64,000 nt of DNA from Nitrosophilus labii (GTDB taxonomy: Bacteria; Campylobacterota; Campylobacteria; Campylobacterales; Nitratiruptoraceae). Where the stretch lies: NCBI RefSeq assembly GCF_014466985.1, contig NZ_AP022826.1, positions 1-64,000 on the forward strand. Direction: 5' to 3'. The notes below the pieces were generated by a model that worked only from the letters and a program-made list of their open reading frames with translations, did not search any database and was not told where the DNA came from. Made by a program: the position numbers and the translations under genes. This document shows positions 1 to 64,000 of this stretch, piece after piece. The first letter of the stretch is position 1. Each line of letters begins with the position of its first letter.

Positions 1-120
1 TTCACATTGTGATTTATTTTTTCTAAAATTGATTTTAACTAAATATAGGAAAGTTTTAGATAAAATATTCACATAATTCACATTTTTTTCACAATGTGAA
101 ATTTTTTTTCAAGGGTAGAT
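1..120. promoter_or_regulatory. Region upstream of dnaA with clustered TTCACA motifs (candidate origin part 1)
   Basis: This AT-rich segment carries TTCACA at 1-6, 68-73, 77-82 and 88-93 and its complement TGTGAA at 95-100. The last two form an inverted repeat around one base. DnaA boxes of Campylobacterota are known to share a TTCAC core, so these are candidate DnaA boxes that could serve in initiation and in dnaA autoregulation. The window may begin at base 1 of the deposited chromosome, so the cluster may extend to the left. Function is inferred from motif and position. Confidence 0.5.
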
Positions 121-1431
121 ATGCTTGGAAATCAGATTTTAGATATGTTAAAAGATGAGATAACAAATATAGAGTATGAAAGATATATAAAACAATTAAA
201 ATATGATGAAAAGTCCTCAAAAAGCGATTTTGCAGTATATAAAGCTCCAAATCCTCTTATCGCAAACTGGGTAAAAACAAAATACTCCAAAAAAATAGCC
301 CAACTTTACGAGATTAAAACAGGCGTAAAACCGGAAGTTGAAATAGTTGTTGGAAAATCTGATAAAAAACGAAAAATTATTTCAAAAAAAGAGACTCAAA
401 AGAGTAGCACAAGTACAAAACTAAATCCTTCATACACATTTGAAAATTTTGTTGTGGGAAGTTCAAACCAGTTTGCATATACTGCCGCTTTAAGTGTAGC
501 TGAAAAGCCGGGACAGCTCTACAATCCACTCTTTATTTACGGCGGTGTAGGTCTTGGAAAAACTCATCTTTTACAAGCTATAGGAAATTTTAATCTAGAT
601 AGAGGAAAATCTATCATATATACGACAACAGAACAATTTATGAACGATTTTACTTACCACCTTAGAATGGGAACAATGGAGAGATTTAGAGAAAAGTATA
701 GACAGTGCGATCTGCTTTTGATAGATGATGTACAGTTTCTTAGCAGAAAAGAGCAGACCCAAGAGGAGTTTTTTCACACATTTAACGAACTTCATAACAA
801 ATTAAAACAGATAGTTTTAACAAGCGACAAACATCCAAAACTAATTGCCGGACTTGAAGATAGATTAAAAAGCAGGTTTGAATGGGGTCTCATAGCAGAT
901 ATCCAGCCTCCTGAACTTGAAACAAAAATTGCTATTATAAAGAAAAAATGTGAACTTGATGGAATAAGCCTCGATAATGAAGTTGTAAACTACTTAGCCG
1001 CAAAAATGGATAACAATATTAGAGAAATCGAAGGTATCATCATCAAACTCAACGCATACGCCTCTTTGATGAATCAAAAAATAACACTAGATTTCGCCAA
1101 AAGCGTACTAAAAGAGCAGATCAAAGAGCAGCAAGAAAATATTACTATGGAAGATATCATTAGAGTTGTATCCCAAGAGTTAAACGTAAAACCAAGCGAA
1201 ATAAAAAGCAAATCAAGAAGCCGCCAGATAGTAAACGCAAGAAGAATCGTTATGTATCTAGCCAGAAATCTAACACCAAACTCTATGCCAGCACTTGCGC
1301 AATATTTTGGAATGAAAGATCACACTTCAGTCAGTCATGCTATGAAAAAAATAAATGAAATTATGCAAAAAGATGAAAATTTTAAAGTTCAAATAGAGGA
1401 GCTTACTAACAAAATAAAGCATCAACAGTGA
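121..1431 (+). CDS. dnaA: Chromosomal replication initiator DnaA
   Basis: DnaA binds origin DnaA boxes and uses ATP to open the duplex and recruit the DnaB helicase. The 436-residue product is of usual length. It shows an N-terminal helicase-interaction domain, a variable linker around residues 80-105, an AAA+ domain with Walker A GGVGLGKTH (about 141-149) and Walker B LLLIDD (about 198-203), and the C-terminal DNA-binding signature DHTSVSHAM starting at residue 400. The ATG at 121 follows an AAGGG-type ribosome site. dnaN follows after 170 bp that carry further TTCACA motifs. Identification is secure. Confidence 0.98.
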   Translation: MLGNQILDMLKDEITNIEYERYIKQLKYDEKSSKSDFAVYKAPNPLIANWVKTKYSKKIAQLYEIKTGVKPEVEIVVGKSDKKRKIISKKETQKSSTSTKLNPSYTFENFVVGSSNQFAYTAALSVAEKPGQLYNPLFIYGGVGLGKTHLLQAIGNFNLDRGKSIIYTTTEQFMNDFTYHLRMGTMERFREKYRQCDLLLIDDVQFLSRKEQTQEEFFHTFNELHNKLKQIVLTSDKHPKLIAGLEDRLKSRFEWGLIADIQPPELETKIAIIKKKCELDGISLDNEVVNYLAAKMDNNIREIEGIIIKLNAYASLMNQKITLDFAKSVLKEQIKEQQENITMEDIIRVVSQELNVKPSEIKSKSRSRQIVNARRIVMYLARNLTPNSMPALAQYFGMKDHTSVSHAMKKINEIMQKDENFKVQIEELTNKIKHQQ

Positions 1432-1601
1432 AAATTTGTGAAAAAAACGAATTTATCAAATATTTTCAGAAAGCCCGTTTTTTAGAAACTAACGAACCTT
1501 TTTCACAAATTCAGCAAAAACTACTACTATTTCTAAAATATTTAATAAATATATAGGCATTTTTTATATAAAATTGATAAAGCAAACCCAAAGGAGAAAT
1601 T
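1432..1601. promoter_or_regulatory. dnaA-dnaN intergenic region (candidate origin part 2 and dnaN promoter)
   Basis: The region holds two opposed DnaA-box-like motifs, TGTGAAAAA at 1437-1445 and TTTTTCACA at 1499-1507. It ends in a very AT-rich stretch with a TATA-type box (about 1566-1576) ahead of dnaN. In several Campylobacterota the experimentally studied origin lies between dnaA and dnaN, and in Helicobacter it is bipartite around dnaA. The arrangement here would fit either model. No experimental information can be read from sequence alone. Confidence 0.45.
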
Positions 1602-2669
1602 ATGAAGATCTCTGTCCAAAAAAGTATACTAGAGCAGGTTTTGAGTCAACTACAACCTTTTTTAGAAAAAAAAGATACGAGTCAAATAACTTCGCACGTC
1701 TATATTGAAACAGATGGAACAAACATTACACTAAAAGCCACAGACTATGAAATAGGTCTCAAAACAAAAATTGAAGATGTAGATATTAAAGAAGAAGGAA
1801 AAGCAACGGCTAATGGAAAAAAACTCTTAGATATTGTAAGAATCCTAAAAGATGAAGAAATAGTTTTAGAACAAAAAGAAGACACACTCTTTATAAAACA
1901 GGGACATTCAAAATTCAAATTGCCTATATTTGATCCGCTAGAGTATCCAATCTTCCCACAAATAGACAATAAACCAAATATATCGATTAACAGCGTAGAA
2001 TTTGTTACATCTCTAAAAAAAGTAACACCGGCAATTGATACTAATAACCCTAAATTTGAACTTAATGGAGCTTTGATAGATATAAAAGAGGAGTTCATAA
2101 ATATAGTAGCTACAGATACTAGAAGACTAGCTCTTGTAAAAATTCAAAACTCACCTAAAACAACTTTAGCTTTAATAATTCCTAAAAAAGCTATATTAGA
2201 AATTCAAAAACTCTTTTTAGAAGATATAAATATATTTTATGACGAAACAAATCTTATAATAAAATCTGGAAACTACCTCTTTTTTACAAAACTTATAAAC
2301 GGAAAATTTCCAGATTACGAAAGAATTGTCCCTAAAGATCTTAGATTTCAATTAAACTTACCAAAAGATAAAATGGTAGAAGCGATTAAACAGATAACTA
2401 CCATATCCAACGAAATAAAACTTACATTTTTAAAAGATAGAATCATCTTTAAAAGTCTAAGTGAAGAAAACATTGAAGCACAAACAGAAATAGAGGTTGA
2501 AACTCCTTTTGAAGAAAAATTTGTAATGGCAATAAACAGTAGATATCTTTTGGATTTCTTAGCAAACATAGAAGGCAATGAGTTTCAAATGGGGCTAAAT
2601 GAACCAGAACTTCCATTCTTACTTAAAAACGATAACTTCCTTACTATAATAATGCCTATCGTAATCTAA
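1602..2669 (+). CDS. dnaN: DNA polymerase III sliding clamp (beta subunit)
   Basis: The clamp encircles DNA and tethers the replicative polymerase. The 355-residue product has the usual length and opens with MKISVQKSILEQVL. It retains the family pattern, including NGALIDIKEEFINIVATDTRRLAL in the second domain and a C-terminal end on IMPIVI, close to the canonical MPMRL-type tail that helps form the partner-binding pocket. An AAGGAG ribosome site lies directly upstream of the ATG. It sits in the standard dnaA-dnaN-gyrB order. Confidence 0.97.
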   Translation: MKISVQKSILEQVLSQLQPFLEKKDTSQITSHVYIETDGTNITLKATDYEIGLKTKIEDVDIKEEGKATANGKKLLDIVRILKDEEIVLEQKEDTLFIKQGHSKFKLPIFDPLEYPIFPQIDNKPNISINSVEFVTSLKKVTPAIDTNNPKFELNGALIDIKEEFINIVATDTRRLALVKIQNSPKTTLALIIPKKAILEIQKLFLEDINIFYDETNLIIKSGNYLFFTKLINGKFPDYERIVPKDLRFQLNLPKDKMVEAIKQITTISNEIKLTFLKDRIIFKSLSEENIEAQTEIEVETPFEEKFVMAINSRYLLDFLANIEGNEFQMGLNEPELPFLLKNDNFLTIIMPIVI

Positions 2670-2712
2670 TCGATAATTTAACAAAAAAAAGATATAATCT
2701 ATAAATTTTATA

Positions 2713-2735
2713 AGAGGGCTTTCCCTCTATTTTCT
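2713..2735 (+). terminator. Small hairpin between dnaN and gyrB (possible attenuator)
   Basis: A perfect 6-bp stem, AGAGGG (2713-2718) with CCCTCT (2723-2728) and a CTTT loop, is followed by ATTTTCTC. The stem is short for a strong intrinsic terminator. It may only reduce read-through from dnaN into gyrB. Confidence 0.35.
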
Positions 2736-2746
2736 CAAAGAGGTAA

Positions 2747-5064
<2,318 letters not shown>

Positions 5065-5065
<1 letters not shown>

Positions 5066-6525
5066 TGCTCTATTCTCAAGAGATTGAAAGGGATGCGAGA
5101 TTTAAGCTTGCACTTAGGATAGGTATCCCTATCCTCGTTTTGGTTTCAGTTATAATATTTGTAATATTTAAAGACGGAAGATTTAATCTTTTTAACCTCT
5201 CTTTACTATTATTGACAATTTTTTCTTCGATATATTTTATTTTTTTTATGATTTATGAGGGACTTTCTCAAAAAATCACAGATCCAATTTCCAAAGCTTT
5301 TAATAGAGAGACTATACTAAAATATTTACAAAAAGATCTATCCACAAAAGATCCGTATAGCATAATCTTGATATCTATAGATAATTTAACCGATATAAAC
5401 GAAAGATATGGTATAGAAAAGGGTGATAAGGTTTTAGAAAAATTTGCCGAAATAATTGACAACTATTTTAAAAAGAGATATGGCAAAGTTCCTATAGGAC
5501 ACTATAAAGGCGGAGAATTTCTAATAGGAGTACAAAATGTCCAAGAAAGTATAAAATTTTTTTTAGACGAATTTATAAAAAGATACGATAGAACAAAAAT
5601 AGATGATATAGATATAAAGATTTTTGCAACCTTGACGGATAAAAACTATAGTAAAGATATAAAAAAAGTAGTAGAGTATCTATATCAGTTATATACGGAT
5701 TATCAGTATATACCAAAATCAAAAAGAGTTTTAATAGCACAAAAGAAAAATATAGAAGCCAATAAATTTGAAAAATTTATAATAGATACAGTTGAAAATA
5801 AAAGTCTCTCTATAAGATTTCAACCATCTTTTAATCTGAAAACTTTGAGATTTGATCTTATTGAGATAATTGTAAAACTTATCGACAAAGATGGTTCTAT
5901 CATACATCCTAGCCAATTTATCCCCGTTATTAATAGACTTGGATTTGAAAAGAGATTTGATCAGATTTTAATAGAGAAAGTATTAAAGACTATAGAAGAA
6001 GATAAATTGCCTAAAAATATATATTATAGTTTTAATTTATCCCCTTTTTCTATTAGAGATAAAAAATTTACTGAAGATATAAAAAAGATTTTCAGTAAAT
6101 TTGATGTTCCAAAAAACTCTATAGTAATAGAACTTTTTGAAAATAGACTCTATAAAGATATAGATTATTACAAGCATGTTTTAGATATATATAAAAAGAT
6201 GGGATTTAAAATATCTTTTGATAATTTTGGTTCACTAAATGCTTCATTTGAATATATAAAAGAGATAGAAGTTGATTTTATACACTTTGACAAATATTAT
6301 ACGAAAATGATAAAAGATAAGATATATCATAATCTTTTAAAAAGTTGGGTGAATTTTTTTGAAGAGATAGGTACTAAAACGGTTATTAAATTTATAGATG
6401 ATAAGAATATGATAGAACTTTTTAAAAATATAGGTGTTGATTATATTCAAGGATATGCTGTTGCAAATCCTCTTTCATCAGAAGAACTAAAAAGATTTTT
6501 GGAGGATAAGTATGAAATACGGTGA
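5065..6525 (+). CDS. Membrane protein with degenerate GGDEF and EAL domains
   Basis: Two transmembrane segments (about residues 17-36 and 43-64) precede a GGDEF-like and an EAL-like domain in 486 residues. Both look catalytically dead. The GGDEF signature reads KGGEF at 148-152. The EAL position reads E267-I-I, DDFG reads DNFG (386-389), and the VAEGVE stretch has become IKFIDDK. Such proteins can act as c-di-GMP or protein sensors rather than enzymes; that is inference here. I chose the ATG at 5065 over a TTG one codon earlier because it overlaps the gyrB stop. queF begins 14 bp before its end, so gyrB, this gene and queF look like one unit. Confidence 0.85.
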
Positions 6526-6901
6526 AAAAGAGATTAAAGAGTTTGAACCTAAAAAAGATCTTGAAATTTGGCCTAATAAACATAAAAAAAATTACAAAAT
6601 AAGCATAACATTACCCGAATTTACTTGTCTTTGTCCAAGAAGCGGCTATCCAGACTTTGCAACTATTTATCTAGAGTATATTCCTGATGAGTGGGTAGTG
6701 GAGTTAAAAGCAATAAAACTATATATCAACTCTTTTAGAGATAGATACATCTCTCATGAAGATAGCGCAAATGAGATTTTTGATACTCTTTTTGATAAGA
6801 TAAAACCAAAATGGATGAAAATTACAGCTGATTTTAATCCAAGAGGAAACGTTCATACCGTTATAGAGATAGATAGTGATAAAATAGAAAAAATAAAATA
6901 G
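6512..6901 (+). CDS. queF: NADPH-dependent 7-cyano-7-deazaguanine (preQ0) reductase, QueF type I
   Basis: QueF reduces the nitrile of preQ0 to the amine preQ1 in queuosine synthesis for tRNA. The 129-residue protein is the short, single-domain form. The motif FTCLCPRSGYPDFA contains the cysteine that forms the thioimide adduct (C41 by alignment with the LCP motif) and the catalytic aspartate D48. The NADPH-binding motif appears as ELKAIKLYI. A GGAGG ribosome site lies inside the end of the upstream gene. No other queuosine genes are visible nearby. Confidence 0.93.
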   Translation: MKYGEKEIKEFEPKKDLEIWPNKHKKNYKISITLPEFTCLCPRSGYPDFATIYLEYIPDEWVVELKAIKLYINSFRDRYISHEDSANEIFDTLFDKIKPKWMKITADFNPRGNVHTVIEIDSDKIEKIK

Positions 6902-6964
6902 ATTTTAATTTAAAATGATTATAATGTATTAAATATTTTTTGCTTTTTATTTTAAAGGTTTTGA

Positions 6965-9031
6965 ATGATTAAAAATATAGTTGTTTTTATATTTTTAATT
7001 ACGTTTATTTTTGCAGACAGTGATTTAAATATTGAAGAAGATTTTTTAAAAACTTTAAATGAAATTAGTGAGATAGCTACAAAAGAGAAACTAAATATAG
7101 ACAAAACTCCTTCTACTGTTACGGTTATAAGAAGAGATGTTATTTTAAAAAGCGGGGCTAAAAATCTGTTTGAAATATTGGATTTGGTTCCCGGCATAGA
7201 AACTTCAATGAGTTCAAGCGGAAAAAAACAGATTATTGTTAGAGGAAATAAAAGCAAATATAGAGATAAAATAAAACTTCTAATTAACGGTATTGACGTG
7301 ACAAATAATCTTTATAGCAATCAGTTTTATTATTACAATTTTCCCGCTTTTTTAATTAAAAGAATAGAAATAGCAAAAACTCCAGATTCTATACTTTACG
7401 GAAGTAACGCATTTATGGGTGTAATAAACGTAATTACGCTTGATGAAGATGAAAAATCAAGTTTTTTTATAGATACTTCCGATAAAAAGAGATATCAACT
7501 CTCTCTGTTTGAAAAAATTGATTTTGATGATAATCCGCTTTTGTTGGATATGCACTATTACTATTCAAAACCTAAAATTTTATCTGATAAGACTGTAAAA
7601 GTGGATCTTTATACGCATGATTTTTCAATTTTTAGAGATGAACAAGTTGCCGATACTTTAGAAAAAAATTTCGGAATTGGTTTATTATGTAAGAAAGAAA
7701 ATTTAACATTGGATTATAGATTGCAATATTATGAAAAAGGCAGTTTTTTTGGAATTTCAAATATTCCTTCGTTAAAAGATGATAAAAAAGTCAAATTTAC
7801 TCATCAATATCTGGTTTTTAAACATAAAAACATAAAAAACGATAATTTAAAAATTTATATTGAGGGAGGTATAAAAAATTATATATGGAAAGGCGAATAT
7901 AGAACTATGCCTTATGATTTGAACCCTTCTTATGATCCTGAAAAAGATTTGATAGTTGGTGGAAAAATCGACGAGCTTGAATATTTTTTAAAATCTGATT
8001 TGAAATATTTAAATCAAAATCACAATGTAACTCTTGGATTTTTATTAAAGTATGCTAAACCTAGAGATTCATACTATATACAGTATGTAGAATATTTCGG
8101 CGATATAAAAAATCAATATAATTTAGGACCGTATGGAGAACATTTAAGAGGTGATTTAAATGTTTTAAAAGAGGGAATCGATAGAAAAATATTTGCTTTA
8201 TATTTAGAAGATTTATATGAAATCAACAAAAAATTTTCTTTAATTAGCGGTATTAGATTTGATAAATTTAGTGATTTTGGTTCAAATTATTCATATAAAC
8301 TTGGTTCGGTTTATAATTTAGACAAAAAAAACAGTTTTAAAATGATGTATAACCACTCTTTTAGAGCGCCTTCATGGGTAGAGTTGTATTCAAATGCATA
8401 TTTTGAATTTAGAGGAAACGACTCTTTAAAACAAGAAAAAATTGATGTGATAGAGTTTGATTTTATTCACAGATTTTCAGAACGTGATATTTTAAAACTT
8501 AACATATACTATCAAAAAAACATAGACTCAATTCAAAGAGTTTATGATGAAACAAGAGGAAAACAGTATTATGACAATATAGGAAATATAGAAGGAAAAG
8601 GTGTTGAGTTTAGTTATAAGAAAGTTATTAATGAAAACTCAAATTTTTACGGAAGTTTTAGTTATAACCATATAAATACTCCATTAAATCTAGGTTTAAA
8701 TGGAACAAGAGAATATTTAGTAAAAGGTTATTTAGATTATGAAATAACGGATAATTTAAACTCATTTACGCTGATAAAATATGGTAGTGAGATTGAAACA
8801 CCAGATATTATAAAAAATATAGAATCATATACAACGGTAGATCAAATTTTTACATATAAAAAGAAAAATATTACTCTTCAATTGGGCGTAAAAAATGTAT
8901 TTAATCAGAAAAAATATTACTGGATTGAACCAACTGACATTGTTGCAAACAGATATATGTTTGTTCCTTTAAATGCTCGTATTCCAGATGTAGGAAGAGA
9001 GCTTTTTGTCTCATTTTCAAAGAGTTGGTAA
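6965..9031 (+). CDS. TonB-dependent outer-membrane receptor
   Basis: The 688-residue product begins with a signal peptide (MIKNIVVFIFLITFIFA) and a plug domain. The plug contains TPSTVTVIRRDVI, the LDLVPGIET segment and a VRGNKSKYRDKIKLLINGI segment. The long remainder has the alternating aromatic pattern of a 22-strand barrel. It ends on FVSFSKSW, an aromatic outer-membrane end. Substrate cannot be predicted. The next gene overlaps its stop by one base (TAATG) and encodes a YfiR-like protein, followed by a PAS-GGDEF-EAL enzyme. This suggests a sensory or signalling role rather than simple uptake. Confidence 0.88.
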   Translation: MIKNIVVFIFLITFIFADSDLNIEEDFLKTLNEISEIATKEKLNIDKTPSTVTVIRRDVILKSGAKNLFEILDLVPGIETSMSSSGKKQIIVRGNKSKYRDKIKLLINGIDVTNNLYSNQFYYYNFPAFLIKRIEIAKTPDSILYGSNAFMGVINVITLDEDEKSSFFIDTSDKKRYQLSLFEKIDFDDNPLLLDMHYYYSKPKILSDKTVKVDLYTHDFSIFRDEQVADTLEKNFGIGLLCKKENLTLDYRLQYYEKGSFFGISNIPSLKDDKKVKFTHQYLVFKHKNIKNDNLKIYIEGGIKNYIWKGEYRTMPYDLNPSYDPEKDLIVGGKIDELEYFLKSDLKYLNQNHNVTLGFLLKYAKPRDSYYIQYVEYFGDIKNQYNLGPYGEHLRGDLNVLKEGIDRKIFALYLEDLYEINKKFSLISGIRFDKFSDFGSNYSYKLGSVYNLDKKNSFKMMYNHSFRAPSWVELYSNAYFEFRGNDSLKQEKIDVIEFDFIHRFSERDILKLNIYYQKNIDSIQRVYDETRGKQYYDNIGNIEGKGVEFSYKKVINENSNFYGSFSYNHINTPLNLGLNGTREYLVKGYLDYEITDNLNSFTLIKYGSEIETPDIIKNIESYTTVDQIFTYKKKNITLQLGVKNVFNQKKYYWIEPTDIVANRYMFVPLNARIPDVGRELFVSFSKSW

Positions 9032-9561
9032 TGAAAAAAATAGTTGTTTTTTTAATACCCATTTTGTTGTTAGCTAACAGTTTAGATAAAAAGATTGTGG
9101 AGCTTGAATCTAAAATATACCCAAAAATTATTTTTTTAGATTATAAAATAGAAAAAAAACTAGTCGATAATGAAGTACTAATTCATATAATATACGATAC
9201 AAAATATCATAAAACCATAGCAGAGTTTTTTAAAGATATATTGGATAATAAAATAATATACAATAAAAAGTTTAATGTTAAACTTGTTAGTTATCAAGAG
9301 TCGCTTAAAGAAGTACCAACAGCCTATATAGTCGTCTTGAAAAAGGATAACGTAGAAAATATCGAACCTAAATTTCGCAAAAACGGAAGATTAATTTTTA
9401 GTTTTAAAGATGATAATATAAAATACTCTCTGGTATCTCTATTTTTTGGAGCTAAAGTACTTCCAATAGTAAATCTAAAATTGTTAAAAGAATATGGAAT
9501 AGAACTAAAACCTATAATATTTAAAGTAGCAGAAATTTACAATGAGAATGATAAACTTTAA
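9031..9561 (+). CDS. Exported YfiR-like (DUF4154-type) protein
   Basis: A signal peptide (MKKIVVFLIPILLLANS) is followed by about 155 residues in the pattern of YfiR/DUF4154 proteins: KIIFLDYKI near the start, a central YIVVL strand, and the end motif INLKLLKEYGIELKP. In Pseudomonas, YfiR is a periplasmic repressor of the diguanylate cyclase YfiN. The start at the ATG 9031 is preferred over an upstream TTG because it overlaps the receptor stop codon. The next gene, a membrane GGDEF-EAL enzyme, overlaps the end of this gene by 20 bp, which supports a partner role. Family assignment is by pattern only. Confidence 0.65.
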   Translation: MKKIVVFLIPILLLANSLDKKIVELESKIYPKIIFLDYKIEKKLVDNEVLIHIIYDTKYHKTIAEFFKDILDNKIIYNKKFNVKLVSYQESLKEVPTAYIVVLKKDNVENIEPKFRKNGRLIFSFKDDNIKYSLVSLFFGAKVLPIVNLKLLKEYGIELKPIIFKVAEIYNENDKL

Positions 9562-11908
9562 TTCACTTATTATAAAAATATTAATAGTAATATTTTTAAT
9601 AATCTCTATCTTTTTTCTATACAATCTTTTTAACCTGAAATTAGCAAAAGAGTCTTTGGAAAATATGGAAAATAGCAGAGTAGAATCTATTATAGAAAAT
9701 GAGATTTCCATATTGAAAGACTCAATATATTTTGATTTTGAGGAGCCTATAAAAGATAGTTTAAATAGAATATTTCTTCACTTAAATAATTTAAAAGGAA
9801 TATATTTAAAAAACTATATTACTAAAAAAGAGTATAAATTATTTAGAGATTCTAAAAACCCTTTTATCTCAAAAAATAGTAATCTAATATATAAAAAATT
9901 TAAAATTTATAATGATAAAGAAGAGATCGCAGAGATTGAAGTTGCTTATGAAAATCTTTATTCAAAAGAGTTTTTTATAAAATATAAAAATGCTCTATTT
10001 TTTACTTTAATTATCTTTTTAACTATTTTATTATTTTTATTTATATATTTATATAGAAAAATCAAGGCAATATATATTTTGGCCAATGATTTAAAAAATA
10101 TAGACCCTAACAATCCAAAGATTCTTAAAACTATGGATAGATATTTTGAAATAGTTCTAATTGTAAACTCTATAAATAGCTTTTTGCTTAAGTTAAAAGA
10201 TAGCAGTGAAATTTCAAAAAGACTATATAGAAAGCTTATTGAAAAACAGAATCACTTAGAAGATGCTCAAAGATTAGCTCATATAGGAAGTTGGGAATAT
10301 ATTCCAGAAAAAAATAGATTCTTTGTAAGTAAAGAGTTTTTTAGATTGATAGGATTTAAAAAAGATGAAAAAATCAATTGGCAGATTTTTTTAAAAAAAA
10401 TCCCAAGCGATGACAGAAAGATTTTTGAAGATAAAATAAAAATAGCTTTACAGAACGGTTCAAAATTTGATTTTATTCATAAAATAATGAATAAATATGG
10501 AAAAATAAAATATTTAAAAACGGAGGCAAAAGTTAAAAAACATAAAAATAACCCTACTAAAATTCTTGGTATTAGTATGGATATAACAGAAGAGATGGAA
10601 GCTAAAAAGAAAGTCGAATTTTTAGCTTATCATGATACGCTTACTCTTTTACTAAATAGAACCGCTTTTTTGGAAAGAATGGATTTTTTTATAAAACTGT
10701 CTAAAAGAAAAAATCTAAAGTTTGCAATTTTGTATATAGACCTAGATAATTTTAAATATATAAACGATACTTTTGGACATACGGTAGGAGATGAGCTTTT
10801 AGTTATAGTATCAAAAATATTAAAAAATATTCTAAGAGAATCTGATGTTATAGCAAGAGTAGGAGGAGATGAATTTATTATACTTTTACCTTTTATCAAT
10901 AATAAAGATGATATAGAAAAGATATCAAAAAAGATTATTAATAGTATTTCAAAAGAGTACAACATTAAAAACTACGTTTTTAATGTAACTTGTAGTATAG
11001 GAATATCTACATTTCCAGATGATAGTTTAGATGCCGAAGAGTTGATCAAATATGCAGATACTGTGATGTACGAATCCAAAAAAAATGGAAAAAACAGATA
11101 TAACTTTTTTGATGTTTCTATTAAAAAAAGTATGGAAAACTATCATGAGATTACAAAAGATTTAAAAGAAGCACTGAAAAAAGATAATGAAATCAGACTC
11201 TATTTTCAACCAAAAATCTCATTAACATATAGAGAGATTGTTAGTGCAGAAGTGTTATCTAGATGGATGCATCCTATTAAAGGATTAATGTATCCAAATG
11301 AATATATCCATATTGCAGAAAATAGTAATTTAATTATTGAATATGACAATTACATAATCGAAAAAAGTTTTGCACAGATAAAAGAGTGGGAAAATTCTGA
11401 GTTTAGCCTTTTATCTTTATCTGTAAATATTTCGGCAAGACAGTTTAAAAGTAAAGAGTTTTTATCAAAAATAGAAGAACTGTTAAAAGTTTATAAAATA
11501 GATCCGAAAAAAATAGAGTTTGAAATAACTGAAACTTTAGCAATGGACAATATCGAAAACAGTATTGAGATACTTGAAAAAATCAAGAAATTGGGATTTA
11601 AAATATCAATAGATGATTTTGGTTCAGGATATTCATCTTTAAACTATTTAAAGAGATTGCCTTATGATACCATTAAAATAGATAGAGAATTTATAAAAGA
11701 TTTACATATAGACAATGATGATATCATCATAACAAAATTGATTGTACAACTAGCAAAAACACTAAATAAAAAAGCAGTTGCAGAAGGTGTGGAAATAGAT
11801 GAACATATAAAGATTTTAAAGTCTATAGGCTGCGATTTTGTACAAGGATACTATTTTGCTAAACCTATGGATAAAGAAGATTTTTTAGACTATGTAAAAA
11901 ATTTTTAA
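9542..11908 (+). CDS. Membrane sensor with PAS, GGDEF and EAL domains (intact c-di-GMP enzyme)
   Basis: The 788-residue protein has a transmembrane helix near residues 9-28, a periplasmic segment of about 120 residues, a second helix near 152-172, a PAS domain (AHIGSWEY onward, about 245-350), a GGDEF domain with intact GGDEF at 441-445, and an EAL domain. The EAL motif reads EVL (570-572), a common active variant, and DDFGSGYSS and VAEGVE are conserved. It could therefore both make and degrade c-di-GMP. The overlap with the YfiR-like gene suggests the periplasmic segment is regulated by it. A hydrophobic start and the 20-bp overlap support the ATG at 9542. Confidence 0.9.
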   Translation: MRMINFNSLIIKILIVIFLIISIFFLYNLFNLKLAKESLENMENSRVESIIENEISILKDSIYFDFEEPIKDSLNRIFLHLNNLKGIYLKNYITKKEYKLFRDSKNPFISKNSNLIYKKFKIYNDKEEIAEIEVAYENLYSKEFFIKYKNALFFTLIIFLTILLFLFIYLYRKIKAIYILANDLKNIDPNNPKILKTMDRYFEIVLIVNSINSFLLKLKDSSEISKRLYRKLIEKQNHLEDAQRLAHIGSWEYIPEKNRFFVSKEFFRLIGFKKDEKINWQIFLKKIPSDDRKIFEDKIKIALQNGSKFDFIHKIMNKYGKIKYLKTEAKVKKHKNNPTKILGISMDITEEMEAKKKVEFLAYHDTLTLLLNRTAFLERMDFFIKLSKRKNLKFAILYIDLDNFKYINDTFGHTVGDELLVIVSKILKNILRESDVIARVGGDEFIILLPFINNKDDIEKISKKIINSISKEYNIKNYVFNVTCSIGISTFPDDSLDAEELIKYADTVMYESKKNGKNRYNFFDVSIKKSMENYHEITKDLKEALKKDNEIRLYFQPKISLTYREIVSAEVLSRWMHPIKGLMYPNEYIHIAENSNLIIEYDNYIIEKSFAQIKEWENSEFSLLSLSVNISARQFKSKEFLSKIEELLKVYKIDPKKIEFEITETLAMDNIENSIEILEKIKKLGFKISIDDFGSGYSSLNYLKRLPYDTIKIDREFIKDLHIDNDDIIITKLIVQLAKTLNKKAVAEGVEIDEHIKILKSIGCDFVQGYYFAKPMDKEDFLDYVKNF

Positions 11909-11910
11909 AG

Positions 11911-12006
11911 ACCCCTCCCCAGATACCCGCGGCACACAGTTCCAAGAGGTGCTCTGCTGCGTTCCCGCCCTGAAGCTTTGCCTCTTGAAACTGTTGCACG
12001 GGTCTG
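11911..12006 (-). ncRNA. ffs: Signal recognition particle RNA, small bacterial type
   Basis: Read on the minus strand, the segment contains the SRP core CAGGGCGGGAACGCAGCAG, the asymmetric loop bound by Ffh. It is enclosed by a long stem in which CAGTTTCAAGAGG pairs with CCTCTTGGAACTG and ACCCG pairs with CGGGT. The RNA brings ribosomes making membrane proteins to FtsY. The exact ends are uncertain by several bases. It lies about 45 bp downstream of tRNA-Ser on the same strand and could be co-transcribed with it. A T-rich tract follows the 3' end. Confidence 0.85.
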
Positions 12007-12050
12007 AAGAGGAGCAGTGAAAACTCAAAAAGCTCTCAATGCTCCTCTCC

Positions 12051-12141
12051 TGGCGGAGAGAGTGGGATTCGAACCCACGAAGGGCTGTTAACCCTTACAC
12101 GCGTTCCAGGCGTGCGCCTTCAACCACTCGGCCATCTCCCC
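12051..12141 (-). tRNA. tRNA-Ser (GGA)
   Basis: A 91-nt class II tRNA with a long variable arm. The acceptor GGGGAGA pairs with TCTCTCC, the T-loop contains GGTTCGAATCC, and the anticodon loop is CTGGAAC (anticodon GGA). CCA is encoded. Confidence 0.96.
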
Positions 12142-12144
12142 ATA

Positions 12145-12217
12145 TTAGTAGATAGTTGATGGTTAATAGTTAATTGATTTTAACTGTTTACTATAAACTA
12201 TCGACTATCCACTAACA
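12145..12217. repeat. Inverted array of degenerate 7-bp words, locus 1
   Basis: The left arm (TTAGTAGATAGTTGATGG onward) is the near-complement of the right arm. The right arm is a run of ACTATNN-type heptamers (ACTGTTT, ACTATAA, ACTATCG, ACTATCC). It fills the gap between the two serine tRNA genes. Architecture is shared with loci near 30.6, 37.1, 39.6 and 50.8 kb. Confidence 0.7.
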
Positions 12218-12220
12218 AAG

Positions 12221-12312
12221 TGGCGGGGAGGCAGGGATTCGAACCCTGGGTGGGCTCATCACCCACGCCGGTTTTCAAGACCGGTGCATTAAACCAGCTC
12301 TGCCACCTCCCC
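12221..12312 (-). tRNA. tRNA-Ser (TGA)
   Basis: A 92-nt class II tRNA with acceptor GGGGAGG pairing with CCTCCCC and anticodon loop CTTGAAA (anticodon TGA), enclosed by a CCGGT/ACCGG stem. CCA is encoded. Confidence 0.96.
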
Positions 12313-12333
12313 TTAAGGGAGAAAAAAGTAGCT

Positions 12334-12407
12334 TGGAGGCGGCACCCGGATTCGAACCGGGGATCAGGGCTTTGCAGGCCCGTGCCTTACCACTTGGCTA
12401 TGCCGCC
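12334..12407 (-). tRNA. tRNA-Cys (GCA)
   Basis: A 74-nt tRNA with acceptor GGCGGCA, anticodon loop CTGCAAA (anticodon GCA) within a GGGC/GCCC stem, T-arm CCCGGTTCGAATCCGGG and encoded CCA. Confidence 0.96.
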
Positions 12408-12408
12408 G

Positions 12409-12487
12409 CAATGCTTTGCATAAGTGCTCGAAACTCTAATGTGTGTTAACAATTTTTTCGACAAGCAGTTGTCGAAAAAATTCCATA
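12409..12487. repeat. tRNA-associated repeat, copy A, with 14-bp hairpin
   Basis: This copy contains a perfect hairpin (12451-12464 with 12469-12482, loop GCAG). The preceding roughly 40 bp (TTTGCATAAGTGCTCGAA, then GTGTGTTA) recur near 39.7 kb beside tRNA-Val. The hairpin ends in runs of A and T on both sides, so it can act as a bidirectional terminator. Confidence 0.7.
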
Positions 12488-12572
12488 AATTTTAAGTTAA
12501 CCAAAATGACCGTGATTTTCTATGCAATCGCTACACTCTGCATATACGAAAATCACTTTAGAGTGTGTTAGT

Positions 12573-12604
12573 AAAAAAATTGACAAGCAGTTGTCAATTT
12601 TTTT
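12573..12604 (-). terminator. Intrinsic terminator of tRNA-Leu (TAA)
   Basis: A perfect 14-bp stem with loop GCAG (CTGC on the minus strand) is followed on the minus strand by a run of T. It starts six bases past the CCA end of tRNA-Leu. Same hairpin class as at 12451-12482, 12711-12736 and 39729-39760. Confidence 0.8.
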
Positions 12605-12609
12605 CCATA

Positions 12610-12697
12610 TGGTGCCCGAGGCCGGACTTGAACCGGCACGGAGAAAACCTCCGAGGGATTTTAAGTCCCTTGCGTCTACCAATTCCGCCACCCGGGC
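12610..12697 (-). tRNA. tRNA-Leu (TAA)
   Basis: An 88-nt class II tRNA with acceptor GCCCGGG pairing with CTCGGGC, anticodon loop CTTAAAA (anticodon TAA), T-arm GCCGGTTCAAGTCCGGC and encoded CCA. Confidence 0.96.
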
Positions 12698-12922
12698 AAA
12701 AAGCGTTAAGAAAAACATCAACTGCTTGATGTTTTTTAGCTTTTTGGACATTTTTGTTATGCAAGTCCTATTTTGCTTGCAAAATAGTGACGAGCATTAA
12801 AAATGTCAGGGTACCTTGAAATAAATTCATTTACGGACGTAAATGAATTTATGGTTATTGTTTTGATGTGCAAACTTGCACCAAAACAGCGGGGTACCGA
12901 TTGTAAATGAATTTATGGTTAA
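12698..12922. repeat. Intergenic segment packed with consecutive hairpins
   Basis: Four perfect or near-perfect stems lie in tandem. They are 12711-12721 with 12726-12736 (loop CTGC), a nested pair with outer arms 12747-12755 and 12799-12807 and inner arms 12768-12776 and 12779-12787, a 15-bp stem at 12821-12835 with 12838-12852 (loop GA), and TTTTG..TGCAA with TTGCA..CAAAA near 12861-12886. An 18-bp stretch (GTAAATGAATTTATGGTTA) is present twice (from 12839 and from 12903). The first stem may terminate the tRNA-Gly transcript. The purpose of the rest is unknown. Confidence 0.6.
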
Positions 12923-12997
12923 TGGAGCGGGAGACGGGATTCGAACCCGCGACCCCAACCTTGGCAAGGTTGTGCTCTACCCCTGAGCTACTCCCGC
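12923..12997 (-). tRNA. tRNA-Gly (GCC)
   Basis: A 75-nt tRNA with acceptor GCGGGAG, anticodon loop TTGCCAA (anticodon GCC) in an AACCT/AGGTT stem, T-arm GCGGGTTCGAATCCCGT and encoded CCA. Confidence 0.96.
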
Positions 12998-13022
12998 GTG
13001 TGAATTTGGATTGCAATTATAA

Positions 13023-14108
13023 CTAAAATATTTTAAATTGTAAATAGTTTGTATAAGTCCAATACATATGGCACTCATTATGATTTTCAAGAAGGTATTT
13101 TACCGGAGATTTAAAATTAAGTGAATAGTGTGGTATTTTGGTATTGTAATCGATGAGCCAATTAGCAAGATGTTTATTAAATTCTTCCAAATCTGTAAAG
13201 AGAAGGTCTTCATAGTAATCAACAAACTGTTCTTGAATAGTTCTATTAAATCGTTCATTATGGGCATTCATTTTAGGGCTTTTAGGATATGTCCAATAGT
13301 GAATAAAGTTTTTTTGTTGGAGTAAAGCATCAAACTCTTTTTTAAATTCACTACCATTATCTGAAAGAATAGCAAGAGAGTATTTTTGCTTGTTTTTTAT
13401 AGAGGTAATGCCATCAATGAGAGCTTCAAGTGCGAAGGCTGTATGTTTTGCTCTTTTGGAGGGAATTGCTACAGCAAAGGCTACTCTACTTACTGGGTCA
13501 ATCATTGTAAGGATATATCGTCTAATACCATTTGAGACTCTTTGAATTGTATCAACCGCCCATAATTGAAAGGGTTGTGTTTTTAAATTTTTTGGCTTTC
13601 TGTTTTTATTTGAAGTTCTCTTTTTAGGCTTTACTCTTCCTTTGGCATCTATCCTATAAGGAAAGTGTCTCATTTTGTCTGGAGCTTTTGCGATAATCCT
13701 GCCTATTGTTGACTCTGATGGAGTTTTAAGTCCTTTTGCTTCACAAAAGGGTTTAAGTAGATGATAGAGTTTTGCTTTACCAATATTTGGATACTCTTGT
13801 CTTAATTTTCGTATTTGTCTGACTATTTCCAAAGAGACTTTAGATTCTCTTACTCTTTTTGGTTTCCGTGATTTTGGATTAAGAGCCGTAATATCCTTAT
13901 TTGCCTCTTTATATGCTTTTTTCCATCTAAAAAGAGTCCTTCTGCTAACTCCAAAGGCTTCGGTTGTAGCCTCTAATCCGTATTTCTCCCAAAACTCTAA
14001 TATCTTTTTTCTTTTTTTCACCTCTTCGCTTATCATAAGCGAATTGTAGTATATCCTTTCTAATCTTTTATACCCTTTGACCCCTAGCAACGTGTATCTG
14101 ATTTGCAC
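13023..14108 (-). CDS. IS481-type DDE transposase
   Basis: The 361-residue enzyme has an N-terminal helix-turn-helix (about residues 30-75, FGVSRRTLFRWKKAY) and an rve-type DDE core. The core shows the first Asp in LWAVDTIQ, the second in LSDNGSEF and the Glu in AHNERFNRT. It catalyses movement of its own element. The frame opens with GTG at 14108; an internal ATG at MISEEVKK is an alternative start. The frame has no stop inside the element: it runs through the left terminal repeat and ends eight codons later in flanking DNA, so the last residues come from the target site. No disabling lesion is visible. Confidence 0.9.
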   Translation of the reverse strand: MQIRYTLLGVKGYKRLERIYYNSLMISEEVKKRKKILEFWEKYGLEATTEAFGVSRRTLFRWKKAYKEANKDITALNPKSRKPKRVRESKVSLEIVRQIRKLRQEYPNIGKAKLYHLLKPFCEAKGLKTPSESTIGRIIAKAPDKMRHFPYRIDAKGRVKPKKRTSNKNRKPKNLKTQPFQLWAVDTIQRVSNGIRRYILTMIDPVSRVAFAVAIPSKRAKHTAFALEALIDGITSIKNKQKYSLAILSDNGSEFKKEFDALLQQKNFIHYWTYPKSPKMNAHNERFNRTIQEQFVDYYEDLLFTDLEEFNKHLANWLIDYNTKIPHYSLNFKSPVKYLLENHNECHMYWTYTNYLQFKIF

Positions 14109-14154
14109 TCCCTTCCCTCCTTATAGGAGTGCCATATCTTTTTGAATCTGTGCA
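13050..14154 (-). mobile_element. IS481-type insertion sequence with 5-bp target duplication
   Basis: The element is 1105 bp. Its ends read TGTATAAGTCCAATACATAT (left, plus strand) and TGCACAGATTCAAAAAGATA (right, minus strand), and both continue into ATGGCACTC. The flanks TAGTT at 13045-13049 and TAGTT at 14155-14159 form a direct repeat, which supports a recent insertion. It carries one transposase gene. A decayed copy of the same left end lies at 25545-25670. The insertion sits between tRNA-Gly and ilvD and brings its right end to about 11 bp from the ilvD -10 box. Confidence 0.8.
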
Positions 14155-14159
14155 TAGTT

Positions 14160-14206
14160 TTTGGCTATAATTAGCCATAAATAAGGTTTATGTATAAAGG
14201 AGATTT
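14160..14206 (+). promoter_or_regulatory. ilvD promoter with palindrome over the -10 box
   Basis: A TATAAT box at 14166-14171 is centred in the inverted repeat TGGCTA-TAAT-TAGCCA. AAAGGAGA at about 14197 is the ribosome site. The IS481 element ends at 14154, so the region upstream of the -10 box is now insertion DNA. Confidence 0.5.
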
Positions 14207-15901
14207 ATGAGAAGCGATGAGATAAAAAAAGGGTATCAAAGAGCACCACATAGAAGTCTACTTAGAGCAACAGGACTTAAAGATGAGGATTTTGATAAAC
14301 CTTTTATAGGTGTTGCAAACTCTTTTATAGAGATCATTCCTGGTCATTTTTTTCTTAACAGATATTCTGAAATTATAAAAGATGAGATTAAAAAGTGTGG
14401 ATGTGTACCTTTTGAGTTCAATACCATCGGCGTAGATGACGGTATTGCTATGGGGCATGACGGCATGCTTTACTCACTACCAAGTAGAGAAATAATCGCA
14501 AATTCTATTGAGACTGTAATGAACGCTCATAAACTTGATGCGCTTATCTGTATACCAAACTGCGATAAAATAACTCCTGGTATGATTATGGGGGCTTTGA
14601 GGGTAAACGTGCCTACTATTTTTGTAAGCGGCGGTCCTATGAAAGCGGGACAGCTCTCCGATGGTACACCTATTGATCTTGCTACTGCATTTGAGGCTGT
14701 TGGTAAGGTAGCTGAAGGTAAAATGAGTGAAGAGGAGCTTTATGAGATAGAGTGCGAAGCTTGTCCTAGCGGTGGAAGCTGTAGCGGGATGTTTACCGCC
14801 AACTCTATGAACACCTTGATGGAAGCTATGGGGATAGCACTAAAAGGAAACGGCACTATATTGGCGCTTACGCCTGAGAGAGAAGAGCTTTTAAGAAAAG
14901 CTGCAAGAAGAGTTTGTGAAATAGCAAAAGATGAGAAACTAACAGAGCAGTATAGGATAAGAAATATACTAAACGAAAAAGCTATTCATAACGCTTTTGT
15001 CGTAGATATGGCGATGGGTGGAAGTACAAATACGGTACTTCATATGATGGCTATAGCTAAAGAGGCAAGAGTAGATTTTGAACTAAGTAGATTAAATGAG
15101 ATAAGCAAAAGCGTAGCTCATATCGCAAAAATTTCTCCATCCTTGCAAACGGTTCATATGGAAGATATCAATAGAGCCGGTGGCGTAAGTGCGGTTATGA
15201 AAGAGGCAAGCAAAAGAAGCGATACCGTACTTTATCTAGATAATCCAGTCATAGAAGGCGGCACCGTAGAAGATAGGATAAAAGATGCAAAAATTATTGA
15301 TACATCGATAATCCATACGATCGAAAATCCTTACAGCGAAGTTGGAGGACTTGCTATTTTATATGGAAATTTGGCAAAAGAGGGAGCAGTCGTTAAGACT
15401 GCTGGAATCGATCCCAATATGAGAGAATTTACCGGAAAGGCTATCTGCTTCGATTCTCAACAAGAGGCAATTGATGGAATAATAGGTGGTAAGGTAAAAC
15501 CGGGACACGTTGTAGTTATAAGATATGAGGGGCCAAAAGGGGGTCCCGGAATGCAAGAGATGTTGGCGCCTACTAGTTTAATTGCGGGTATGGGACTTGG
15601 AGATAAAGTTGCTCTCATAACCGACGGAAGATTTAGCGGCGCTACAAGAGGAGCAAGTATCGGCCACGTCTCTCCAGAAGCTGCCGAAGGCGGAGTTATA
15701 GGACTTTTACAAGATGGAGACGAGATATATATAAATGTAGATACATATACCCTAGAAGTGAAAATAGACGATAAAGAGATTGAAAGAAGAAGAGCAGCTT
15801 TCAAACCGAAAATCAAAGATATAAAAGGAAGATGGCTAAGACAATATAGGGCTTTGGTTACGAATGCTGCAAACGGCGCGGTACTTAAAGATGAGTGTTA
15901 A
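14207..15901 (+). CDS. ilvD: Dihydroxy-acid dehydratase
   Basis: IlvD dehydrates 2,3-dihydroxy acids to 2-oxo acids in valine and isoleucine synthesis and feeds leucine and pantothenate. The 564-residue length is normal. Cysteines for the Fe-S cluster are visible in [12 protein letters not shown] (C120) and in the [18 protein letters not shown] block. The C-terminal half carries [27 protein letters not shown] precedes the ATG. The gene shares 11 bp with rsgA. The promoter-side neighbour is a recent insertion sequence, which may have changed its expression. Confidence 0.97.
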
Positions 15902-16775
15902 AGGTATCGTTACTTACAGAAGTGCGGGAAGCAGTAAAATAACGCTTCTTGACACTTTTGAAATTTTTAATGGAATTTTAAGAAAAAAGGTAAAAAAACT
16001 TAAACTCTATGCAGGAGATTTTGTAGAGGGAGAGGTTGTAGATAACAATTTTGTTATTGAAAAGATTCAACAAAGAAAAAACCTTCTAAATCGTCCTCCC
16101 GTAGCAAACGTAGATAATGTTTTAGTTGTAAATGCTATAAAAAATCCAGATTTTGATAATTTCTTGCTAGATAACTTTTTAGCTGTTTACGAGTTTAAAG
16201 GATTAGAGCCCGTAATCATCTTCAATAAAACGGATCTTTTAAAAGATGATGAAAAAGAGCTACTACAAAAGTGGATGAACGTCTATAAAGAGGCCGGATA
16301 TGAGACTATAGCTATAAGTGCTATAGAAGATGAAGGGGTTGAGAATTTAAAAGATTTTATAAAAGGAGATATCTCTATCTTAGCTGGCCCAAGCGGCGTA
16401 GGAAAAAGTTCTATACTATCAAGACTTCTTAATATCCCTATAAAAATCGGCGAAGTTAGCGAAAAGCTAAAAAGAGGAAGACATACCACTACGGCGGTTA
16501 CGCTTTATAGGTTTAATGAAAACTCGTTTATTGCCGATACTCCAGGATTTAGTAGGGTTGAAGCTACCTATTTTATGGATAAAAAAGAGGTTAGACTCTA
16601 TTTTAGAGAGTTTTTGAGATACTCTTGCAAATTTCCAGATTGTACTCATACTAACGAACCTGATTGTGAAGTAAAAAAAAAGGCGGTTAAAAGAGGCGAA
16701 ATATCTTGTGATAGATTTAAAAGCTATTTAAAAATAATGAATTATTATTGGGAAGAATTAGAAAAAATTTGTTAA
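15891..16775 (+). CDS. rsgA: Ribosome small-subunit GTPase RsgA (YjeQ)
   Basis: RsgA is a circularly permuted GTPase that tests late 30S subunits. The order of motifs is permuted as expected: an OB-fold N-terminus, then NKTD (G4), then GPSGVGKSS (G1), then DTPGFS (G3). The zinc knuckle is [16 protein letters not shown] near the C-terminus. I prefer the ATG at 15891 (294 residues), giving [13 protein letters not shown]. An in-frame ATG at 15864 would add nine residues with no ribosome site. The overlap with ilvD implies co-transcription. Confidence 0.95.
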
Positions 16776-16782
16776 TTTATAA

Positions 16783-17751
16783 CTAATTTTTTTTATGTCT
16801 AGACATAAGTTCTCCGATCAATTTTGTATCGTTTGAACTTTCAAAAGCCAATTTTAACGTCATTGTTAACGGTACGGCCAAAAAAGTGCCTATTATTCCA
16901 AATATCCAACCCCAAAACAAAAGGGAGAAGAAAATTATTGCTGGAGATAGATCCAAACCTTCTCCCATAATTTTAGGTTCTAATATATTTGAAATGGAAA
17001 TATTTATAACAAGGTATAATAAACCTACATAAAAAGTTATCCATAAATCTTGAGTAACGAGGGCGATGGAAATACCGGGAATTGAGGCTATTATAGAGCC
17101 TATTACAGGAATAAAGTTGAACAAAAAAGCTAAAAATCCAAATAAAAAAGCAAAGTCTACTCCAAAAAAATAAAGCATCAATCCTATAAATAGGCCCGTA
17201 AGAAAACTTGTAAATGTTTTGATTAAAAAATATTTTTGAGTGTTGTTATAGAAATTTTTTAAATTGATTTTATTGTTAACTATTTTGGAAATTCTTCTAC
17301 CGAAACTCTTTGACTCAAAAAGTAAAAAACTTACCCCTATAATTATTATAAGGATACTCGTAGCGATAGAACCTATTTTTTTAAAGGATTGATTGATAAT
17401 AGTAAATATATCTATATTTTCTAAACTGATATTTAAGTTGTATTTATTAATAATTTGTTGGACTATAAGTTTATATTCGTTAAATTTTTCTTGATATTCG
17501 GGTAGATTAGATAAAAAACCTTTTATTGAATTATCTATTAATATATAAATAGTAGTAAAAATTAGTATAAGTATGGTTATTGTAATAAAATAAGCTATAA
17601 ACGCTGGAAGCCCTTTTTTATCTATATAAGTGAAAATCGGTACTAATATAATTGTTAAAAAAGCCGAAAAAATAATATAAACTAATATAGGAGATATAAA
17701 TTTTAAACCAAATATTATAATAAAAATTGCGGCGGCTTTATAAACATTCAA
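16783..17751 (-). CDS. AI-2E family (PerM-type) membrane transporter
   Basis: The 322-residue protein has about seven to eight transmembrane segments. It also has the characteristic FNFIPVIGSIIASIPGISIAL region and the LEPKIMGEGLDLSP motif, typical of the AI-2E/UPF0118 family. Members export small molecules or ions; the substrate is not predictable. The frame has no ATG at its head and starts with TTG at 17751 after an AGGA site seven bases upstream. It converges on rsgA with a 7-bp gap. Confidence 0.85.
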   Translation of the reverse strand: MNVYKAAAIFIIIFGLKFISPILVYIIFSAFLTIILVPIFTYIDKKGLPAFIAYFITITILILIFTTIYILIDNSIKGFLSNLPEYQEKFNEYKLIVQQIINKYNLNISLENIDIFTIINQSFKKIGSIATSILIIIIGVSFLLFESKSFGRRISKIVNNKINLKNFYNNTQKYFLIKTFTSFLTGLFIGLMLYFFGVDFAFLFGFLAFLFNFIPVIGSIIASIPGISIALVTQDLWITFYVGLLYLVINISISNILEPKIMGEGLDLSPAIIFFSLLFWGWIFGIIGTFLAVPLTMTLKLAFESSNDTKLIGELMSRHKKN

Positions 17752-17792
17752 TTTTGCTTCCTATTTATCGATATAAAAATGTTTTTTAAATA

Positions 17793-18584
17793 TTAGTTTT
17801 TATTTTCAATAATCTTTTTTAAACTAATAATCTCTTGTTTTATATTTTCAATTTCAGATAACAATTTTAGATCTTTTTCGTGAATTTCATTAGTTATAAT
17901 TTCAGTATCTTTTTTAGTTATTTCATTCATAGCGTCTACAACTATTGCTATTATTAAGTTTATCATAATAAAAGTGACTATAAATATAAAAGGTATGAAA
18001 AATATCCATGCATATGGATGTTGTTCCATTACAGGTCTTACTATACCCATAGACCAAGACTCTAATGTCATAATTTGAAAAAGAGTATACAGCGATCTTT
18101 CTAAACTTCCAAACCACTCCGGAAAAGTTTCTCCATAAAGTTGAGTAACCATTACTGATGAGACATAAAATATTATAAATAGTAATCCGGCAATTGATAG
18201 TATACTAGGTATTACACTAAATAGAGCACTTACGATTTTCCTCATTTTAGGAATAACCGTAATAATTCTTAATATTCTGAAAACTCTTAATACTCTTAAA
18301 ATCTCAAATCCATTTCCGGAAGGAATTAGCGATATAAAAACAACAAAAAAATCAAAAAGACTCCATCCATCCTTAAAAAATTTTTTTTTGTAAACTATTA
18401 TTCTTAGAGTTATTTCAATAGTAAAAACAGTTAATACGAAAAAATTAAAAATATAAAAAAGTTTTTCATATCTTAGATATATATTTTTATATGTTTCCAA
18501 TCCTAAAGTAATACCGTTTATAATTATTAAGGCAATAATAAAATTTTGGAAATAAGAGCTTTCTACTATTCTTTTTATCACCAT
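17793..18584 (-). CDS. Bacterial voltage-gated sodium channel (NavAb/NaChBac type)
   Basis: The 263-residue protein has the six-helix layout of a single-domain Nav channel that assembles as a tetramer. S4 carries four arginines at three-residue spacing (R97, R100, R103, R106). The pore loop has the selectivity filter TLESWSM at 173-179, identical to that of NavAb. A C-terminal coiled coil covers about 230-262. It conducts Na+ into the cell on depolarisation and could support motility or pH homeostasis; that role is inference. The ATG at 18584 follows AGGAG. The next gene upstream is nnrS, 106 bp away. Confidence 0.93.
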
Positions 18585-18690
18585 ATCTTTAGCTCCTATA
18601 AAGAAATAGAATTTTTTGATAATATGGCAAATTAATAATATAACTCTTATAAAAGATATGAGTAGAGAGGAAAGTTAAACAAAATAAAAT

Positions 18691-19890
18691 CTATTTAGGA
18701 ATAACTTTCTCTCCGAAAGCCAAAATCTTAAAATATTTCGCCATCCACCAAATAAATAGTACAATCCACAAAGTTGCGCTTATATCGAAAAATGGGCTTA
18801 TTTTGCCAAAATATGCGGTTATACTAAAGATTATCCTTCCTAGTAATACTACTTGCGTAAAATAGAAAATATATACGGTAACTTTATCGACGATGAGCAT
18901 ATTGCTAGAGTGTCCAAGAGTTACTCTTGTTCCAAAACCGATAAGGATAGTCGTTAAAAATCCCAAAACCAAAATGTGTAAAGAGAGTTTAAAGCTATAA
19001 AGTCCAAACCAAGTTTCAAAAAACTCTATTATACCGCCTAAAAAGAGACCAAGCGGCAACCAGAAAAGTGCGATATGCAGTATCCACAAAAGTGGTTCTC
19101 TGTTTGGAAAAGGAAATTTTATATTTTTTAGCTCTATAGTTAACAAAAGAGCGGCTATAAGATCTACCAAAAAAACCGCTTTTGGATAGATTCCGGTTAA
19201 AAAAGAGTGTAGCAAAAAGAGGGCGAAAATCTGGATATGAAGTTTTTCATTCTTTTTCCAGTTCATTACGTGAGAGAAAAACGGAACCATCCTGAAAGCT
19301 ACTACAAAAGCTAAAAATATAAGATAAAGATATATTCCAAAATTGATAGCCGTTTCGTAAAATACGTTTGTTTTACAACTACAAGGGATAAAAGAGAGTA
19401 AAAAGAGTAGATTTGATATAGCCCCCACCCCCAAAGATACTATAAGCCAGTATTGGTCTTTTTTAGGTAGCCTACACTCTTTGTATATCTCGTAAAATAT
19501 CTTTATGGTATATCCAAAGCTTATAGCCATCAAAAGAGCCGTAACATAAAAGGCGAAATTTAGCCAGATAGAGACTAAAAACGTCAAAGAGGCAAAAAAG
19601 TTAAATAAAAATACAACCAGATATTTTCTAGGATGGATCGGCATTGTTCCTGAAAATCTAGGAAAGGTGGTATATAAAAAACCGTAAAAAAAGTTTGTAA
19701 AAACTAAAAAGATCATTGAGTAGCTATGTAAAAATTTAGCCTCTATTTCAAACAAGCCTTTATATGAAGGTATGAATAGCAGCATAAAAAGTATTGCATT
19801 TATAAGACCTAAAACAAAAAAAGGCTGATGTGGTTGGGAAAAGAAGTAGTCTCTTTTTGATAATTGTTGAGGTCCTGTACTAAATTGCAT
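18691..19890 (-). CDS. nnrS: NnrS family membrane protein
   Basis: The 399-residue protein has about twelve transmembrane segments and the family opening PHQPFFVLGLINAILFMLL. It also has the internal GHSSNMLIVDK motif typical of NnrS. NnrS proteins bind haem and copper and relieve nitric oxide stress in denitrifiers. The histidines of the opening and of GHSS are the likely ligands. TAAGGAGA precedes the ATG. The gene fits an organism that meets nitrogen oxides, but no nitrate or nitrite reductase genes are in the window. Confidence 0.85.
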   Translation of the reverse strand: MQFSTGPQQLSKRDYFFSQPHQPFFVLGLINAILFMLLFIPSYKGLFEIEAKFLHSYSMIFLVFTNFFYGFLYTTFPRFSGTMPIHPRKYLVVFLFNFFASLTFLVSIWLNFAFYVTALLMAISFGYTIKIFYEIYKECRLPKKDQYWLIVSLGVGAISNLLFLLSFIPCSCKTNVFYETAINFGIYLYLIFLAFVVAFRMVPFFSHVMNWKKNEKLHIQIFALFLLHSFLTGIYPKAVFLVDLIAALLLTIELKNIKFPFPNREPLLWILHIALFWLPLGLFLGGIIEFFETWFGLYSFKLSLHILVLGFLTTILIGFGTRVTLGHSSNMLIVDKVTVYIFYFTQVVLLGRIIFSITAYFGKISPFFDISATLWIVLFIWWMAKYFKILAFGEKVIPK

Positions 19891-19949
19891 AATATCTCCT
19901 TAAGAATTTGAAGAGATTATAACTAAATATTATTTCTATTAAATTGATT

Positions 19950-20675
19950 TTAGTTAAGCAGATACTCTTTTATCAGTTCATATAGTTCATCGGCGGCTTC
20001 TACAGCACTTTTTTGTATAAAAATATCAAAATAGGTATCTATAAATCTATCATTGCTTCCAAATATAGTTACATACTCTTCACGATTAGGATTTATCAAA
20101 ACGGTTTTTTTAAACTCTTTTGATAGGTCAACTATATCTATAACTTTTCCGCTAGTTCCGATAGCTACAAAGAGATCACACTCTTTTGAAAGGGTGTATA
20201 GATAGCGGTAATTTGGTGCTACTTCTCCAAACATTACTACATTGTGGCGTACATCTTTTGAGTCGCATTTGGAGCACTTTTCGTCGCTCTTTTGTGATCT
20301 ATAGCCTATATAAAATATATTTTGGCACTTTTGGCATCTTAAGTGAGTCAATGTTCCATGTAGATGGATGATTTTTTTACAGCCGGCATGTTCTAATAGA
20401 TCGTCAACATTTTGTGTTAGATGGTAGATCTGATTTGGAAATTCGGATTCTAACTTTGCGAAAATTTTGTGCGCTCTATTTGGCTTGTAGTTTTTAAGCT
20501 CAACCCTTCTTTCGTCATAAAATCTTTTTACATAATCTCTATCCTCTTCCCAACCTTTTAGTGAACAGACCTTTTGGATATCGTAATTTTGCCAAAGTCC
20601 CTCTTCTCCTCTAAAAACCGGAATCCCACTTTCTTGGCTGATTCCGGCGCCACTTAAGATATAAACTTTTTTCAC
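19950..20675 (-). CDS. cobB: Sir2-family NAD-dependent protein deacylase
   Basis: The 241-residue sirtuin removes acyl groups from lysines with NAD+. Visible features are GAGISQESGIPVFRG (9-23), TQNVD (87-91), the catalytic H106 in HLHG, and a zinc site C114/C117/C134/C137. Y53 and R56 (FYDERR) match the tyrosine-arginine pair that marks desuccinylating class III enzymes. The start is GTG at 20675, overlapping the TGA of the upstream gene as GTGA, so it is coupled to that gene. Confidence 0.93.
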   Translation of the reverse strand: MKKVYILSGAGISQESGIPVFRGEEGLWQNYDIQKVCSLKGWEEDRDYVKRFYDERRVELKNYKPNRAHKIFAKLESEFPNQIYHLTQNVDDLLEHAGCKKIIHLHGTLTHLRCQKCQNIFYIGYRSQKSDEKCSKCDSKDVRHNVVMFGEVAPNYRYLYTLSKECDLFVAIGTSGKVIDIVDLSKEFKKTVLINPNREEYVTIFGSNDRFIDTYFDIFIQKSAVEAADELYELIKEYLLN

Positions 20676-21196
20676 TTTAAGATCTCTTTTAACTCCTTCT
20701 CATCCGCGGCGTACTTTATATCTTTGATTTTTTTATTGTCTAAAAATATTACGAAGATCTTATCGGTATTTTTATTGTTGTGAAATTTTTTGCTTAAATT
20801 TTCATCATATATCAAAAGTATGGTATAGTCGCTTTTTTGAAGATCTGGAAGAGCGAAAGTGTTTCTGATAATTACCGGCATTTTACTTATATCTGCTATA
20901 AATTGAGCGTTTTTAGACTCTAGATACCCTTTTGGCTCTTTTTTTAAAAAGTCGATAACTTTATGTGCCGCATCTTTTGTAAATACCGCTATGATAACTT
21001 TAGTATCATCATCTAATGTATGGGTTTTGTCAAACTGGTCCGGAAGTTTTAGATCGATTTTAGCACCTGGCTCCATTTTACCTTCTACCTCTACATAAAA
21101 TTTGCTAGGATCGTAAGTATCTTTTCCTTTTAAAACTATAAAAGCTACTATAGCTACAATAAATAGTACGATAAACCCTAAAATTATCTTTTTCAT
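20672..21196 (-). CDS. Membrane-anchored or exported protein of unknown function
   Basis: I do not recognise this gene. The 174-residue product has one N-terminal hydrophobic segment (residues 4-22) and then a soluble domain of about 150 residues with alternating strands and helices (KVIIAVFTKDAAHKVIDFL; DYTILLIYDENL). This resembles a thioredoxin-like fold without a CXXC pair. There is no cysteine in the mature part. It directly precedes and overlaps the sirtuin gene. A periplasmic function is likely from topology; the fold suggestion is weak. Confidence 0.6.
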   Translation of the reverse strand: MKKIILGFIVLFIVAIVAFIVLKGKDTYDPSKFYVEVEGKMEPGAKIDLKLPDQFDKTHTLDDDTKVIIAVFTKDAAHKVIDFLKKEPKGYLESKNAQFIADISKMPVIIRNTFALPDLQKSDYTILLIYDENLSKKFHNNKNTDKIFVIFLDNKKIKDIKYAADEKELKEILK

Positions 21197-21331
21197 GTTT
21201 TACTCCAAATTTCTTTTAATAATAGCTAAAAATATATATTTCTAAGCTTTGTTATATGAACTAGCCTTTAACTTTATAACTTCGTAAAGTTGTCTCTACA
21301 ATTTAAATAACTCAACTTTCACACATAAAGC

Positions 21332-21612
21332 CTAACTGTTTTTAGTATGAGTTCTTAAAAAATGAATAATTTGTTCTAAATCTTTATTTCTATTGACAAT
21401 TTCAGCAGCTTGAAGTAAATTTTCCAATATTATTAAAAACAACTCCATTGAAATTGTTAAAGTTTCAAGTTGACATTCCAAATCTCTAAAAAGTTCACCA
21501 AGTGTTTTAGGTTCATTATTGATACGGTTAATATAGCTTGTGAGATTATAATCTAAAAAAGATAATGTTATTCTTGCAATTAAAGCTTCAAAAACTCTAT
21601 TTTCCTCTTTAC
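21332..21612 (-). pseudogene. Remnant of an IS4/ISH3-type transposase (C-terminal part)
   Basis: The open frame reads FEALIARITLSFLDYNL, then TLGELFRDLECQLETL, and a final helical tail. This is the pattern of the C-terminal end of IS4/ISH3-like transposases. No DDE core is present. The similarity begins right at the proposed IS21 left end (21613), so the IS21 element probably inserted into this older transposase gene. The upstream part is not found on the other side of the insertions. Identification is by pattern only. Confidence 0.5.
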
Positions 21613-21722
21613 TGTCAACTGCAATGTTAAAATACACCACAGACGCAAGATGAAAATGTACCATCCATGAGATGAGGAAATATAAGAGAATATAATCGCT
21701 TCCAAAAATATTTGAGGCAATA

Positions 21723-22799
21723 GTGATTACATACATGGAGTTAGTGATGGTATATACACTTTACGGACAAGGATACAGCATAAGAGCTATTGCAAGGATG
21801 ACGGGATTTGATAGAAGAACCGTATCCAAAAGACTCAAAGAGGATAAGCTTCTGTCAAGAAAACCGATAGTTTACAAATCGAAGCTCGATCCATACAAAG
21901 AGAGTATATAAAAAAGAGAATAGCTCAAGGATTGCCGGATAAAATTCCTTCAACGGTAATATACTGGGTGATTACAGCAAAAGGGTATGAGGGGAAGATA
22001 AGAATATTGCAGGCGTTTATGAGCGGGCTTTATAAAGAGCATATGAGCGTAAAAGAGGAAGAGGCAGTGAGATTAGAGACAGATCCGGGCGAGCAGGTGC
22101 AAGCCGACTGGACGGTGATACGAAGAGGAAAGAATTCCATTTATGCCTTTGCGATGATTTTGGGCTATAGCAGATATGCATTTATCTGCTTTATAGACAA
22201 TATGCGCTTTGATAGTTTTATAGATTGTCATAAAAAGGCTTTCGCTTTCTTTGGGGGAGTGCCAAGAACTATTCTCTACGACAACCTCAAAAGCGTGGTG
22301 ATAGAGCGTAACGCTTACGGGAATGCAAAGCACAGATTTAATGAGAGGTTTTTGGATTTTTCCAAAGAGTATGGATTTATTCCAAGGCTTTGTACACCTA
22401 CAGGGCAAAACAAAAGGGAAGGTAGAGAGAGTTATAGGTTATATGAAAGGAAACTTCTATATTCCTTTGAAAGCAAGACTCAAAAACTCTTCGCTTGTTA
22501 TAGATACAAAGCTTCTTAACAGCCAGATATTTCAGTGGCTTGAAATCGTTCATAATAGAGTGCACGCAACAACGAAGCAAAAACCAAAAGAGCTTTTCAT
22601 AAAAGAGCAAAAAGCTCTGCTGCTGCTAATAATTTCAGCCAAGTCCAAAAGTTTGCATAACAAAAATGAATATGACAATTGTATAGACAAAAAGCTTTAC
22701 TTGTCAAATAAAAAGCGTAAAAACAGCATAAACATATATAATACAGCTAAGAGTTCTTTAGAGGAGTATGATGCGCTTTTTGGAGTTTGCCATGCATAA
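21723..22799 (+). pseudogene. istA: istA transposase pseudogene (IS21 family)
   Basis: The three frames together give an IS21 IstA. The first is an N-terminal helix-turn-helix (YSIRAIARMTGFDRRTVSKR, ending near 21911). The second is the core ETDPGEQVQADWTVIRRG with later GGVPRTILYDNLKSVV and FIPRLCTPTGQNK. The third is KGKVERVIGYMKGNFYIPL to the C-terminus at 22799. Frame changes occur near 21909 and near 22410. Each break separates otherwise continuous family sequence, so these are frameshift lesions rather than separate genes. Confidence 0.85.
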
Positions 22800-23350
22800 A
22801 GAGATACACAGTATAAATGAACAGAAACAAGAGTATGCTGCGCTTTTTAAACTTCCTGCCATTAAAGAGAGCTTTTCATCCATAGCGCAAGAAGCAGCTA
22901 AAAAGAATCTTTCATACAGCCACTTTTTGCTTGAGCTTTTTAGAGATAAACATCAAAAGAAGATAGAGCGTTCAAAAGCAACAACACTGAAAATGGCAGG
23001 CTTTCCAAAAGTAAAGACCATAGAGATGTTTGATTTCTCATCTTCTGCGGTAGATAGAAACATTATTAATAAATTTTCTATTTTAAGATTTATAGAGAAT
23101 GCCTAAAATATCCTGCTTATTGGACCAAGCGGTGTTAGGAAAACTCACCTGGCTATAGCTTTGGGATATTTGGCTACACAAGTAAGAATAAAAACAAAAT
23201 TCATCACTGCAGCAGATCTGCTTTTACAACTTGAAATTGCGCAGCAGACCAACAGGTTGCAGCACTATTTCAAAAAGGTTATCAATACGGTAAAACTCTT
23301 GATTATCGATGAGTTTGGCTATATCAAACTCAATGAAAACCAGGCCAATC
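22771..23350 (+). pseudogene. istB: istB ATPase pseudogene, truncated (IS21 family)
   Basis: IstB is the AAA+ helper of IS21 transposition. The N-terminal part ends at an in-frame TAA (23104-23106). The same frame continues with NILLIGPSGVRKTHLAIALG, in which the P-loop GVGKTH has become GVRKTH, and then LLIIDEFGYIKLNENQANR. The C-terminal third is missing because an IS256 element begins at 23351. The gene overlaps the end of istA, as is normal for the family. Confidence 0.85.
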
Positions 23351-24745
23351 GATAGTGTACACTAAAGTTCGCAATTTCACTTGAAGACTCTTTTTTAGAT
23401 TTTGAAATCTTCAAAAGAGTTGGATAGACTTCCCAGTGAGGAATAAAGCAAGTAGGAGGAAACCAATCTAAAAGAAATAATAGCAAAAAAATAGATGAAA
23501 CAAAAATATTCAAAGAGATAATGACACAGTTTGTAGTTGATGAAGATCCACTTTTATCAATGATGAAATGGATGATGGAACAGTTGATGAAGATAGAGTC
23601 CGAGATGAAAGTTGGAGCTAAAAAAGGTGAGCATAATAGTGAGAGAAAAAGCTATTTCAGTGGTTATAGACCAAGAAGGTTCGATACGAGACTAGGGACA
23701 GTTTATCTTATGATTCCAAAGATAAGAAAAGGTGGCTACATTCCCTTTTTCATCACCGAAAAGAGAAGAAGTGAACAGGCTCTGATTTCGATGGTGAAAG
23801 AGGCATACGTCAATGGAATATCAACAAGAAAGATAGAACGTTTGGCAAAAGAGCTTGGAATCGAGAATATCAGTGCATCACAGGTATCACAAATCAACAA
23901 AGGGCTAGATGAACAAGTAGAAGAGTTTCGAAACAGACCACTGCAAAAAGAGTATCCCAACGCAAGGGTTGACGCTTTGTATGAGAAAGTGAGAGACTAT
24001 GAAGGAAGAGTGGTATCTACCGCTATTATGATAGCCTATGGTGTGACATTGGAAGGAAAAAGAGAAGTATTGGCGATCGAGCCTTTTGTCAATGAAAGCG
24101 TAGAGAGCTGGAAGAGTTTTTTTGATAAACTCAAACAAAGAGGCATAGAAAAGATTGCCCTTCTTGTCAGTGATGCACATTTAGGGATTCAAAAGGCTTT
24201 CAAAGAGAGTTTTATTGGCGCATCATGGCAACGGTGTAAAGTCCATTTTATGCGTAATATCCTGGCTCATGTTCCACCTAAAGCAAAAGAGAAATTTGCA
24301 GCCAAACTTAAAACTATTTGGCTACAAGAGAGCAAAAAAGATGCATTCATGATAGCACAGATGATTATAGAGGAGTTTCGCAAAAAATTCCCTGAAGCAA
24401 TTGAAGTGCTTCAAGAAGGACTAGAAGATTCACTGCAGTTTTATCACTTCCCGCAAATTGATAAAAGGAGGATAAGTTCGACAAATGTGTTAGAAAGAAT
24501 CAACAAGGAGATTAGAAGACGCTCTAAAGTAGTATCTGTTTTTCCATCAAGAGAGTCCTATATTAGACTCATTACCACATACTTGATGGAGTACACTGAA
24601 GACTGGGAGATTGAGAGAAGTTATATTCATCCACAAAAGCTTCAAGAGGTGATGGAAATCTATGAGGTGCAGCTTAAAGCCGCTTGATATGCAATGAAAT
24701 ATAACTTGCTGGGAAGGAAAATTGCGAACAAAACTTGACAGTATC
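23351..24745 (+). mobile_element. IS256-family element
   Basis: The left end GATAGTGTACACTAAAGTTC and the right end, read on the minus strand as GATACTGTCAAGTTTTGTTC, both continue into GCAATTT, giving imperfect terminal inverted repeats of about 30 bp. The 1395-bp element contains one intact transposase gene. The flanking 8 bp (GGCCAATC and AAAATTAT) differ, so there is no target duplication. Together with the missing end of istB this points to a deletion or recombination next to the element. Confidence 0.85.
23521..24687 (+). CDS. IS256/Mutator-family transposase
   Basis: The 388-residue enzyme shows the family blocks GYRPRRFDTRLGTVYLMIPK, ISTRKIERLAKELG, VDALYEKVRDYEGRV, the second catalytic Asp in LVSDAHLG followed by WQRCKVHFMRN (the C-2-H signature), and the late Glu in STNVLERINKEIRRR. 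The frame looks intact. AGGAGGA at 23454-23460 lies 60 bp before the ATG, and the same frame is open between them, but no ordinary start codon follows it. The native start may therefore have been lost or be unusual. Confidence 0.92.
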   Translation: MTQFVVDEDPLLSMMKWMMEQLMKIESEMKVGAKKGEHNSERKSYFSGYRPRRFDTRLGTVYLMIPKIRKGGYIPFFITEKRRSEQALISMVKEAYVNGISTRKIERLAKELGIENISASQVSQINKGLDEQVEEFRNRPLQKEYPNARVDALYEKVRDYEGRVVSTAIMIAYGVTLEGKREVLAIEPFVNESVESWKSFFDKLKQRGIEKIALLVSDAHLGIQKAFKESFIGASWQRCKVHFMRNILAHVPPKAKEKFAAKLKTIWLQESKKDAFMIAQMIIEEFRKKFPEAIEVLQEGLEDSLQFYHFPQIDKRRISSTNVLERINKEIRRRSKVVSVFPSRESYIRLITTYLMEYTEDWEIERSYIHPQKLQEVMEIYEVQLKAA

Positions 24746-24957
24746 AAAATTATAATAATAGGCTTAGCAAAACACTATTAGCATGATAAGTAAATAAACT
24801 ACTAAAATTATTTAATCACTATATAGCATCATATTTGCAGCTAAAAATGAAAAAACCTTTCCGTATTTAATCATCAAGAAATTAGAAATATAGATAACGA
24901 AGTAAAATAGTAGTTAATTTTATTAGATATAATTTATGGGACTAATAGAGGATTCCG
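24746..24957. other. AT-rich stretch without recognisable features
   Basis: Between the IS256 right end and tRNA-Leu I see no reading frame of note, no hairpin and no repeat. It is probably decayed flanking DNA or the promoter region for neighbours. Confidence 0.5.
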
Positions 24958-25042
24958 TGGTGCGGGAGAGAGGACTTGAACCTCCACGCCTCGCGGCACC
25001 AGATCCTAAGTCTGGCGCGTCTGCCAGTTCCGCCACTCCCGC
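24958..25042 (-). tRNA. tRNA-Leu (TAG)
   Basis: An 85-nt class II tRNA with acceptor GCGGGAG, anticodon loop CTTAGGA (anticodon TAG) in a CCAGA/TCTGG stem, T-arm GGAGGTTCAAGTCCTCT and encoded CCA. Confidence 0.96.
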
Positions 25043-25062
25043 AAAACTTATTAGTTAAAAAG

Positions 25063-25139
25063 TGGTACGCCCGCCAGGATTCGAACCTGGGACCTACGGC
25101 TTAGAAGGCCGTTGCTCTATCCAGCTGAGCTACGAGCGC
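25063..25139 (-). tRNA. tRNA-Arg (TCT)
   Basis: A 77-nt tRNA with acceptor GCGCTCG, anticodon loop CTTCTAA (anticodon TCT) in an ACGGC/GCCGT stem, T-arm CCAGGTTCGAATCCTGG and encoded CCA. Confidence 0.96.
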
Positions 25140-25157
25140 ATATTTACTACCTCCGGT

Positions 25158-25234
25158 TGGTACGCCCGAGAGGAGTCGAACCTCTAACCTACGGATCCGA
25201 AGTCCGTTGCTCTATCCAATTGAGCTACGGGCGC
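25158..25234 (-). tRNA. tRNA-Arg (TCG)
   Basis: A 77-nt tRNA with acceptor GCGCCCG, anticodon loop CTTCGGA (anticodon TCG) in an ACGGA/TCCGT stem, and encoded CCA. Strongly similar to the adjacent tRNA-Arg (TCT), suggesting an old duplication. Confidence 0.96.
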
Positions 25235-25326
25235 ATCTGATTTAGGCCTTCAGCTACGCCCCAGCAAAAGACCCATAGGCTAAAAATTATAAAATTTTTA
25301 CTTTCAACTTTCAAAGGCTCAAACAA

Positions 25327-25403
25327 TGGGGTGGATGACCGGATTCGAACCGGCGACCCCCAGAGCCACAATCTGGTGCTCTAACCAACTGAGCTACACC
25401 CAC
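25327..25403 (-). tRNA. tRNA-His (GTG)
   Basis: Acceptor GTGGGTG pairs with CATCCAC, the anticodon loop is TTGTGGC (anticodon GTG) in a CCAGA/TCTGG stem, and CCA is encoded. The base at 25404 supplies the extra 5' G (G-1) that pairs with C73 and is the histidine identity element. Confidence 0.96.
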
Positions 25404-25414
25404 CATCGTGGAAA

Positions 25415-25492
25415 TGGTCGGGGCGGAGGGATTTGAACCCCCGACCCCCTGGTCCCAAACCAGGTGCGCTAACCAGGCTGCGCTACGCCCCG
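25415..25492 (-). tRNA. tRNA-Pro (TGG)
   Basis: A 78-nt tRNA with acceptor CGGGGCG, anticodon loop TTTGGGA (anticodon TGG) in a CCTGG/CCAGG stem, and encoded CCA. The C1-G72 start is typical for bacterial tRNA-Pro. Confidence 0.96.
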
Positions 25493-25544
25493 AACTTAAA
25501 TTGGAATGAAATTATATTTAAAAAAAATCTGTTTGTCAATAAGC

Positions 25545-25670
25545 TGTATAAGTCCAATACATATGGCATTCATTATGATTTTCAAGAAGATATTGTAGCG
25601 GATTTTTCAAACCAAGAGAATGATGGGGATTTTAGTGTTGTAGTCAATTAACCAATTGGCTGTTTTTTTA
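25545..25670 (-). mobile_element. Decayed end of an IS481-type element
   Basis: The first 45 bp (TGTATAAGTCCAATACATAT then GGCATTCATTATGATTTTC) are almost identical to the left end of the intact element at 13050. Similarity then fades through the region that encodes the transposase C-terminus. Only this end remains. Like the intact copy, it lies directly beside the 5' side of a minus-strand tRNA gene. Confidence 0.8.
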
Positions 25671-25712
25671 AAATTTTAATGAGTAAATACTATATTGATA
25701 TAAGTGATATAT

Positions 25713-25841
25713 TTAGGTAAGGTCTGAGAATTTTGATACTTTTACAATAAAACGGGCTCCTTTTTGTCCGTTTTGTGCCTCTATTTGTGCATCAAAATGC
25801 TCATGTAAATTCATCCTAACAAAATAGAGACCTATACTTTT
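25713..25841 (-). pseudogene. Remnant of a sensor histidine kinase (C-terminal end)
   Basis: A 42-codon frame on the minus strand reads KSIGLYFVRM at its head, the G2 box of the HATPase_c domain. It ends in GARFIVKVSKF, as histidine kinases do, before a TAA at 25713-25715. An in-frame stop precedes it at 25842, and an insertion element starts about 10-20 bp farther right. The rest of the kinase is absent from the window. It is evidence for a lost two-component system at this site. Confidence 0.65.
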
Positions 25842-25860
25842 TTATTAAGCTGAACTAGCC

Positions 25861-27029
25861 ACAACTTAATCTGACAGAAGAGGAAAAAAAGAGTATACTT
25901 TCTCCTGGAAAAAGAAGGTAGAGAATGATGAATCTACAAACACAAGATAAGATTATCAAGAATAGATTGGGACTATTAAACTTAGCGAAAGAGTTAGGAA
26001 ACCTGTCAAGAGCATGTAAAGTATTTGGATATAGCCGAGATAGTTTCTATCAATTCAAAAGACTTTATGAGGAATATGGAGAAGAGGGATTACGAGAGAT
26101 AAGCAAGAATATGCCAAACTTGAAAAATAGGGTGGCAAAAGAGATAGAAGAAGCTGTAGTTGCTTATGCTATAGAGCAATCCGCCCATGGACAGATACGA
26201 GCGAGTAACGAATTGAAAAAAAGAGGAATTTTTACTCTGTAGGAGGAGTAAGAAACGTATGGTTCAGACACAATCTCCAGACAATGAAGCTAAGACTTAA
26301 AGCTTTAGAAGAAAAGAGTGCCAAAGAAGCTCTTGAGAAAGCAAAAGAGGAAAAAGTTGCACAAGGTGAGATAGAGACACTCTTTCCAGGTTATCTTGGA
26401 GCGCAGGATACCTACTATGTTGGCAATATCAAAGGAGTTGGAAGAGTCTATCAGCAAACGTTTATCGATACATACTCTAAAATAGTCTTTTGTAAACTCT
26501 ATGATAGAAAAAATGCTTTAGTGGCTGCAGATTTGCTCAATGATAAAGTTTTACCTTTTTATGAAGAGCAAGGGGTAAAACTTCTTGGTATCCTTACCGA
26601 TAGAGGAACAGAATTCAAAGGAAGTCGTGAACATCACGAATATGAACTCTATCTTGCTATAGAAGATATAGAACACTCCTATACAAAAGCAAGATCTCCG
26701 CAAGCAAATGGAATTTGTGAGAGATTTCACAGAACAGTGCAGGAATAGTTTATGCAGTAGCTTTTAGGAAAAAGATATACAAATCTATTGAGGAGGTACA
26801 ACATGATTTAGAACAATGGCTTGAGTATTACAACAATCATAGAGCACATCAAGGTAAAAATTGTAAAGGTTTAATACCTATGGAGTGTTTTACAAAGCAC
26901 AAACATATTACTCAAATAAAAATGATAGGTTATAATCCTATCAATCAAGAAAAAACTGTCACTTCTGACACTGATAATTAAACTGACAAATAATCAATGG
27001 GAGAAAGTATGAGTGTCAGATGATGTTGT
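25861..27029 (+). mobile_element. Second, inactive IS481-type element
   Basis: The ends ACAACTTAATCTGACA (25861-25876) and, on the minus strand, ACAACATCATCTGACA (27014-27029) match at 14 of 16 positions. The outer limits may extend about ten bases farther on each side, where TGA occurs at both ends. The contained transposase is broken. It differs from the element at 13050 in sequence and ends. No clear target duplication is visible. Confidence 0.65.
25925..26981 (+). pseudogene. IS481-type transposase pseudogene
   Basis: The reconstructed protein begins MMNLQTQDKIIKNRLGLLN and has a helix-turn-helix (LSRACKVFGYSRDSFYQFK). It continues through the DDE core (GAQDTYYVGN, ILTDRGTEF, ANGICERFHRTVQ) to EEYNNHRAHQGKN-type sequence and a TAA at 26979. 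Lesions: a frameshift near 26240 just before GGVRNVWFRHNLQTMK, a TAG after FHRTVQE (26746-26748), and a one-base loss just after it that shifts AVAFRKKIYKSIEEVQ out of frame. A block of about ten residues also seems to be missing near 26325. Confidence 0.85.
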
Positions 27030-27154
27030 AAACTTCTCAAAAATTTAATTAAGATAAATTTTATCCTATTTAAGCTATATTTATTAATAGTAAATTGTTG
27101 CAAAGATAATATGTCGTAAACGGTTTTATCTATCGACAACAAAAAGGAGATGCT

Positions 27155-28594
27155 TTGAGCAACGAAGAAAAAAAGATACAAGAGGTTGTATCGAGAGAAT
27201 ATGAACTGGGATTTAGCGTAGATATAGAAGAAGAAACGGCGCCTCCTGGACTAAATGAAGATATTATTAGATTTTTATCTAAAAAAAAGGGCGAACCGGA
27301 CTGGATGACCAATATGAGAATCCAGGCTTTTCACATCTGGCAAAAGATGGAAGAGCCTAGATGGGCTCATTTAAAATATGATGTTATCGATTATCAATCT
27401 ATATCCTATTATGCGGCGCCTAAGAAGAAGCCAAAAAGTTTAGATGAGGTAGATCCTGAGATTTTAAGAGCCTACGAGAAACTGGGTATCCCTTTGGAGG
27501 AGCAAAAAGCTCTTGCCGGAGTAGCTGTTGATGCTGTTTTTGATTCGGTAAGCATAGGAACTACTTTTAAAGAGAAACTAAAAGAGATGGGAATAATCTT
27601 TTGTTCTATATCTGAGGCGATTAAAGAGTATCCTGAACTTATACAAAAATATATGTTTAGTGTAGTTCCTATGAGTGACAACTTTTTTGCGGCGCTAAAT
27701 TCGGCTGTTTTTACAGACGGAACATTTGTTTATGTTCCTAAAGGTGTTAGATGTCCGCTAGAGCTTTCCACATATTTTAGGATAAACGCGCAAAATACGG
27801 GACAGTTTGAGAGAACTTTAATAATAGCTGATGAGGGAAGCTACGTATCTTACAACGAAGGGTGTTCTGCACCAATGAGAGATGAAAATCAGCTTCACGC
27901 TGCCGTTGTAGAACTTATAGCTTTAAAAGATGCCGAGATAAAATATTCCACAATCCAAAATTGGTATCCAGGAGACGAAGAGGGACGAGGAGGTATATAC
28001 AACTTTGTAACCAAAAGAGGAGTTTGTGCAGGTGAGAACTCCAAAATATCCTGGACTCAGGTAGAGACAGGCTCAGCCATAACCTGGAAATATCCAAGCT
28101 GCGTCTTAAAAGGAGATAACTCCGTAGGAGAGTTTTACAGTGTGGCGATAACCACTAAAGCTCAGCAAGCAGATACGGGAACTAAGATGATACATATAGG
28201 AAAAAATACCACTTCTACCATCATTTCAAAAGGTATTTCGGCATTGAGGGGCCAAAACAGTTACAGAGGTTTGGTCAAGATTCAAGCAAGTGCGCAAGGT
28301 GCTAGAAACTATAGTGAATGTGACTCTTTGTTAATAGGAGATAAGTGCGGAGCACACACTTTTCCTTATCTTGAGTCCAAAAATGCTTCTGCACAGATAG
28401 AACATGAAGCTACCACGTCGAAAATAAGCGATGAACAGCTCTTTTATCTAAGACAAAGAGGAATTAGTGAAGAGGATGCTGTAAGTATGATAGTTCACGG
28501 ATTTTGTAAAGAGGTATTGGCAAATCTTCCAATGGAGTTTGCTGCTGAAGCAAAAGATCTGTTAAATTTAACTTTAGAAGGAAGTGTAGGATGA
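27155..28594 (+). CDS. sufB: Fe-S cluster assembly scaffold protein SufB
   Basis: SufB is the scaffold subunit of the SufBCD complex on which Fe-S clusters form. The 479-residue product is of normal length. It has the family blocks [39 protein letters not shown] and the C-terminal [19 protein letters not shown]. The latter includes the glutamate and cysteine environment of the SufB core. The start is TTG at 27155 after AAGGAGA; no in-frame ATG fits. sufC overlaps its stop by four bases. The unit continues sufC-sufD and then sufE. Confidence 0.96.
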
Positions 28595-29340
28595 TGTTAG
28601 AGATAAAAGATTTAAGAGCAAAAATCGGAGAAAAAGAGATCATAAAAGGACTTGATCTAAATCTTGAAAAAGGAAAAGTACATGCCATTATGGGACCTAA
28701 TGGGGCTGGAAAATCGACACTTTCAAAAACGATTGTAGGGCACTATGAAGTTGAGGTAACTGGCGGAGATATTTTATATAAGGGTGAAAGTATAGTAGAT
28801 ATGGAACCTGAAGAGAGGGCTTTGAAAGGGATATTTATGAGTTTTCAAAACCCGGTAGAGGTTCCTGGTGTTACTAATGCCTATTTTCTTAGAACAGCCG
28901 TTAACGCAAAAAGAGAGTATGAGGGCAAAGAACCTCTAAATCCTGCAGATTTTTTGAGAATGGCTAGAGAGTATGCCAAACTTTTGGGTATGAAACCAGA
29001 GATGTTAAACAGAAGTTTAAATATGGGATTTAGTGGTGGTGAGAAAAAGAGAAACGAGATTCTTCAAATGCTTATGCTTGATCCTGATTTGATAATTTTG
29101 GATGAGATAGACTCTGGACTTGATATAGACGCACTTAAAGCTGTAAGTGAAGGGATAAACAAGATAAAGTCTCATAAAAAGACATTTTTGATAATAACCC
29201 ACTACTCAAGAATTTTGGAGTATGTGAAGCCTGATTATATCCATATCCTAAAAGATGGAAAAGTTGTAAAAACTGGCGGATACGAACTTGTTAAGAAGCT
29301 TGAAGTTGAAGGTTATAAGGCTATAGAGGAAGAGCAATGA
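28591..29340 (+). CDS. sufC: Fe-S cluster assembly ATPase SufC
   Basis: SufC is the ABC-type ATPase that drives SufBD conformational change. The 249 residues contain Walker [10 protein letters not shown], the Q-loop region, the signature [11 protein letters not shown] and Walker [13 protein letters not shown]. The frame starts within the sufB stop (ATGATG; the ATG at 28594 is equally possible). Its own stop overlaps sufD, so the three genes are coupled. Confidence 0.97.
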
Positions 29341-30524
29341 GAGAGTTGGTTTTATCCAAAATGGATCTAAATTCCATTTTGAGTCTTTCAACGAAAGATA
29401 AAACGAAAGCTACTGCGGCGGTGGCGTTAAGCCATCTAGGGCTTCCTTCAAAAAAGACGGAACATTACAGATATTTTGATATAACCCAGCTTTTGTCAAA
29501 AAATCTCAATCTATATCAGCCGGTAGCTCAAAAAGCAGCTCAAGATGAAAAGTTGATTATAGAAGATGGAGCAATAGCTAGTTTTCCATTGGATTTGAAA
29601 ATTGATATAAAAGATGAGATAGATGTAGATAAAGAGCATTTTGACCAGATCTATTATATAAACCATATTATAACGCCAAATGTTATAACTATAGAGATTG
29701 ATAAAGATATGGAATTGGAAGTTGTCCACAAATTTTCCAAAGATAGTGTTATTCTTCCTTATAGATTGGAAATTATTGTTAGAAACGGTGCAAAAGTTAC
29801 TCTTTATGAAGATTTTGAAGATGAAAATATAAAAGAGTCCCTTATATTTTATGGATGGGACATATCTTTGGAAAAAGATTCATATTTTGAGCTGGTAAGA
29901 GTTCAAGATGAGTTGGAAAAAAGCTATTCGATGGTGGCTTCCCATTTTGTAAAAGCTGATGAGTCTTCAGAGTTTAGTATAAAAAGTTTCGATATAGGTG
30001 AAGGGAAGATCTGCCATAACTTGAAAGTAGATCTTTTAAAAGATGCAAAATGCAATGCAAAACATCTGGTTTATACCGATAAAGAAGCTGTTAGAGCAAA
30101 TGTTATAAAGATAAATCATAAAGGTAAAAATGCTAAAACCCAGCAAAACGCAAGACATGTTTTAAAAGATAAAAGTAGAGCGATTTTCGATGCACTTATA
30201 AAAGTTGAACATAGTGGAATTGGTGCTAGTGCGCATCAAAACAACAAATCGATACTTTTAAACGATAAGGCTTACATGATCTCAAAGCCTCAGTTGGAAA
30301 TTTATATAGACGAGTTAGAGGCCAGTCACGGCTCTACTACAGGACAAATTGATCCTGAAGAGATTTTTTACTTAAGAACAAGAGGAATAAGTGAAGAAGA
30401 TGCAAAAAAGATGATAGTTTTAGGGTTTATGAGAGAGATTATTGAAGAAGTAAAAGATGAAGAGAAAAAAGATGATATTATGAAAAGATTTGAGGAGATT
30501 TATAATAGAGATTTTATTGAGTAG
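29337..30524 (+). CDS. sufD: Fe-S cluster assembly protein SufD
   Basis: SufD pairs with SufB in the SufBC2D complex. The 395-residue protein has the conserved C-terminal region ASHGSTTGQIDPEEIFYLRT, including the histidine involved in cluster assembly, followed by [17 protein letters not shown]. It overlaps sufC by four bases. After it comes a 193-bp intergenic region with an inverted repeat array before sufE, so sufE may have separate control. Confidence 0.95.
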   Translation: MRELVLSKMDLNSILSLSTKDKTKATAAVALSHLGLPSKKTEHYRYFDITQLLSKNLNLYQPVAQKAAQDEKLIIEDGAIASFPLDLKIDIKDEIDVDKEHFDQIYYINHIITPNVITIEIDKDMELEVVHKFSKDSVILPYRLEIIVRNGAKVTLYEDFEDENIKESLIFYGWDISLEKDSYFELVRVQDELEKSYSMVASHFVKADESSEFSIKSFDIGEGKICHNLKVDLLKDAKCNAKHLVYTDKEAVRANVIKINHKGKNAKTQQNARHVLKDKSRAIFDALIKVEHSGIGASAHQNNKSILLNDKAYMISKPQLEIYIDELEASHGSTTGQIDPEEIFYLRTRGISEEDAKKMIVLGFMREIIEEVKDEEKKDDIMKRFEEIYNRDFIE

Positions 30525-30559
30525 TTGAGTAAGGATAGTTTGTTATTGGTATATTGTGA

Positions 30560-30705
30560 ATTGGGTAAAGCAGAGAAGCAAAGAAGCAGTAAAGCAGTGA
30601 AGATTTGAAAAAATTGAAACTCATTAGTCTCCTCTTCACAGCTTTCCTGCTTCACAGCTTCACACCTAAACTAACACCAACACTAACACTAAACACTAAT
30701 TATAA
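30560..30705. repeat. Inverted array of degenerate 8-bp words, locus 2
   Basis: The left arm runs AAAGCAG, AGAAGCAA, AGAAGCAG, TAAAGCAG. The right arm runs CTTCACAG, CTTTCCTG, CTTCACAG, CTTCACAC, its near-complement. A further repetitive run (AACACTAACACTAAACACTA) follows up to the sufE ribosome site. Located between sufD and sufE. Confidence 0.7.
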
Positions 30706-30717
30706 AAAGGAACAAAA

Positions 30718-31149
30718 ATGAAAAGTATGGATGAGGTTTTAGCTGAAATTAAAGAAGATTTCGAGCTTTTAGGTGATTCTGATGCGATAGTTGAGTATAT
30801 TATCGAATTAGGCAAACAAAATGATATGAGACTAAAACCTGAAGAAAAAAATGATAAAACATTAATTAAAGGGTGTTCTTCACCGGCTTGGATGATTGAA
30901 GAGTGTAAGGATGGAAAGGTATATTTTAGAGTAGAAGGTAGTTCATCAATGGCAAAAGGAATGATTCCTCTTTTGCTGAAGATTTTTAATGATAGAACAC
31001 CAGATGAGATTTTAAACTTTGACCCTAAAAAACTTTGTGAACTAGGGTTTGATAAGATTTTAAGCCCAACAAGATTGCAGAGTATGGAGGCTTTTTTAAA
31101 TAGAATCTATGCTTTTGCTAAAAAGTGTAAAGAAGATATTGGACATTAG
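30718..31149 (+). CDS. sufE: Sulfur acceptor protein SufE
   Basis: SufE accepts persulfide sulfur from a cysteine desulfurase and passes it to SufB. The 143 residues include the acceptor cysteine C53 in KGCSSPAWM, and the family end in LSPTRLQSMEAFLNRIYAFA. AAAGGAACAAAA precedes the ATG. No cysteine desulfurase gene (sufS or iscS) is in the window, so the partner must lie elsewhere. Confidence 0.94.
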   Translation: MKSMDEVLAEIKEDFELLGDSDAIVEYIIELGKQNDMRLKPEEKNDKTLIKGCSSPAWMIEECKDGKVYFRVEGSSSMAKGMIPLLLKIFNDRTPDEILNFDPKKLCELGFDKILSPTRLQSMEAFLNRIYAFAKKCKEDIGH

Positions 31150-31312
31150 ATGTAGTAATTTTGTAATTGGTGTATTAGTATATTGGCATATTAGGAGTTT
31201 GGAATTAAATAATTAAATATAGTATAGCTAAATGCTATTTAATTTTTTAAATCTTTTTAATTTCTAAACATATTTTACACTTAATTATTTTAATTAAACT
31301 AAAGGAGTAGTT
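31150..31312. repeat. Single-arm run of degenerate 8-bp words between sufE and sufT-like gene
   Basis: From about 31160 the sequence repeats words of the type GTATATTR (GTGTATTA, GTATATTG, GCATATTA, GGAGTTTG). No matching opposite arm is found. A weak hairpin with arms around AAATAG/CTATTT follows near 31215-31245. Confidence 0.45.
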
Positions 31313-31633
31313 TTGGATTTAGAAAAGATTAAAGAGCAGATTATTGAGGAGTTAAAGAATATCTACGATCCTGAAATACCAGTAAATATCTATGACTTGG
31401 GACTCATTTACGATATAGATTGTAAAGAGGGGGAACAAGGGGCAAAATGCAAGATAGATATGACTTTGACAAGCGCTTTTTGCCCTGCTGCAGAATCCAT
31501 AGTAGAGCTTGTTAAAAACATAAAAAATAAAGTTGAAGAAATAGAAGAGCTTGAGGTAAATCTAGTTTTTGATCCGCCTTGGGATAAATCTAAAATGAGT
31601 GATGAAGCAAAGCTTCATCTAGGAATGCTCTAA
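31313..31633 (+). CDS. SufT-like (MIP18/DUF59) Fe-S cluster assembly protein
   Basis: The 106-residue protein shows the DUF59 pattern YDPEIPVNIYDLGLIYDI. It is followed by MTLTSAFCPAAES with the conserved cysteine and VNLVFDPPWDKSKMSDEAK. SufT-type proteins help mature Fe-S enzymes. The start is TTG at 31313, seven bases after AAAGGAG. Its position after sufBCDE supports the role. It converges with the DUF505-like gene, 12 bp away. Confidence 0.88.
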   Translation: MDLEKIKEQIIEELKNIYDPEIPVNIYDLGLIYDIDCKEGEQGAKCKIDMTLTSAFCPAAESIVELVKNIKNKVEEIEELEVNLVFDPPWDKSKMSDEAKLHLGML

Positions 31634-31645
31634 AGCGGGAAAGCT

Positions 31646-33502
31646 TTAAGAGTTCAGAGCCTCTACCGCTTCAAGCATTTTCAGTCCCGCTTCATTTACG
31701 CTGTTTTTTCCTAGATACTTAGCCTCTCTTGCAGCTATATAGGCTTTATCGAAAACCTCTTTGCTAAGTCCGCTTCTTTTTATGGCTTCATTTATATTTT
31801 TAGGAAGTATTCTTACTTTTTTCTCTTTTACATACATACTACCTGTTTGGGCAATCGCTTTTACAACTCTGTAAATTGTAGGATTAACAGGTGCACCAAA
31901 TCCTTCAGGAACACCACTCATCGCTTCATCCATAAGTTTTCCATATTTGGTTTCTATAATATGTTCGTCAGGAAGTATCTCTATAAAACCTTTTGCTTCT
32001 AATTTATCTAAACTCTCAAGAATTCTTGTTTTTTCTTTTTCATTTTTATTTTCAAGTAGTTCATCACAAGCAATTCCAGAATCTGGAATCATTTTAAATA
32101 TCTCCATCTCATATTTTGTCATGAATGGAAGTTTAGGTTTAGTTGCTAGTTCTTCGTATAAAAGTCCTGATTTGCTAGGCTCATATGTACCAAGAATTCT
32201 CTCACGTCTTGCCTCTTCTACCCACTCTTTGTTAGGAGAGCTGAAAATTTTGTTTGAAATTGTGAGAGTCTTAACACTCCATGAGTGTATACTTCTTTCA
32301 TCAGCTTGATCTTCGATAACTTTTTTTCCATCTTCAGTAACGATATATACCGCTCTCCCGGCTTTATCTACTCCTTCTCTAATAAGTCCGAAAGCCTCTA
32401 AAGAGTATAGGTACTCTCTTACATCAAAATTTTCTTCAAACCATTTCACCATATCTTTTGCTTCGCCATATTTTTTAGCGATCTCTTGTTTTTTCTTTGG
32501 CATTTCATCTAATCTTCTGCCATATTTTTCAACTATTTTTTTATATTCGGCGATTTTTCTATCTACAAGTTCTTTTTTTATCTCTTCAAAAGTTGGAAGT
32601 TCTTCAGGATTGTTAGCAGTTTTTTCATCCCAGATTTTTTGTATTGCTTTTAATGTTTCAACCTCTTCTTTTTCTATAGCAAAAGATTTGAATGGTTTAT
32701 CTTCTAAATCTTTGTATATTCTATAAACCTCTAAAGCTTTTTCTCCGGCCATCGTTAATCTGTCTGTGTCTTCAATGTATCCTAAACTTTCAAGATTTGC
32801 CAATGCTTCAAGTTCTAACTCTTCGCCATCAGCTACTTTTGCAATATCCTCTAAAATAGAGATATCTAAAATACTTCCTTCATTTGCCCATCCGCCTAAA
32901 GTCAGTGTCTCTTTTACAGCTTGTCCTAAACCTGTGAAGGTAAAGTATTCACCAATAGGCATTGAGTATGCTATAAGTCTCATAGCTTCAAGTAGATCTT
33001 TGCTATTTCCAACTATTGGCAGATAGTGTGCATCTGTCGGACCCATAGGCGATTTTCTGATATAATCGGCAAGTTTAGTGTCTATAACAAGCTCAGGTTT
33101 TATTATTTTATATGCTTCATAAAGATCTTTTGCCTCTTTGGTTAAGTTGCCGTTTTCATCAGTAAAACCTCTTTTTAGAAGTTCATCTTGAGATATTTTT
33201 GTTGTTTTGTCTCTATTTTTTACAGAAGCATCTATCATAGCTATAACTTCACTGCTGATCCATTTGAAATTTTCTTTCCAATCATCTATATTTTGGATTT
33301 TATCTTTAACTCTGTCTAAAACCTCGGCAACTATTTTTCCACCGTATGTCAGTTCTATTTTTGATGGTATAGGAAATCTAACAATACCTGCAAAATTTAG
33401 CTCCATAATAGCTTCGCTGTTGAGTTTATCCACATTAATAGTTTTATTATCGCTTCTATATAGTGCGATCAAAATTTTTGCGGCCTCTTTTTTGATAACC
33501 AT
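31646..33502 (-). CDS. DUF505-like protein of unknown function
   Basis: The 618-residue soluble protein has no signal peptide or membrane segment. It is built of repeated helical units that look like winged-helix modules ([57 protein letters not shown]). I assign it to the DUF505 type from memory of the family pattern, without certainty. It has a charged centre (about 300-370) that could be a coiled coil. GGAGGAGAA precedes the ATG, directly next to a 19-bp perfect inverted repeat that separates it from prx. It is probably the second gene of the prx unit. Confidence 0.55.
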
Positions 33503-33512
33503 TTTTCTCCTC

Positions 33513-33565
33513 CAATTTTGCTTTAGATAAGCACATCTTCTATATACTTATCTAAAGCAAAATTG
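33513..33565 (-). repeat. Perfect 19-bp inverted repeat between prx and DUF505-like gene
   Basis: Arms 33513-33531 and 33547-33565 are exact complements (CAATTTTGCTTTAGATAAG) around a 15-base loop. On the transcribed strand the stem ends exactly where the GGAGGAG ribosome site of the DUF505-like gene begins. There is no T-run, so it is not a simple intrinsic terminator. It may control translation of the second gene, act as a processing point, or be an operator. Confidence 0.75.
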
Positions 33566-33579
33566 CGCAAGCCTTAGGC

Positions 33580-34416
33580 TTACGCTTCTTTGTGGCAGAA
33601 CCACCAGTCAAAACATTCATACTCTTTTGTTCTTTTGGCTGCACTCTCACAATCTGTAGCAGGTGGAATAATGACTCTATCTTTGATAAGCTCGTTTTCT
33701 GGCCAGTTTGCAGGGGTTGCAACACCTTGGGCATCGCTTTTTTGCAAAGCTTTAACAGCTCTTATAATTTCTGGGATATTTCTTCCTATCTCTTGAGGAT
33801 AGTATAGGATAGTTCTTACAACTCCTTCAGGATCTATGATAAATACGGCTCTTACAGTATTTGTTCCTTTTCCTGGATGAACCATACCTATTTTTGATGC
33901 AAGAGTGTCTGTTGCCGCAATTATTGGAAACTCTATCTCTACCTCTAGTTTTTCTTTAATCCATTCTATCCATTTTATATGTGAAAATACTTGATCTATT
34001 GAAAGACCGATTAGTTGTGTGTTGATCTCATCAAACTCTTTTTTATGTTTTTGAAAAGATACGAACTCAGTTGTACAAACAGGTGTAAAATCTGCAGGAT
34101 GGCTGAAAAGTACAGTCCATTTTCCTTTTAAATCATCAGGCAAAACCATTTTTCCGTGTGTTGCTTGTACTTCTAAAGTAGGAAACTTATCTCCTAAAAG
34201 CGGCATTGACATCTTCTCCTCCTCTTTTTTCATTTTTTTTGTAACTATATCTACAATCTCTCCCACTATTTCTTCAAGCTCCTTTTTCTCTTCTTTAGCT
34301 TTTTTTGTCAGCTCTTCATACTGCTCTTCTATCAAAGAGGCAATCTTTTTAGCCACGTCCTTTTGGCTATCGACAATATCTTCTATTCTCTTTTTGAGCT
34401 CCTCTTTCCATCCCAT
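33580..34416 (-). CDS. Prx6-type peroxiredoxin with N-terminal coiled-coil extension
   Basis: Peroxiredoxins reduce H2O2 and organic peroxides through a cysteine thiol. From residue 71 ([13 protein letters not shown]) the protein is a Prx6-type enzyme with the peroxidatic cysteine C114 in HPADFTPVC. Its C-terminal arm has cysteines around YECFDWWFC, like archaeal Prx6 proteins. Before it lies a charged helical extension (residues 1-68) that looks like a coiled coil. The ATG at 34416 has a strong AAAGGAGG site. A second ATG at residue 69 has its own AGGAGG site, so a normal-length 210-residue form is likely too. Total length 278 against about 215 for the family. Confidence 0.93.
34206..34223 (-). 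promoter_or_regulatory. Internal ribosome-binding site and start codon in prx
   Basis: On the minus strand AGGAGGAG (34223-34216) is followed after three bases by ATG at 34212-34210, in frame with the long form. The Shine-Dalgarno is encoded by the EEE of KKEEEKMSM. The ATG at 34212 coincides with the usual start of Prx6 proteins. Confidence 0.7.
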
Positions 34417-34474
34417 ATTTGCCTCCTTTAATGTTTGGTTGTATCTGTTTTGCTAATAAAATTTTAGTTTAACG

Positions 34475-34502
34475 TTTATAACTTGTCAGCAACTTTAGTA
34501 GC
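34475..34502 (-). promoter_or_regulatory. prx promoter with palindromic operator
   Basis: The palindrome GCAACT-TT-AGTAGC (34489-34502, one mismatch) lies 8 bp upstream of a TATAAA box (34475-34480 on the minus strand). The same arrangement, with a perfect palindrome, precedes yfdX. The position at about -35 suits either a repressor or an activator. Confidence 0.65.
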
Positions 34503-34527
34503 AAAAGAGAGATAGTGGATGAAGGGA

Positions 34528-35082
34528 TTAATTATCCTCTTCATCCATTTTTTTTGCGTAACTGCTAAGGCTAAGAAGTACTAAACCATCGAAGAAAAGA
34601 CTGATACCTACGAAAAATCCTACTATCCAAAGTGAACTGAACGGCCATCCAGCCAATATAATAATAGCCAATATAACAGATAGCACTCCATTTAGTAAAG
34701 ATAACCACCACCATTTTTGCGGTTTAAGCTCAAATGCCAAAGCGAAAGAGCTAAATCCGTCAAAAAAGAAAAATATTGCTAAAATCATACCAAGTGCAGC
34801 AACTCCAGGAAGAGGATTAAGAGCTATTAAAATCCCTGTTAGACCGAAAACAAAGGCTTTCAGCCAACCAAGCCAATCTTGTTTGTTAATTTTATATGTA
34901 TGATAGCCTGCCATTAAAGCACTAAGTATCAGCATCCAAGCTACAAAATATGCAGTAGCTATGGATAAAAACGCTGGGAAAAACATTCCCGCTAGACCGA
35001 TGATTAAAAATATCACGCCGACAATTTTGGAGTTTTTGCTAAACTGTCTTAACAGCTCTTTTTGACTGGGATAACCTACCAT
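34528..35082 (-). CDS. HdeD/DUF308-family membrane protein
   Basis: The 184-residue protein has six predicted transmembrane segments in three pairs (VGVIFLIIGLAGMFFPAFL; AFVFGLTGILIALNPLPG; SVILAIIILAGWPFSSLWIVG), the DUF308 layout. E. coli HdeD is an acid-resistance membrane protein with this fold. The gene starts 11 bp after the yfdX-like gene, so the pair is very likely one operon. An AAAGGAAAA site precedes the ATG. Confidence 0.82.
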   Translation of the reverse strand: MVGYPSQKELLRQFSKNSKIVGVIFLIIGLAGMFFPAFLSIATAYFVAWMLILSALMAGYHTYKINKQDWLGWLKAFVFGLTGILIALNPLPGVAALGMILAIFFFFDGFSSFALAFELKPQKWWWLSLLNGVLSVILAIIILAGWPFSSLWIVGFFVGISLFFDGLVLLSLSSYAKKMDEEDN

Positions 35083-35093
35083 TTTTTTCCTTT

Positions 35094-35972
35094 TTATTTT
35101 GAGATTGATTTTATAGCTTTTTCTTTAAACTCTTTAAGTTTTTCTATAAGATCTTCAAAAAGCTTTTCAGCTTCGTTTTTATCTTTAACCTCTTTTTCTA
35201 TCTTTTCAATCGCCTCTTCTAAAGTTTTATATGTCGTATCAGATTCGCTTGTATATCCTAAAGCTTCTGCTTTTTTCAGACTATATTTAGCTTCTTTAAG
35301 ATACTCTAGAGCCTTTTTCTTATCTTTTTTGGCTATTTTTTTAGCTTCTTCCACTAAAAACTGCGCTTTTAACAAAGGTATAGGAGTTATGATATCGACC
35401 TCTACAAATGTTAAAAGTGCTTGGTTTAAAACATTATTGGCTTCATCTACTCTATTTTCGTGTAAAAATTTAGCTGCAAGTTTTAAGGCTGCCGGATATG
35501 AAGCTAATGGTAGATTTATAGTTTTAAGTACTATCTCGCTTCTTAGTCTATTTAAAACTCTTCTAGCCTCTTGTATTTTGTTCTCTTTCAAGAGAGCTTT
35601 TACAGTTATTAAGGCTATTTCTATATCTTTTACACTTCCTGGAAATTCTACAACCTCCACAGAGCTATCTATAGGAATAAGCACTGGCGCGTTTGGAGCT
35701 GCCAAAACAACTTCAAGTTTACCTATGGCATTTTCTAGTTCTTTTATCGCTTCATCTCTCTTCCCTTTTTCTAATGCTTTTAGGGCTTCTTGTGTTAAAG
35801 ATACGGCCTCTACAGCCTCTTTTATGATCTTAACTTCATTTTGCTGTTTTTTAGCTTCTAGTTTTGCTTTACTAACAGCCTGATTTGATGCAGCTTTTGA
35901 AGCTTCACTTGCCAATACGTTAGGCGAAAGCAGCATAATAGAAGCGACTGCAGATAAGATTAGTTTTTTCAT
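35094..35972 (-). CDS. YfdX-like periplasmic protein
   Basis: A signal peptide (MKKLILSAVASIMLLSPNVLA) is followed by about 270 residues of helical sequence in the YfdX pattern. Elements are EAVSLTQEALKALEKGKRDEA, LIPIDSSVEVVEFPGSVKDIE and the DIITPIPLLKAQFLVEEAKK block. YfdX proteins are stress-associated, and the E. coli member is under acid-stress control. I place the start at 35972, directly after GGAGGT, rather than the ATG at 35984, which has no ribosome site. Head gene of the yfdX-hdeD unit, preceded by a palindromic operator. Confidence 0.8.
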   Translation of the reverse strand: MKKLILSAVASIMLLSPNVLASEASKAASNQAVSKAKLEAKKQQNEVKIIKEAVEAVSLTQEALKALEKGKRDEAIKELENAIGKLEVVLAAPNAPVLIPIDSSVEVVEFPGSVKDIEIALITVKALLKENKIQEARRVLNRLRSEIVLKTINLPLASYPAALKLAAKFLHENRVDEANNVLNQALLTFVEVDIITPIPLLKAQFLVEEAKKIAKKDKKKALEYLKEAKYSLKKAEALGYTSESDTTYKTLEEAIEKIEKEVKDKNEAEKLFEDLIEKLKEFKEKAIKSISK

Positions 35973-36018
35973 ATCAACCTCCATAACTTTTTTGGTTGAT
36001 ATAAGTTTAGTATATCTT

Positions 36019-36045
36019 TTTATATCTTACAGCAACTTTAGTTGC
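36019..36045 (-). promoter_or_regulatory. yfdX-hdeD promoter with palindromic operator
   Basis: A perfect 14-bp palindrome GCAACT-TT-AGTTGC (36032-36045) lies 7 bp upstream of a TATAAA box (36019-36024 on the minus strand). The implied leader is about 40 nt. Same motif and geometry as the prx promoter. Confidence 0.7.
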
Positions 36046-36100
36046 ATTTTAAAAATAAATATATACTTAATTGATTTTTGTTTTTACGATAGAAACTAAA

Positions 36101-36274
36101 TTTAACCCGGATTTTGCAATAGAATTTGTTTCTCTACGCCTTTGCTTGAGATTTAGAGGCTTTTTAAAAATTTTGAGCTCTTTCTACTCTGGAGTAAATC
36201 AAAAAATTTTTGATTGCCAAAAACCTGGTGTTTAGTACTAATGTGATAAAGTCTATTGCAAAATCTGGGTTTAA
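36101..36274. mobile_element. MITE-like 174-bp element
   Basis: Terminal inverted repeats TTTAACCCGGATTTTGCAAT.. (36101-36123) and the complement of 36252-36274 match at about 21 of 23 positions. The 130-bp interior has no significant frame. It contains a smaller inverted pair around AAAAATTTTGAGC and AAAAAATTTTTGA. This looks like a non-autonomous transposable element or the deletion relic of one. It lies in the 380-bp gap between yfdX and tRNA-Pro, otherwise without features other than the yfdX promoter. Confidence 0.55.
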
Positions 36275-36352
36275 TATAAAATGTAATTGAAGCGATACTT
36301 TAAGATTAAGATTTTGAAGGACAGTGCTTTATGTAATAAGTGGAGGAAAAGA

Positions 36353-36430
36353 TGGTCGGAGTGGCCGGATTTGAACCGGCGACCTCTACCACCCCAAGGT
36401 AGTGCGCTAACCAGGCTGCGCTACACCCCG
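36353..36430 (-). tRNA. tRNA-Pro (GGG)
   Basis: A 78-nt tRNA with acceptor CGGGGTG, anticodon loop TTGGGGT (anticodon GGG) in a CTACC/GGTAG stem, T-arm GCCGGTTCAAATCCGGC and encoded CCA. It starts 13 bp after the rplT stop and may be co-transcribed. Confidence 0.96.
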
Positions 36431-36442
36431 AAAAGCGGCTTA

Positions 36443-36793
36443 TTAAAGAGCCGCTTTTGCTTTTTCCACTATTTTAGCAAAGTTTTCAGGTTCATTCATC
36501 GCCAAATCTGCCAAGATTTTTCTATCAAGTTCGATGCCAGCTTTTTTTAGACCGTGAATAAATCTTGAATAGCTTATATCGTTTAGCCTGCAAGCTGCAT
36601 TTATTCTTGTAATCCAAAGCTTTCTAAAATCTCTTTTTTTCTGTCTTCTATCTCTGTAAGCGTAAACTAAAGATCTCTCTAACTGCTCTTTAGCTTTTCT
36701 AAAATGTTTTCTTCTGCCGCTGTAGAAACCTTTTGCAAGTTTTAGTATCTTTTTGTGTCTTCTTCTTCTTACTATACCAGTTTTTACTCTCAT
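36443..36793 (-). CDS. rplT: Ribosomal protein bL20
   Basis: bL20 binds 23S rRNA early in 50S assembly. The 116-residue basic protein has the family start [20 protein letters not shown], the [16 protein letters not shown] block and [20 protein letters not shown]. It follows rpmI, as in most bacteria (thrS-infC-rpmI-rplT). AAAGGGAGA precedes the ATG. Confidence 0.97.
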
Positions 36794-36868
36794 TTTTTCT
36801 CCCTTTACCTTTTTTATTTTTTAGGTGCCTCAAATGAGGACTTGGCCCTTTTGGGCGGAGTTATGCTA
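36794..36868 (-). promoter_or_regulatory. rpmI-rplT intergenic hairpins
   Basis: The transcript strand shows GCCC-AAAA-GGGC and CCTC-ATTT-GAGG stems shortly before rplT. In other bacteria bL20 regulates this operon by binding structured mRNA. A similar role here is possible but not shown. Confidence 0.3.
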
Positions 36869-37063
36869 TTAGTATGTAGCTATTAACTCTGTAATTCTTG
36901 GTTGATCAACGTTGCTTACGTAGTGTGGTGCTTTTAGCCCTCTTTTAGTCTTAGGTGACTTTTTAGTCAATATATGACTTCTAAAAGCGCTTCCTCTTTT
37001 GATTTTGTTTTTCGTTTTTTTAAATCTCTTGGCAGCGCCGCGATGTGTTTTCATCTTTGGCAT
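36869..37063 (-). CDS. rpmI: Ribosomal protein bL35
   Basis: The 64-residue basic protein opens [19 protein letters not shown], as bL35 does, and keeps the [20 protein letters not shown] block. AAAGGAG precedes the ATG. infC lies 150 bp upstream, beyond an inverted repeat array. Confidence 0.97.
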
Positions 37064-37132
37064 TGTTTTCTCCTTTGCAGAATTTAAGGTACGTATTATA
37101 TCGAAAGTTTATAAATAGGAGATTAAAATAAA

Positions 37133-37206
37133 GAGGTAATTGGTAATTTGGAATTGGGAGTTTGTGTTTTTTAAATAAACTAATTCCTAATTCCCAATTC
37201 CAAATT
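37133..37206. repeat. Inverted array of degenerate 7-bp words, locus 3
   Basis: The left arm GGTAATTTGGAATTGGGAG is the near-complement of the right arm AATTCCTAATTCCCAATTCC. Words are of the GGAATTR type, as at locus 4 near 39.6 kb. It lies between infC and rpmI, inside an otherwise conserved ribosomal operon. Confidence 0.75.
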
Positions 37207-37213
37207 ATAAAAG

Positions 37214-37747
37214 TTATTTTTTCTTATCCTCTTTCTTCGGAATTACCATCATATTGACGTATCTTCCCTCAATATGGGGCTTTTTCTCTACGGTTCCTAT
37301 ATCTTCTATCATAGGTATAATCTTTTCTAACACCTCTACCCCAGCTTCGGGGTGAGCCATCTCTCTACCTTTTAGGAAAACTCTAAATTTTACATGTTTT
37401 CCTTTTTCCAAGAACTCTCTTGCATGTTTTACTTTGTAGTCGATATCGTTTTGAGCTATCTTAACTGAAAGCTTTATCTCTTTTACTTCTATCTTAGCCT
37501 GTTTTTTCTTGGCCTCTTTTTTCTTTTTTTCCTGCTGATACTTAAATTTGCCAAAATCCATAATTTTACATACAGGCGGATTGGCATTAGGTGCTATTAA
37601 AACGAGATCAAGACCTTTTTCTTCTGCTATATCCAACGCCTCGTCTCTCGAAATGATACCATACTGAGTTCCGTCCTCACCTATACACCTAACCTTCTCG
37701 GCTCTTATATCTTCATTTAAGAGCACTTCAACGTTTTTCTTACTCAA
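37214..37747 (-). CDS. infC: Translation initiation factor IF-3
   Basis: IF-3 keeps 30S subunits free and checks the start codon. The 177 residues show the N-domain [23 protein letters not shown], the linker rich in lysine, and the C-domain [18 protein letters not shown]. The start is TTG at 37747, overlapping the thrS stop (TTGA). A rare start codon is also used by E. coli infC, where it permits autoregulation by IF-3. AGG lies ten bases upstream. Confidence 0.96.
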
Positions 37748-39561
37748 AAGCGTACCTCACTTAATTTCTCCTTAATTTTATCTAAAAACTCTTTTTCAGA
37801 TATATTATACTGTATTCTTTCTCTTCTGTCCCTTATAGATACACTTTGTTCTTCAACTTCTTTATCACCTATAACTACTATCATAGGAACTTTCTGTTTT
37901 TCGGCCGTTCTAATTCTTTTGTTTAAGCTTTCATTTTTATCGAAAACTTCGCTGTCCACTTCCATATTAAGCAGTTTTTCGCTTAATTCGTATGCGTAGT
38001 TTTTGTGAGAATCTGCAATTGGGATAAAAATAACCTGAGTTGGAGCTATAAAAAAAGGAAATTCTCCAGCGTAGTGTTCTGTCATAATCCCAATAAATCT
38101 TTCAAAAGAGCCAAGAATAGCTCTGTGAATCATAACAGGACGTGTTTCTTCATTTTTGTCATTGATAAAGGTTAGTTCAAATCTTTCAGGCAGATTAAAA
38201 TCTACTTGTATCGTTCCGCACTGCCATTTTCTTCCTATAGCATCTGTTATTTTTATATCTATTTTTGGACCATAAAATGCTCCACCGCCCTCATCTATAC
38301 CATATTTATGGCCGTTTTCATCCAAAGCCTCTTTTAATGCAATAGTGGCTTTTTCCCAGATCTCGTCACTTCCTATAGATTTTTCAGGTTTTGTTGAGAT
38401 TTCCATTTCATATTTAAAGTCAAAACTCTTCATAATCTCATCAACAAAACTTAAAACCTCTAATACATTCTCTTTTATCTGATCAGGTGTACAGAAAATA
38501 TGCGCATCGTCTTGAGTAAACTCTCTAACTCTGAGTAGTCCGTGAAGTACGCCACTTTTTTCGTGTCTATGAACTACTCCATATTCAAAAAGTTTCAATG
38601 GAAGCTCTTTATAGCTTCTCTTTTTAGATTTATAAACCATAATATGTCCAAGACAGTTCATAGGTTTTACTCCGTACTCTTGTCCTTCTATCTCGGTAAA
38701 ATACATATTTTCGCCATAATTTGCATAATGGCCACTCTTTTTCCATAGATCACTTCTTAAAAGCTCAGGTCCTCTAACAGGTTGATATCCTCTTTTTCTA
38801 TGCGCTTTAAAAAGAAGCGATTCTAGTTTGCTTCTAAGTCTTGCACCTTTTGGAAGCCAGATAGGAAGACCTGCTCCGACCTCTTCGTTAAAGATAAAAA
38901 GCTCAAGTTCGCTTCCTAATTTTCTATGGTCTCTCTTTTTGGCCTCTTCGATCATTGTGATGTAATCTTTAAGGGACTTTTTATCTGCAAAAGCGATACC
39001 GTAGATTCTAGTTAGCATCTCTTTTGATTCGTCGCCTCCAAGATAGGCTCCGGCAACGCGGGTTAGTTTGAAATGTTTTAGATATTTGGTATTTGGAACA
39101 TGAGGTCCTCGACAAAGATCCTCAAAATCTCCCTGCTTATATATAGATACAGTATCACTAGGGATATTTTTCAAAACTTCTTGTTTTAAATCGTCATCTT
39201 TGAATTTTTCTATCGCCTCATTTTTTGGAAGCTCGTATCTTTCAATATCTAGTTTTCTTTTTGCGATTTCGGCCATCTTTTTTTCAATTTTGGGGAGATC
39301 CTCTTCGCTTATCTTCTCCCCTACTCTAAAATCGTAATAAAACCCTTCATCTACTACGGGACCTACAAAAAATTTTGCATCTGGATATAGCTCTTTAATG
39401 GCTTGAGCCATAAGATGTGCTGTGGAGTGTCTGATAACTTCAAGAGCTTCTTGTGTGTTTTCAGGATAGATTTTTTTTGCAGATTCAATATCTATATTTT
39501 TTGCCTTTGCAGTTTGTAAATCAACTATCTCATTATCTTGTTTCATTGCAATTGGTTCCAA
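37744..39561 (-). CDS. thrS: Threonyl-tRNA synthetase (TGS-less form)
   Basis: ThrRS charges tRNA-Thr. The 605 residues include the editing domain ([18 protein letters not shown]), the class II core with [10 protein letters not shown] and the zinc-binding histidine in [16 protein letters not shown]. They also include [15 protein letters not shown] and the anticodon-binding domain. The usual N-terminal TGS domain is lacking, as in Helicobacter. The start is TTG at 39561, five bases after AAGGA; an ATG at 39546 lacks a site at the right distance. infC follows with overlap. Confidence 0.96.
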
Positions 39562-39577
39562 TAAAGTCCTTTTAAAA

Positions 39578-39664
39578 ATGGAATTGGGAATTAGGAATTG
39601 GGAACTTGTTAATTAAAATCTTATTGTCAATTCCCAATTCCTAATTCCTAATTCCTAATTCCGA
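39578..39664. repeat. Inverted array of tandem 7-bp words, locus 4
   Basis: The left arm is GGAATTG, GGAATTA, GGAATTG, GGAACTT. The right arm, from 39628, is AATTCCC then AATTCCT three times. The loop is about 20 bases. It is the clearest example of the heptad architecture. It lies just upstream of thrS. Confidence 0.85.
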
Positions 39665-39685
39665 AATCCTCATTAACTGCTTCTT

Positions 39686-39765
39686 GCTATGTTTTGCATA
39701 AACGCTCGAAGCTTTAAGGTGTGTTAGCAATTTTTTCGACAACTGCTTGTCGAAAAAATTCCATA
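39686..39765 (-). terminator. tRNA-Val terminator within tRNA-associated repeat, copy B
   Basis: A perfect 14-bp hairpin (39729-39742 with 39747-39760, loop CTGC on the plus strand) starts five bases past the CCA end of tRNA-Val and ends in a T-run on the minus strand. The next 40 bp (TTTGCATAAACGCTCGAA, GTGTGTTA) are homologous to copy A at 12409-12487, beyond what a terminator needs. Confidence 0.75.
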
Positions 39766-39840
39766 TGGTGGTCGCGAGAGGATTCGAACCTCTGACCACT
39801 ACGATGTCAACGTAGTGCTCTACCCCTGAGCTACGCGACC
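39766..39840 (-). tRNA. tRNA-Val (GAC)
   Basis: A 75-nt tRNA with acceptor GGTCGCG, anticodon loop TTGACAT (anticodon GAC) in a CTACG/CGTAG stem, T-arm AGAGGTTCGAATCCTCT and encoded CCA. Confidence 0.96.
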
Positions 39841-39883
39841 ATTTGTTGGAGGCTGGCAGTAACGGATTTTATCAAAAAAAATA

Positions 39884-40318
39884 TTATTTTTTCTTAAAAC
39901 TAATAAATAATAACCATAAAATCGAGATATCTATTATCACATCTGCAAAATTAAAAACAGCAAAATCAAACCCACAGTGCCAGTAAACATAATCCACCAC
40001 CCCGCCGTAAACAAACCTATCGTAAAGATTTCCTAAAGCCGCTCCAAAAAGTATCCCAAGAGGAAAAGGGTATTTTAAGATATATCTTTTGACGTTTATA
40101 TAAGCAAACGCTATAACTATAAGAGAGGTTAAAATCCATTTTAGATAGGGGCCTAAAAAGGAGAAAAGCGAAAACGCTACTCCCTTGTTTAGAGTATAGC
40201 CGAAAGTTAAACATCTGTTTTCTATATATAAACCATCTACAAAAAGATCTTTTAAACTCTTGTCTATTAAAAAAATTCCGATTGTAGCAAGAAAAAAGAT
40301 TAAATAGCCTCGTATCAT
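39884..40318 (-). CDS. lspA: Lipoprotein signal peptidase (signal peptidase II)
   Basis: LspA removes signal peptides from prolipoproteins in the inner membrane. The 144 residues form four transmembrane segments. The catalytic aspartates lie in [14 protein letters not shown] and [12 protein letters not shown], and NKGVAFSLF is conserved. The ATG overlaps the glmM stop as ATGA. Confidence 0.96.
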
Positions 40319-41655
40319 CTATCAAGCTCTTTTTTTAAAAACTCTAGTAGTTTTTCCATCTCCTTATCTAAAACTTTTTGTTCTTTTCCTTCCAGCAAAA
40401 CTCTTAGTTTATTTTCTGTTCCAGAATATCGTATAAGTGTTCTGATACCTTTTTTCTCTATATTTTGAATTTTTTCTTGAAAGCCTGCTATATTTTCAAG
40501 CGGAATTTTACTTTTTACGTTTATATTTTTCAAAATTTGCGGATATAGCTCAAATGGATTTAAAACTTCACTTGCTTTTTTACCGCTTTTTAGCATGAAA
40601 GCTAATATTTGAAGTGCGCTAACTAAACCGTCTCCGGTTTTTCCGTAATCTGTAAGAATAATGTGTCCACTATTTTCTCCTCCAAAATTTAAGTTATGTT
40701 TTTTTATCTCATCCAAAACATACTTGTCTCCAACTGATGAGCGGTAAAGTTTTATACCGTGAGATTCTAAAAAATCCTCTAAAGCTTTATTGCTCATAAC
40801 TGTTGCTACAATAGCGCTATTTTTAAGTTGCTCCTGATCTTTTAAATATATAGCTAATGCACCAAGGATTTTGTCTCCGTCTATGATCTCTCCTCTTTCG
40901 TCAACAACGACAAGTCTATCCGCGTCTCCATCAAGCGCAAAGCCTATGTCCGCTCTATACTTTCTTACAACGTTTGCCAAATCTTCAGGATGGATTGCTC
41001 CGCATTTATAGTTTATATTAAAACCATTGGGCTCATCGTTTATAACAATAGTCTCTGCTCCAAGTTCGTTAAATATAGTCGGAGCTACTTTATATGCGGC
41101 GCCGTTTGCCGTATCTACGACTATTCTCATCCCATTTAAAGTAAGCTCTTTAGGAAAGGAGTTTTTTATATGTACAATATATCTTCCTATGACGTCGTCT
41201 ATTCTTTTCGAAGAGCCGATCTCTTTTTTGGTTTTTTGGTTTTCTTCTATAATCTCTTTATTCGCAAATATCTCCTCTATTGCTCTTTCGTCACTCTCTT
41301 GAAGTTTATTTCCAAGATGGTCAAAAAATTTTATACCGTTATCATAGTATGGATTGTGGCTAGCACTTATCATAATACCCGCATCACATCTCATATCTTC
41401 TGTCAGAAAGGCAACGGCGGGTGTGGGCATCGGGCCTATTTGTATAACGTTATACCCAACGGCGGTTAAACCACTAACAATAGCGTTTTCTATCATATAA
41501 CCGCTTCTTCTTGTATCTTTTCCTACTAAAATTTTATTTGTTACCGAGTTTTTTCTAAAATATACCCCGGCACTCATTGCAAGCTTCATAACAAGTTCAG
41601 CTGTTAAAAAATTACCTGCTTCTCCTCTTACTCCGTCCGTTCCAAAAAGTTTCAT
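40315..41655 (-). CDS. glmM: Phosphoglucosamine mutase
   Basis: GlmM converts glucosamine-6-phosphate to glucosamine-1-phosphate for UDP-GlcNAc and peptidoglycan. Key motifs are the phosphoserine loop [16 protein letters not shown], the metal site [15 protein letters not shown] and the phosphate-binding [13 protein letters not shown] place the start at ATG 41655 (446 residues, [11 protein letters not shown]), preceded by AAGGAT. The longer frame from 41715 would add 20 residues not found in the family. Confidence 0.97.
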
Positions 41656-41844
41656 ATAAACATCCTTGGTTTTTTGTACAATATCAAGGTATGTTATTTT
41701 ACTATAAAATGACAAAAATATAATAGAGATAAAATATGGAAAATGTTTAATGGAGATTAGCTTAAAAAAGATTTAAATTAAGCTAAAATTAAACTATATT
41801 TGAGTAACATTCTAACCTAAAATAAATGAAAAGGATTAAAAAAT

Positions 41845-42117
41845 ATGGCACATCATAAATCCGCTTTAAAAAGAATTCGCCAAACAGCTAAAAGAACTCA
41901 AAGAAATAGATTTTACAGAACAAGAATTAAAAATATTACAAAAGCTGTAAGAGAAGCCGTAGCTGCAGGTGACAAAGAGAAGGCGTTAGAAGCTTTGAAA
42001 ATAGCTAATAGAGAATTTCATAAATATGTAAGTAAAGGCGTTTTAAAGAAAAATACCGCTGCAAGAAAAGTTTCAAGACTTCATAAACTCGTAAATTCTA
42101 TGACAGAAGCTGCATAA
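41845..42117 (+). CDS. rpsT: Ribosomal protein bS20
   Basis: The 90-residue basic protein begins [21 protein letters not shown] and keeps the [14 protein letters not shown] end typical of bS20, which binds 16S rRNA early in 30S assembly. AAAAGGA precedes the ATG. prfA follows 45 bp later on the same strand. Confidence 0.97.
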
Positions 42118-42162
42118 GCTTCTGCTCACTATTAAAATAAAACCTAAAACTAAAATAAAAAT

Positions 42163-43230
42163 ATGCTAAAAGAGAAACTCCAGCCCTTTATAAAAAGATA
42201 CGAAGAGATTAACACTCTTTTAAGTTCTCCGGATATTACTAACGATATAAAAAAGATGACAGAGCTCTCAAAAGAGCAGTCTGAACTTGAGCCTATTGTA
42301 GAAAAAGCAAAAGAGTACTTTAAAGTTACTGAATCTATAGAAGAGAATAAAACACTTTTGGAAGATGAAGAGTTAGGCGAACTTGCTAAAGAGGAACTAA
42401 AAGAGTTAGAACCTCTAAAAGAGAAACTGGAAGAAGAGATTAAAATACTACTCATCCCTAAAGATCCAAATGACGATAAAGATATCTATCTTGAGATACG
42501 TGCAGGAACCGGAGGAGAAGAGGCGGCACTTTTTGCTGCGGATATTTTCAAAGCATATGCAAGATATGCCGACTCTAAGGGATGGAAAGTAGAGATTGTA
42601 AGTTCTAGTGAGAGTGATACCGGCGGATATAAAGAGTTAATAGCCAAAATCAAAGGGCAGGGGGTTTATAGCAGATTAAAATATGAAGCCGGAACTCATA
42701 GAGTTCAAAGAGTTCCTGCTACTGAATCTCAAGGGAGAATACATACTTCGGCCGTTACTGTAGCTATAATGCCGGAAGTTGACGATGTTGATGTTGAGAT
42801 AAATCCGAACGATTTGAAGATAGATGTTTACCGCTCTAGCGGATGTGGTGGACAGTCGGTAAATACAACCGATAGTGCCGTTAGAATCACTCACATACCA
42901 ACCGGGATAGTTGTGGCTATGCAGGATGAAAAGAGTCAGCACAAAAACAAAGAGAAGGCTCTAAAGATACTTAAAGCCAGAATCTATGAACAGAAGATGA
43001 GAGAGCAGCAAGAGGCTCTTAGTAGCGAAAGAAAAGCTCAAGTTGGAAGCGGGGATAGAAGCGAAAGGATTAGAACTTATAACTATCCGCAAAATCGTAT
43101 AACGGATCACAGAATCGGGCTTACTCTTTATAAACTTGAAGAGATTATGCAAAACGGAGATTTAGATCAGATAATAGAGCCTTTGATCGCTCACTATCAA
43201 GCTTTAAAGATAGAAGAGGCCGGTTTATAA
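42163..43230 (+). CDS. prfA: Peptide chain release factor 1
   Basis: RF1 reads UAA and UAG and triggers peptide release. The 355 residues contain GGQ in [20 protein letters not shown]. The anticodon-like motif region lies near [14 protein letters not shown], giving P-A-T, the UAG-reading PXT motif of RF1. The last 34 bp overlap the convergent NDH-2-like gene. Probable partner of rpsT in one transcript. Confidence 0.97.
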
Positions 43231-44381
43231 TCTTTTCTTTTCATATAACCGCTGTTAACTTTTATCTTGATTCCCCATGAATATATTTTGGTAATAACCA
43301 TTTTGACCAGATATGCCAATCTTCCTTTTAAAAATATCTTATTTGCGATGTGTCCTACGGCGTAATCTTTTCCCAATGCGATAAACATACCGTAAATTTT
43401 GCCCTCAAAACTTTTTGTAGTCTCTTCGTTGATAACCTTGGCTACATATTCTGCGCTTTGTTCGGCGATTTGGGCGGTAGGGGGTAAGATATTGCCCTCT
43501 TTATCTTTTATCTGGGCGCAATCGCCTATGGCGAAAATGTTTTTGTCTATTTGAAGACGATTATTTACTATTAGCTGATTTTTAGAGTTTTTGGGAAAAT
43601 TTAGGTTTTTCACAAAATCGCTCGCTTCTATACCACCGGTAAAGATGAAGCTGTCGTAATCTACTCTTTTGTCTTTGAGTATTATCTGATTTTCCGTAAC
43701 TTCCAATATGGGAGCGTTAAGTAGGATATTTATACCTAGCTTTTTTAATCTATCGTACGTCTCTTTGATAATATACTCGTCGTTTCCCGGAAGAATAGTC
43801 TCTGAAGCCTCAATCAAAGTAACGTTCATTAAAGTTTTTTGGCCTACTTCCCTGCCGCACTCTTTTGATATGCTTTTAAAGTCGGCTGCAAGTTCTACTC
43901 CGCTAAGTCCGGCTCCGCCGATGACTATATCTAACTTTTTCGAAGAGGTAACTTCGTCAAATAGATTTTGTAAAAATCTTTGCTTAAATTTGAAGGCATT
44001 GTGGAGATCTTTTATGGATATGGAGTATTTTTCTAGATTTTTTATGCTTTTTGGAAAAGAGTCTTTCGCACCTGCAGCGATTATAAGATAATCATATCTA
44101 TATAACCCGTTTTTGCATATCAAAAGACTCTTTTTATTATCTACGTCGATAGCTTCATCGTTGATAAATTTAACGTTTTTGAAAGATTCGCAAAAACTTT
44201 TAAGATCAAAAGTAATATCGCAGACGTTTAATCTTCCAGAAAGAAACTTATAAGTTTCCGTTTGAAGATAATGAAATCTATTTTTATCTATCAAAAGAAT
44301 CTCGTAAGTGTTGGTAGAGGAGAGTTTTTCTACGGCTCTTAACCCTCCGTAACCTCCTCCAACGACGATTATTTTTTTCAT
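43197..44381 (-). CDS. NDH-2-type NAD(P)H:quinone oxidoreductase
   Basis: The 394-residue flavoprotein has two dinucleotide-binding folds: [13 protein letters not shown] at residues 8-20 for FAD and [14 protein letters not shown] in the middle for NAD(P)H. It also has the late [10 protein letters not shown] motif and [16 protein letters not shown]-2 enzymes pass electrons to quinone without pumping protons. The CxxC pair of sulfide:quinone reductases is absent, so NDH-2 is preferred, but the donor is uncertain. The C-terminal end overlaps prfA by 34 bp in the opposite direction. Confidence 0.82.
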
Positions 44382-44396
44382 AACTTATAGATTAGA

Positions 44397-45113
44397 TTAT
44401 AGATCGTGAAGATGTAATCTGTTTCTTTTTATTATAGATGATACCAAAAAGTTATATTTTTTGCCTATTTCGGAGTATCTTTGCATAGTCATAGCGGCTT
44501 TTAGACCTGTAAAAGGAACGTTTTTAATTTTCGCTTGATATCTTGCGGTTCTGAATTCTTTGTATGCTGCATGTCTGTTTAGATTTAACATATAAGAGGC
44601 GATTGAGTCTGAGATTGAGTTAAATATTCTAATTTTGTGTTTTTTTCCCTCTTCTCTATTTTGAGGAATCAAGCCTCTTTTACCAAACGTCCACTCTCCA
44701 AACAGGTTGTTGGCTTCTCTTGCAAACCTGCTTTTTCCCCATCCACTCTCCAATGCCGCTTGAGCTAAAACCAAAGATTCAGGAATCGTATCTATCTTTT
44801 TCATATACTCTTTTTTATCGTAGATATTTTTTATTCTATATTTTTTAGCTAAAGAAACCAGTTTTTTTAGTCTCTTTTTATCTAAAATAGGCCTTTTGAA
44901 GTAGTCGTTGAAAAAGTTTTCAACAAACTCTCTCTCTTTTACGATTTTTTGATTCTCTTTTTTTACGAGCGGTCTTAAAATCTCAAAAAATTTCTCTTTT
45001 TGTACCGAAATATTTTTGATCTTATAATACCAATTCGGGATACTCTTAAACTCGTTTGCATAAATGGACGCGGTTATAAATAGTCCGGTTATACCCAAAA
45101 CTAACTTTTTCAA
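44397..45113 (-). CDS. Exported glucosaminidase (Bax-like)
   Basis: A signal peptide (MKKLVLGITGLFITASIYA) precedes a 220-residue body with the glucosaminidase motif LAQAALESGWGKSRFAREANNLFGEW. The Glu of ESGWG is the likely catalytic acid. SYMLNLNRHAAYKEFR and MQRYSEIGKKY complete the Bax/FlgJ-like fold. It probably cleaves peptidoglycan glycan strands. Its ATG overlaps the dapF stop by four bases. Confidence 0.88.
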   Translation of the reverse strand: MKKLVLGITGLFITASIYANEFKSIPNWYYKIKNISVQKEKFFEILRPLVKKENQKIVKEREFVENFFNDYFKRPILDKKRLKKLVSLAKKYRIKNIYDKKEYMKKIDTIPESLVLAQAALESGWGKSRFAREANNLFGEWTFGKRGLIPQNREEGKKHKIRIFNSISDSIASYMLNLNRHAAYKEFRTARYQAKIKNVPFTGLKAAMTMQRYSEIGKKYNFLVSSIIKRNRLHLHDL

Positions 45114-45859
45114 TAAACCTCCTCTATAAAAGTCTCAAAGACTTTTTTTACAGCGCCTTTTAAAAAGAGTGAATTATCTTTGAAGCTTAGTGTAAGTTCT
45201 TCTTTGCTCTTTGGAATAACTTTTGTTTCGCTTGAAACCATATTTTCCAGGAAGGCTCTGTAAAAAGCTGCGGCCATACCAGTTCCGCAGGCTAGCGTCT
45301 CATCTTCTACGCCTCGTTCGTATGTTCTTATATATATTATACCATCTTTAACTTGTGCCAAATTTACGTTTGCGTTGTAAATTTTTCTTAGTTCTCTTGT
45401 TTTATCTATGTTGAACTCCTCTAAATCATCGCTAAAAGAGATAAGATGGGGCACTCCCGTATCTATGAGCCACCATATTTTTCCAAATTTGTTAATATCT
45501 TTTTCTTTGATGATAGGATCGGTTAATTTGCTCTCTACCACTCTTCCTTCAACGGTAGCACTAATAACGCCTGCTCCCGTTAAAAAACGCATCTTTTCCT
45601 GGGCTAATCCGTAATCGTATGCATATAAGGCCGCGGCTCTGCTTCCATTTCCACACATACTAGCTTCACTACCGTCAGAGTTGTAAAACTGCCATTTAAA
45701 GTCAAACTCGTTAGATGGAAGTAAAACTATCAACCCGTCCGCGCCTACTCCTCTAAATCTATCGCAAAGTTTAACGGCAAGGTTGCTTCTATCTTTTTCT
45801 ACAAAGGTATGAAAAAGAATAAAATCGTTCCCACTAGCGCTATATTTGGCTAAATTCAT
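45110..45859 (-). CDS. dapF: Diaminopimelate epimerase
   Basis: DapF turns LL- into meso-diaminopimelate for lysine and peptidoglycan. The two catalytic cysteines lie in SMCGNGSRAA (C69) and ETLACGTGMAA. The N-terminal start MNLAKYSASGNDFIL is typical. At 249 residues it is a little short of the usual 270. It overlaps coaE by 20 bp upstream and the glucosaminidase gene downstream, so the three are a coupled unit. Confidence 0.96.
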   Translation of the reverse strand: MNLAKYSASGNDFILFHTFVEKDRSNLAVKLCDRFRGVGADGLIVLLPSNEFDFKWQFYNSDGSEASMCGNGSRAAALYAYDYGLAQEKMRFLTGAGVISATVEGRVVESKLTDPIIKEKDINKFGKIWWLIDTGVPHLISFSDDLEEFNIDKTRELRKIYNANVNLAQVKDGIIYIRTYERGVEDETLACGTGMAAAFYRAFLENMVSSETKVIPKSKEELTLSFKDNSLFLKGAVKKVFETFIEEVY

Positions 45860-46454
45860 TTTTTACCTTTTCTACGAATACTTCTATCTCTTTTTGTAGA
45901 TGTTTGAGATCTTTTGAGTTGTCTATAACATAGGTTGCCAGCTCTTTTTTCTTTTCTATATCCATCTGAGCGTTTAATCTCTTTTTTGCTTCACCTTCGC
46001 TAAGTTCTTCTCTTTCTAAAACTCTTTTTAGCTGAATCTCTTTTGGAGCGTAAACTACTACGACTTTTTTGATTGGATAGTTTTTTGTTTCGAAAAATAG
46101 AGGAATATCGACTATATAAGGTACTTTATACTTTTCAAGCTTTAGAGACTCTGTTTCGATTTTCTGTTTTATAAGAGGATGTAGAAGCTCTTCTAAACTC
46201 TTTTTTGCTTTTGGCTCGTTAAATATAAGTTTTCCTAGGGCCTTTCTATCGACTTTGCCGTTTTTTATATACTCTTTACCGAAAATTTCGGCAATTTTTT
46301 CCTTTTGTTCTTCCAAAACCTGATGCGCTATTTTATCGGCGTCTATTATGGAAAAACCGTAAAGTTTTAAAATATTACAAACGGTACTTTTGCCAGAGGC
46401 AATACCGCCTGTTAGGGCAATCGCATGCTCGAAAGGGTTTAGTTTGTTTTTCAT
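45840..46454 (-). CDS. coaE: Dephospho-CoA kinase
   Basis: CoaE catalyses the last step of CoA synthesis. The 204 residues contain the P-loop TGGIASGKST, the DADKIAHQV motif and the C-terminal YVIDNSKDLKHLQKEIEVF. The ATG lies at the head of the coaE-dapF-bax unit, 69 bp from speE. Confidence 0.95.
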   Translation of the reverse strand: MKNKLNPFEHAIALTGGIASGKSTVCNILKLYGFSIIDADKIAHQVLEEQKEKIAEIFGKEYIKNGKVDRKALGKLIFNEPKAKKSLEELLHPLIKQKIETESLKLEKYKVPYIVDIPLFFETKNYPIKKVVVVYAPKEIQLKRVLEREELSEGEAKKRLNAQMDIEKKKELATYVIDNSKDLKHLQKEIEVFVEKVKNEFSQI

Positions 46455-46523
46455 ATTTCGCCTTGAAAAAGTTTGGCGTTATTTTAACAAAAGTTTGACT
46501 GCGCTTTAAACGCAGTCAAACTT

Positions 46524-47363
46524 TTACCACTTATAAAGTTCGCCCAACTCTTTTTTTACGTAGTTTGGCAAGATAAAAGAGGCTTTATGGATATCAGAGT
46601 TGTAATATCTAAGACCATCGATAAGATCTGCTCTTTGCAAAATAAAATCTGCAGTAGGATGATAAAATTTGCTTCCTAAAATAAAGTTCCAGTTACAGCC
46701 CGGATACATATACATCTCAAATCTATATGGCATAACTATCTTAAAAAACTCACCGATTACTCCCATTATCTCTTTATGCAAAGGCATATCTATCCACCAA
46801 CTCTCTCCTTGAGCCACGACGAGTCCATCATCTTTTAAGATTCTATTTATGTGTGCGTAGAAGGTTTTATTAAAAAGTCCTTCGGCTGGACCTTCTGGAT
46901 CGGTAGAATCGACTAAAACGATATCGTAGCTTTTATCTTTCGCTTCTCTTACAAACTCTATCCCGTCACCTATGATAAGATTTAGTCTATCGTTATCCCA
47001 GTCTCCGATGTTTGGGAAAAACTCTTTTGAAGCCTTTACTACCTCTTCATCAATCTCAACCATATCTACTTCTATACCTGGATGTCTTAAGACCTCTTTT
47101 GCAACTCCTCCGTCTCCTCCTCCAACAATTAAAACTTTTTTAGGCTCTTTATGTGTACAGATTGCTACATGAGCCATCATTTCATGATATATAAACTCAT
47201 CTTTTTCGCAAAGCATACCGTGTCCATCTATGACCAAAATCTTTCCGAACTCTTTTGAGTCGTAAACCTCTATCTTTTGATATTTGCTTACTGTTTCAAA
47301 AAGTTTCTTCTCTACTTTTATACCCTGTTTAAAAAAGTTGTTATGAATCTCTTCAAACCACAT
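46524..47363 (-). CDS. speE: Spermidine synthase-type aminopropyltransferase
   Basis: The enzyme transfers the aminopropyl group of decarboxylated SAM to putrescine. Motifs are DGHGMLCEKDEFIYHEM, VLIVGGGDGGVAKEVLRH and DSTDPEGPAEGLF. I choose the ATG at 47363 (279 residues, MWFEEIHNNFF) because GGGAG precedes it at the right distance; the ATG at 47375 has none. No speD or speA is in the window. Amine acceptor preference is not certain. Confidence 0.9.
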   Translation of the reverse strand: MWFEEIHNNFFKQGIKVEKKLFETVSKYQKIEVYDSKEFGKILVIDGHGMLCEKDEFIYHEMMAHVAICTHKEPKKVLIVGGGDGGVAKEVLRHPGIEVDMVEIDEEVVKASKEFFPNIGDWDNDRLNLIIGDGIEFVREAKDKSYDIVLVDSTDPEGPAEGLFNKTFYAHINRILKDDGLVVAQGESWWIDMPLHKEIMGVIGEFFKIVMPYRFEMYMYPGCNWNFILGSKFYHPTADFILQRADLIDGLRYYNSDIHKASFILPNYVKKELGELYKW

Positions 47364-47629
47364 ATCTTCTCCCATATAGTTTATTTTAGATAATTTTTGT
47401 CTGATTTTATCACAAGATTATTAAATAAACAAAAAGTTAAGCCCTTAGATGATATAATTTAGGTTAAGAAAGAGGGATGGTATAGTTATTTTGAGTTGCA
47501 AGCAGATGTAAAATCAAGTTCAACTTTTTAGTTAGAATCAGAAAAACTTTAAGATTCCTCATTCTTAATCTATTTTCTCATTGAAGAAAAAATTTTTTTG
47601 TTTTTATATTTTTGATAAAAGGAGGAGTG

Positions 47630-47857
47630 ATGTGTGGAGATAAAGCACAAAGAATATTAATGGCTATAATGCTGGGCATCTCTATGGGGTTGTTGGCAAA
47701 CCCTGAGACTGTGAAAATCGGATTTGCGTTACAGACATTTATAATAGTTATGATTATAATATTTGCCTTTACAAACTTTTGTCCTAGCCTTTGGTTTTTT
47801 AATAAAGTTTTTGGAAAGTGCGATTGGGATAAGAAAAAAGAAGATAATGAGAGTTGA
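47630..47857 (+). CDS. Small two-helix membrane protein (DUF2892-like)
   Basis: The 75-residue product has two transmembrane segments (RILMAIMLGISMGLLA; TFIIVMIIIFAFTNF). It ends in FCPSLWFFNKVFGKCDW, similar to the FCPLY...C end of DUF2892-type domains. AAAGGAGG lies five bases before the ATG at 47630; an upstream TTG is not needed. It lies ahead of purM after a 266-bp stretch with no other evident gene. Function unknown. Confidence 0.65.
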   Translation: MCGDKAQRILMAIMLGISMGLLANPETVKIGFALQTFIIVMIIIFAFTNFCPSLWFFNKVFGKCDWDKKKEDNES

Positions 47858-47880
47858 TAGTTGAAAGTTAAGGAAAATTG

Positions 47881-48876
47881 ATGAAGATAAGTTATAAAGA
47901 TAGCGGCGTCGATATTGACGCAGGAAGCAGATTGGTTGAAGAGATAAAGCCTTTTGTAAAAGAGACTTTTAACGAAAACGTAATAGGCGGACTTGGAGGT
48001 TTTGCCGGAGCGTTTGCTCTACCTGCAGGATATAAAAATCCGGTATTACTTGGGGCAACGGACGGTGTAGGAACAAAACTAAAGCTTGCTATCGAGTCTA
48101 AAATCTACGATACGGTAGGTATTGATCTTGTTGCTATGTGCGTAAACGATCTTATCTGCTCTTTTGCAGAGCCTATTTTCTTTTTGGATTATTACGCAAC
48201 AGGAAAGCTTGAAGTAGATGCGGCAAAAGAGGTGATCAAAGGGATAGCAAAAGGATGCAAAGAGAGTGAGTGTGCTCTAATAGGCGGTGAGACTGCCGAG
48301 ATGCCGGGAATGTATCAAAAGGATGATTTTGATCTGGCAGGATTTGCCGTAGGGATAGCAGAAAAAGAGGAACTTCAAAAAAATAGGGGAGTAAGAGCGG
48401 GTGATGTTTTGATAGCTCTTAAATCGAGCGGTATTCACTCAAACGGTTTTTCTTTGGTTAGAAAACTCTTTTTTGAAGAGTTAAAGTGGAGCTATTCGCA
48501 TGATTTTAACGGAAAACCTTTGATAGAAGTACTTTTAGAACCAACAAAAATATATGTCAAAACTTTTAAAAAAGTAAAAGATAAAGTAAAAGCGTTAGCG
48601 CATATAACTGGCGGCGGTATAGTAGAAAACTTGCCAAGAGTCCTTCCAAATAACGTTAAAGCCGTTATTAGAAAGAGCCAAATAGAGCCTTTGGAGATTT
48701 TTGAGTTTATCTCAAAATATGTAGATGAAGAGGAGATGTTTAGAACCTTCAATATGGGTGTCGGTATGATACTGGTGGTTTCGCCTGAAAAGGTAGATGA
48801 TGTTTTAAAAGAGACGGGCGGGTATATTTTAGGTGAATTGATAGAGGATGAAAAAGGCGTTGATATCATAGAATGA
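47881..48876 (+). CDS. purM: Phosphoribosylformylglycinamidine cyclo-ligase (AIR synthetase)
   Basis: PurM closes the imidazole ring in purine synthesis. The 331 residues show ISYKDSGVDIDAGSRLVEEIK, LGATDGVGTKLKLA, CALIGGETAEMPGMY and AHITGGGIVENLPRVL. The ATG at 47881 has AAGGAA upstream; the preceding TTG is probably not used. The stop overlaps the ydcF-like gene by four bases. Confidence 0.97.
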   Translation: MKISYKDSGVDIDAGSRLVEEIKPFVKETFNENVIGGLGGFAGAFALPAGYKNPVLLGATDGVGTKLKLAIESKIYDTVGIDLVAMCVNDLICSFAEPIFFLDYYATGKLEVDAAKEVIKGIAKGCKESECALIGGETAEMPGMYQKDDFDLAGFAVGIAEKEELQKNRGVRAGDVLIALKSSGIHSNGFSLVRKLFFEELKWSYSHDFNGKPLIEVLLEPTKIYVKTFKKVKDKVKALAHITGGGIVENLPRVLPNNVKAVIRKSQIEPLEIFEFISKYVDEEEMFRTFNMGVGMILVVSPEKVDDVLKETGGYILGELIEDEKGVDIIE

Positions 48877-49613
48877 TATATTTTATCTCAAAACTTTTTA
48901 CATATCTGATACTACCTCCTGGAATATTTATAGCGGTGCTCTTTGCCGCCTCTTTTTTTGCAAAAAAATTTAAAAAAACGCTTTTTGTTTTAGCTTCTAT
49001 TTTTTGGTTTTTATCTACCGATTTTACGCCTAATCTACTTTTAAGGCCTCTTGAGGATAAAAGTTTTCCAAAAGCTTCCAATCCAGTTGCAGTTGTTGTT
49101 TTGGGAGGAGGGGAGGTAAAAGGAGCAAAAAATCTTCCTTTAAGTAGTGATGGAACAAAGAGAGTGCTTTGGGGCTTGATACTTTCAAATCGTAACAATC
49201 TCCCGCTAATCTATAGCGGAATAGAGAGTGATAGAGCAAAAAGAGCTATCGAAGAGATAAACGAGGGATTTGGGCTTGGATATCGTTATTCAAAAGATTT
49301 TACGCCGAAAACCTACTATGTAGAAGCTTTGAGTAAAGATACCTATCAAAATGCAAAATATATATATAATCTCTTCAAAAAGAGAGGCAAAAGATTCTCT
49401 ATCTATCTCGTAACCTCCGCATACCATATGCCGCGGGCGTATATGCTTTTTAGATATTTTGGTTTTGAAGTCACCGTTTCTAAAACAGATTATAAGAGCT
49501 CAAAGACGCAGATAGATTTTTGGTCTTTTTTCCCTAAGATGAAAAATTTTAAAAACTCCTATTTGGCACTTCATGAGTATTTCGGGATTTTAAGCCTTTT
49601 AATACGGCTATAA
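48873..49613 (+). CDS. YdcF/ElyC-like DUF218 membrane protein
   Basis: The 246-residue protein has two N-terminal transmembrane segments and then a DUF218 domain with AVVVLGGGEVKGAKNLPLS, the STDTYQNA-like SKDTYQNAKY block, and VTSAYHMPRAYMLFRYFG. ElyC of E. coli is needed for normal envelope biogenesis; a similar role is plausible. Coupled to purM. It converges with the phosphoribosyltransferase gene, sharing 6 bp. Confidence 0.88.
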   Translation: MIYFISKLFTYLILPPGIFIAVLFAASFFAKKFKKTLFVLASIFWFLSTDFTPNLLLRPLEDKSFPKASNPVAVVVLGGGEVKGAKNLPLSSDGTKRVLWGLILSNRNNLPLIYSGIESDRAKRAIEEINEGFGLGYRYSKDFTPKTYYVEALSKDTYQNAKYIYNLFKKRGKRFSIYLVTSAYHMPRAYMLFRYFGFEVTVSKTDYKSSKTQIDFWSFFPKMKNFKNSYLALHEYFGILSLLIRL

Positions 49614-50228
49614 GCTTAAAAGTTCAATTACCTCGTCATCGCTCAACTGATGAAAATCTTGATAAAACTGTCCTACCGCCATAAAATCGGGTGGAGTTTG
49701 AAGTAAAACTACCTCATCGGCAACATTTTTCAGTTTTGTGACAACTTCTGGAGGCGCTACTGGAGAAGCTATGATGACTCTATCTGCTCCCATATTTTTT
49801 ATCGATTTTGCCGCTATAAACATGCTTGCTCCAGTAGCTATACCGTCATCTACCAAAATAACATTTTTACCTTTTAAATCTGTTTTCTCTTTTTTATAGA
49901 GTCTTCTTTTTGCTCTCATCTCCTCTTTTTTCTTTTGTGCAAGCTCATCTATATATTGATCCGCAACATTTAGCATAAGTTTAGCTTTTTTGTCTGTGAA
50001 GATATCTCCATCTTCGCTAATAGCTCCTATTGCCGCTTCCGGGTTGTAGGGGCTAGGAATCTTTTTAACAAAATATATATTCATAGGGATCTGATACTTT
50101 TTGGAAATAACAAAAGCCAATGGAACTCCTCCTCGTGGAAGAGCCACAACTACGCTTTTTTCGTCTATGTAATCTTTTAGTTTTTCGGCAAGAAGTTGGG
50201 CTGCCTCAAATCTGTCTCTAAAAACCAT
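49608..50228 (-). CDS. Phosphoribosyltransferase-domain protein
   Basis: The 206 residues form a type I PRTase fold. It has an N-terminal VVVALPRGGVPLAFVISKK, the PRPP-binding loop VILVDDGIATGASM and a late KNVADEVVLLQTPPDFMAVGQFYQDF. The latter is typical of stand-alone PRTase proteins of unknown substrate found in many environmental bacteria. A purine or pyrimidine substrate is only a guess. AAGGAGG precedes the ATG. Confidence 0.85.
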   Translation of the reverse strand: MVFRDRFEAAQLLAEKLKDYIDEKSVVVALPRGGVPLAFVISKKYQIPMNIYFVKKIPSPYNPEAAIGAISEDGDIFTDKKAKLMLNVADQYIDELAQKKKEEMRAKRRLYKKEKTDLKGKNVILVDDGIATGASMFIAAKSIKNMGADRVIIASPVAPPEVVTKLKNVADEVVLLQTPPDFMAVGQFYQDFHQLSDDEVIELLSL

Positions 50229-50293
50229 TTTGCCTCCTTAAAGCAAGCTTAGATATAATATAGTTAAATTAATCTTCTATGTCAAGGAGGGCT

Positions 50294-50737
50294 ATGATTG
50301 CGTTGATCCAAAGAGTTAAACGAAGTAGTGTGAAAGTTGATGGAAAATTGATAAGTGAAATAGGGCAGGGGTTGAACATACTTCTTGGAGTTTTTAAAGA
50401 TGATAGTGAGAAAGATATAGAAAAGCTTGTGAAAAAGGTTGTAAATCTAAGAATCTTTGCCGATGAAGAGGGTAAAATGAATTTGAGTTTAAAGGATATT
50501 GGTGCAGAAGTTTTAGTGGTTTCTCAGTTTACTTTAGCAGGAAGCGTAAAAAAAGGAAGAAGACCTAGTTTTGATTCTGCTATGGCTCCAGATGATGCTG
50601 AAAAATTTTATGAGAAATTTTGTGATGAGATGGAAAAAGAGGTGAAGGTAAAAAAAGGAATTTTTGGCGCTATGATGGAGGTTGAAATAGTTAATGACGG
50701 ACCTGTAACTTTTATAGTCGATTCGAAAATTTTATAG
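50294..50737 (+). CDS. dtd: D-aminoacyl-tRNA deacylase
   Basis: Dtd removes D-amino acids and glycine mischarged on tRNA. The ATG at 50294 gives MIALIQRVKRSSVKVDG, matching the family start, and lies right after AAGGAGG. The upstream in-frame ATG at 50279 is thus not preferred. The SQFTL motif and the proline in NDGPVTF (Gly-cisPro type) are present. 147 residues is usual. Confidence 0.96.
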   Translation: MIALIQRVKRSSVKVDGKLISEIGQGLNILLGVFKDDSEKDIEKLVKKVVNLRIFADEEGKMNLSLKDIGAEVLVVSQFTLAGSVKKGRRPSFDSAMAPDDAEKFYEKFCDEMEKEVKVKKGIFGAMMEVEIVNDGPVTFIVDSKIL

Positions 50738-50756
50738 ATTTGATGAATAGATTTTT

Positions 50757-50836
50757 GGAGTAAGGAGGTAAGTATATTGGTGTATTGGGAAAAAGATAGA
50801 AAAAACCAATACACAAATATACCAATATACTAGTTT
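50757..50836. repeat. Inverted array of degenerate 8-bp words, locus 5
   Basis: The left arm GTATATTGGTGTATTGGG is the near-complement of the right arm CCAATACACAAATATACC then AATATAC. The loop is about 18 bases. It lies between dtd and the pgeF gene and could terminate dtd transcripts. Confidence 0.75.
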
Positions 50837-50891
50837 CCTATGTCCAAAACAACCTATTTAATATCAAAATTATGTAAATTAAAGGATTAAT

Positions 50892-51587
50892 TTGAAAGTA
50901 AACTATCTTTTTACCGATAGATACGGAGGAGTTAGCAAAGGCTTTTATGAGAGCTTCAATCTTGCTTTGCATGTTGGAGACAATAAAAATAATGTTTTGA
51001 AAAACAGAGAGATTCTAAGAAGAAGAGTAGGGGAAAAAGAGCTAATATTTATGGAGCAGATTCACTCCGATAAAATAGAGATAGTAGAGCATGATAAAAA
51101 AAGATATATATGCGATGCCCTTATAACCGATAGAGAGGATATAGCTTTATGCGTAATGGTGGCTGATTGTATCCCTATTTTGATGTTTGATGAGAAAAAA
51201 GGTGTCATTGCCGCCATTCATAGCGGTAGAAAAGGTACTTTTTTAGATATAGCTAAAAAATGTGCTGATAAAATGGTTCAAACTTTCGGTTGTAGTGCCC
51301 AAAATATTAAAGCTATTTTTGGACCTTCGATCAAAAGTTGCTGTTATGAGATTGGCTATGAGATTGTTGATATCGTTTTGAAAAAATATGGAGAGAAATA
51401 TTTAAAAGATAGAAGATATCTTGATATAGCTTCTATAAATAGAGATTCGTTGATTAGATTAGGATTGAGGGAAGAAAATATAGCGATAAGCGCTATTTGT
51501 ACATGCTGCAGTGAAAGATATTTTTCATATAGAAGAGAAAAACAAACCGGTAGGTTTGTAGGAGTTATATGGAGGGAGGAGAGATGA
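50892..51587 (+). CDS. pgeF: Peptidoglycan editing factor PgeF (YfiH, laccase-like domain)
   Basis: PgeF hydrolyses aberrant muropeptides and belongs to the multicopper-laccase-like fold. The 231 residues include the metal-site motifs EQIHSDKIEIV, VADCIPILMFD and IAAIHSGRKGTFL. The late GPSIKSCCYEI block is also present. The start is TTG at 50892 after AAAGGATT. It overlaps the next gene by four bases. Confidence 0.93.
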   Translation: MKVNYLFTDRYGGVSKGFYESFNLALHVGDNKNNVLKNREILRRRVGEKELIFMEQIHSDKIEIVEHDKKRYICDALITDREDIALCVMVADCIPILMFDEKKGVIAAIHSGRKGTFLDIAKKCADKMVQTFGCSAQNIKAIFGPSIKSCCYEIGYEIVDIVLKKYGEKYLKDRRYLDIASINRDSLIRLGLREENIAISAICTCCSERYFSYRREKQTGRFVGVIWREER

Positions 51588-52069
51588 AGATAGAGGAGTT
51601 TTTTGAGATTGTTCCAAAATTACCGGGTGTTAGGGTGTATCAGTTTAGCGACAATTATGAAAGTGCTAAAAGATTGGCCGATTTTGCGAAGATAAGAGGA
51701 TTTGAACTTCAAATAGTCACATTTGAAGAGGAGCTTTTTGAAAAACTGAAAAGCTTAGAGGATGAAGATATAAAGGTAAGATATATAACTGAAAATAGAG
51801 ATAAATATAATCTTCGTTCAATTATGTACGATACTGTCTTTGTAAATCTTGATATTGACTCTTTAAACGATATTGAAGAATTCTTGAAGAAAATTTACAG
51901 AATTATGAAAAATGCGGCAAATATTGTTTTGCCTGTAGATGTTGAAAAAAGAGACGAGATTAAAACTCTTTTGGAGAGATGCAACTATGTAGCCGTTAAC
52001 GATACTTCGCTGGAGGAGAAAAGAGTGGTTTTTATAGGTAAAAAACTTCATGGGTGGAGTAAGGTGTAG
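51584..52069 (+). CDS. Conserved protein with methyltransferase-like fold (degenerate?)
   Basis: I do not recognise the family. The 161 residues have alternating strands and helices. A final part (TVFVNLDIDSLNDIEEFLKKIYRIMKNAANIVLPVD, CNYVAVNDTSLEEKRVVFIGKK) resembles the second half of class I methyltransferases, where a candidate residue is compared with an acceptor. The SAM-binding GXGXG motif is absent. The start at 51584 lies after GGAGGAG and overlaps pgeF. Confidence 0.55.
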   Translation: MKIEEFFEIVPKLPGVRVYQFSDNYESAKRLADFAKIRGFELQIVTFEEELFEKLKSLEDEDIKVRYITENRDKYNLRSIMYDTVFVNLDIDSLNDIEEFLKKIYRIMKNAANIVLPVDVEKRDEIKTLLERCNYVAVNDTSLEEKRVVFIGKKLHGWSKV

Positions 52070-52119
52070 TTAAGCAGCCATTAGTTAAACTTTATAAATA
52101 TTTATAATAGGAATTAGTA

Positions 52120-53268
52120 TTGGAAGCTAAAGTATATTCAAGTTCGAAGGCTTCTTTGCTTTTGTCTTTTGAAGATATAAAAAACCAAATACAAAAGGAC
52201 TTTTCAAAATTTGATTTTTTACTTTTTAGTATCCATCCCTATTTTCCAATCGATGATGTGAATTATTTAATAAATAAGATTTTTAAAACTAACAATTATG
52301 CAGCTTTCCATACTATTAACGCTTTTAAAAATGACGATATTATAGAAAAAGCCGTTGGGTTGGTTGTTTTTAAATTTAATAAAAACGCCAAAATTAAAAA
52401 ATTTTATATAGAAGATATAACTAATTATAAAAATGATGATACTCTTGATAAGACTGCCGATTATTTGAATAAAAATAGAAAAGATTTTCACATAATATTA
52501 GCCGGGCTTGCTGAAGAACTGTTTGGTTTCTTTATAGAAGATTTATCGCAAAAAATTGATTATTCTCCTGTAAATAATATTATCGGTGGTGTCTCCTCCG
52601 GAATAAAAACAGATAATAAGATGATTACCTATCAATTTATTGATAATAAAGTTATAAAAAAAGGCTTTTTGATTTTATCTTTTGAAAATGTCGAAGCTCA
52701 AATTGATGTCTCTTTAGGATTTACTCCATACGGAATTACATATAAAATAACAAGAGCTGAAGGGACAAAACTATTTAGTGTAGATGAAGATAAAAATTTT
52801 GCAAAAATAGCCAAAAACTTTTTAAAAGGTATAAAAAAACCGGATATAAAATATCTTTGGTATTTACCTATCAATATTCTTGATGAAAAAGATGGATATG
52901 TGGCTACTTTAAGAACTATAGAAGAAGTCCACGAAGATTACGTAAAGTTTTTTGCCCCTATAAAAACAGGCCAACATTTTAAAATATCTTTTGCGACAGC
53001 AGATGAGATTTTAAAAGATGATATGAAATGTGCTCTTAGACTTAGCAAAAAGATGAAAAGAGCCGATATTGCTTTTAATTTTTCTTGTGTAGCTAGACAG
53101 TATGTTCTTGAAGATAGGCAAAAAGAAGAGATCGAAATATATGAAGATATTTTAAATACTTACTTATTTGGTTTTTTTACATTTGGAGAAGTTGGTCCAG
53201 ATAGGATGTTTAAAAAATTAAAAATGTACAATGAAACATCACTAGTTTTAGTCATGAGAGAGTTATGA
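52120..53268 (+). CDS. FIST domain sensor protein
   Basis: The 382 residues form the FIST N and C domains found in soluble signal sensors for small ligands. Key stretches are NIIGGVSSGIKTDNKMITYQF in the N-part and GFFTFGEVGPDRMFKKLKMYNETSLVLV at the end, the typical FIST_C close. No membrane segment. The start is TTG at 52120 after AGGA. The stop overlaps the next gene, a GGDEF enzyme, so the two form a split sensor-output pair. Confidence 0.85.
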   Translation: MEAKVYSSSKASLLLSFEDIKNQIQKDFSKFDFLLFSIHPYFPIDDVNYLINKIFKTNNYAAFHTINAFKNDDIIEKAVGLVVFKFNKNAKIKKFYIEDITNYKNDDTLDKTADYLNKNRKDFHIILAGLAEELFGFFIEDLSQKIDYSPVNNIIGGVSSGIKTDNKMITYQFIDNKVIKKGFLILSFENVEAQIDVSLGFTPYGITYKITRAEGTKLFSVDEDKNFAKIAKNFLKGIKKPDIKYLWYLPINILDEKDGYVATLRTIEEVHEDYVKFFAPIKTGQHFKISFATADEILKDDMKCALRLSKKMKRADIAFNFSCVARQYVLEDRQKEEIEIYEDILNTYLFGFFTFGEVGPDRMFKKLKMYNETSLVLVMREL

Positions 53269-53882
53269 GAGAAGATATTAAGATAAAACTTTTACAGAAC
53301 CTACTTGAAGAGATTACTAAAAAGTATGATGAGTTTATAGCAATGCAGCAAGATAAAATTGAAGAAACTTTTGAAAAAGCGATAAAAGATCCGTTAACTG
53401 GTCTTTATAATAGGTCATATTTTTTTGAATATTCAAGAAAATCTTTTAAAAAAGCTAAAAGAAAAGGCGAAAATATAGTATTGATTTTTTTAGATTTGGA
53501 TAATTTTAAATATGTTAATGATAATTATGGACATAAAAGGGGAGATGAAGTATTAAAAGAGGTGGCAAATATTTTGAAAAATATATTTAGAGAATATGAT
53601 GTTATAGTCAGATATGGTGGAGATGAATTTATTATTTTTGCTGAATTTAGTAGTAAAGATTTTGGCAATATTGATAATTTGTTGAAATTTTTTAAAGAGA
53701 GAGTTGAAGAGAAGTTCAAAAAATATACACTATCAGTATCTTACGGTATTGCTGTATTTCCTTTCGATGCAGATAATATTAAAGATTTGATAAATATTGC
53801 TGATAAAAGAATGTATGAACAAAAGAAGCAAAAGAAAATGAGAAATTATGTTAATAAACTACGTAGAAACAGTTTTTTATAA
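53265..53882 (+). CDS. Diguanylate cyclase (GGDEF)
   Basis: The 205-residue protein has a short N-terminal helix (about 1-40) and then a GGDEF domain with an intact RYGGDEFII signature. Also present are DPLTGLYNRSYFFEYS and the VSYGIAVFPFDAD region. It should make c-di-GMP. No own sensor domain is present; the overlapping FIST protein is the likely input. The ATG overlaps the FIST stop as ATGA. Confidence 0.9.
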   Translation: MREDIKIKLLQNLLEEITKKYDEFIAMQQDKIEETFEKAIKDPLTGLYNRSYFFEYSRKSFKKAKRKGENIVLIFLDLDNFKYVNDNYGHKRGDEVLKEVANILKNIFREYDVIVRYGGDEFIIFAEFSSKDFGNIDNLLKFFKERVEEKFKKYTLSVSYGIAVFPFDADNIKDLINIADKRMYEQKKQKKMRNYVNKLRRNSFL

Positions 53883-53945
53883 ATATCGGATATTTGCCAA
53901 TTTGCAATCCTTATTATGAAAAAATCAAGGATGATATTTGAAGAA

Positions 53946-55136
53946 TTAGTCAGCAATTTTTTTTATTTTTTCTATCCATTCATTTAGAGTTTTTTCAAAA
54001 CCTATATCTTTTGATTTATAGAATTTAAGCGGTTTTGTTAAATACTTTTGTTTCACGTATCCTCCGAAATCGTGAGGGTATAGATATCCTTTAGGGGATG
54101 GAGATTTTAGATGTGAAGGAATTTCAAGAATCTCTCCATTTATTACAGCTTTGGTAGCTTTTTTTATTGCTTCATAGGCTGCATTTGATTTAGGACTTGA
54201 AGCAAGATATATAACACATTGAGACAAGATTATCTTTGCTTCAGGATACCCTATGTTTTTAACGGCAGTTAAAGTACTTACAGCTAGAGTGAGTGCATTT
54301 GGGTTCGCATTTCCTATATCTTCACTAGCAAGTATTACAAGTCTTCTGGCTATAAATTCAGGAGGTCCTCCTTCGGTTACCAAACGGGCAAGATAATAGA
54401 TGGCCGCATCAATATCGCTTCCTCTGATGCTTTTTATAAGAGCGCTTATCAAAGAGCAGTGTTCCTCTTTGAATGAAGTACCTTTTATAGCAGAAACAGG
54501 TCTTAAAGATTTAAGAGTATCAAGGTCTATATCTTTTGTTATATTTAGAGCAGTTTCTAAAAGATTAAGCATACTTCTTGCGTCATTTGCACTTGATCTT
54601 ATAAGATACTCTTTAGCATCATCACTTATATGAAACTCAACCTCTTTTTCGACTTTTTTTAAAATCTTTTCCATCTCTTTTTTTGTGAGAGGCATAAACT
54701 CAAAAATGAAACTTCTTGATCTTATCGCATTTGTTAAAGCAAAATAAGGATTTTCGGTACTGGCTCCCATAATAAGGGCTTCATTATTTTCCATAACGGG
54801 AAGCAAAACTTCTTGTTGAGTTTTTGAGAGTCTATGAACCTCATCTATGAAAATGAGAGGCTTTAACAGCGAGTTTCTATATCTTAAAACAATTTTTCGT
54901 ATCTCTTCTATTTTTAGGTTAGTTGCATCTAGAGAATAAAAGGGTGAGTCCAAAAGATTTGAGATAATTTTTGCTAGTGAAGTTTTTCCTGTGCCTGGTG
55001 GTCCCCAAAAGAAGGAGTGGGGGATATTTTTTGAATGGATCAGCTTATAAAAAGGCGCGTTTTTTGATAGAAGATGCTCTTGTCCCACAAAATCTTCTAA
55101 TCTTTTAGGCCGTAAAATATTTGCTAGATTATTCAT
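53946..55136 (-). CDS. rarA: Replication-associated AAA+ ATPase RarA (MgsA)
   Basis: RarA acts at stalled replication forks. The 396 residues carry RPKRLEDFVGQEHLL, Walker A GPPGTGKTS, Walker B IFIDEVHRL, the STENPYFALTNAIRSRSFIF sensor 1 block and the C-terminal clamp-loader-like domain with YLARLVTEGGPPEFIARRLV. Its ATG overlaps the yjbQ-like stop by eight bases. Confidence 0.95.
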   Translation of the reverse strand: MNNLANILRPKRLEDFVGQEHLLSKNAPFYKLIHSKNIPHSFFWGPPGTGKTSLAKIISNLLDSPFYSLDATNLKIEEIRKIVLRYRNSLLKPLIFIDEVHRLSKTQQEVLLPVMENNEALIMGASTENPYFALTNAIRSRSFIFEFMPLTKKEMEKILKKVEKEVEFHISDDAKEYLIRSSANDARSMLNLLETALNITKDIDLDTLKSLRPVSAIKGTSFKEEHCSLISALIKSIRGSDIDAAIYYLARLVTEGGPPEFIARRLVILASEDIGNANPNALTLAVSTLTAVKNIGYPEAKIILSQCVIYLASSPKSNAAYEAIKKATKAVINGEILEIPSHLKSPSPKGYLYPHDFGGYVKQKYLTKPLKFYKSKDIGFEKTLNEWIEKIKKIAD

Positions 55137-55521
55137 TTATCACTTTTATATATATCATCCTTTCTCTCGGACCGTCAAATTCGCAATAAAATACCCCTTG
55201 CCACTCTCCGAGCTGAAGTTTTGCATCTTCTACTGGAATCATTACTGAACTGCCGACAATTCCGGATTTTATATGGGCATCTGCGTTGCTACCATGTGCA
55301 TAAGAGGCATTTGAAGGAACTAGCTTGTGAAGTTGTCCCAAATAGTCTCTTTGAAGACTGGGGTCTACATTTTCAAACAAAATAATACCTGAAGTGGTAT
55401 GGGGTGTGAAGACGTTACATATTCCGGTTTTTATCCCGGACTTAATAACTGCTTCTTTTACTATTTCGGTTATATCTATCATCTCCGATTTATGATTTGT
55501 TTGTATGTTTATAACTTCCAT
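55129..55521 (-). CDS. YjbQ/UPF0047 family protein
   Basis: The 130-residue protein has the family blocks ITEIVKEAVIKSGIKTGICNVFTPHTTSGI and HLVPSNASYAHGSNADAHIKS, then QGVFYCEFDGPR. Members have weak thiamine-phosphate synthase activity; the true role is uncertain. The histidines of HTTSG and AHGSNADAH are the likely ligands. It lies in a minus-strand run with a pseudouridine synthase upstream. Confidence 0.88.
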   Translation of the reverse strand: MEVINIQTNHKSEMIDITEIVKEAVIKSGIKTGICNVFTPHTTSGIILFENVDPSLQRDYLGQLHKLVPSNASYAHGSNADAHIKSGIVGSSVMIPVEDAKLQLGEWQGVFYCEFDGPRERMIYIKVINE

Positions 55522-55532
55522 GTTCTACCTCT

Positions 55533-56309
55533 CTAAGATTTTTTCTTTTTACTCTTTTCCCACTCTTTCAAAAACTCTCTTAAGTCTTCATACTCTTTTT
55601 TTGTTAGAAATCTAGTTTTTCCAACAGGCAAAGCGTTTAGAGCCACTCCGCCAAACTCTAGCCTTTTTAGATCTACTACTTCTCTATTAAAATGTGCAAA
55701 AAATCTTCTTATCTCTCTATTTTTTCCTTCAGTAAGAGCGATTTTGAGTTTAGAGTATTTAGGGTCATTTTTAATAATCTGATAGGCGTAAAAGGGAGCA
55801 AAAATCATCGACTTTATCTCAGTTTTTTCATGAGCCCCTTTTGTTGCATCTTCAAGTTCTATTCCCTCTTGCATAGCTTTTTCTATCTGCGGGGTTATGG
55901 AGCCTTTGATTTTAACTTTATAAATTCTCTCAAGATCACTTTCCATAAGAGCCTGGGCAACTTTTGGCGAATCTGTAAGCAGCAATAGCCCTTCAGTTGC
56001 GAAGTCAAGTCTACCAACCGAGATAAAGTGTCTAAACTTTGCAGGCAAGGAGTCATAAATAGTTTTTCTTCCTCTATCATCCTTTTTTGTTACAAGCTCT
56101 CCTTTAGGTTTATGATAAACTATAACAGTAAGGTCTTTTTTCTCTTTGACGAGCTTTCCTTTCAGATAAACTTTATCCCCTTTTTGGACTTCATAAAAGG
56201 GCTCTTTCACCACTTTTTTATTTACTTTTACAAACCCTTCTTGTATAAGCTTGTCTGCTTCTCGTCTAGAGTATGTTGTGTTGTGTGATATATATTTGTT
56301 AAGTCTCAT
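55533..56309 (-). CDS. RsuA/RluB-family pseudouridine synthase
   Basis: The enzyme isomerises a uridine in rRNA. An S4 domain (MRLNKYISHNTTYSRREADKLI) leads, followed by the catalytic aspartate in VGRLDFATEGLLLLT and the KNREIRRFFAHFNREVVDL block. The S4 plus GRLD pattern fits RluB or RsuA; which uridine is modified cannot be told. 258 residues with a lysine-rich tail. Confidence 0.9.
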   Translation of the reverse strand: MRLNKYISHNTTYSRREADKLIQEGFVKVNKKVVKEPFYEVQKGDKVYLKGKLVKEKKDLTVIVYHKPKGELVTKKDDRGRKTIYDSLPAKFRHFISVGRLDFATEGLLLLTDSPKVAQALMESDLERIYKVKIKGSITPQIEKAMQEGIELEDATKGAHEKTEIKSMIFAPFYAYQIIKNDPKYSKLKIALTEGKNREIRRFFAHFNREVVDLKRLEFGGVALNALPVGKTRFLTKKEYEDLREFLKEWEKSKKKKS

Positions 56310-56386
56310 TATCTCTTTCTTGGTTAAGTTATTAAGTAGTTAAATTGTCGAGTCGAAAAAATCACTATTTAAATACTCAACTTTTT

Positions 56387-57349
56387 TTATTTTATTCCTG
56401 CTTCTACTAGATCGTGTATATGTAACACACCTACTATTTTATCATTTTTATCTGTTATAACCAATATCTGAATTTTATAATCTTCAATCATCTTAAGTGC
56501 ATCACTGGCTAATATATTCATATCTTTGCAAGTTTTGGGTTTTTTACTGGCAAAGTCTATGGCTTTTTTGTCAAGGGAAAAATCCTCTTTCATCAAAGCT
56601 CGTCTAAGATCTCCGTCACTAAGTACAGCTTTGAGCTTTCCTTCTTTGTCAGTTATAAGAACATTTCCAAGTTTTCCTTGGCTCATAACAACAATAGCCT
56701 CTTTAAGAGGAGTATTTTCTTCTATTATTGGAAGATTTTCTTTTCTCATGAGATCTTTTATTTTTATAAAAAGCCTTTTTCCCAAAGAGCCACCGGGATG
56801 AAAAGATGCAAAATCCTCTTTTTTAAAATCTCTTTTTTTCATCAAACATACAGCTAAAGCGTCTCCCAAAGCCATAGTTAAAGTTGTAGAAGCAGTAGGT
56901 GCGGCTTGTAAAGGACAAGCCTCTTTTTCAACTGCTATGGAGATGAAAATGTCGCTGTATCTTCCTAAAGTTGACTCCTTTTTTTCACTCATTCCTATTA
57001 GTGGGATATCGAATCTTTTGATATGGGGCAGTATTTTTATAAGTTCTTCACTCTCGCCGGAATAACTAATAGCCAAAACGCCGTCATCTTTTCCTATCAT
57101 TCCAAGGTCTCCATGAAGAGCTTCTGTAGGGTGGATAAAAAAGCTTGGTGTTCCCGTGCTTGCAAAAGTTGCCGCTATCTTTGCACCAACAAGACCACTT
57201 TTTCCTACACCAGTTATTATCAGTTTCCCTTTTAGACTGTAAATAGTCTCTATCGCTTTGTTTATATTTTCACCTATTCTGTTTTTGGAGTCTATTAACG
57301 CTTTTGCTTCAATATCCAGCACATCTTTTGCTATTTTTATAAAATCCAT
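56387..57349 (-). CDS. kdsD: Arabinose-5-phosphate isomerase (KdsD/KpsF)
   Basis: The enzyme makes arabinose-5-phosphate from ribulose-5-phosphate, the first step to Kdo for lipopolysaccharide. The SIS domain has ITGVGKSGLVGAKIAATFASTG and HPTEALHGDLGMI, followed by two CBS domains (about 200-320). 320 residues is normal. It fits a Gram-negative cell with Kdo-containing LPS. Confidence 0.94.
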   Translation of the reverse strand: MDFIKIAKDVLDIEAKALIDSKNRIGENINKAIETIYSLKGKLIITGVGKSGLVGAKIAATFASTGTPSFFIHPTEALHGDLGMIGKDDGVLAISYSGESEELIKILPHIKRFDIPLIGMSEKKESTLGRYSDIFISIAVEKEACPLQAAPTASTTLTMALGDALAVCLMKKRDFKKEDFASFHPGGSLGKRLFIKIKDLMRKENLPIIEENTPLKEAIVVMSQGKLGNVLITDKEGKLKAVLSDGDLRRALMKEDFSLDKKAIDFASKKPKTCKDMNILASDALKMIEDYKIQILVITDKNDKIVGVLHIHDLVEAGIK

Positions 57350-57428
57350 AGCTAACCTTTAGTTAGTGATCAATAATGAGTGATCACAGAGCAATACACA
57401 CTCTGCATACTACACTCGCATTTATTTT

Positions 57429-59258
57429 TTACATTATAAATATGGTTGGAACAATTGTTGGATACTTTTTAAGTTTTCTAAAAATATGTTTTCTTATAGC
57501 CTGTCTTAGTTCATTTTCTATTCTTTTAGGGGCGTTTATTATTTCGCTTTTTAGGTTAGATAGATAATTTTCTATAATGCCTTCTATCTCTTGGGCAAAT
57601 ATTTTGTCATATTTGTCTGCAACAAGACCGAAACTTGAAACTTTCGGTTTGTTTATAAGTTTTTTATCTGTTGCCGAGATCTGGGCTACAACCATAACAA
57701 TACCCTCAGTAGCCATTCTTTGTCTGTCTATAACTACATCGCTCTCAATCTCTTCGTTTAGTTGGTTATCTATGTAAGATTTTCCCGTTCTAACCGTTTT
57801 AACTTTTTTGAGATATTTAGGCGTAATTTCTATCTGTTCTCCATCGCTCATCAAATATATGTTTTTTTCAGGAATACCACACTTTATAGCTGTCTCTTTA
57901 TGTTTCATTAGATGGTTATATTCTCCGTGAACCGGAAGGAAAAATTTTGGTTTGGTCAATCTAAGCATCAACTTTTGCTCCTCTTGAGCGGCATGTCCTG
58001 AGACATGTATCTCGCTAAAGTCTTGATAAGCAACTGTTGCTCCGCACTTTTGAAGCATATTTATAACACTTGATACGCTTCTTTCATTACCTGGGATTGC
58101 TTTTGCGGATATAATAATAGTGTCGCTAGGTTTTATCTTTACATGTCTATGCTCATTAGTGGCCATTCTGTATAACGCACTCATTGTTTCACCTTGACTT
58201 CCTGTTGTGACTATCAATATTTCGTTATCGCTATATTTGTTAAGTTCATGTGCCTCTATAAATATTGATTGAGGAAGTTTAACGTATCCAAGTTGCATAG
58301 CGGTTTCTAAGTTTCTCTCCATAGAGCGGCCTATAACGCAAACTTTTCTATTATATTTGAGAGCATGTTCTATAGCTTGATGTACTCTGTGTATATTGGA
58401 AGAGAAAGTACTCATTATAACTCTTCCTTTGGCTTTTGAGAAGAGAAGATCAAAAGTTGGGCCCACACTAGCTTCCGATTTAGTGATACCGGGATTATGC
58501 GAGTTTGTAGAGTCGCTTAGAAGTGCCAAAACCCCTTTTTCTCCATAATAAGCTATTCTTTGAAGATCTGCTGGATACCCGTCTATTGGGGTATGATCTA
58601 TTTTAAAATCTCCTGTATGAAAGATTGTACCCGCATCACATGTTATAGCTAAAGCTGAAGCATCTATGATAGAGTGGGTTATATGAATCCACTCCACTTC
58701 GAAATCACCGATTTTTATAGCTCTTCTCTTCTCTACAAATCTAAAATAGCTTTTATAGCTTCTCATATTATGTTCGTCAAATTTGTTAGCTATCATTCCA
58801 AGAGGAAGGGGAGTGCCGTATATAGGAAACTGCATCTCTTTGAAAAGGTAGGGTACAGCTCCAATATGGTCTTCGTGTGCGTGTGTAATGACAATACCGT
58901 CTATTTTATCTTTTATCTGTCTAAGATACGTAAAATCTGGGACTAAAATATCTACTCCATGCATATCTTCAGTGGGAAAACTCATACCTACATCTATTAT
59001 TATGGCACTTTTGTCTGTCTCTATGACAGTTATATTTCCACCTATCTCTCCTAATCCTCCCAAAGGAGTAATTTTTACTTTTCCTTTTGATTGGAGATTG
59101 ATTCTTGTGTCTGGGTTGAGTCTTAGTTTTTGAATCTTTTCGTTAGCCTCTATAGCTTTTTTAATATCTCTATACCATCCTACATGTTTTTTGCTTTTTT
59201 GCTGAGAGTTTTTACTCTTTTGTTGTAGGTTTTGATTGTGGTTCAGGTTTTTCTCCAT
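57429..59258 (-). CDS. rnj: Ribonuclease J
   Basis: RNase J is a 5' exonuclease and endonuclease of the metallo-beta-lactamase class and a main RNA-decay enzyme in Campylobacterota. After a glutamine- and lysine-rich N-terminal extension of about 60 residues come LGGLGEIGGNITVIE, the metal motif HAHEDHIGAVPYL and HTGDFKID. The beta-CASP part has STFSSNIHRV and HVSGHAAQEEQ. The 5' end overlaps rsmA by 47 bp in the same strand, so the two are coupled. Confidence 0.95.
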   Translation of the reverse strand: MEKNLNHNQNLQQKSKNSQQKSKKHVGWYRDIKKAIEANEKIQKLRLNPDTRINLQSKGKVKITPLGGLGEIGGNITVIETDKSAIIIDVGMSFPTEDMHGVDILVPDFTYLRQIKDKIDGIVITHAHEDHIGAVPYLFKEMQFPIYGTPLPLGMIANKFDEHNMRSYKSYFRFVEKRRAIKIGDFEVEWIHITHSIIDASALAITCDAGTIFHTGDFKIDHTPIDGYPADLQRIAYYGEKGVLALLSDSTNSHNPGITKSEASVGPTFDLLFSKAKGRVIMSTFSSNIHRVHQAIEHALKYNRKVCVIGRSMERNLETAMQLGYVKLPQSIFIEAHELNKYSDNEILIVTTGSQGETMSALYRMATNEHRHVKIKPSDTIIISAKAIPGNERSVSSVINMLQKCGATVAYQDFSEIHVSGHAAQEEQKLMLRLTKPKFFLPVHGEYNHLMKHKETAIKCGIPEKNIYLMSDGEQIEITPKYLKKVKTVRTGKSYIDNQLNEEIESDVVIDRQRMATEGIVMVVAQISATDKKLINKPKVSSFGLVADKYDKIFAQEIEGIIENYLSNLKSEIINAPKRIENELRQAIRKHIFRKLKKYPTIVPTIFIM

Positions 59259-60039
59259 CTACCTTCCTTTTTTCTAATATTTCGTATAGCCGGTGATAGA
59301 TGGATGTGGTAGCTTGATGAGGTCTGATATTTGGAAGAAGGTTTAGTTGAGCAAATATTTTTTCAAGCTCTTTTTTATCATATTTTTTGCTTAAATTTTT
59401 TAATAGAGTTTTCCTAGTGGCCAAAAAAGCCACTTTCAAAAAATCCTCGAACCCTCTTTCATCCAAATATGTGCTTTTTTTAATAAGAAGCACTGAGGAA
59501 GTAACTTTTGGAGGTGGTTCGAATGAACTAGGTTTAACATCGAAAAGTTTTTTTACTTTTCCGGTACTGTTTGCTAAAACAGCTAAGGATGAAAACTCTT
59601 TATCACCGTTTTTAGCGGCAAATTTTTGTGCCACCTCCTTTTGCAACATAACCAAAATATTTTTGCAGTTCTTGTCTCTCAGTGCTTTTAAAATAATATT
59701 GGTCGCTACATAGTAGGGCAGATTTGCCACTAGATCATACGGTTTGTCAACTAAACTATTCTCCCAAAATCTAAGAACATCCCCACAGTTTAATAGGAGT
59801 TTTTTCTCTTCTATCTCTTTTTTAAACTTTTTTTGGAGGATGTTGCAAAGATCTTTATCAATCTCAAAAGCTATCACATCCTTCTTGTGAAGTAGCCTTT
59901 TTGTTAAATCACCTAATCCAGGCCCTATCTCGACAACAATATTGTCGTTATGGGGCATCGATTGGATGATTTTTTCCAAAACAGAACTATCTTTTAAGAA
60001 GTTTTGTCCAAACCACTTTTTTGCTTTTACCTCACTCAA
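59212..60039 (-). CDS. rsmA: 16S rRNA dimethyladenosine transferase
   Basis: RsmA (KsgA) dimethylates two adenosines near the 3' end of 16S rRNA. The 275 residues contain FGQNFLKD, the SAM motif VEIGPGLGDLT and the catalytic NLPYYVATNI. It overlaps the RNase J gene by 47 bp at its 3' end. The lysine- and proline-rich tail is coded in this overlap. Confidence 0.96.
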   Translation of the reverse strand: MSEVKAKKWFGQNFLKDSSVLEKIIQSMPHNDNIVVEIGPGLGDLTKRLLHKKDVIAFEIDKDLCNILQKKFKKEIEEKKLLLNCGDVLRFWENSLVDKPYDLVANLPYYVATNIILKALRDKNCKNILVMLQKEVAQKFAAKNGDKEFSSLAVLANSTGKVKKLFDVKPSSFEPPPKVTSSVLLIKKSTYLDERGFEDFLKVAFLATRKTLLKNLSKKYDKKELEKIFAQLNLLPNIRPHQATTSIYHRLYEILEKRKVDGEKPEPQSKPTTKE

Positions 60040-60131
60040 ATCAAGCCTTCATCATACTAAAAATTTACTTATATTTAGATTACGGTTGTCACTATATTAT
60101 CATTTTTTAAAAATTTGTCAATAGAGTTAAA

Positions 60132-60779
60132 TTATCCATTACATTCTACTAGATCTTTTACCGGACAGATTTCGCATTTAGGTCCTATTGGTTTACAGAT
60201 AATTTGCCCAAATGAGACCAAAACTCTGTTTAGACCAATCTTTTCTTCATCATTTAATAATTTTTCAACTATTTTATCAGTCTCCTCAGCTCTTTTGGTA
60301 TGTATAAATCCCCAAAGATTTAATATTCTATGTACATGTGTATCTACCGCAATATATGGTTTTTTGTAGGCGTTTTCCAACACTATTTTAGCGGTTTTAG
60401 GTCCTATACCTTTTATAGATGTTAATTCCTCCAAACTATCCGGGACTATACCATCATACTTTTGTAGCAATATTTTAGTAATATTCAAGATATTTTTTGC
60501 TTTTTGGTTGTAAAAACCGACTGGATAAATAACTTTTGCTATATCTTCTTTTGACAAAAAGATCATCTTCTTAGGTGTATCCGCAAGTTTGAAAAGTCTG
60601 TGTGCCGCTTCAACTGTAACTTCATCTTTTGTTCTAAAGCTTAGAAGTGTTGATATCAAAATAGTGTAGGGAGTTCTTTTATAACCATAGTGCCGTGATA
60701 ATCTAATAGCAGGTGCATCCCAATTCTTACACTCTTTTTTTAAAATATTTACAACTTGTAAAAATCTCTTTTTATCCAT
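60132..60779 (-). CDS. nth: Endonuclease III (DNA glycosylase/AP lyase)
   Basis: Nth removes oxidised pyrimidines. The 215 residues show the helix-hairpin-helix with catalytic lysine LTSIKGIGPKTAKIVL, the aspartate in VDTHVHRI, and a C-terminal Fe-S cluster site with four cysteines in CKPIGPKCEICPVKDLVEC. It is transcribed away from hisF, 54 bp apart. Confidence 0.95.
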   Translation of the reverse strand: MDKKRFLQVVNILKKECKNWDAPAIRLSRHYGYKRTPYTILISTLLSFRTKDEVTVEAAHRLFKLADTPKKMIFLSKEDIAKVIYPVGFYNQKAKNILNITKILLQKYDGIVPDSLEELTSIKGIGPKTAKIVLENAYKKPYIAVDTHVHRILNLWGFIHTKRAEETDKIVEKLLNDEEKIGLNRVLVSFGQIICKPIGPKCEICPVKDLVECNG

Positions 60780-60785
60780 AAAAGT

Positions 60786-60809
60786 TATAATATCAAAAAA
60801 TAGTATAAT
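60786..60809 (+). promoter_or_regulatory. hisF promoter boxes
   Basis: TATAAT occurs at 60786-60791 and at 60804-60809, 25-50 bases ahead of the hisF start. Either could be the -10 box. The gap to divergent nth is only 54 bp, so the two promoters overlap. Confidence 0.4.
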
Positions 60810-60833
60810 TACAAAAAATTTATAGAGGATATA

Positions 60834-61598
60834 ATGAGAGATTTTTTTGCAAAAAGAGTTATACCTTGTTTGGATGTTAAAGATGGTAGAGTAGTCAAAG
60901 GTGTTAATTTTGTAGGTTTAAGAGATGCGGGAGATCCTGTAGAGGTAGCAAAAAGGTACAACCAAGAGGGTGCAGACGAGATAACTTTTTTAGATATAAC
61001 CGCAACTCATGAAAATAGAGATACAATAGTTCATATTGTAGAAGAGGTTGCGAAAGAGGTTTTTATACCTTTAACTGTTGGAGGCGGTATAAGAGAGTTA
61101 AATGATATATATAAACTTTTAAATGTTGGTTGTGACAAAGTGAGTATAAACTCTGCAGCTATAAGAAGACCTGAGTTTGTAGATGAGGGTGCAAAAAGGT
61201 TTGGCAGCCAGTGTATAGTAGTAGCTATAGATGCGAAAAAAGTAGGGGAGAGCTGGAATGTTTTTATAAACGGTGGTCGCATCGACACAGGTATAGACGC
61301 AATCCAGTGGGCTAAAGAGGTTTATAATAGAGGAGCCGGAGAGATACTTCTAACTTCTATGGATAAAGATGGTACAAAAAGTGGATACGATTTAGAGCTT
61401 ACTTCTAAAATAAGCGATGCTGTGGAAATACCTGTCATTGCCAGTGGTGGTGCCGGTACTATGGAGCATATAAAAGATGCTTTTACGTTAGGTAAAGCAG
61501 ATGCGGCATTGGCTGCTAGTATTTTTCATTATAAGGAAGTTGATATAATGGAATTAAAACGATATTTGATAAAAAACGGTATCCCGATTCGATCATGA
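60834..61598 (+). CDS. hisF: Imidazole glycerol phosphate synthase cyclase subunit
   Basis: HisF joins ammonia from HisH with PRFAR in histidine synthesis and gives AICAR to purine synthesis. The 254-residue TIM barrel has [20 protein letters not shown] at its start, with the catalytic aspartates D11-type (CLDVKDGR) and in [15 protein letters not shown] precedes the ATG. The other his genes are not in the window. Coupled by overlap to the next gene. Confidence 0.97.
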
Positions 61599-62131
61599 TA
61601 GTATGTGCTGGTAGTTTCGAAAGTTTTCATTTTGCATATCCAATAGGAATTGGTCTTATTGAAAGTTCAATAAATTTGACTAGGCTTGCTCTTTTTGATA
61701 AACCTGATTTTATTATTTTTATAGGTACTGCTGGAAGTTACGGTGAGTACAAAATTTTTGATATTGTGCAAAGTAGAGGTGCTAGTCAGATTGAGTTAAG
61801 CTTTTTTGACAATAAAAGTTATACTCCTATAGATAATGTGATAGTCAGTGAAGGATTAAATGTTTCACATGAAACATTGGTAAACTCTTCAAACTATATT
61901 ACTACTGATAGCACCTATTCTAAACATTTTTTAAAAAACGGAATCGGTTTGGAAAATATGGAATTCTTTTCAGTTCTAAAAGTCGCTCAGGAATTTGAGA
62001 TACCTGCAGGAGGAATATTTATAGTAACAAATTATTGTGATAAAGACGCACATAAATGTTTTAAAGAAAATCATAAAAAATCTATGAGAATGTTAGAAGA
62101 GTATATTAAAGATAACTTTAAAGGCTTATAA
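61595..62131 (+). CDS. Short nucleoside-phosphorylase-like protein
   Basis: The 178-residue product resembles the MTA/SAH nucleosidase and purine nucleoside phosphorylase fold: [14 protein letters not shown] near the start, then [19 protein letters not shown], which corresponds to the ME(G/S)AAVAQ-type block. It is about 50 residues shorter than usual enzymes, so its activity is uncertain. It overlaps the hisF stop by four bases and the next small gene by one. Confidence 0.7.
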
Positions 62132-62388
62132 TGAAGATAACATATAAAAATCACTCTTTTAAAATTTTAGAATTTTATTATAAACCGTATGGATCTGATT
62201 TACATAAAGCAATCAAAAAAAATGTTGCTGAGAAAGAAGGAGATGTAAAAGTTATAAATATTTTGGATGTAAAAATTACTCCAGCTTTGGACAATGAAGA
62301 TTATGAGAAGATAACTGCAGGTAGCGATGGTGACTATCATATTATGGAATATATGATAGTTGTTTTTTATAAGATAATGGAGTATTAG
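62131..62388 (+). CDS. Small protein of unknown function
   Basis: The 85-residue product has no signal peptide or membrane segment. It is predicted mixed strand and helix, with a central [22 protein letters not shown]. The ATG overlaps the upstream stop, and rlmN starts 3 bp after its own stop. The order suggests translation coupling rather than a known function. I do not recognise a family. Confidence 0.6.
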
Positions 62389-62390
62389 AA

Positions 62391-63467
62391 ATGAAAAAAA
62401 ACATCTTAGATTTTACTAAAGATGAGCTAGAAGAAGAAATCTCTCCTAAATTCAGAGCCAAACAGATATATCAATGGATCTATCAAAAATATGTTGATAA
62501 TTTTGATAATATGAGTAATCTTCCCAAAGAGCTTAGAATTAAATTAAAAGAAAATTATGAGATTTATATACCTAAAATCCTCAAGGTAGAGAAGAGTATA
62601 GACGGTAGTAAAAAATATCTTTTCGAACTTAAAGATGGACATACAGTAGAGTCAGTTTTACTTCCAATGAAAAAAGAGGAGAGAGATGAGAATGGAGATA
62701 TAATACGACATACGAGATTTACTGTTTGTGTCTCTTCGCAAATAGGATGTAAAGTAGGTTGTGCTTTTTGTCTAACTGCAAAGGGCGGGTTTATACGAAA
62801 TTTGACAGCAGGTGAAATAGTGTCACAAGTTTTAGCTATTAAGAAGGACAACGATATTGCTTCAAATAGAAGAGTTAATATTGTTTATATGGGAATGGGA
62901 GAGCCTTTGGACAACTTGGACAATGTGGCTAAGGCAGTAAAAATATTTTCGGATGAAAACGGACTCTCTATTAGTCCTAGACGTCAAACTATTTCTACAA
63001 GCGGTTTGGCGCCAAAGATCAAAAAACTTGGAGAAAAAAAACTAGGTGTTTTACTTGCTATCTCCCTACATGCAGTAGATGATAAGCTTAGAGAAGAGCT
63101 AATGCCTATAAATAAAGCTTACAACATAGAGTCTATTATTCAAGCCGTAAAGGAGTTTCCTATAGATCTGCGAAAAAGAGTAATGTTTGAGTATCTTATC
63201 ATAAAAAATGTGAATGATGATCTAAAATCAGCTAAAAAATTGGTTAAACTATTAAATGGAATTAAAGCAAAAGTAAATCTAATACTTTTCAACCCTTATC
63301 CGGGCTCACAGTTTGATAGACCCGATATTGAGACTGTTAATAGATTTCAAAAATATCTTTTGGAAAAAGGAGTGCTTTGTACTGTTAGAGAGTCGAAAGG
63401 ATTAGATATTAGTGCAGCTTGTGGACAGCTAAAAGAGATAGAGGTGAAAAGTGGAAATACCGTTTAA
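62391..63467 (+). CDS. rlmN: Dual-specificity RNA methyltransferase RlmN
   Basis: RlmN methylates A2503 of 23S rRNA and A37 of some tRNAs by a radical-SAM reaction. The 358 residues carry the cluster motif [15 protein letters not shown], the GMGEPLDN block and the C-terminal methyl-accepting cysteine in [10 protein letters not shown]. It is in the hisF-led run and its end overlaps a tiny membrane ORF by 17 bp. Confidence 0.97.
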
Positions 63468-63570
63468 AAATTATGAACTGATAATGGTTATGCTTTTAAT
63501 AATTGCAGTTATCTTTATGGTTGTTGCTTTTGTTAAAATTTCAATAGAGTCAGATGAGGATAAAGAATGA
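63451..63570 (+). CDS. Tiny single-pass membrane protein
   Basis: A 39-codon frame starts at GTG 63451, inside the end of rlmN, after GAGGTGAAAA. It reads [30 protein letters not shown] and ends in an acidic tail. One transmembrane helix is clear. The last codons overlap the ATG of the next tiny frame. This is not a known protein to me; the tight overlaps on both sides support its being real. Confidence 0.55.
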
Positions 63571-63665
63571 CGATACTTGATAATATTATGTTGATTATAG
63601 TATCCGTAACGTTTATTATTGGTTTAGGCGGATTTATATATGTTACTTTTTTTAAGAAGGAATAG
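63567..63665 (+). CDS. Second tiny single-pass membrane protein
   Basis: A 32-codon frame starts at the ATG overlapping the previous stop (ATGA) and reads [32 protein letters not shown]. It is a single hydrophobic helix with a positively charged C-terminal end. Together with the previous frame it forms an overlapping pair. The size and topology resemble accessory subunits of membrane complexes, but nothing in the window identifies one. Confidence 0.55.
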   Translation: MTILDNIMLIIVSVTFIIGLGGFIYVTFFKKE

Positions 63666-63667
63666 CT

Positions 63668-64000
63668 CTATCTATGTCTATTTATGATCTTATTTATCTC
63701 TTTTTCAAAATCGATTTTTGAATATATTTTATATACGGTTTCCATGAAATCAAACTCTAGCCATTTTGCGTGAAGCATTAATCGTTTGTGTCCAGTTGTC
63801 TCGATTCTTTCGCGTTCATCCATCAATCTATCTAGATATCTTATGGCAATTTCAGTGGAAACACCATATATTGGATCGCCAACAATAGGGTGTTTCACGT
63901 GAAACAGATGAGCTCTTATCTGATGCTGTCTTCCAGTTAAAGGTATCGCTTCTACCAAAGTAGCATTGATAGAGGGGTAATATCTAATGGGTTTGATTAT
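63668..64000 (-). CDS. RluA-family pseudouridine synthase, partial (runs past the window end)
   Basis: The frame stays open to the right edge, so only the C-terminal part is seen: TLVEAIPLTGRQHQIRAH, then HPIVGDPIYG and KRLMLHAKWLEFD. GRxHQIRxH and GDPxYG are RluA-type motifs. The catalytic HRLDxxTSG motif should lie beyond position 64000. It is transcribed towards the tiny membrane ORFs; the stops are 2 bp apart. Confidence 0.88.
   Translation of the reverse strand: MIKPIRYYPSINATLVEAIPLTGRQHQIRAHLFHVKHPIVGDPIYGVSTEIAIRYLDRLMDERERIETTGHKRLMLHAKWLEFDFMETVYKIYSKIDFEKEINKIINRHR

Follow-up and report, generated by a model that had tools for sequence, protein, structure and literature searches.

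Why should intergenic spacers carry short tandem repeats that face each other around a small loop, built to one plan from words that differ from spacer to spacer? The question arises from 64,000 nucleotides of the Nitrosophilus labii genome (hereafter the window), for which the original prediction placed five inverted arrays of degenerate 7-8-nt words at 12145-12217, 30560-30705, 37133-37206, 39578-39664 and 50757-50836. The genome that contains the window, here G000, comprises 2.09 Mb on two contigs, and the genus is represented by G000-G004. Gene calls are long open reading frames (simple ORF calls) together with tRNAs found by ARAGORN; infC, thrS and the SufE-like gene were named from translation and gene order, and rpmI from its motif. 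Arrays were detected with score thresholds of our own, checked against shuffled sequence.

Inverted arrays of the window

All five arrays were borne out when the sequence was read and folded. The fold z scores are -5.8, -4.8, -4.0, -7.7 and -6.5, in the order of the loci given above, and at each locus none of 200 dinucleotide shuffles (0/200) folds as well. A strict search for ungapped inverted repeats returned seven hairpins for the window and 0-2 for shuffled sequence; three of the seven are period-7/8 arrays. A slightly looser search recovered all five loci. The flanking genes are codirectional at every one of them.

The arms, which are listed without strand, consist of a C-poor array and a G-poor partner. 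The locus at 12145-12217 (word ATAGTNN) lies between two tRNA-Ser genes, with its C-poor arm of the 7-nt word NNATAGT at 12145..12174 and its partner, of ACTATNN, at 12180..12217. The infC/rpmI spacer holds a C-poor arm of the GGAATTR type (37135..37162) and a YAATTCC partner (37180..37206), and the tRNA-Val/thrS spacer holds (GGAATTR)n at 39580..39604 and (YAATTCC)n at 39628..39664. Between the ORFs 50279-50737 and 50892-51587, a C-poor arm of the 8-nt word GTATATTG (50772..50788) faces a G-poor arm of CAATATAC (50806..50836). The stretch 30560-30705 had been taken for a single array; what stands is an 8-mer hairpin at 30568-30667, in the spacer between an ORF and the SufE-like gene and upstream of the latter, with a C-poor arm of the 8-nt word GAAGCAGT at 30568..30609 and a G-poor partner of CTTCACAG/CTGCTTCA at 30634..30667, while the C-rich run of the 7-mer AACACTA at 30662..30699 is a separate single array. 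Among the single-arm traces that had also been proposed, the one after the SufE-like gene (31166..31192, GTATATTG type) is a clear 8-nt run, whereas TGAAAGT at 47849..47871 and GTTAAGT/GTTATTAAG at 56329..56350 are weak alone and do not fold. In a congener, clear arrays occupy the counterparts of the spacers at 31149 and 47857; for the trace at 47849..47871 the orthologous spacer with an array is that of G003.

The loci are not CRISPR arrays: the units are contiguous and have no spacers between them. Four of the five are not simple terminators either, as judged by eye from the transcribed strand; the stems are AT-rich, and a T5 run follows the stem at 39578-39664 and nowhere else. A near-identical perfect hairpin of another kind, AATTTTTTCGACAA-GCAG-TTGTCGAAAAAATT, is found beside a tRNA gene at 39726-39763 and at 12454-12483 of the window; its copies have the common flank GCATAA.CGCTCGAA and form a small repeated terminator-like cassette.

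Abundance, words and turnover

Many further loci, rather than none, were found in the genome and in its relatives. Three units of GGAATTR match the whole genome 68 times on the plus and 71 times on the minus strand (139), compared to 1 and 0 for the reversed word. The TATATTGG type gives 8/15 and the GTGAAGCA type 2/4 matches, each against 0/0 for its control; for ACTATNN the figures are 34/38 against 18/5, which is noisy at 3 mismatches, with 13 exact matches. When one mismatch is allowed, the GGAATTR triple has 39, 30, 0 and 0 matches in the congeners, and nearly all other genomes of the order are without it. GGAATTR arrays are thus many in G000, G002 and G003 and absent from G001 and G004, because of which some switch must exist; this contrast inside one genus offers a natural comparison for a genetic cause. 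One set of ATAGTNN and GGAATTR arrays is found three times at equal spacing (G000:1257568, 1532139 and 1939465), and a large region of G000 is therefore triplicated.

In unbiased samples of 464 kb from G000 and 400 kb from G003, intergenic arrays number 25 and 46 at a period of 7 nt, 19 and 19 at 8 nt and 2 and 12 at 9 nt; the counts off the peak are 4 and 3 for a period of 6 nt, and 0 and 5 for one of 10 nt. Words of 7 nt include GTTATTR, GTTAAGR, GGTAGAA and TAGTCAT, those of 8 nt GGTTGAGT and GTTAGAAA, and those of 9 nt GTTGAGTAA; along some single arrays the word shifts. GGG is not enriched, and ATAGTNN, GTATATTG and GAAGCAGT are without it. A reverse-complement partner lies within 130 bp of 24 of the 50 arrays in G000 and 43 of the 85 in G003, against 0 and 6 with shuffled flanks. 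Tests based on words are not fully independent, since words recur.

The arrays extend well beyond the genus. The exact hairpin (GGAATTR)3-N4-34-(YAATTCC)2 is present in at least 120 stretches, whose record titles cover at least 13 phyla, with isolates (Hymenobacter, Sediminibacterium) among them. Arrays of words other than GGAATTR in these loci number 49, 13 and 6 at 7, 8 and 9 nt, and 6 at 10 nt, in genomes that were chosen for GGAATTR, with about half of the loci coming from one Chloroflexi MAG and many of the genomes being MAGs.

Comparison of orthologous sites for presence, absence and change of length, which the original prediction had proposed as its test, was positive. In family members the five spacers of the window either repeat this architecture in different words or lack an array. 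The tRNA-Val/thrS spacer carries GGAATTR in G000 and G002, a GTATATTG-like word in G006, G012 and G013, ATTGATAT in G008 and TNGTCAY in G007 and G009, and has no array in G004, G010 and G011; word turnover in the other four spacers is similar. Across 164 orthologous gene pairs of G000 and G003, arrays are present in both genomes at 11, in one only at 22 and in neither at 131 (p=3e-7, spacer length uncontrolled), and the words in the shared array spacers are nearly always different. The sites of many G003 arrays measure 0-15 bp in G008 or G005.

Between G000 and G002, two species at ~94% identity (median anchor identity 94.5%), most arrays have stayed in position and differ by whole units, with indels of 7 bp at thrS and 8 bp at sufE, and these differences support the slippage that had been suggested. 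Larger changes are also seen. The hairpin at 276122-276217 was replaced whole, being TAGTCNT in G000 and in the outgroup G003 and GGAATTA in G002; at 370524 the new word occupies the inner part only and the gene-proximal part is shared; and one array spacer, 293 bp long, has 0 bp opposite it in the other genome. An excess of wholly divergent spacers among array spacers was not significant in this comparison (4/16 vs. 3/28, p=0.24). At G000:46454-46523 a non-periodic perfect hairpin stands where G002 (L314:11757-11857) has a GTATATTG hairpin, one hairpin kind replacing another.

The recurrence of the same words at many loci and the exchange of whole hairpins at one site would be expected of dispersed mobile elements, i.e. 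REP/BIME- or MITE-like cassettes that move as units, each with its own word. This is nevertheless very unlikely, and such cassettes were rejected: the word can switch within one array, a fixed sequence is lacking, and no convincing homology was found among the loops of different hairpins. REP/BIME palindromes are spacer hairpins that lie close after stop codons. They are fixed palindromes, whereas the arrays have a tandem word structure, no fixed palindrome and different words at orthologous sites; with words differing between loci, loops unrelated and no one conserved palindrome, assignment to REP/BIME was discarded. A dispersed MITE-like element of ~250 bp with internal inverted repeats and the core AAATTTCACTCAGG..GTAAAACTAACGCTTG..AAATTTTATTAAAAA differs in presence between the two genomes, being found at G000:369402-369972 (absent in G002, L324:8141-8150) and at G002 L332:8737-8940 (absent in G000); an inverted repeat at 36100-36275 of the window may be related to it.

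Polarity, position and relation of the arms

The arrays have a strand bias and an orientation. Their G-rich strand contains 3.6% C (7.4% C for the non-GGAATTR arrays in the loci of other phyla). In spacers with two arrays, one G-rich and one C-rich, the G-rich array comes first in 26 of 26 whichever strand is read, so that the C-poor strand points inward from both sides, and paired non-GGAATTR arrays from elsewhere, mostly other phyla, are likewise inward in 28/28. In eight of the 26 the two words cannot pair, yet all eight (8/8) are inward; unpaired arrays obey the same rule by their position (41 vs. 14, p=0.0004), and array-free spacers do not (84 vs. 128). Inward polarity is thus a property of each side of the spacer and not of pairing. 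An excess of G over C in the 5' arm is seen in 31/34 periodic hairpins and in 60/95 non-periodic ones.

Position within the spacer also follows a rule. In codirectional spacers the median distance of a paired G-rich arm from the stop codon upstream is 1 bp, 6 of 28 starting exactly at its first base, and paired C-rich arms stop short of the following start by a median of 13.5 bp. Array spacers are codirectional in 86% of cases, compared to 68% of all spacers of at least 60 bp, and divergent spacers are rare among them (5/83 vs. 62/319 overall). The upstream stop is TAG at 14 of 33 arrays, against 183 of 889 overall, and stop codons within the words are mildly enriched (446 vs. 396, z 3.3, the words not being independent). 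Stops fall in all frames because 7 and 8 are coprime with 3, and a function of the word as a carrier of stop codons was rejected, the published Xanthomonas words having none. We read the enrichment of stops and the over-use of TAG as a trace of where arrays start.

In codirectional spacers the hairpins lie after a stop codon and before a ribosome site, a location that would suit RNA structures selected between cotranscribed genes, as attenuators, protectors of mRNA ends or processing signals, with words free to change as long as a hairpin stays. Several species do keep some hairpin before thrS with unrelated words, and the exchange at 46454, where a perfect non-periodic hairpin in G000 faces a GTATATTG hairpin in G002, can be taken in the same sense. 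However, arm mismatches on the presumed transcript strand are G-U in 53 cases and A-C in 59, and there is thus no sign that RNA pairing has been kept, on which count selection for such pairing was rejected; many spacers carry arrays that do not pair, and orthologous spacers are often without a hairpin or without any spacer at all. Selection of this kind is an unlikely source of the arrays. An RNA-hairpin role in some spacers may exist, but it is not needed.

The two arms share their word but neither the order of its variants nor their length. Permuting the units does not lower the complementarity between arms, with 1 of 65 arrays at p<=0.05, and arm lengths are uncorrelated (rho -0.18, 18 pairs). 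These results bear on the mechanism favoured by the original prediction, template switching with slippage, in which a nascent strand would fold back on a C-poor stretch, prime with the help of G-T wobble and copy a C-rich arm, after which slippage would multiply the units in both. Inverted partners far above chance (24/50 and 43/85 against 0 and 6) point in this direction, fold-back accounts at once for the presence of the same word in both arms, and wobble self-priming would be expected to give a C-poor 5' arm. In its simple form, however, it predicts concordant arms and needs extra steps for the polarity of non-pairing arrays; with unit order concordant in 1/65, rho at -0.18 and polarity kept in 8/8 non-pairing spacers, template switching is not supported as the generator, and as the sole generator it was rejected on order, length and polarity. 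It fits only together with later slippage, nesting and deletion, and we regard it as possible though doubtful. Later slippage could have erased the concordance of unit order, and nested fold-back with deletions could also leave an inward polarity.

Units of 7-9 nt, C-poor strands that run inward in the 3' direction, and one word with independent unit order on both sides recall fused telomeres, and arrays of telomeres fused head to head have the same geometry as the spacer arrays. A telomerase-like reverse transcriptase that adds templated C-poor repeats to broken ends is nevertheless highly improbable, as the many words per genome would need many templates. The RVT_1 profile was not found in the array-rich G002 and G003, and it is present in G006, G008 and G012, where GGAATTR arrays are few or absent; since RVT_1 does not follow the arrays, this candidate was rejected. 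Loss of the hairpin nuclease SbcCD as a permissive condition was rejected as a general cause by the distribution of SbcD: the protein is lacking throughout the genus, G001 and G004 with no GGAATTR arrays among them, but scores above the cut-off in 11 of the 17 genomes from other phyla that bear arrays.

A possible origin and its significance

The same period spectrum, polarity and position are found for more than ten different words, which supports the shared generating process that had been proposed. The best explanation, a tentative one with somewhat less than an even chance, is that the arrays are products of one ongoing mutational process in which 7-9-nt repeats grow by slippage from both edges of a spacer; under it they would be neither a gene nor a CRISPR array, a terminator family or a mobile element. 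Repeats, with 7 nt favoured, would grow inward to a central junction, mostly between codirectional genes, and on each side the strand with its 3' end facing the junction would be the C-poor one. Each side may lengthen by whole-unit slippage, gather base changes, and be cut short and begin again in another word. Two sides that share a word would give a foldable inverted array, and two with different words would give polarity without pairing. Growth may take place at two facing 3' ends, e.g. at a break or a stalled fork that is later rejoined, and C-poor strands may be favoured because they bulge and slip more easily. Period, polarity, position, whole-unit length change, word replacement and arm discordance are features of the data; the molecular mechanism is putative and unproven, neither an enzyme nor a break having been seen. 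Independent growth does not explain the use of one word on both sides, nor a small list of words that recurs across phyla.

Inverted heptamer arrays are already known in Xanthomonas and Nostoc, and what is new here is the many words and the units of 7-9 nt. The GGGAATC/(GGGANTN)n heptamers of Xanthomonas are degenerate and intergenic, with 70-75 convergent pairs on opposite strands; they lie mostly between codirectional and seldom between divergent ORFs, nearer to one ORF, and differ in length and sequence between two species (Rehm et al. 2015, PMC4692102). The same paper quotes an older proposal, in which heptamers correspond to the length of DNA that the polymerase holds. Degenerate intergenic tandem units of 7 nt and convergent pairs are common to both systems, with 8- and 9-nt units here as well. 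Xanthomonas, however, has one G-rich word per genome with G-quadruplex potential, whereas the present arrays use many words of 7-9 nt, mostly without GGG and different at orthologous spacers.

In the P6b stem of the Nostoc tRNA-Leu(UAA) intron, heptads occupy both sides of one stem; the motifs on the 5' side, TDNGATT and NNTGAGT, are poor in C, and one of the motifs has taken the place of the other repeatedly. Units were gained and lost on one side or on both (Kaasalainen et al. 2015, PMC4476775). That case is confined to one locus in a group I intron, whereas the present arrays are spread over spacers genome-wide; an Rfam search of the window found no intron, and the arrays are intergenic. 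The heptamer direct repeats of cyanobacteria and Beggiatoaceae (STRR; TAACTGA) form intergenic arrays of one word in distantly related phyla (MacGregor 2015, PMC4679880). Only a single inverted case was reported among them, whereas half of the arrays described here have an inverted partner. A literature search for the array words themselves returned matches from unrelated fields, mainly Drosophila.

Earlier descriptions of heptamers (Xanthomonas, Nostoc, Beggiatoa) each dealt with a single genome and a single word. The rules given here hold across words, loci and many phyla: units of 7-9 nt, the C-poor strand inward, extension from edge to edge between stop codon and ribosome site, and replacement of words in place. 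Such rules suggest one common mutational mechanism and make it testable by strain sequencing. It is conceivable, and on balance rather unlikely, that many phyla share a process in which an interrupted spacer gains C-poor 7-9-nt repeats at both of its 3' ends, as at a telomere without telomerase, and the ends are then fused head to head, the spacer staying a hot spot of word replacement. If true, new intergenic sequence and operon hairpins would arise in large part from such breakage, extension and joining. The rules themselves show that some operon hairpins may be products of mutation and not regulatory elements kept by selection, and their recurrence in many other phyla points to a common and little understood route by which bacterial DNA gains new sequence.
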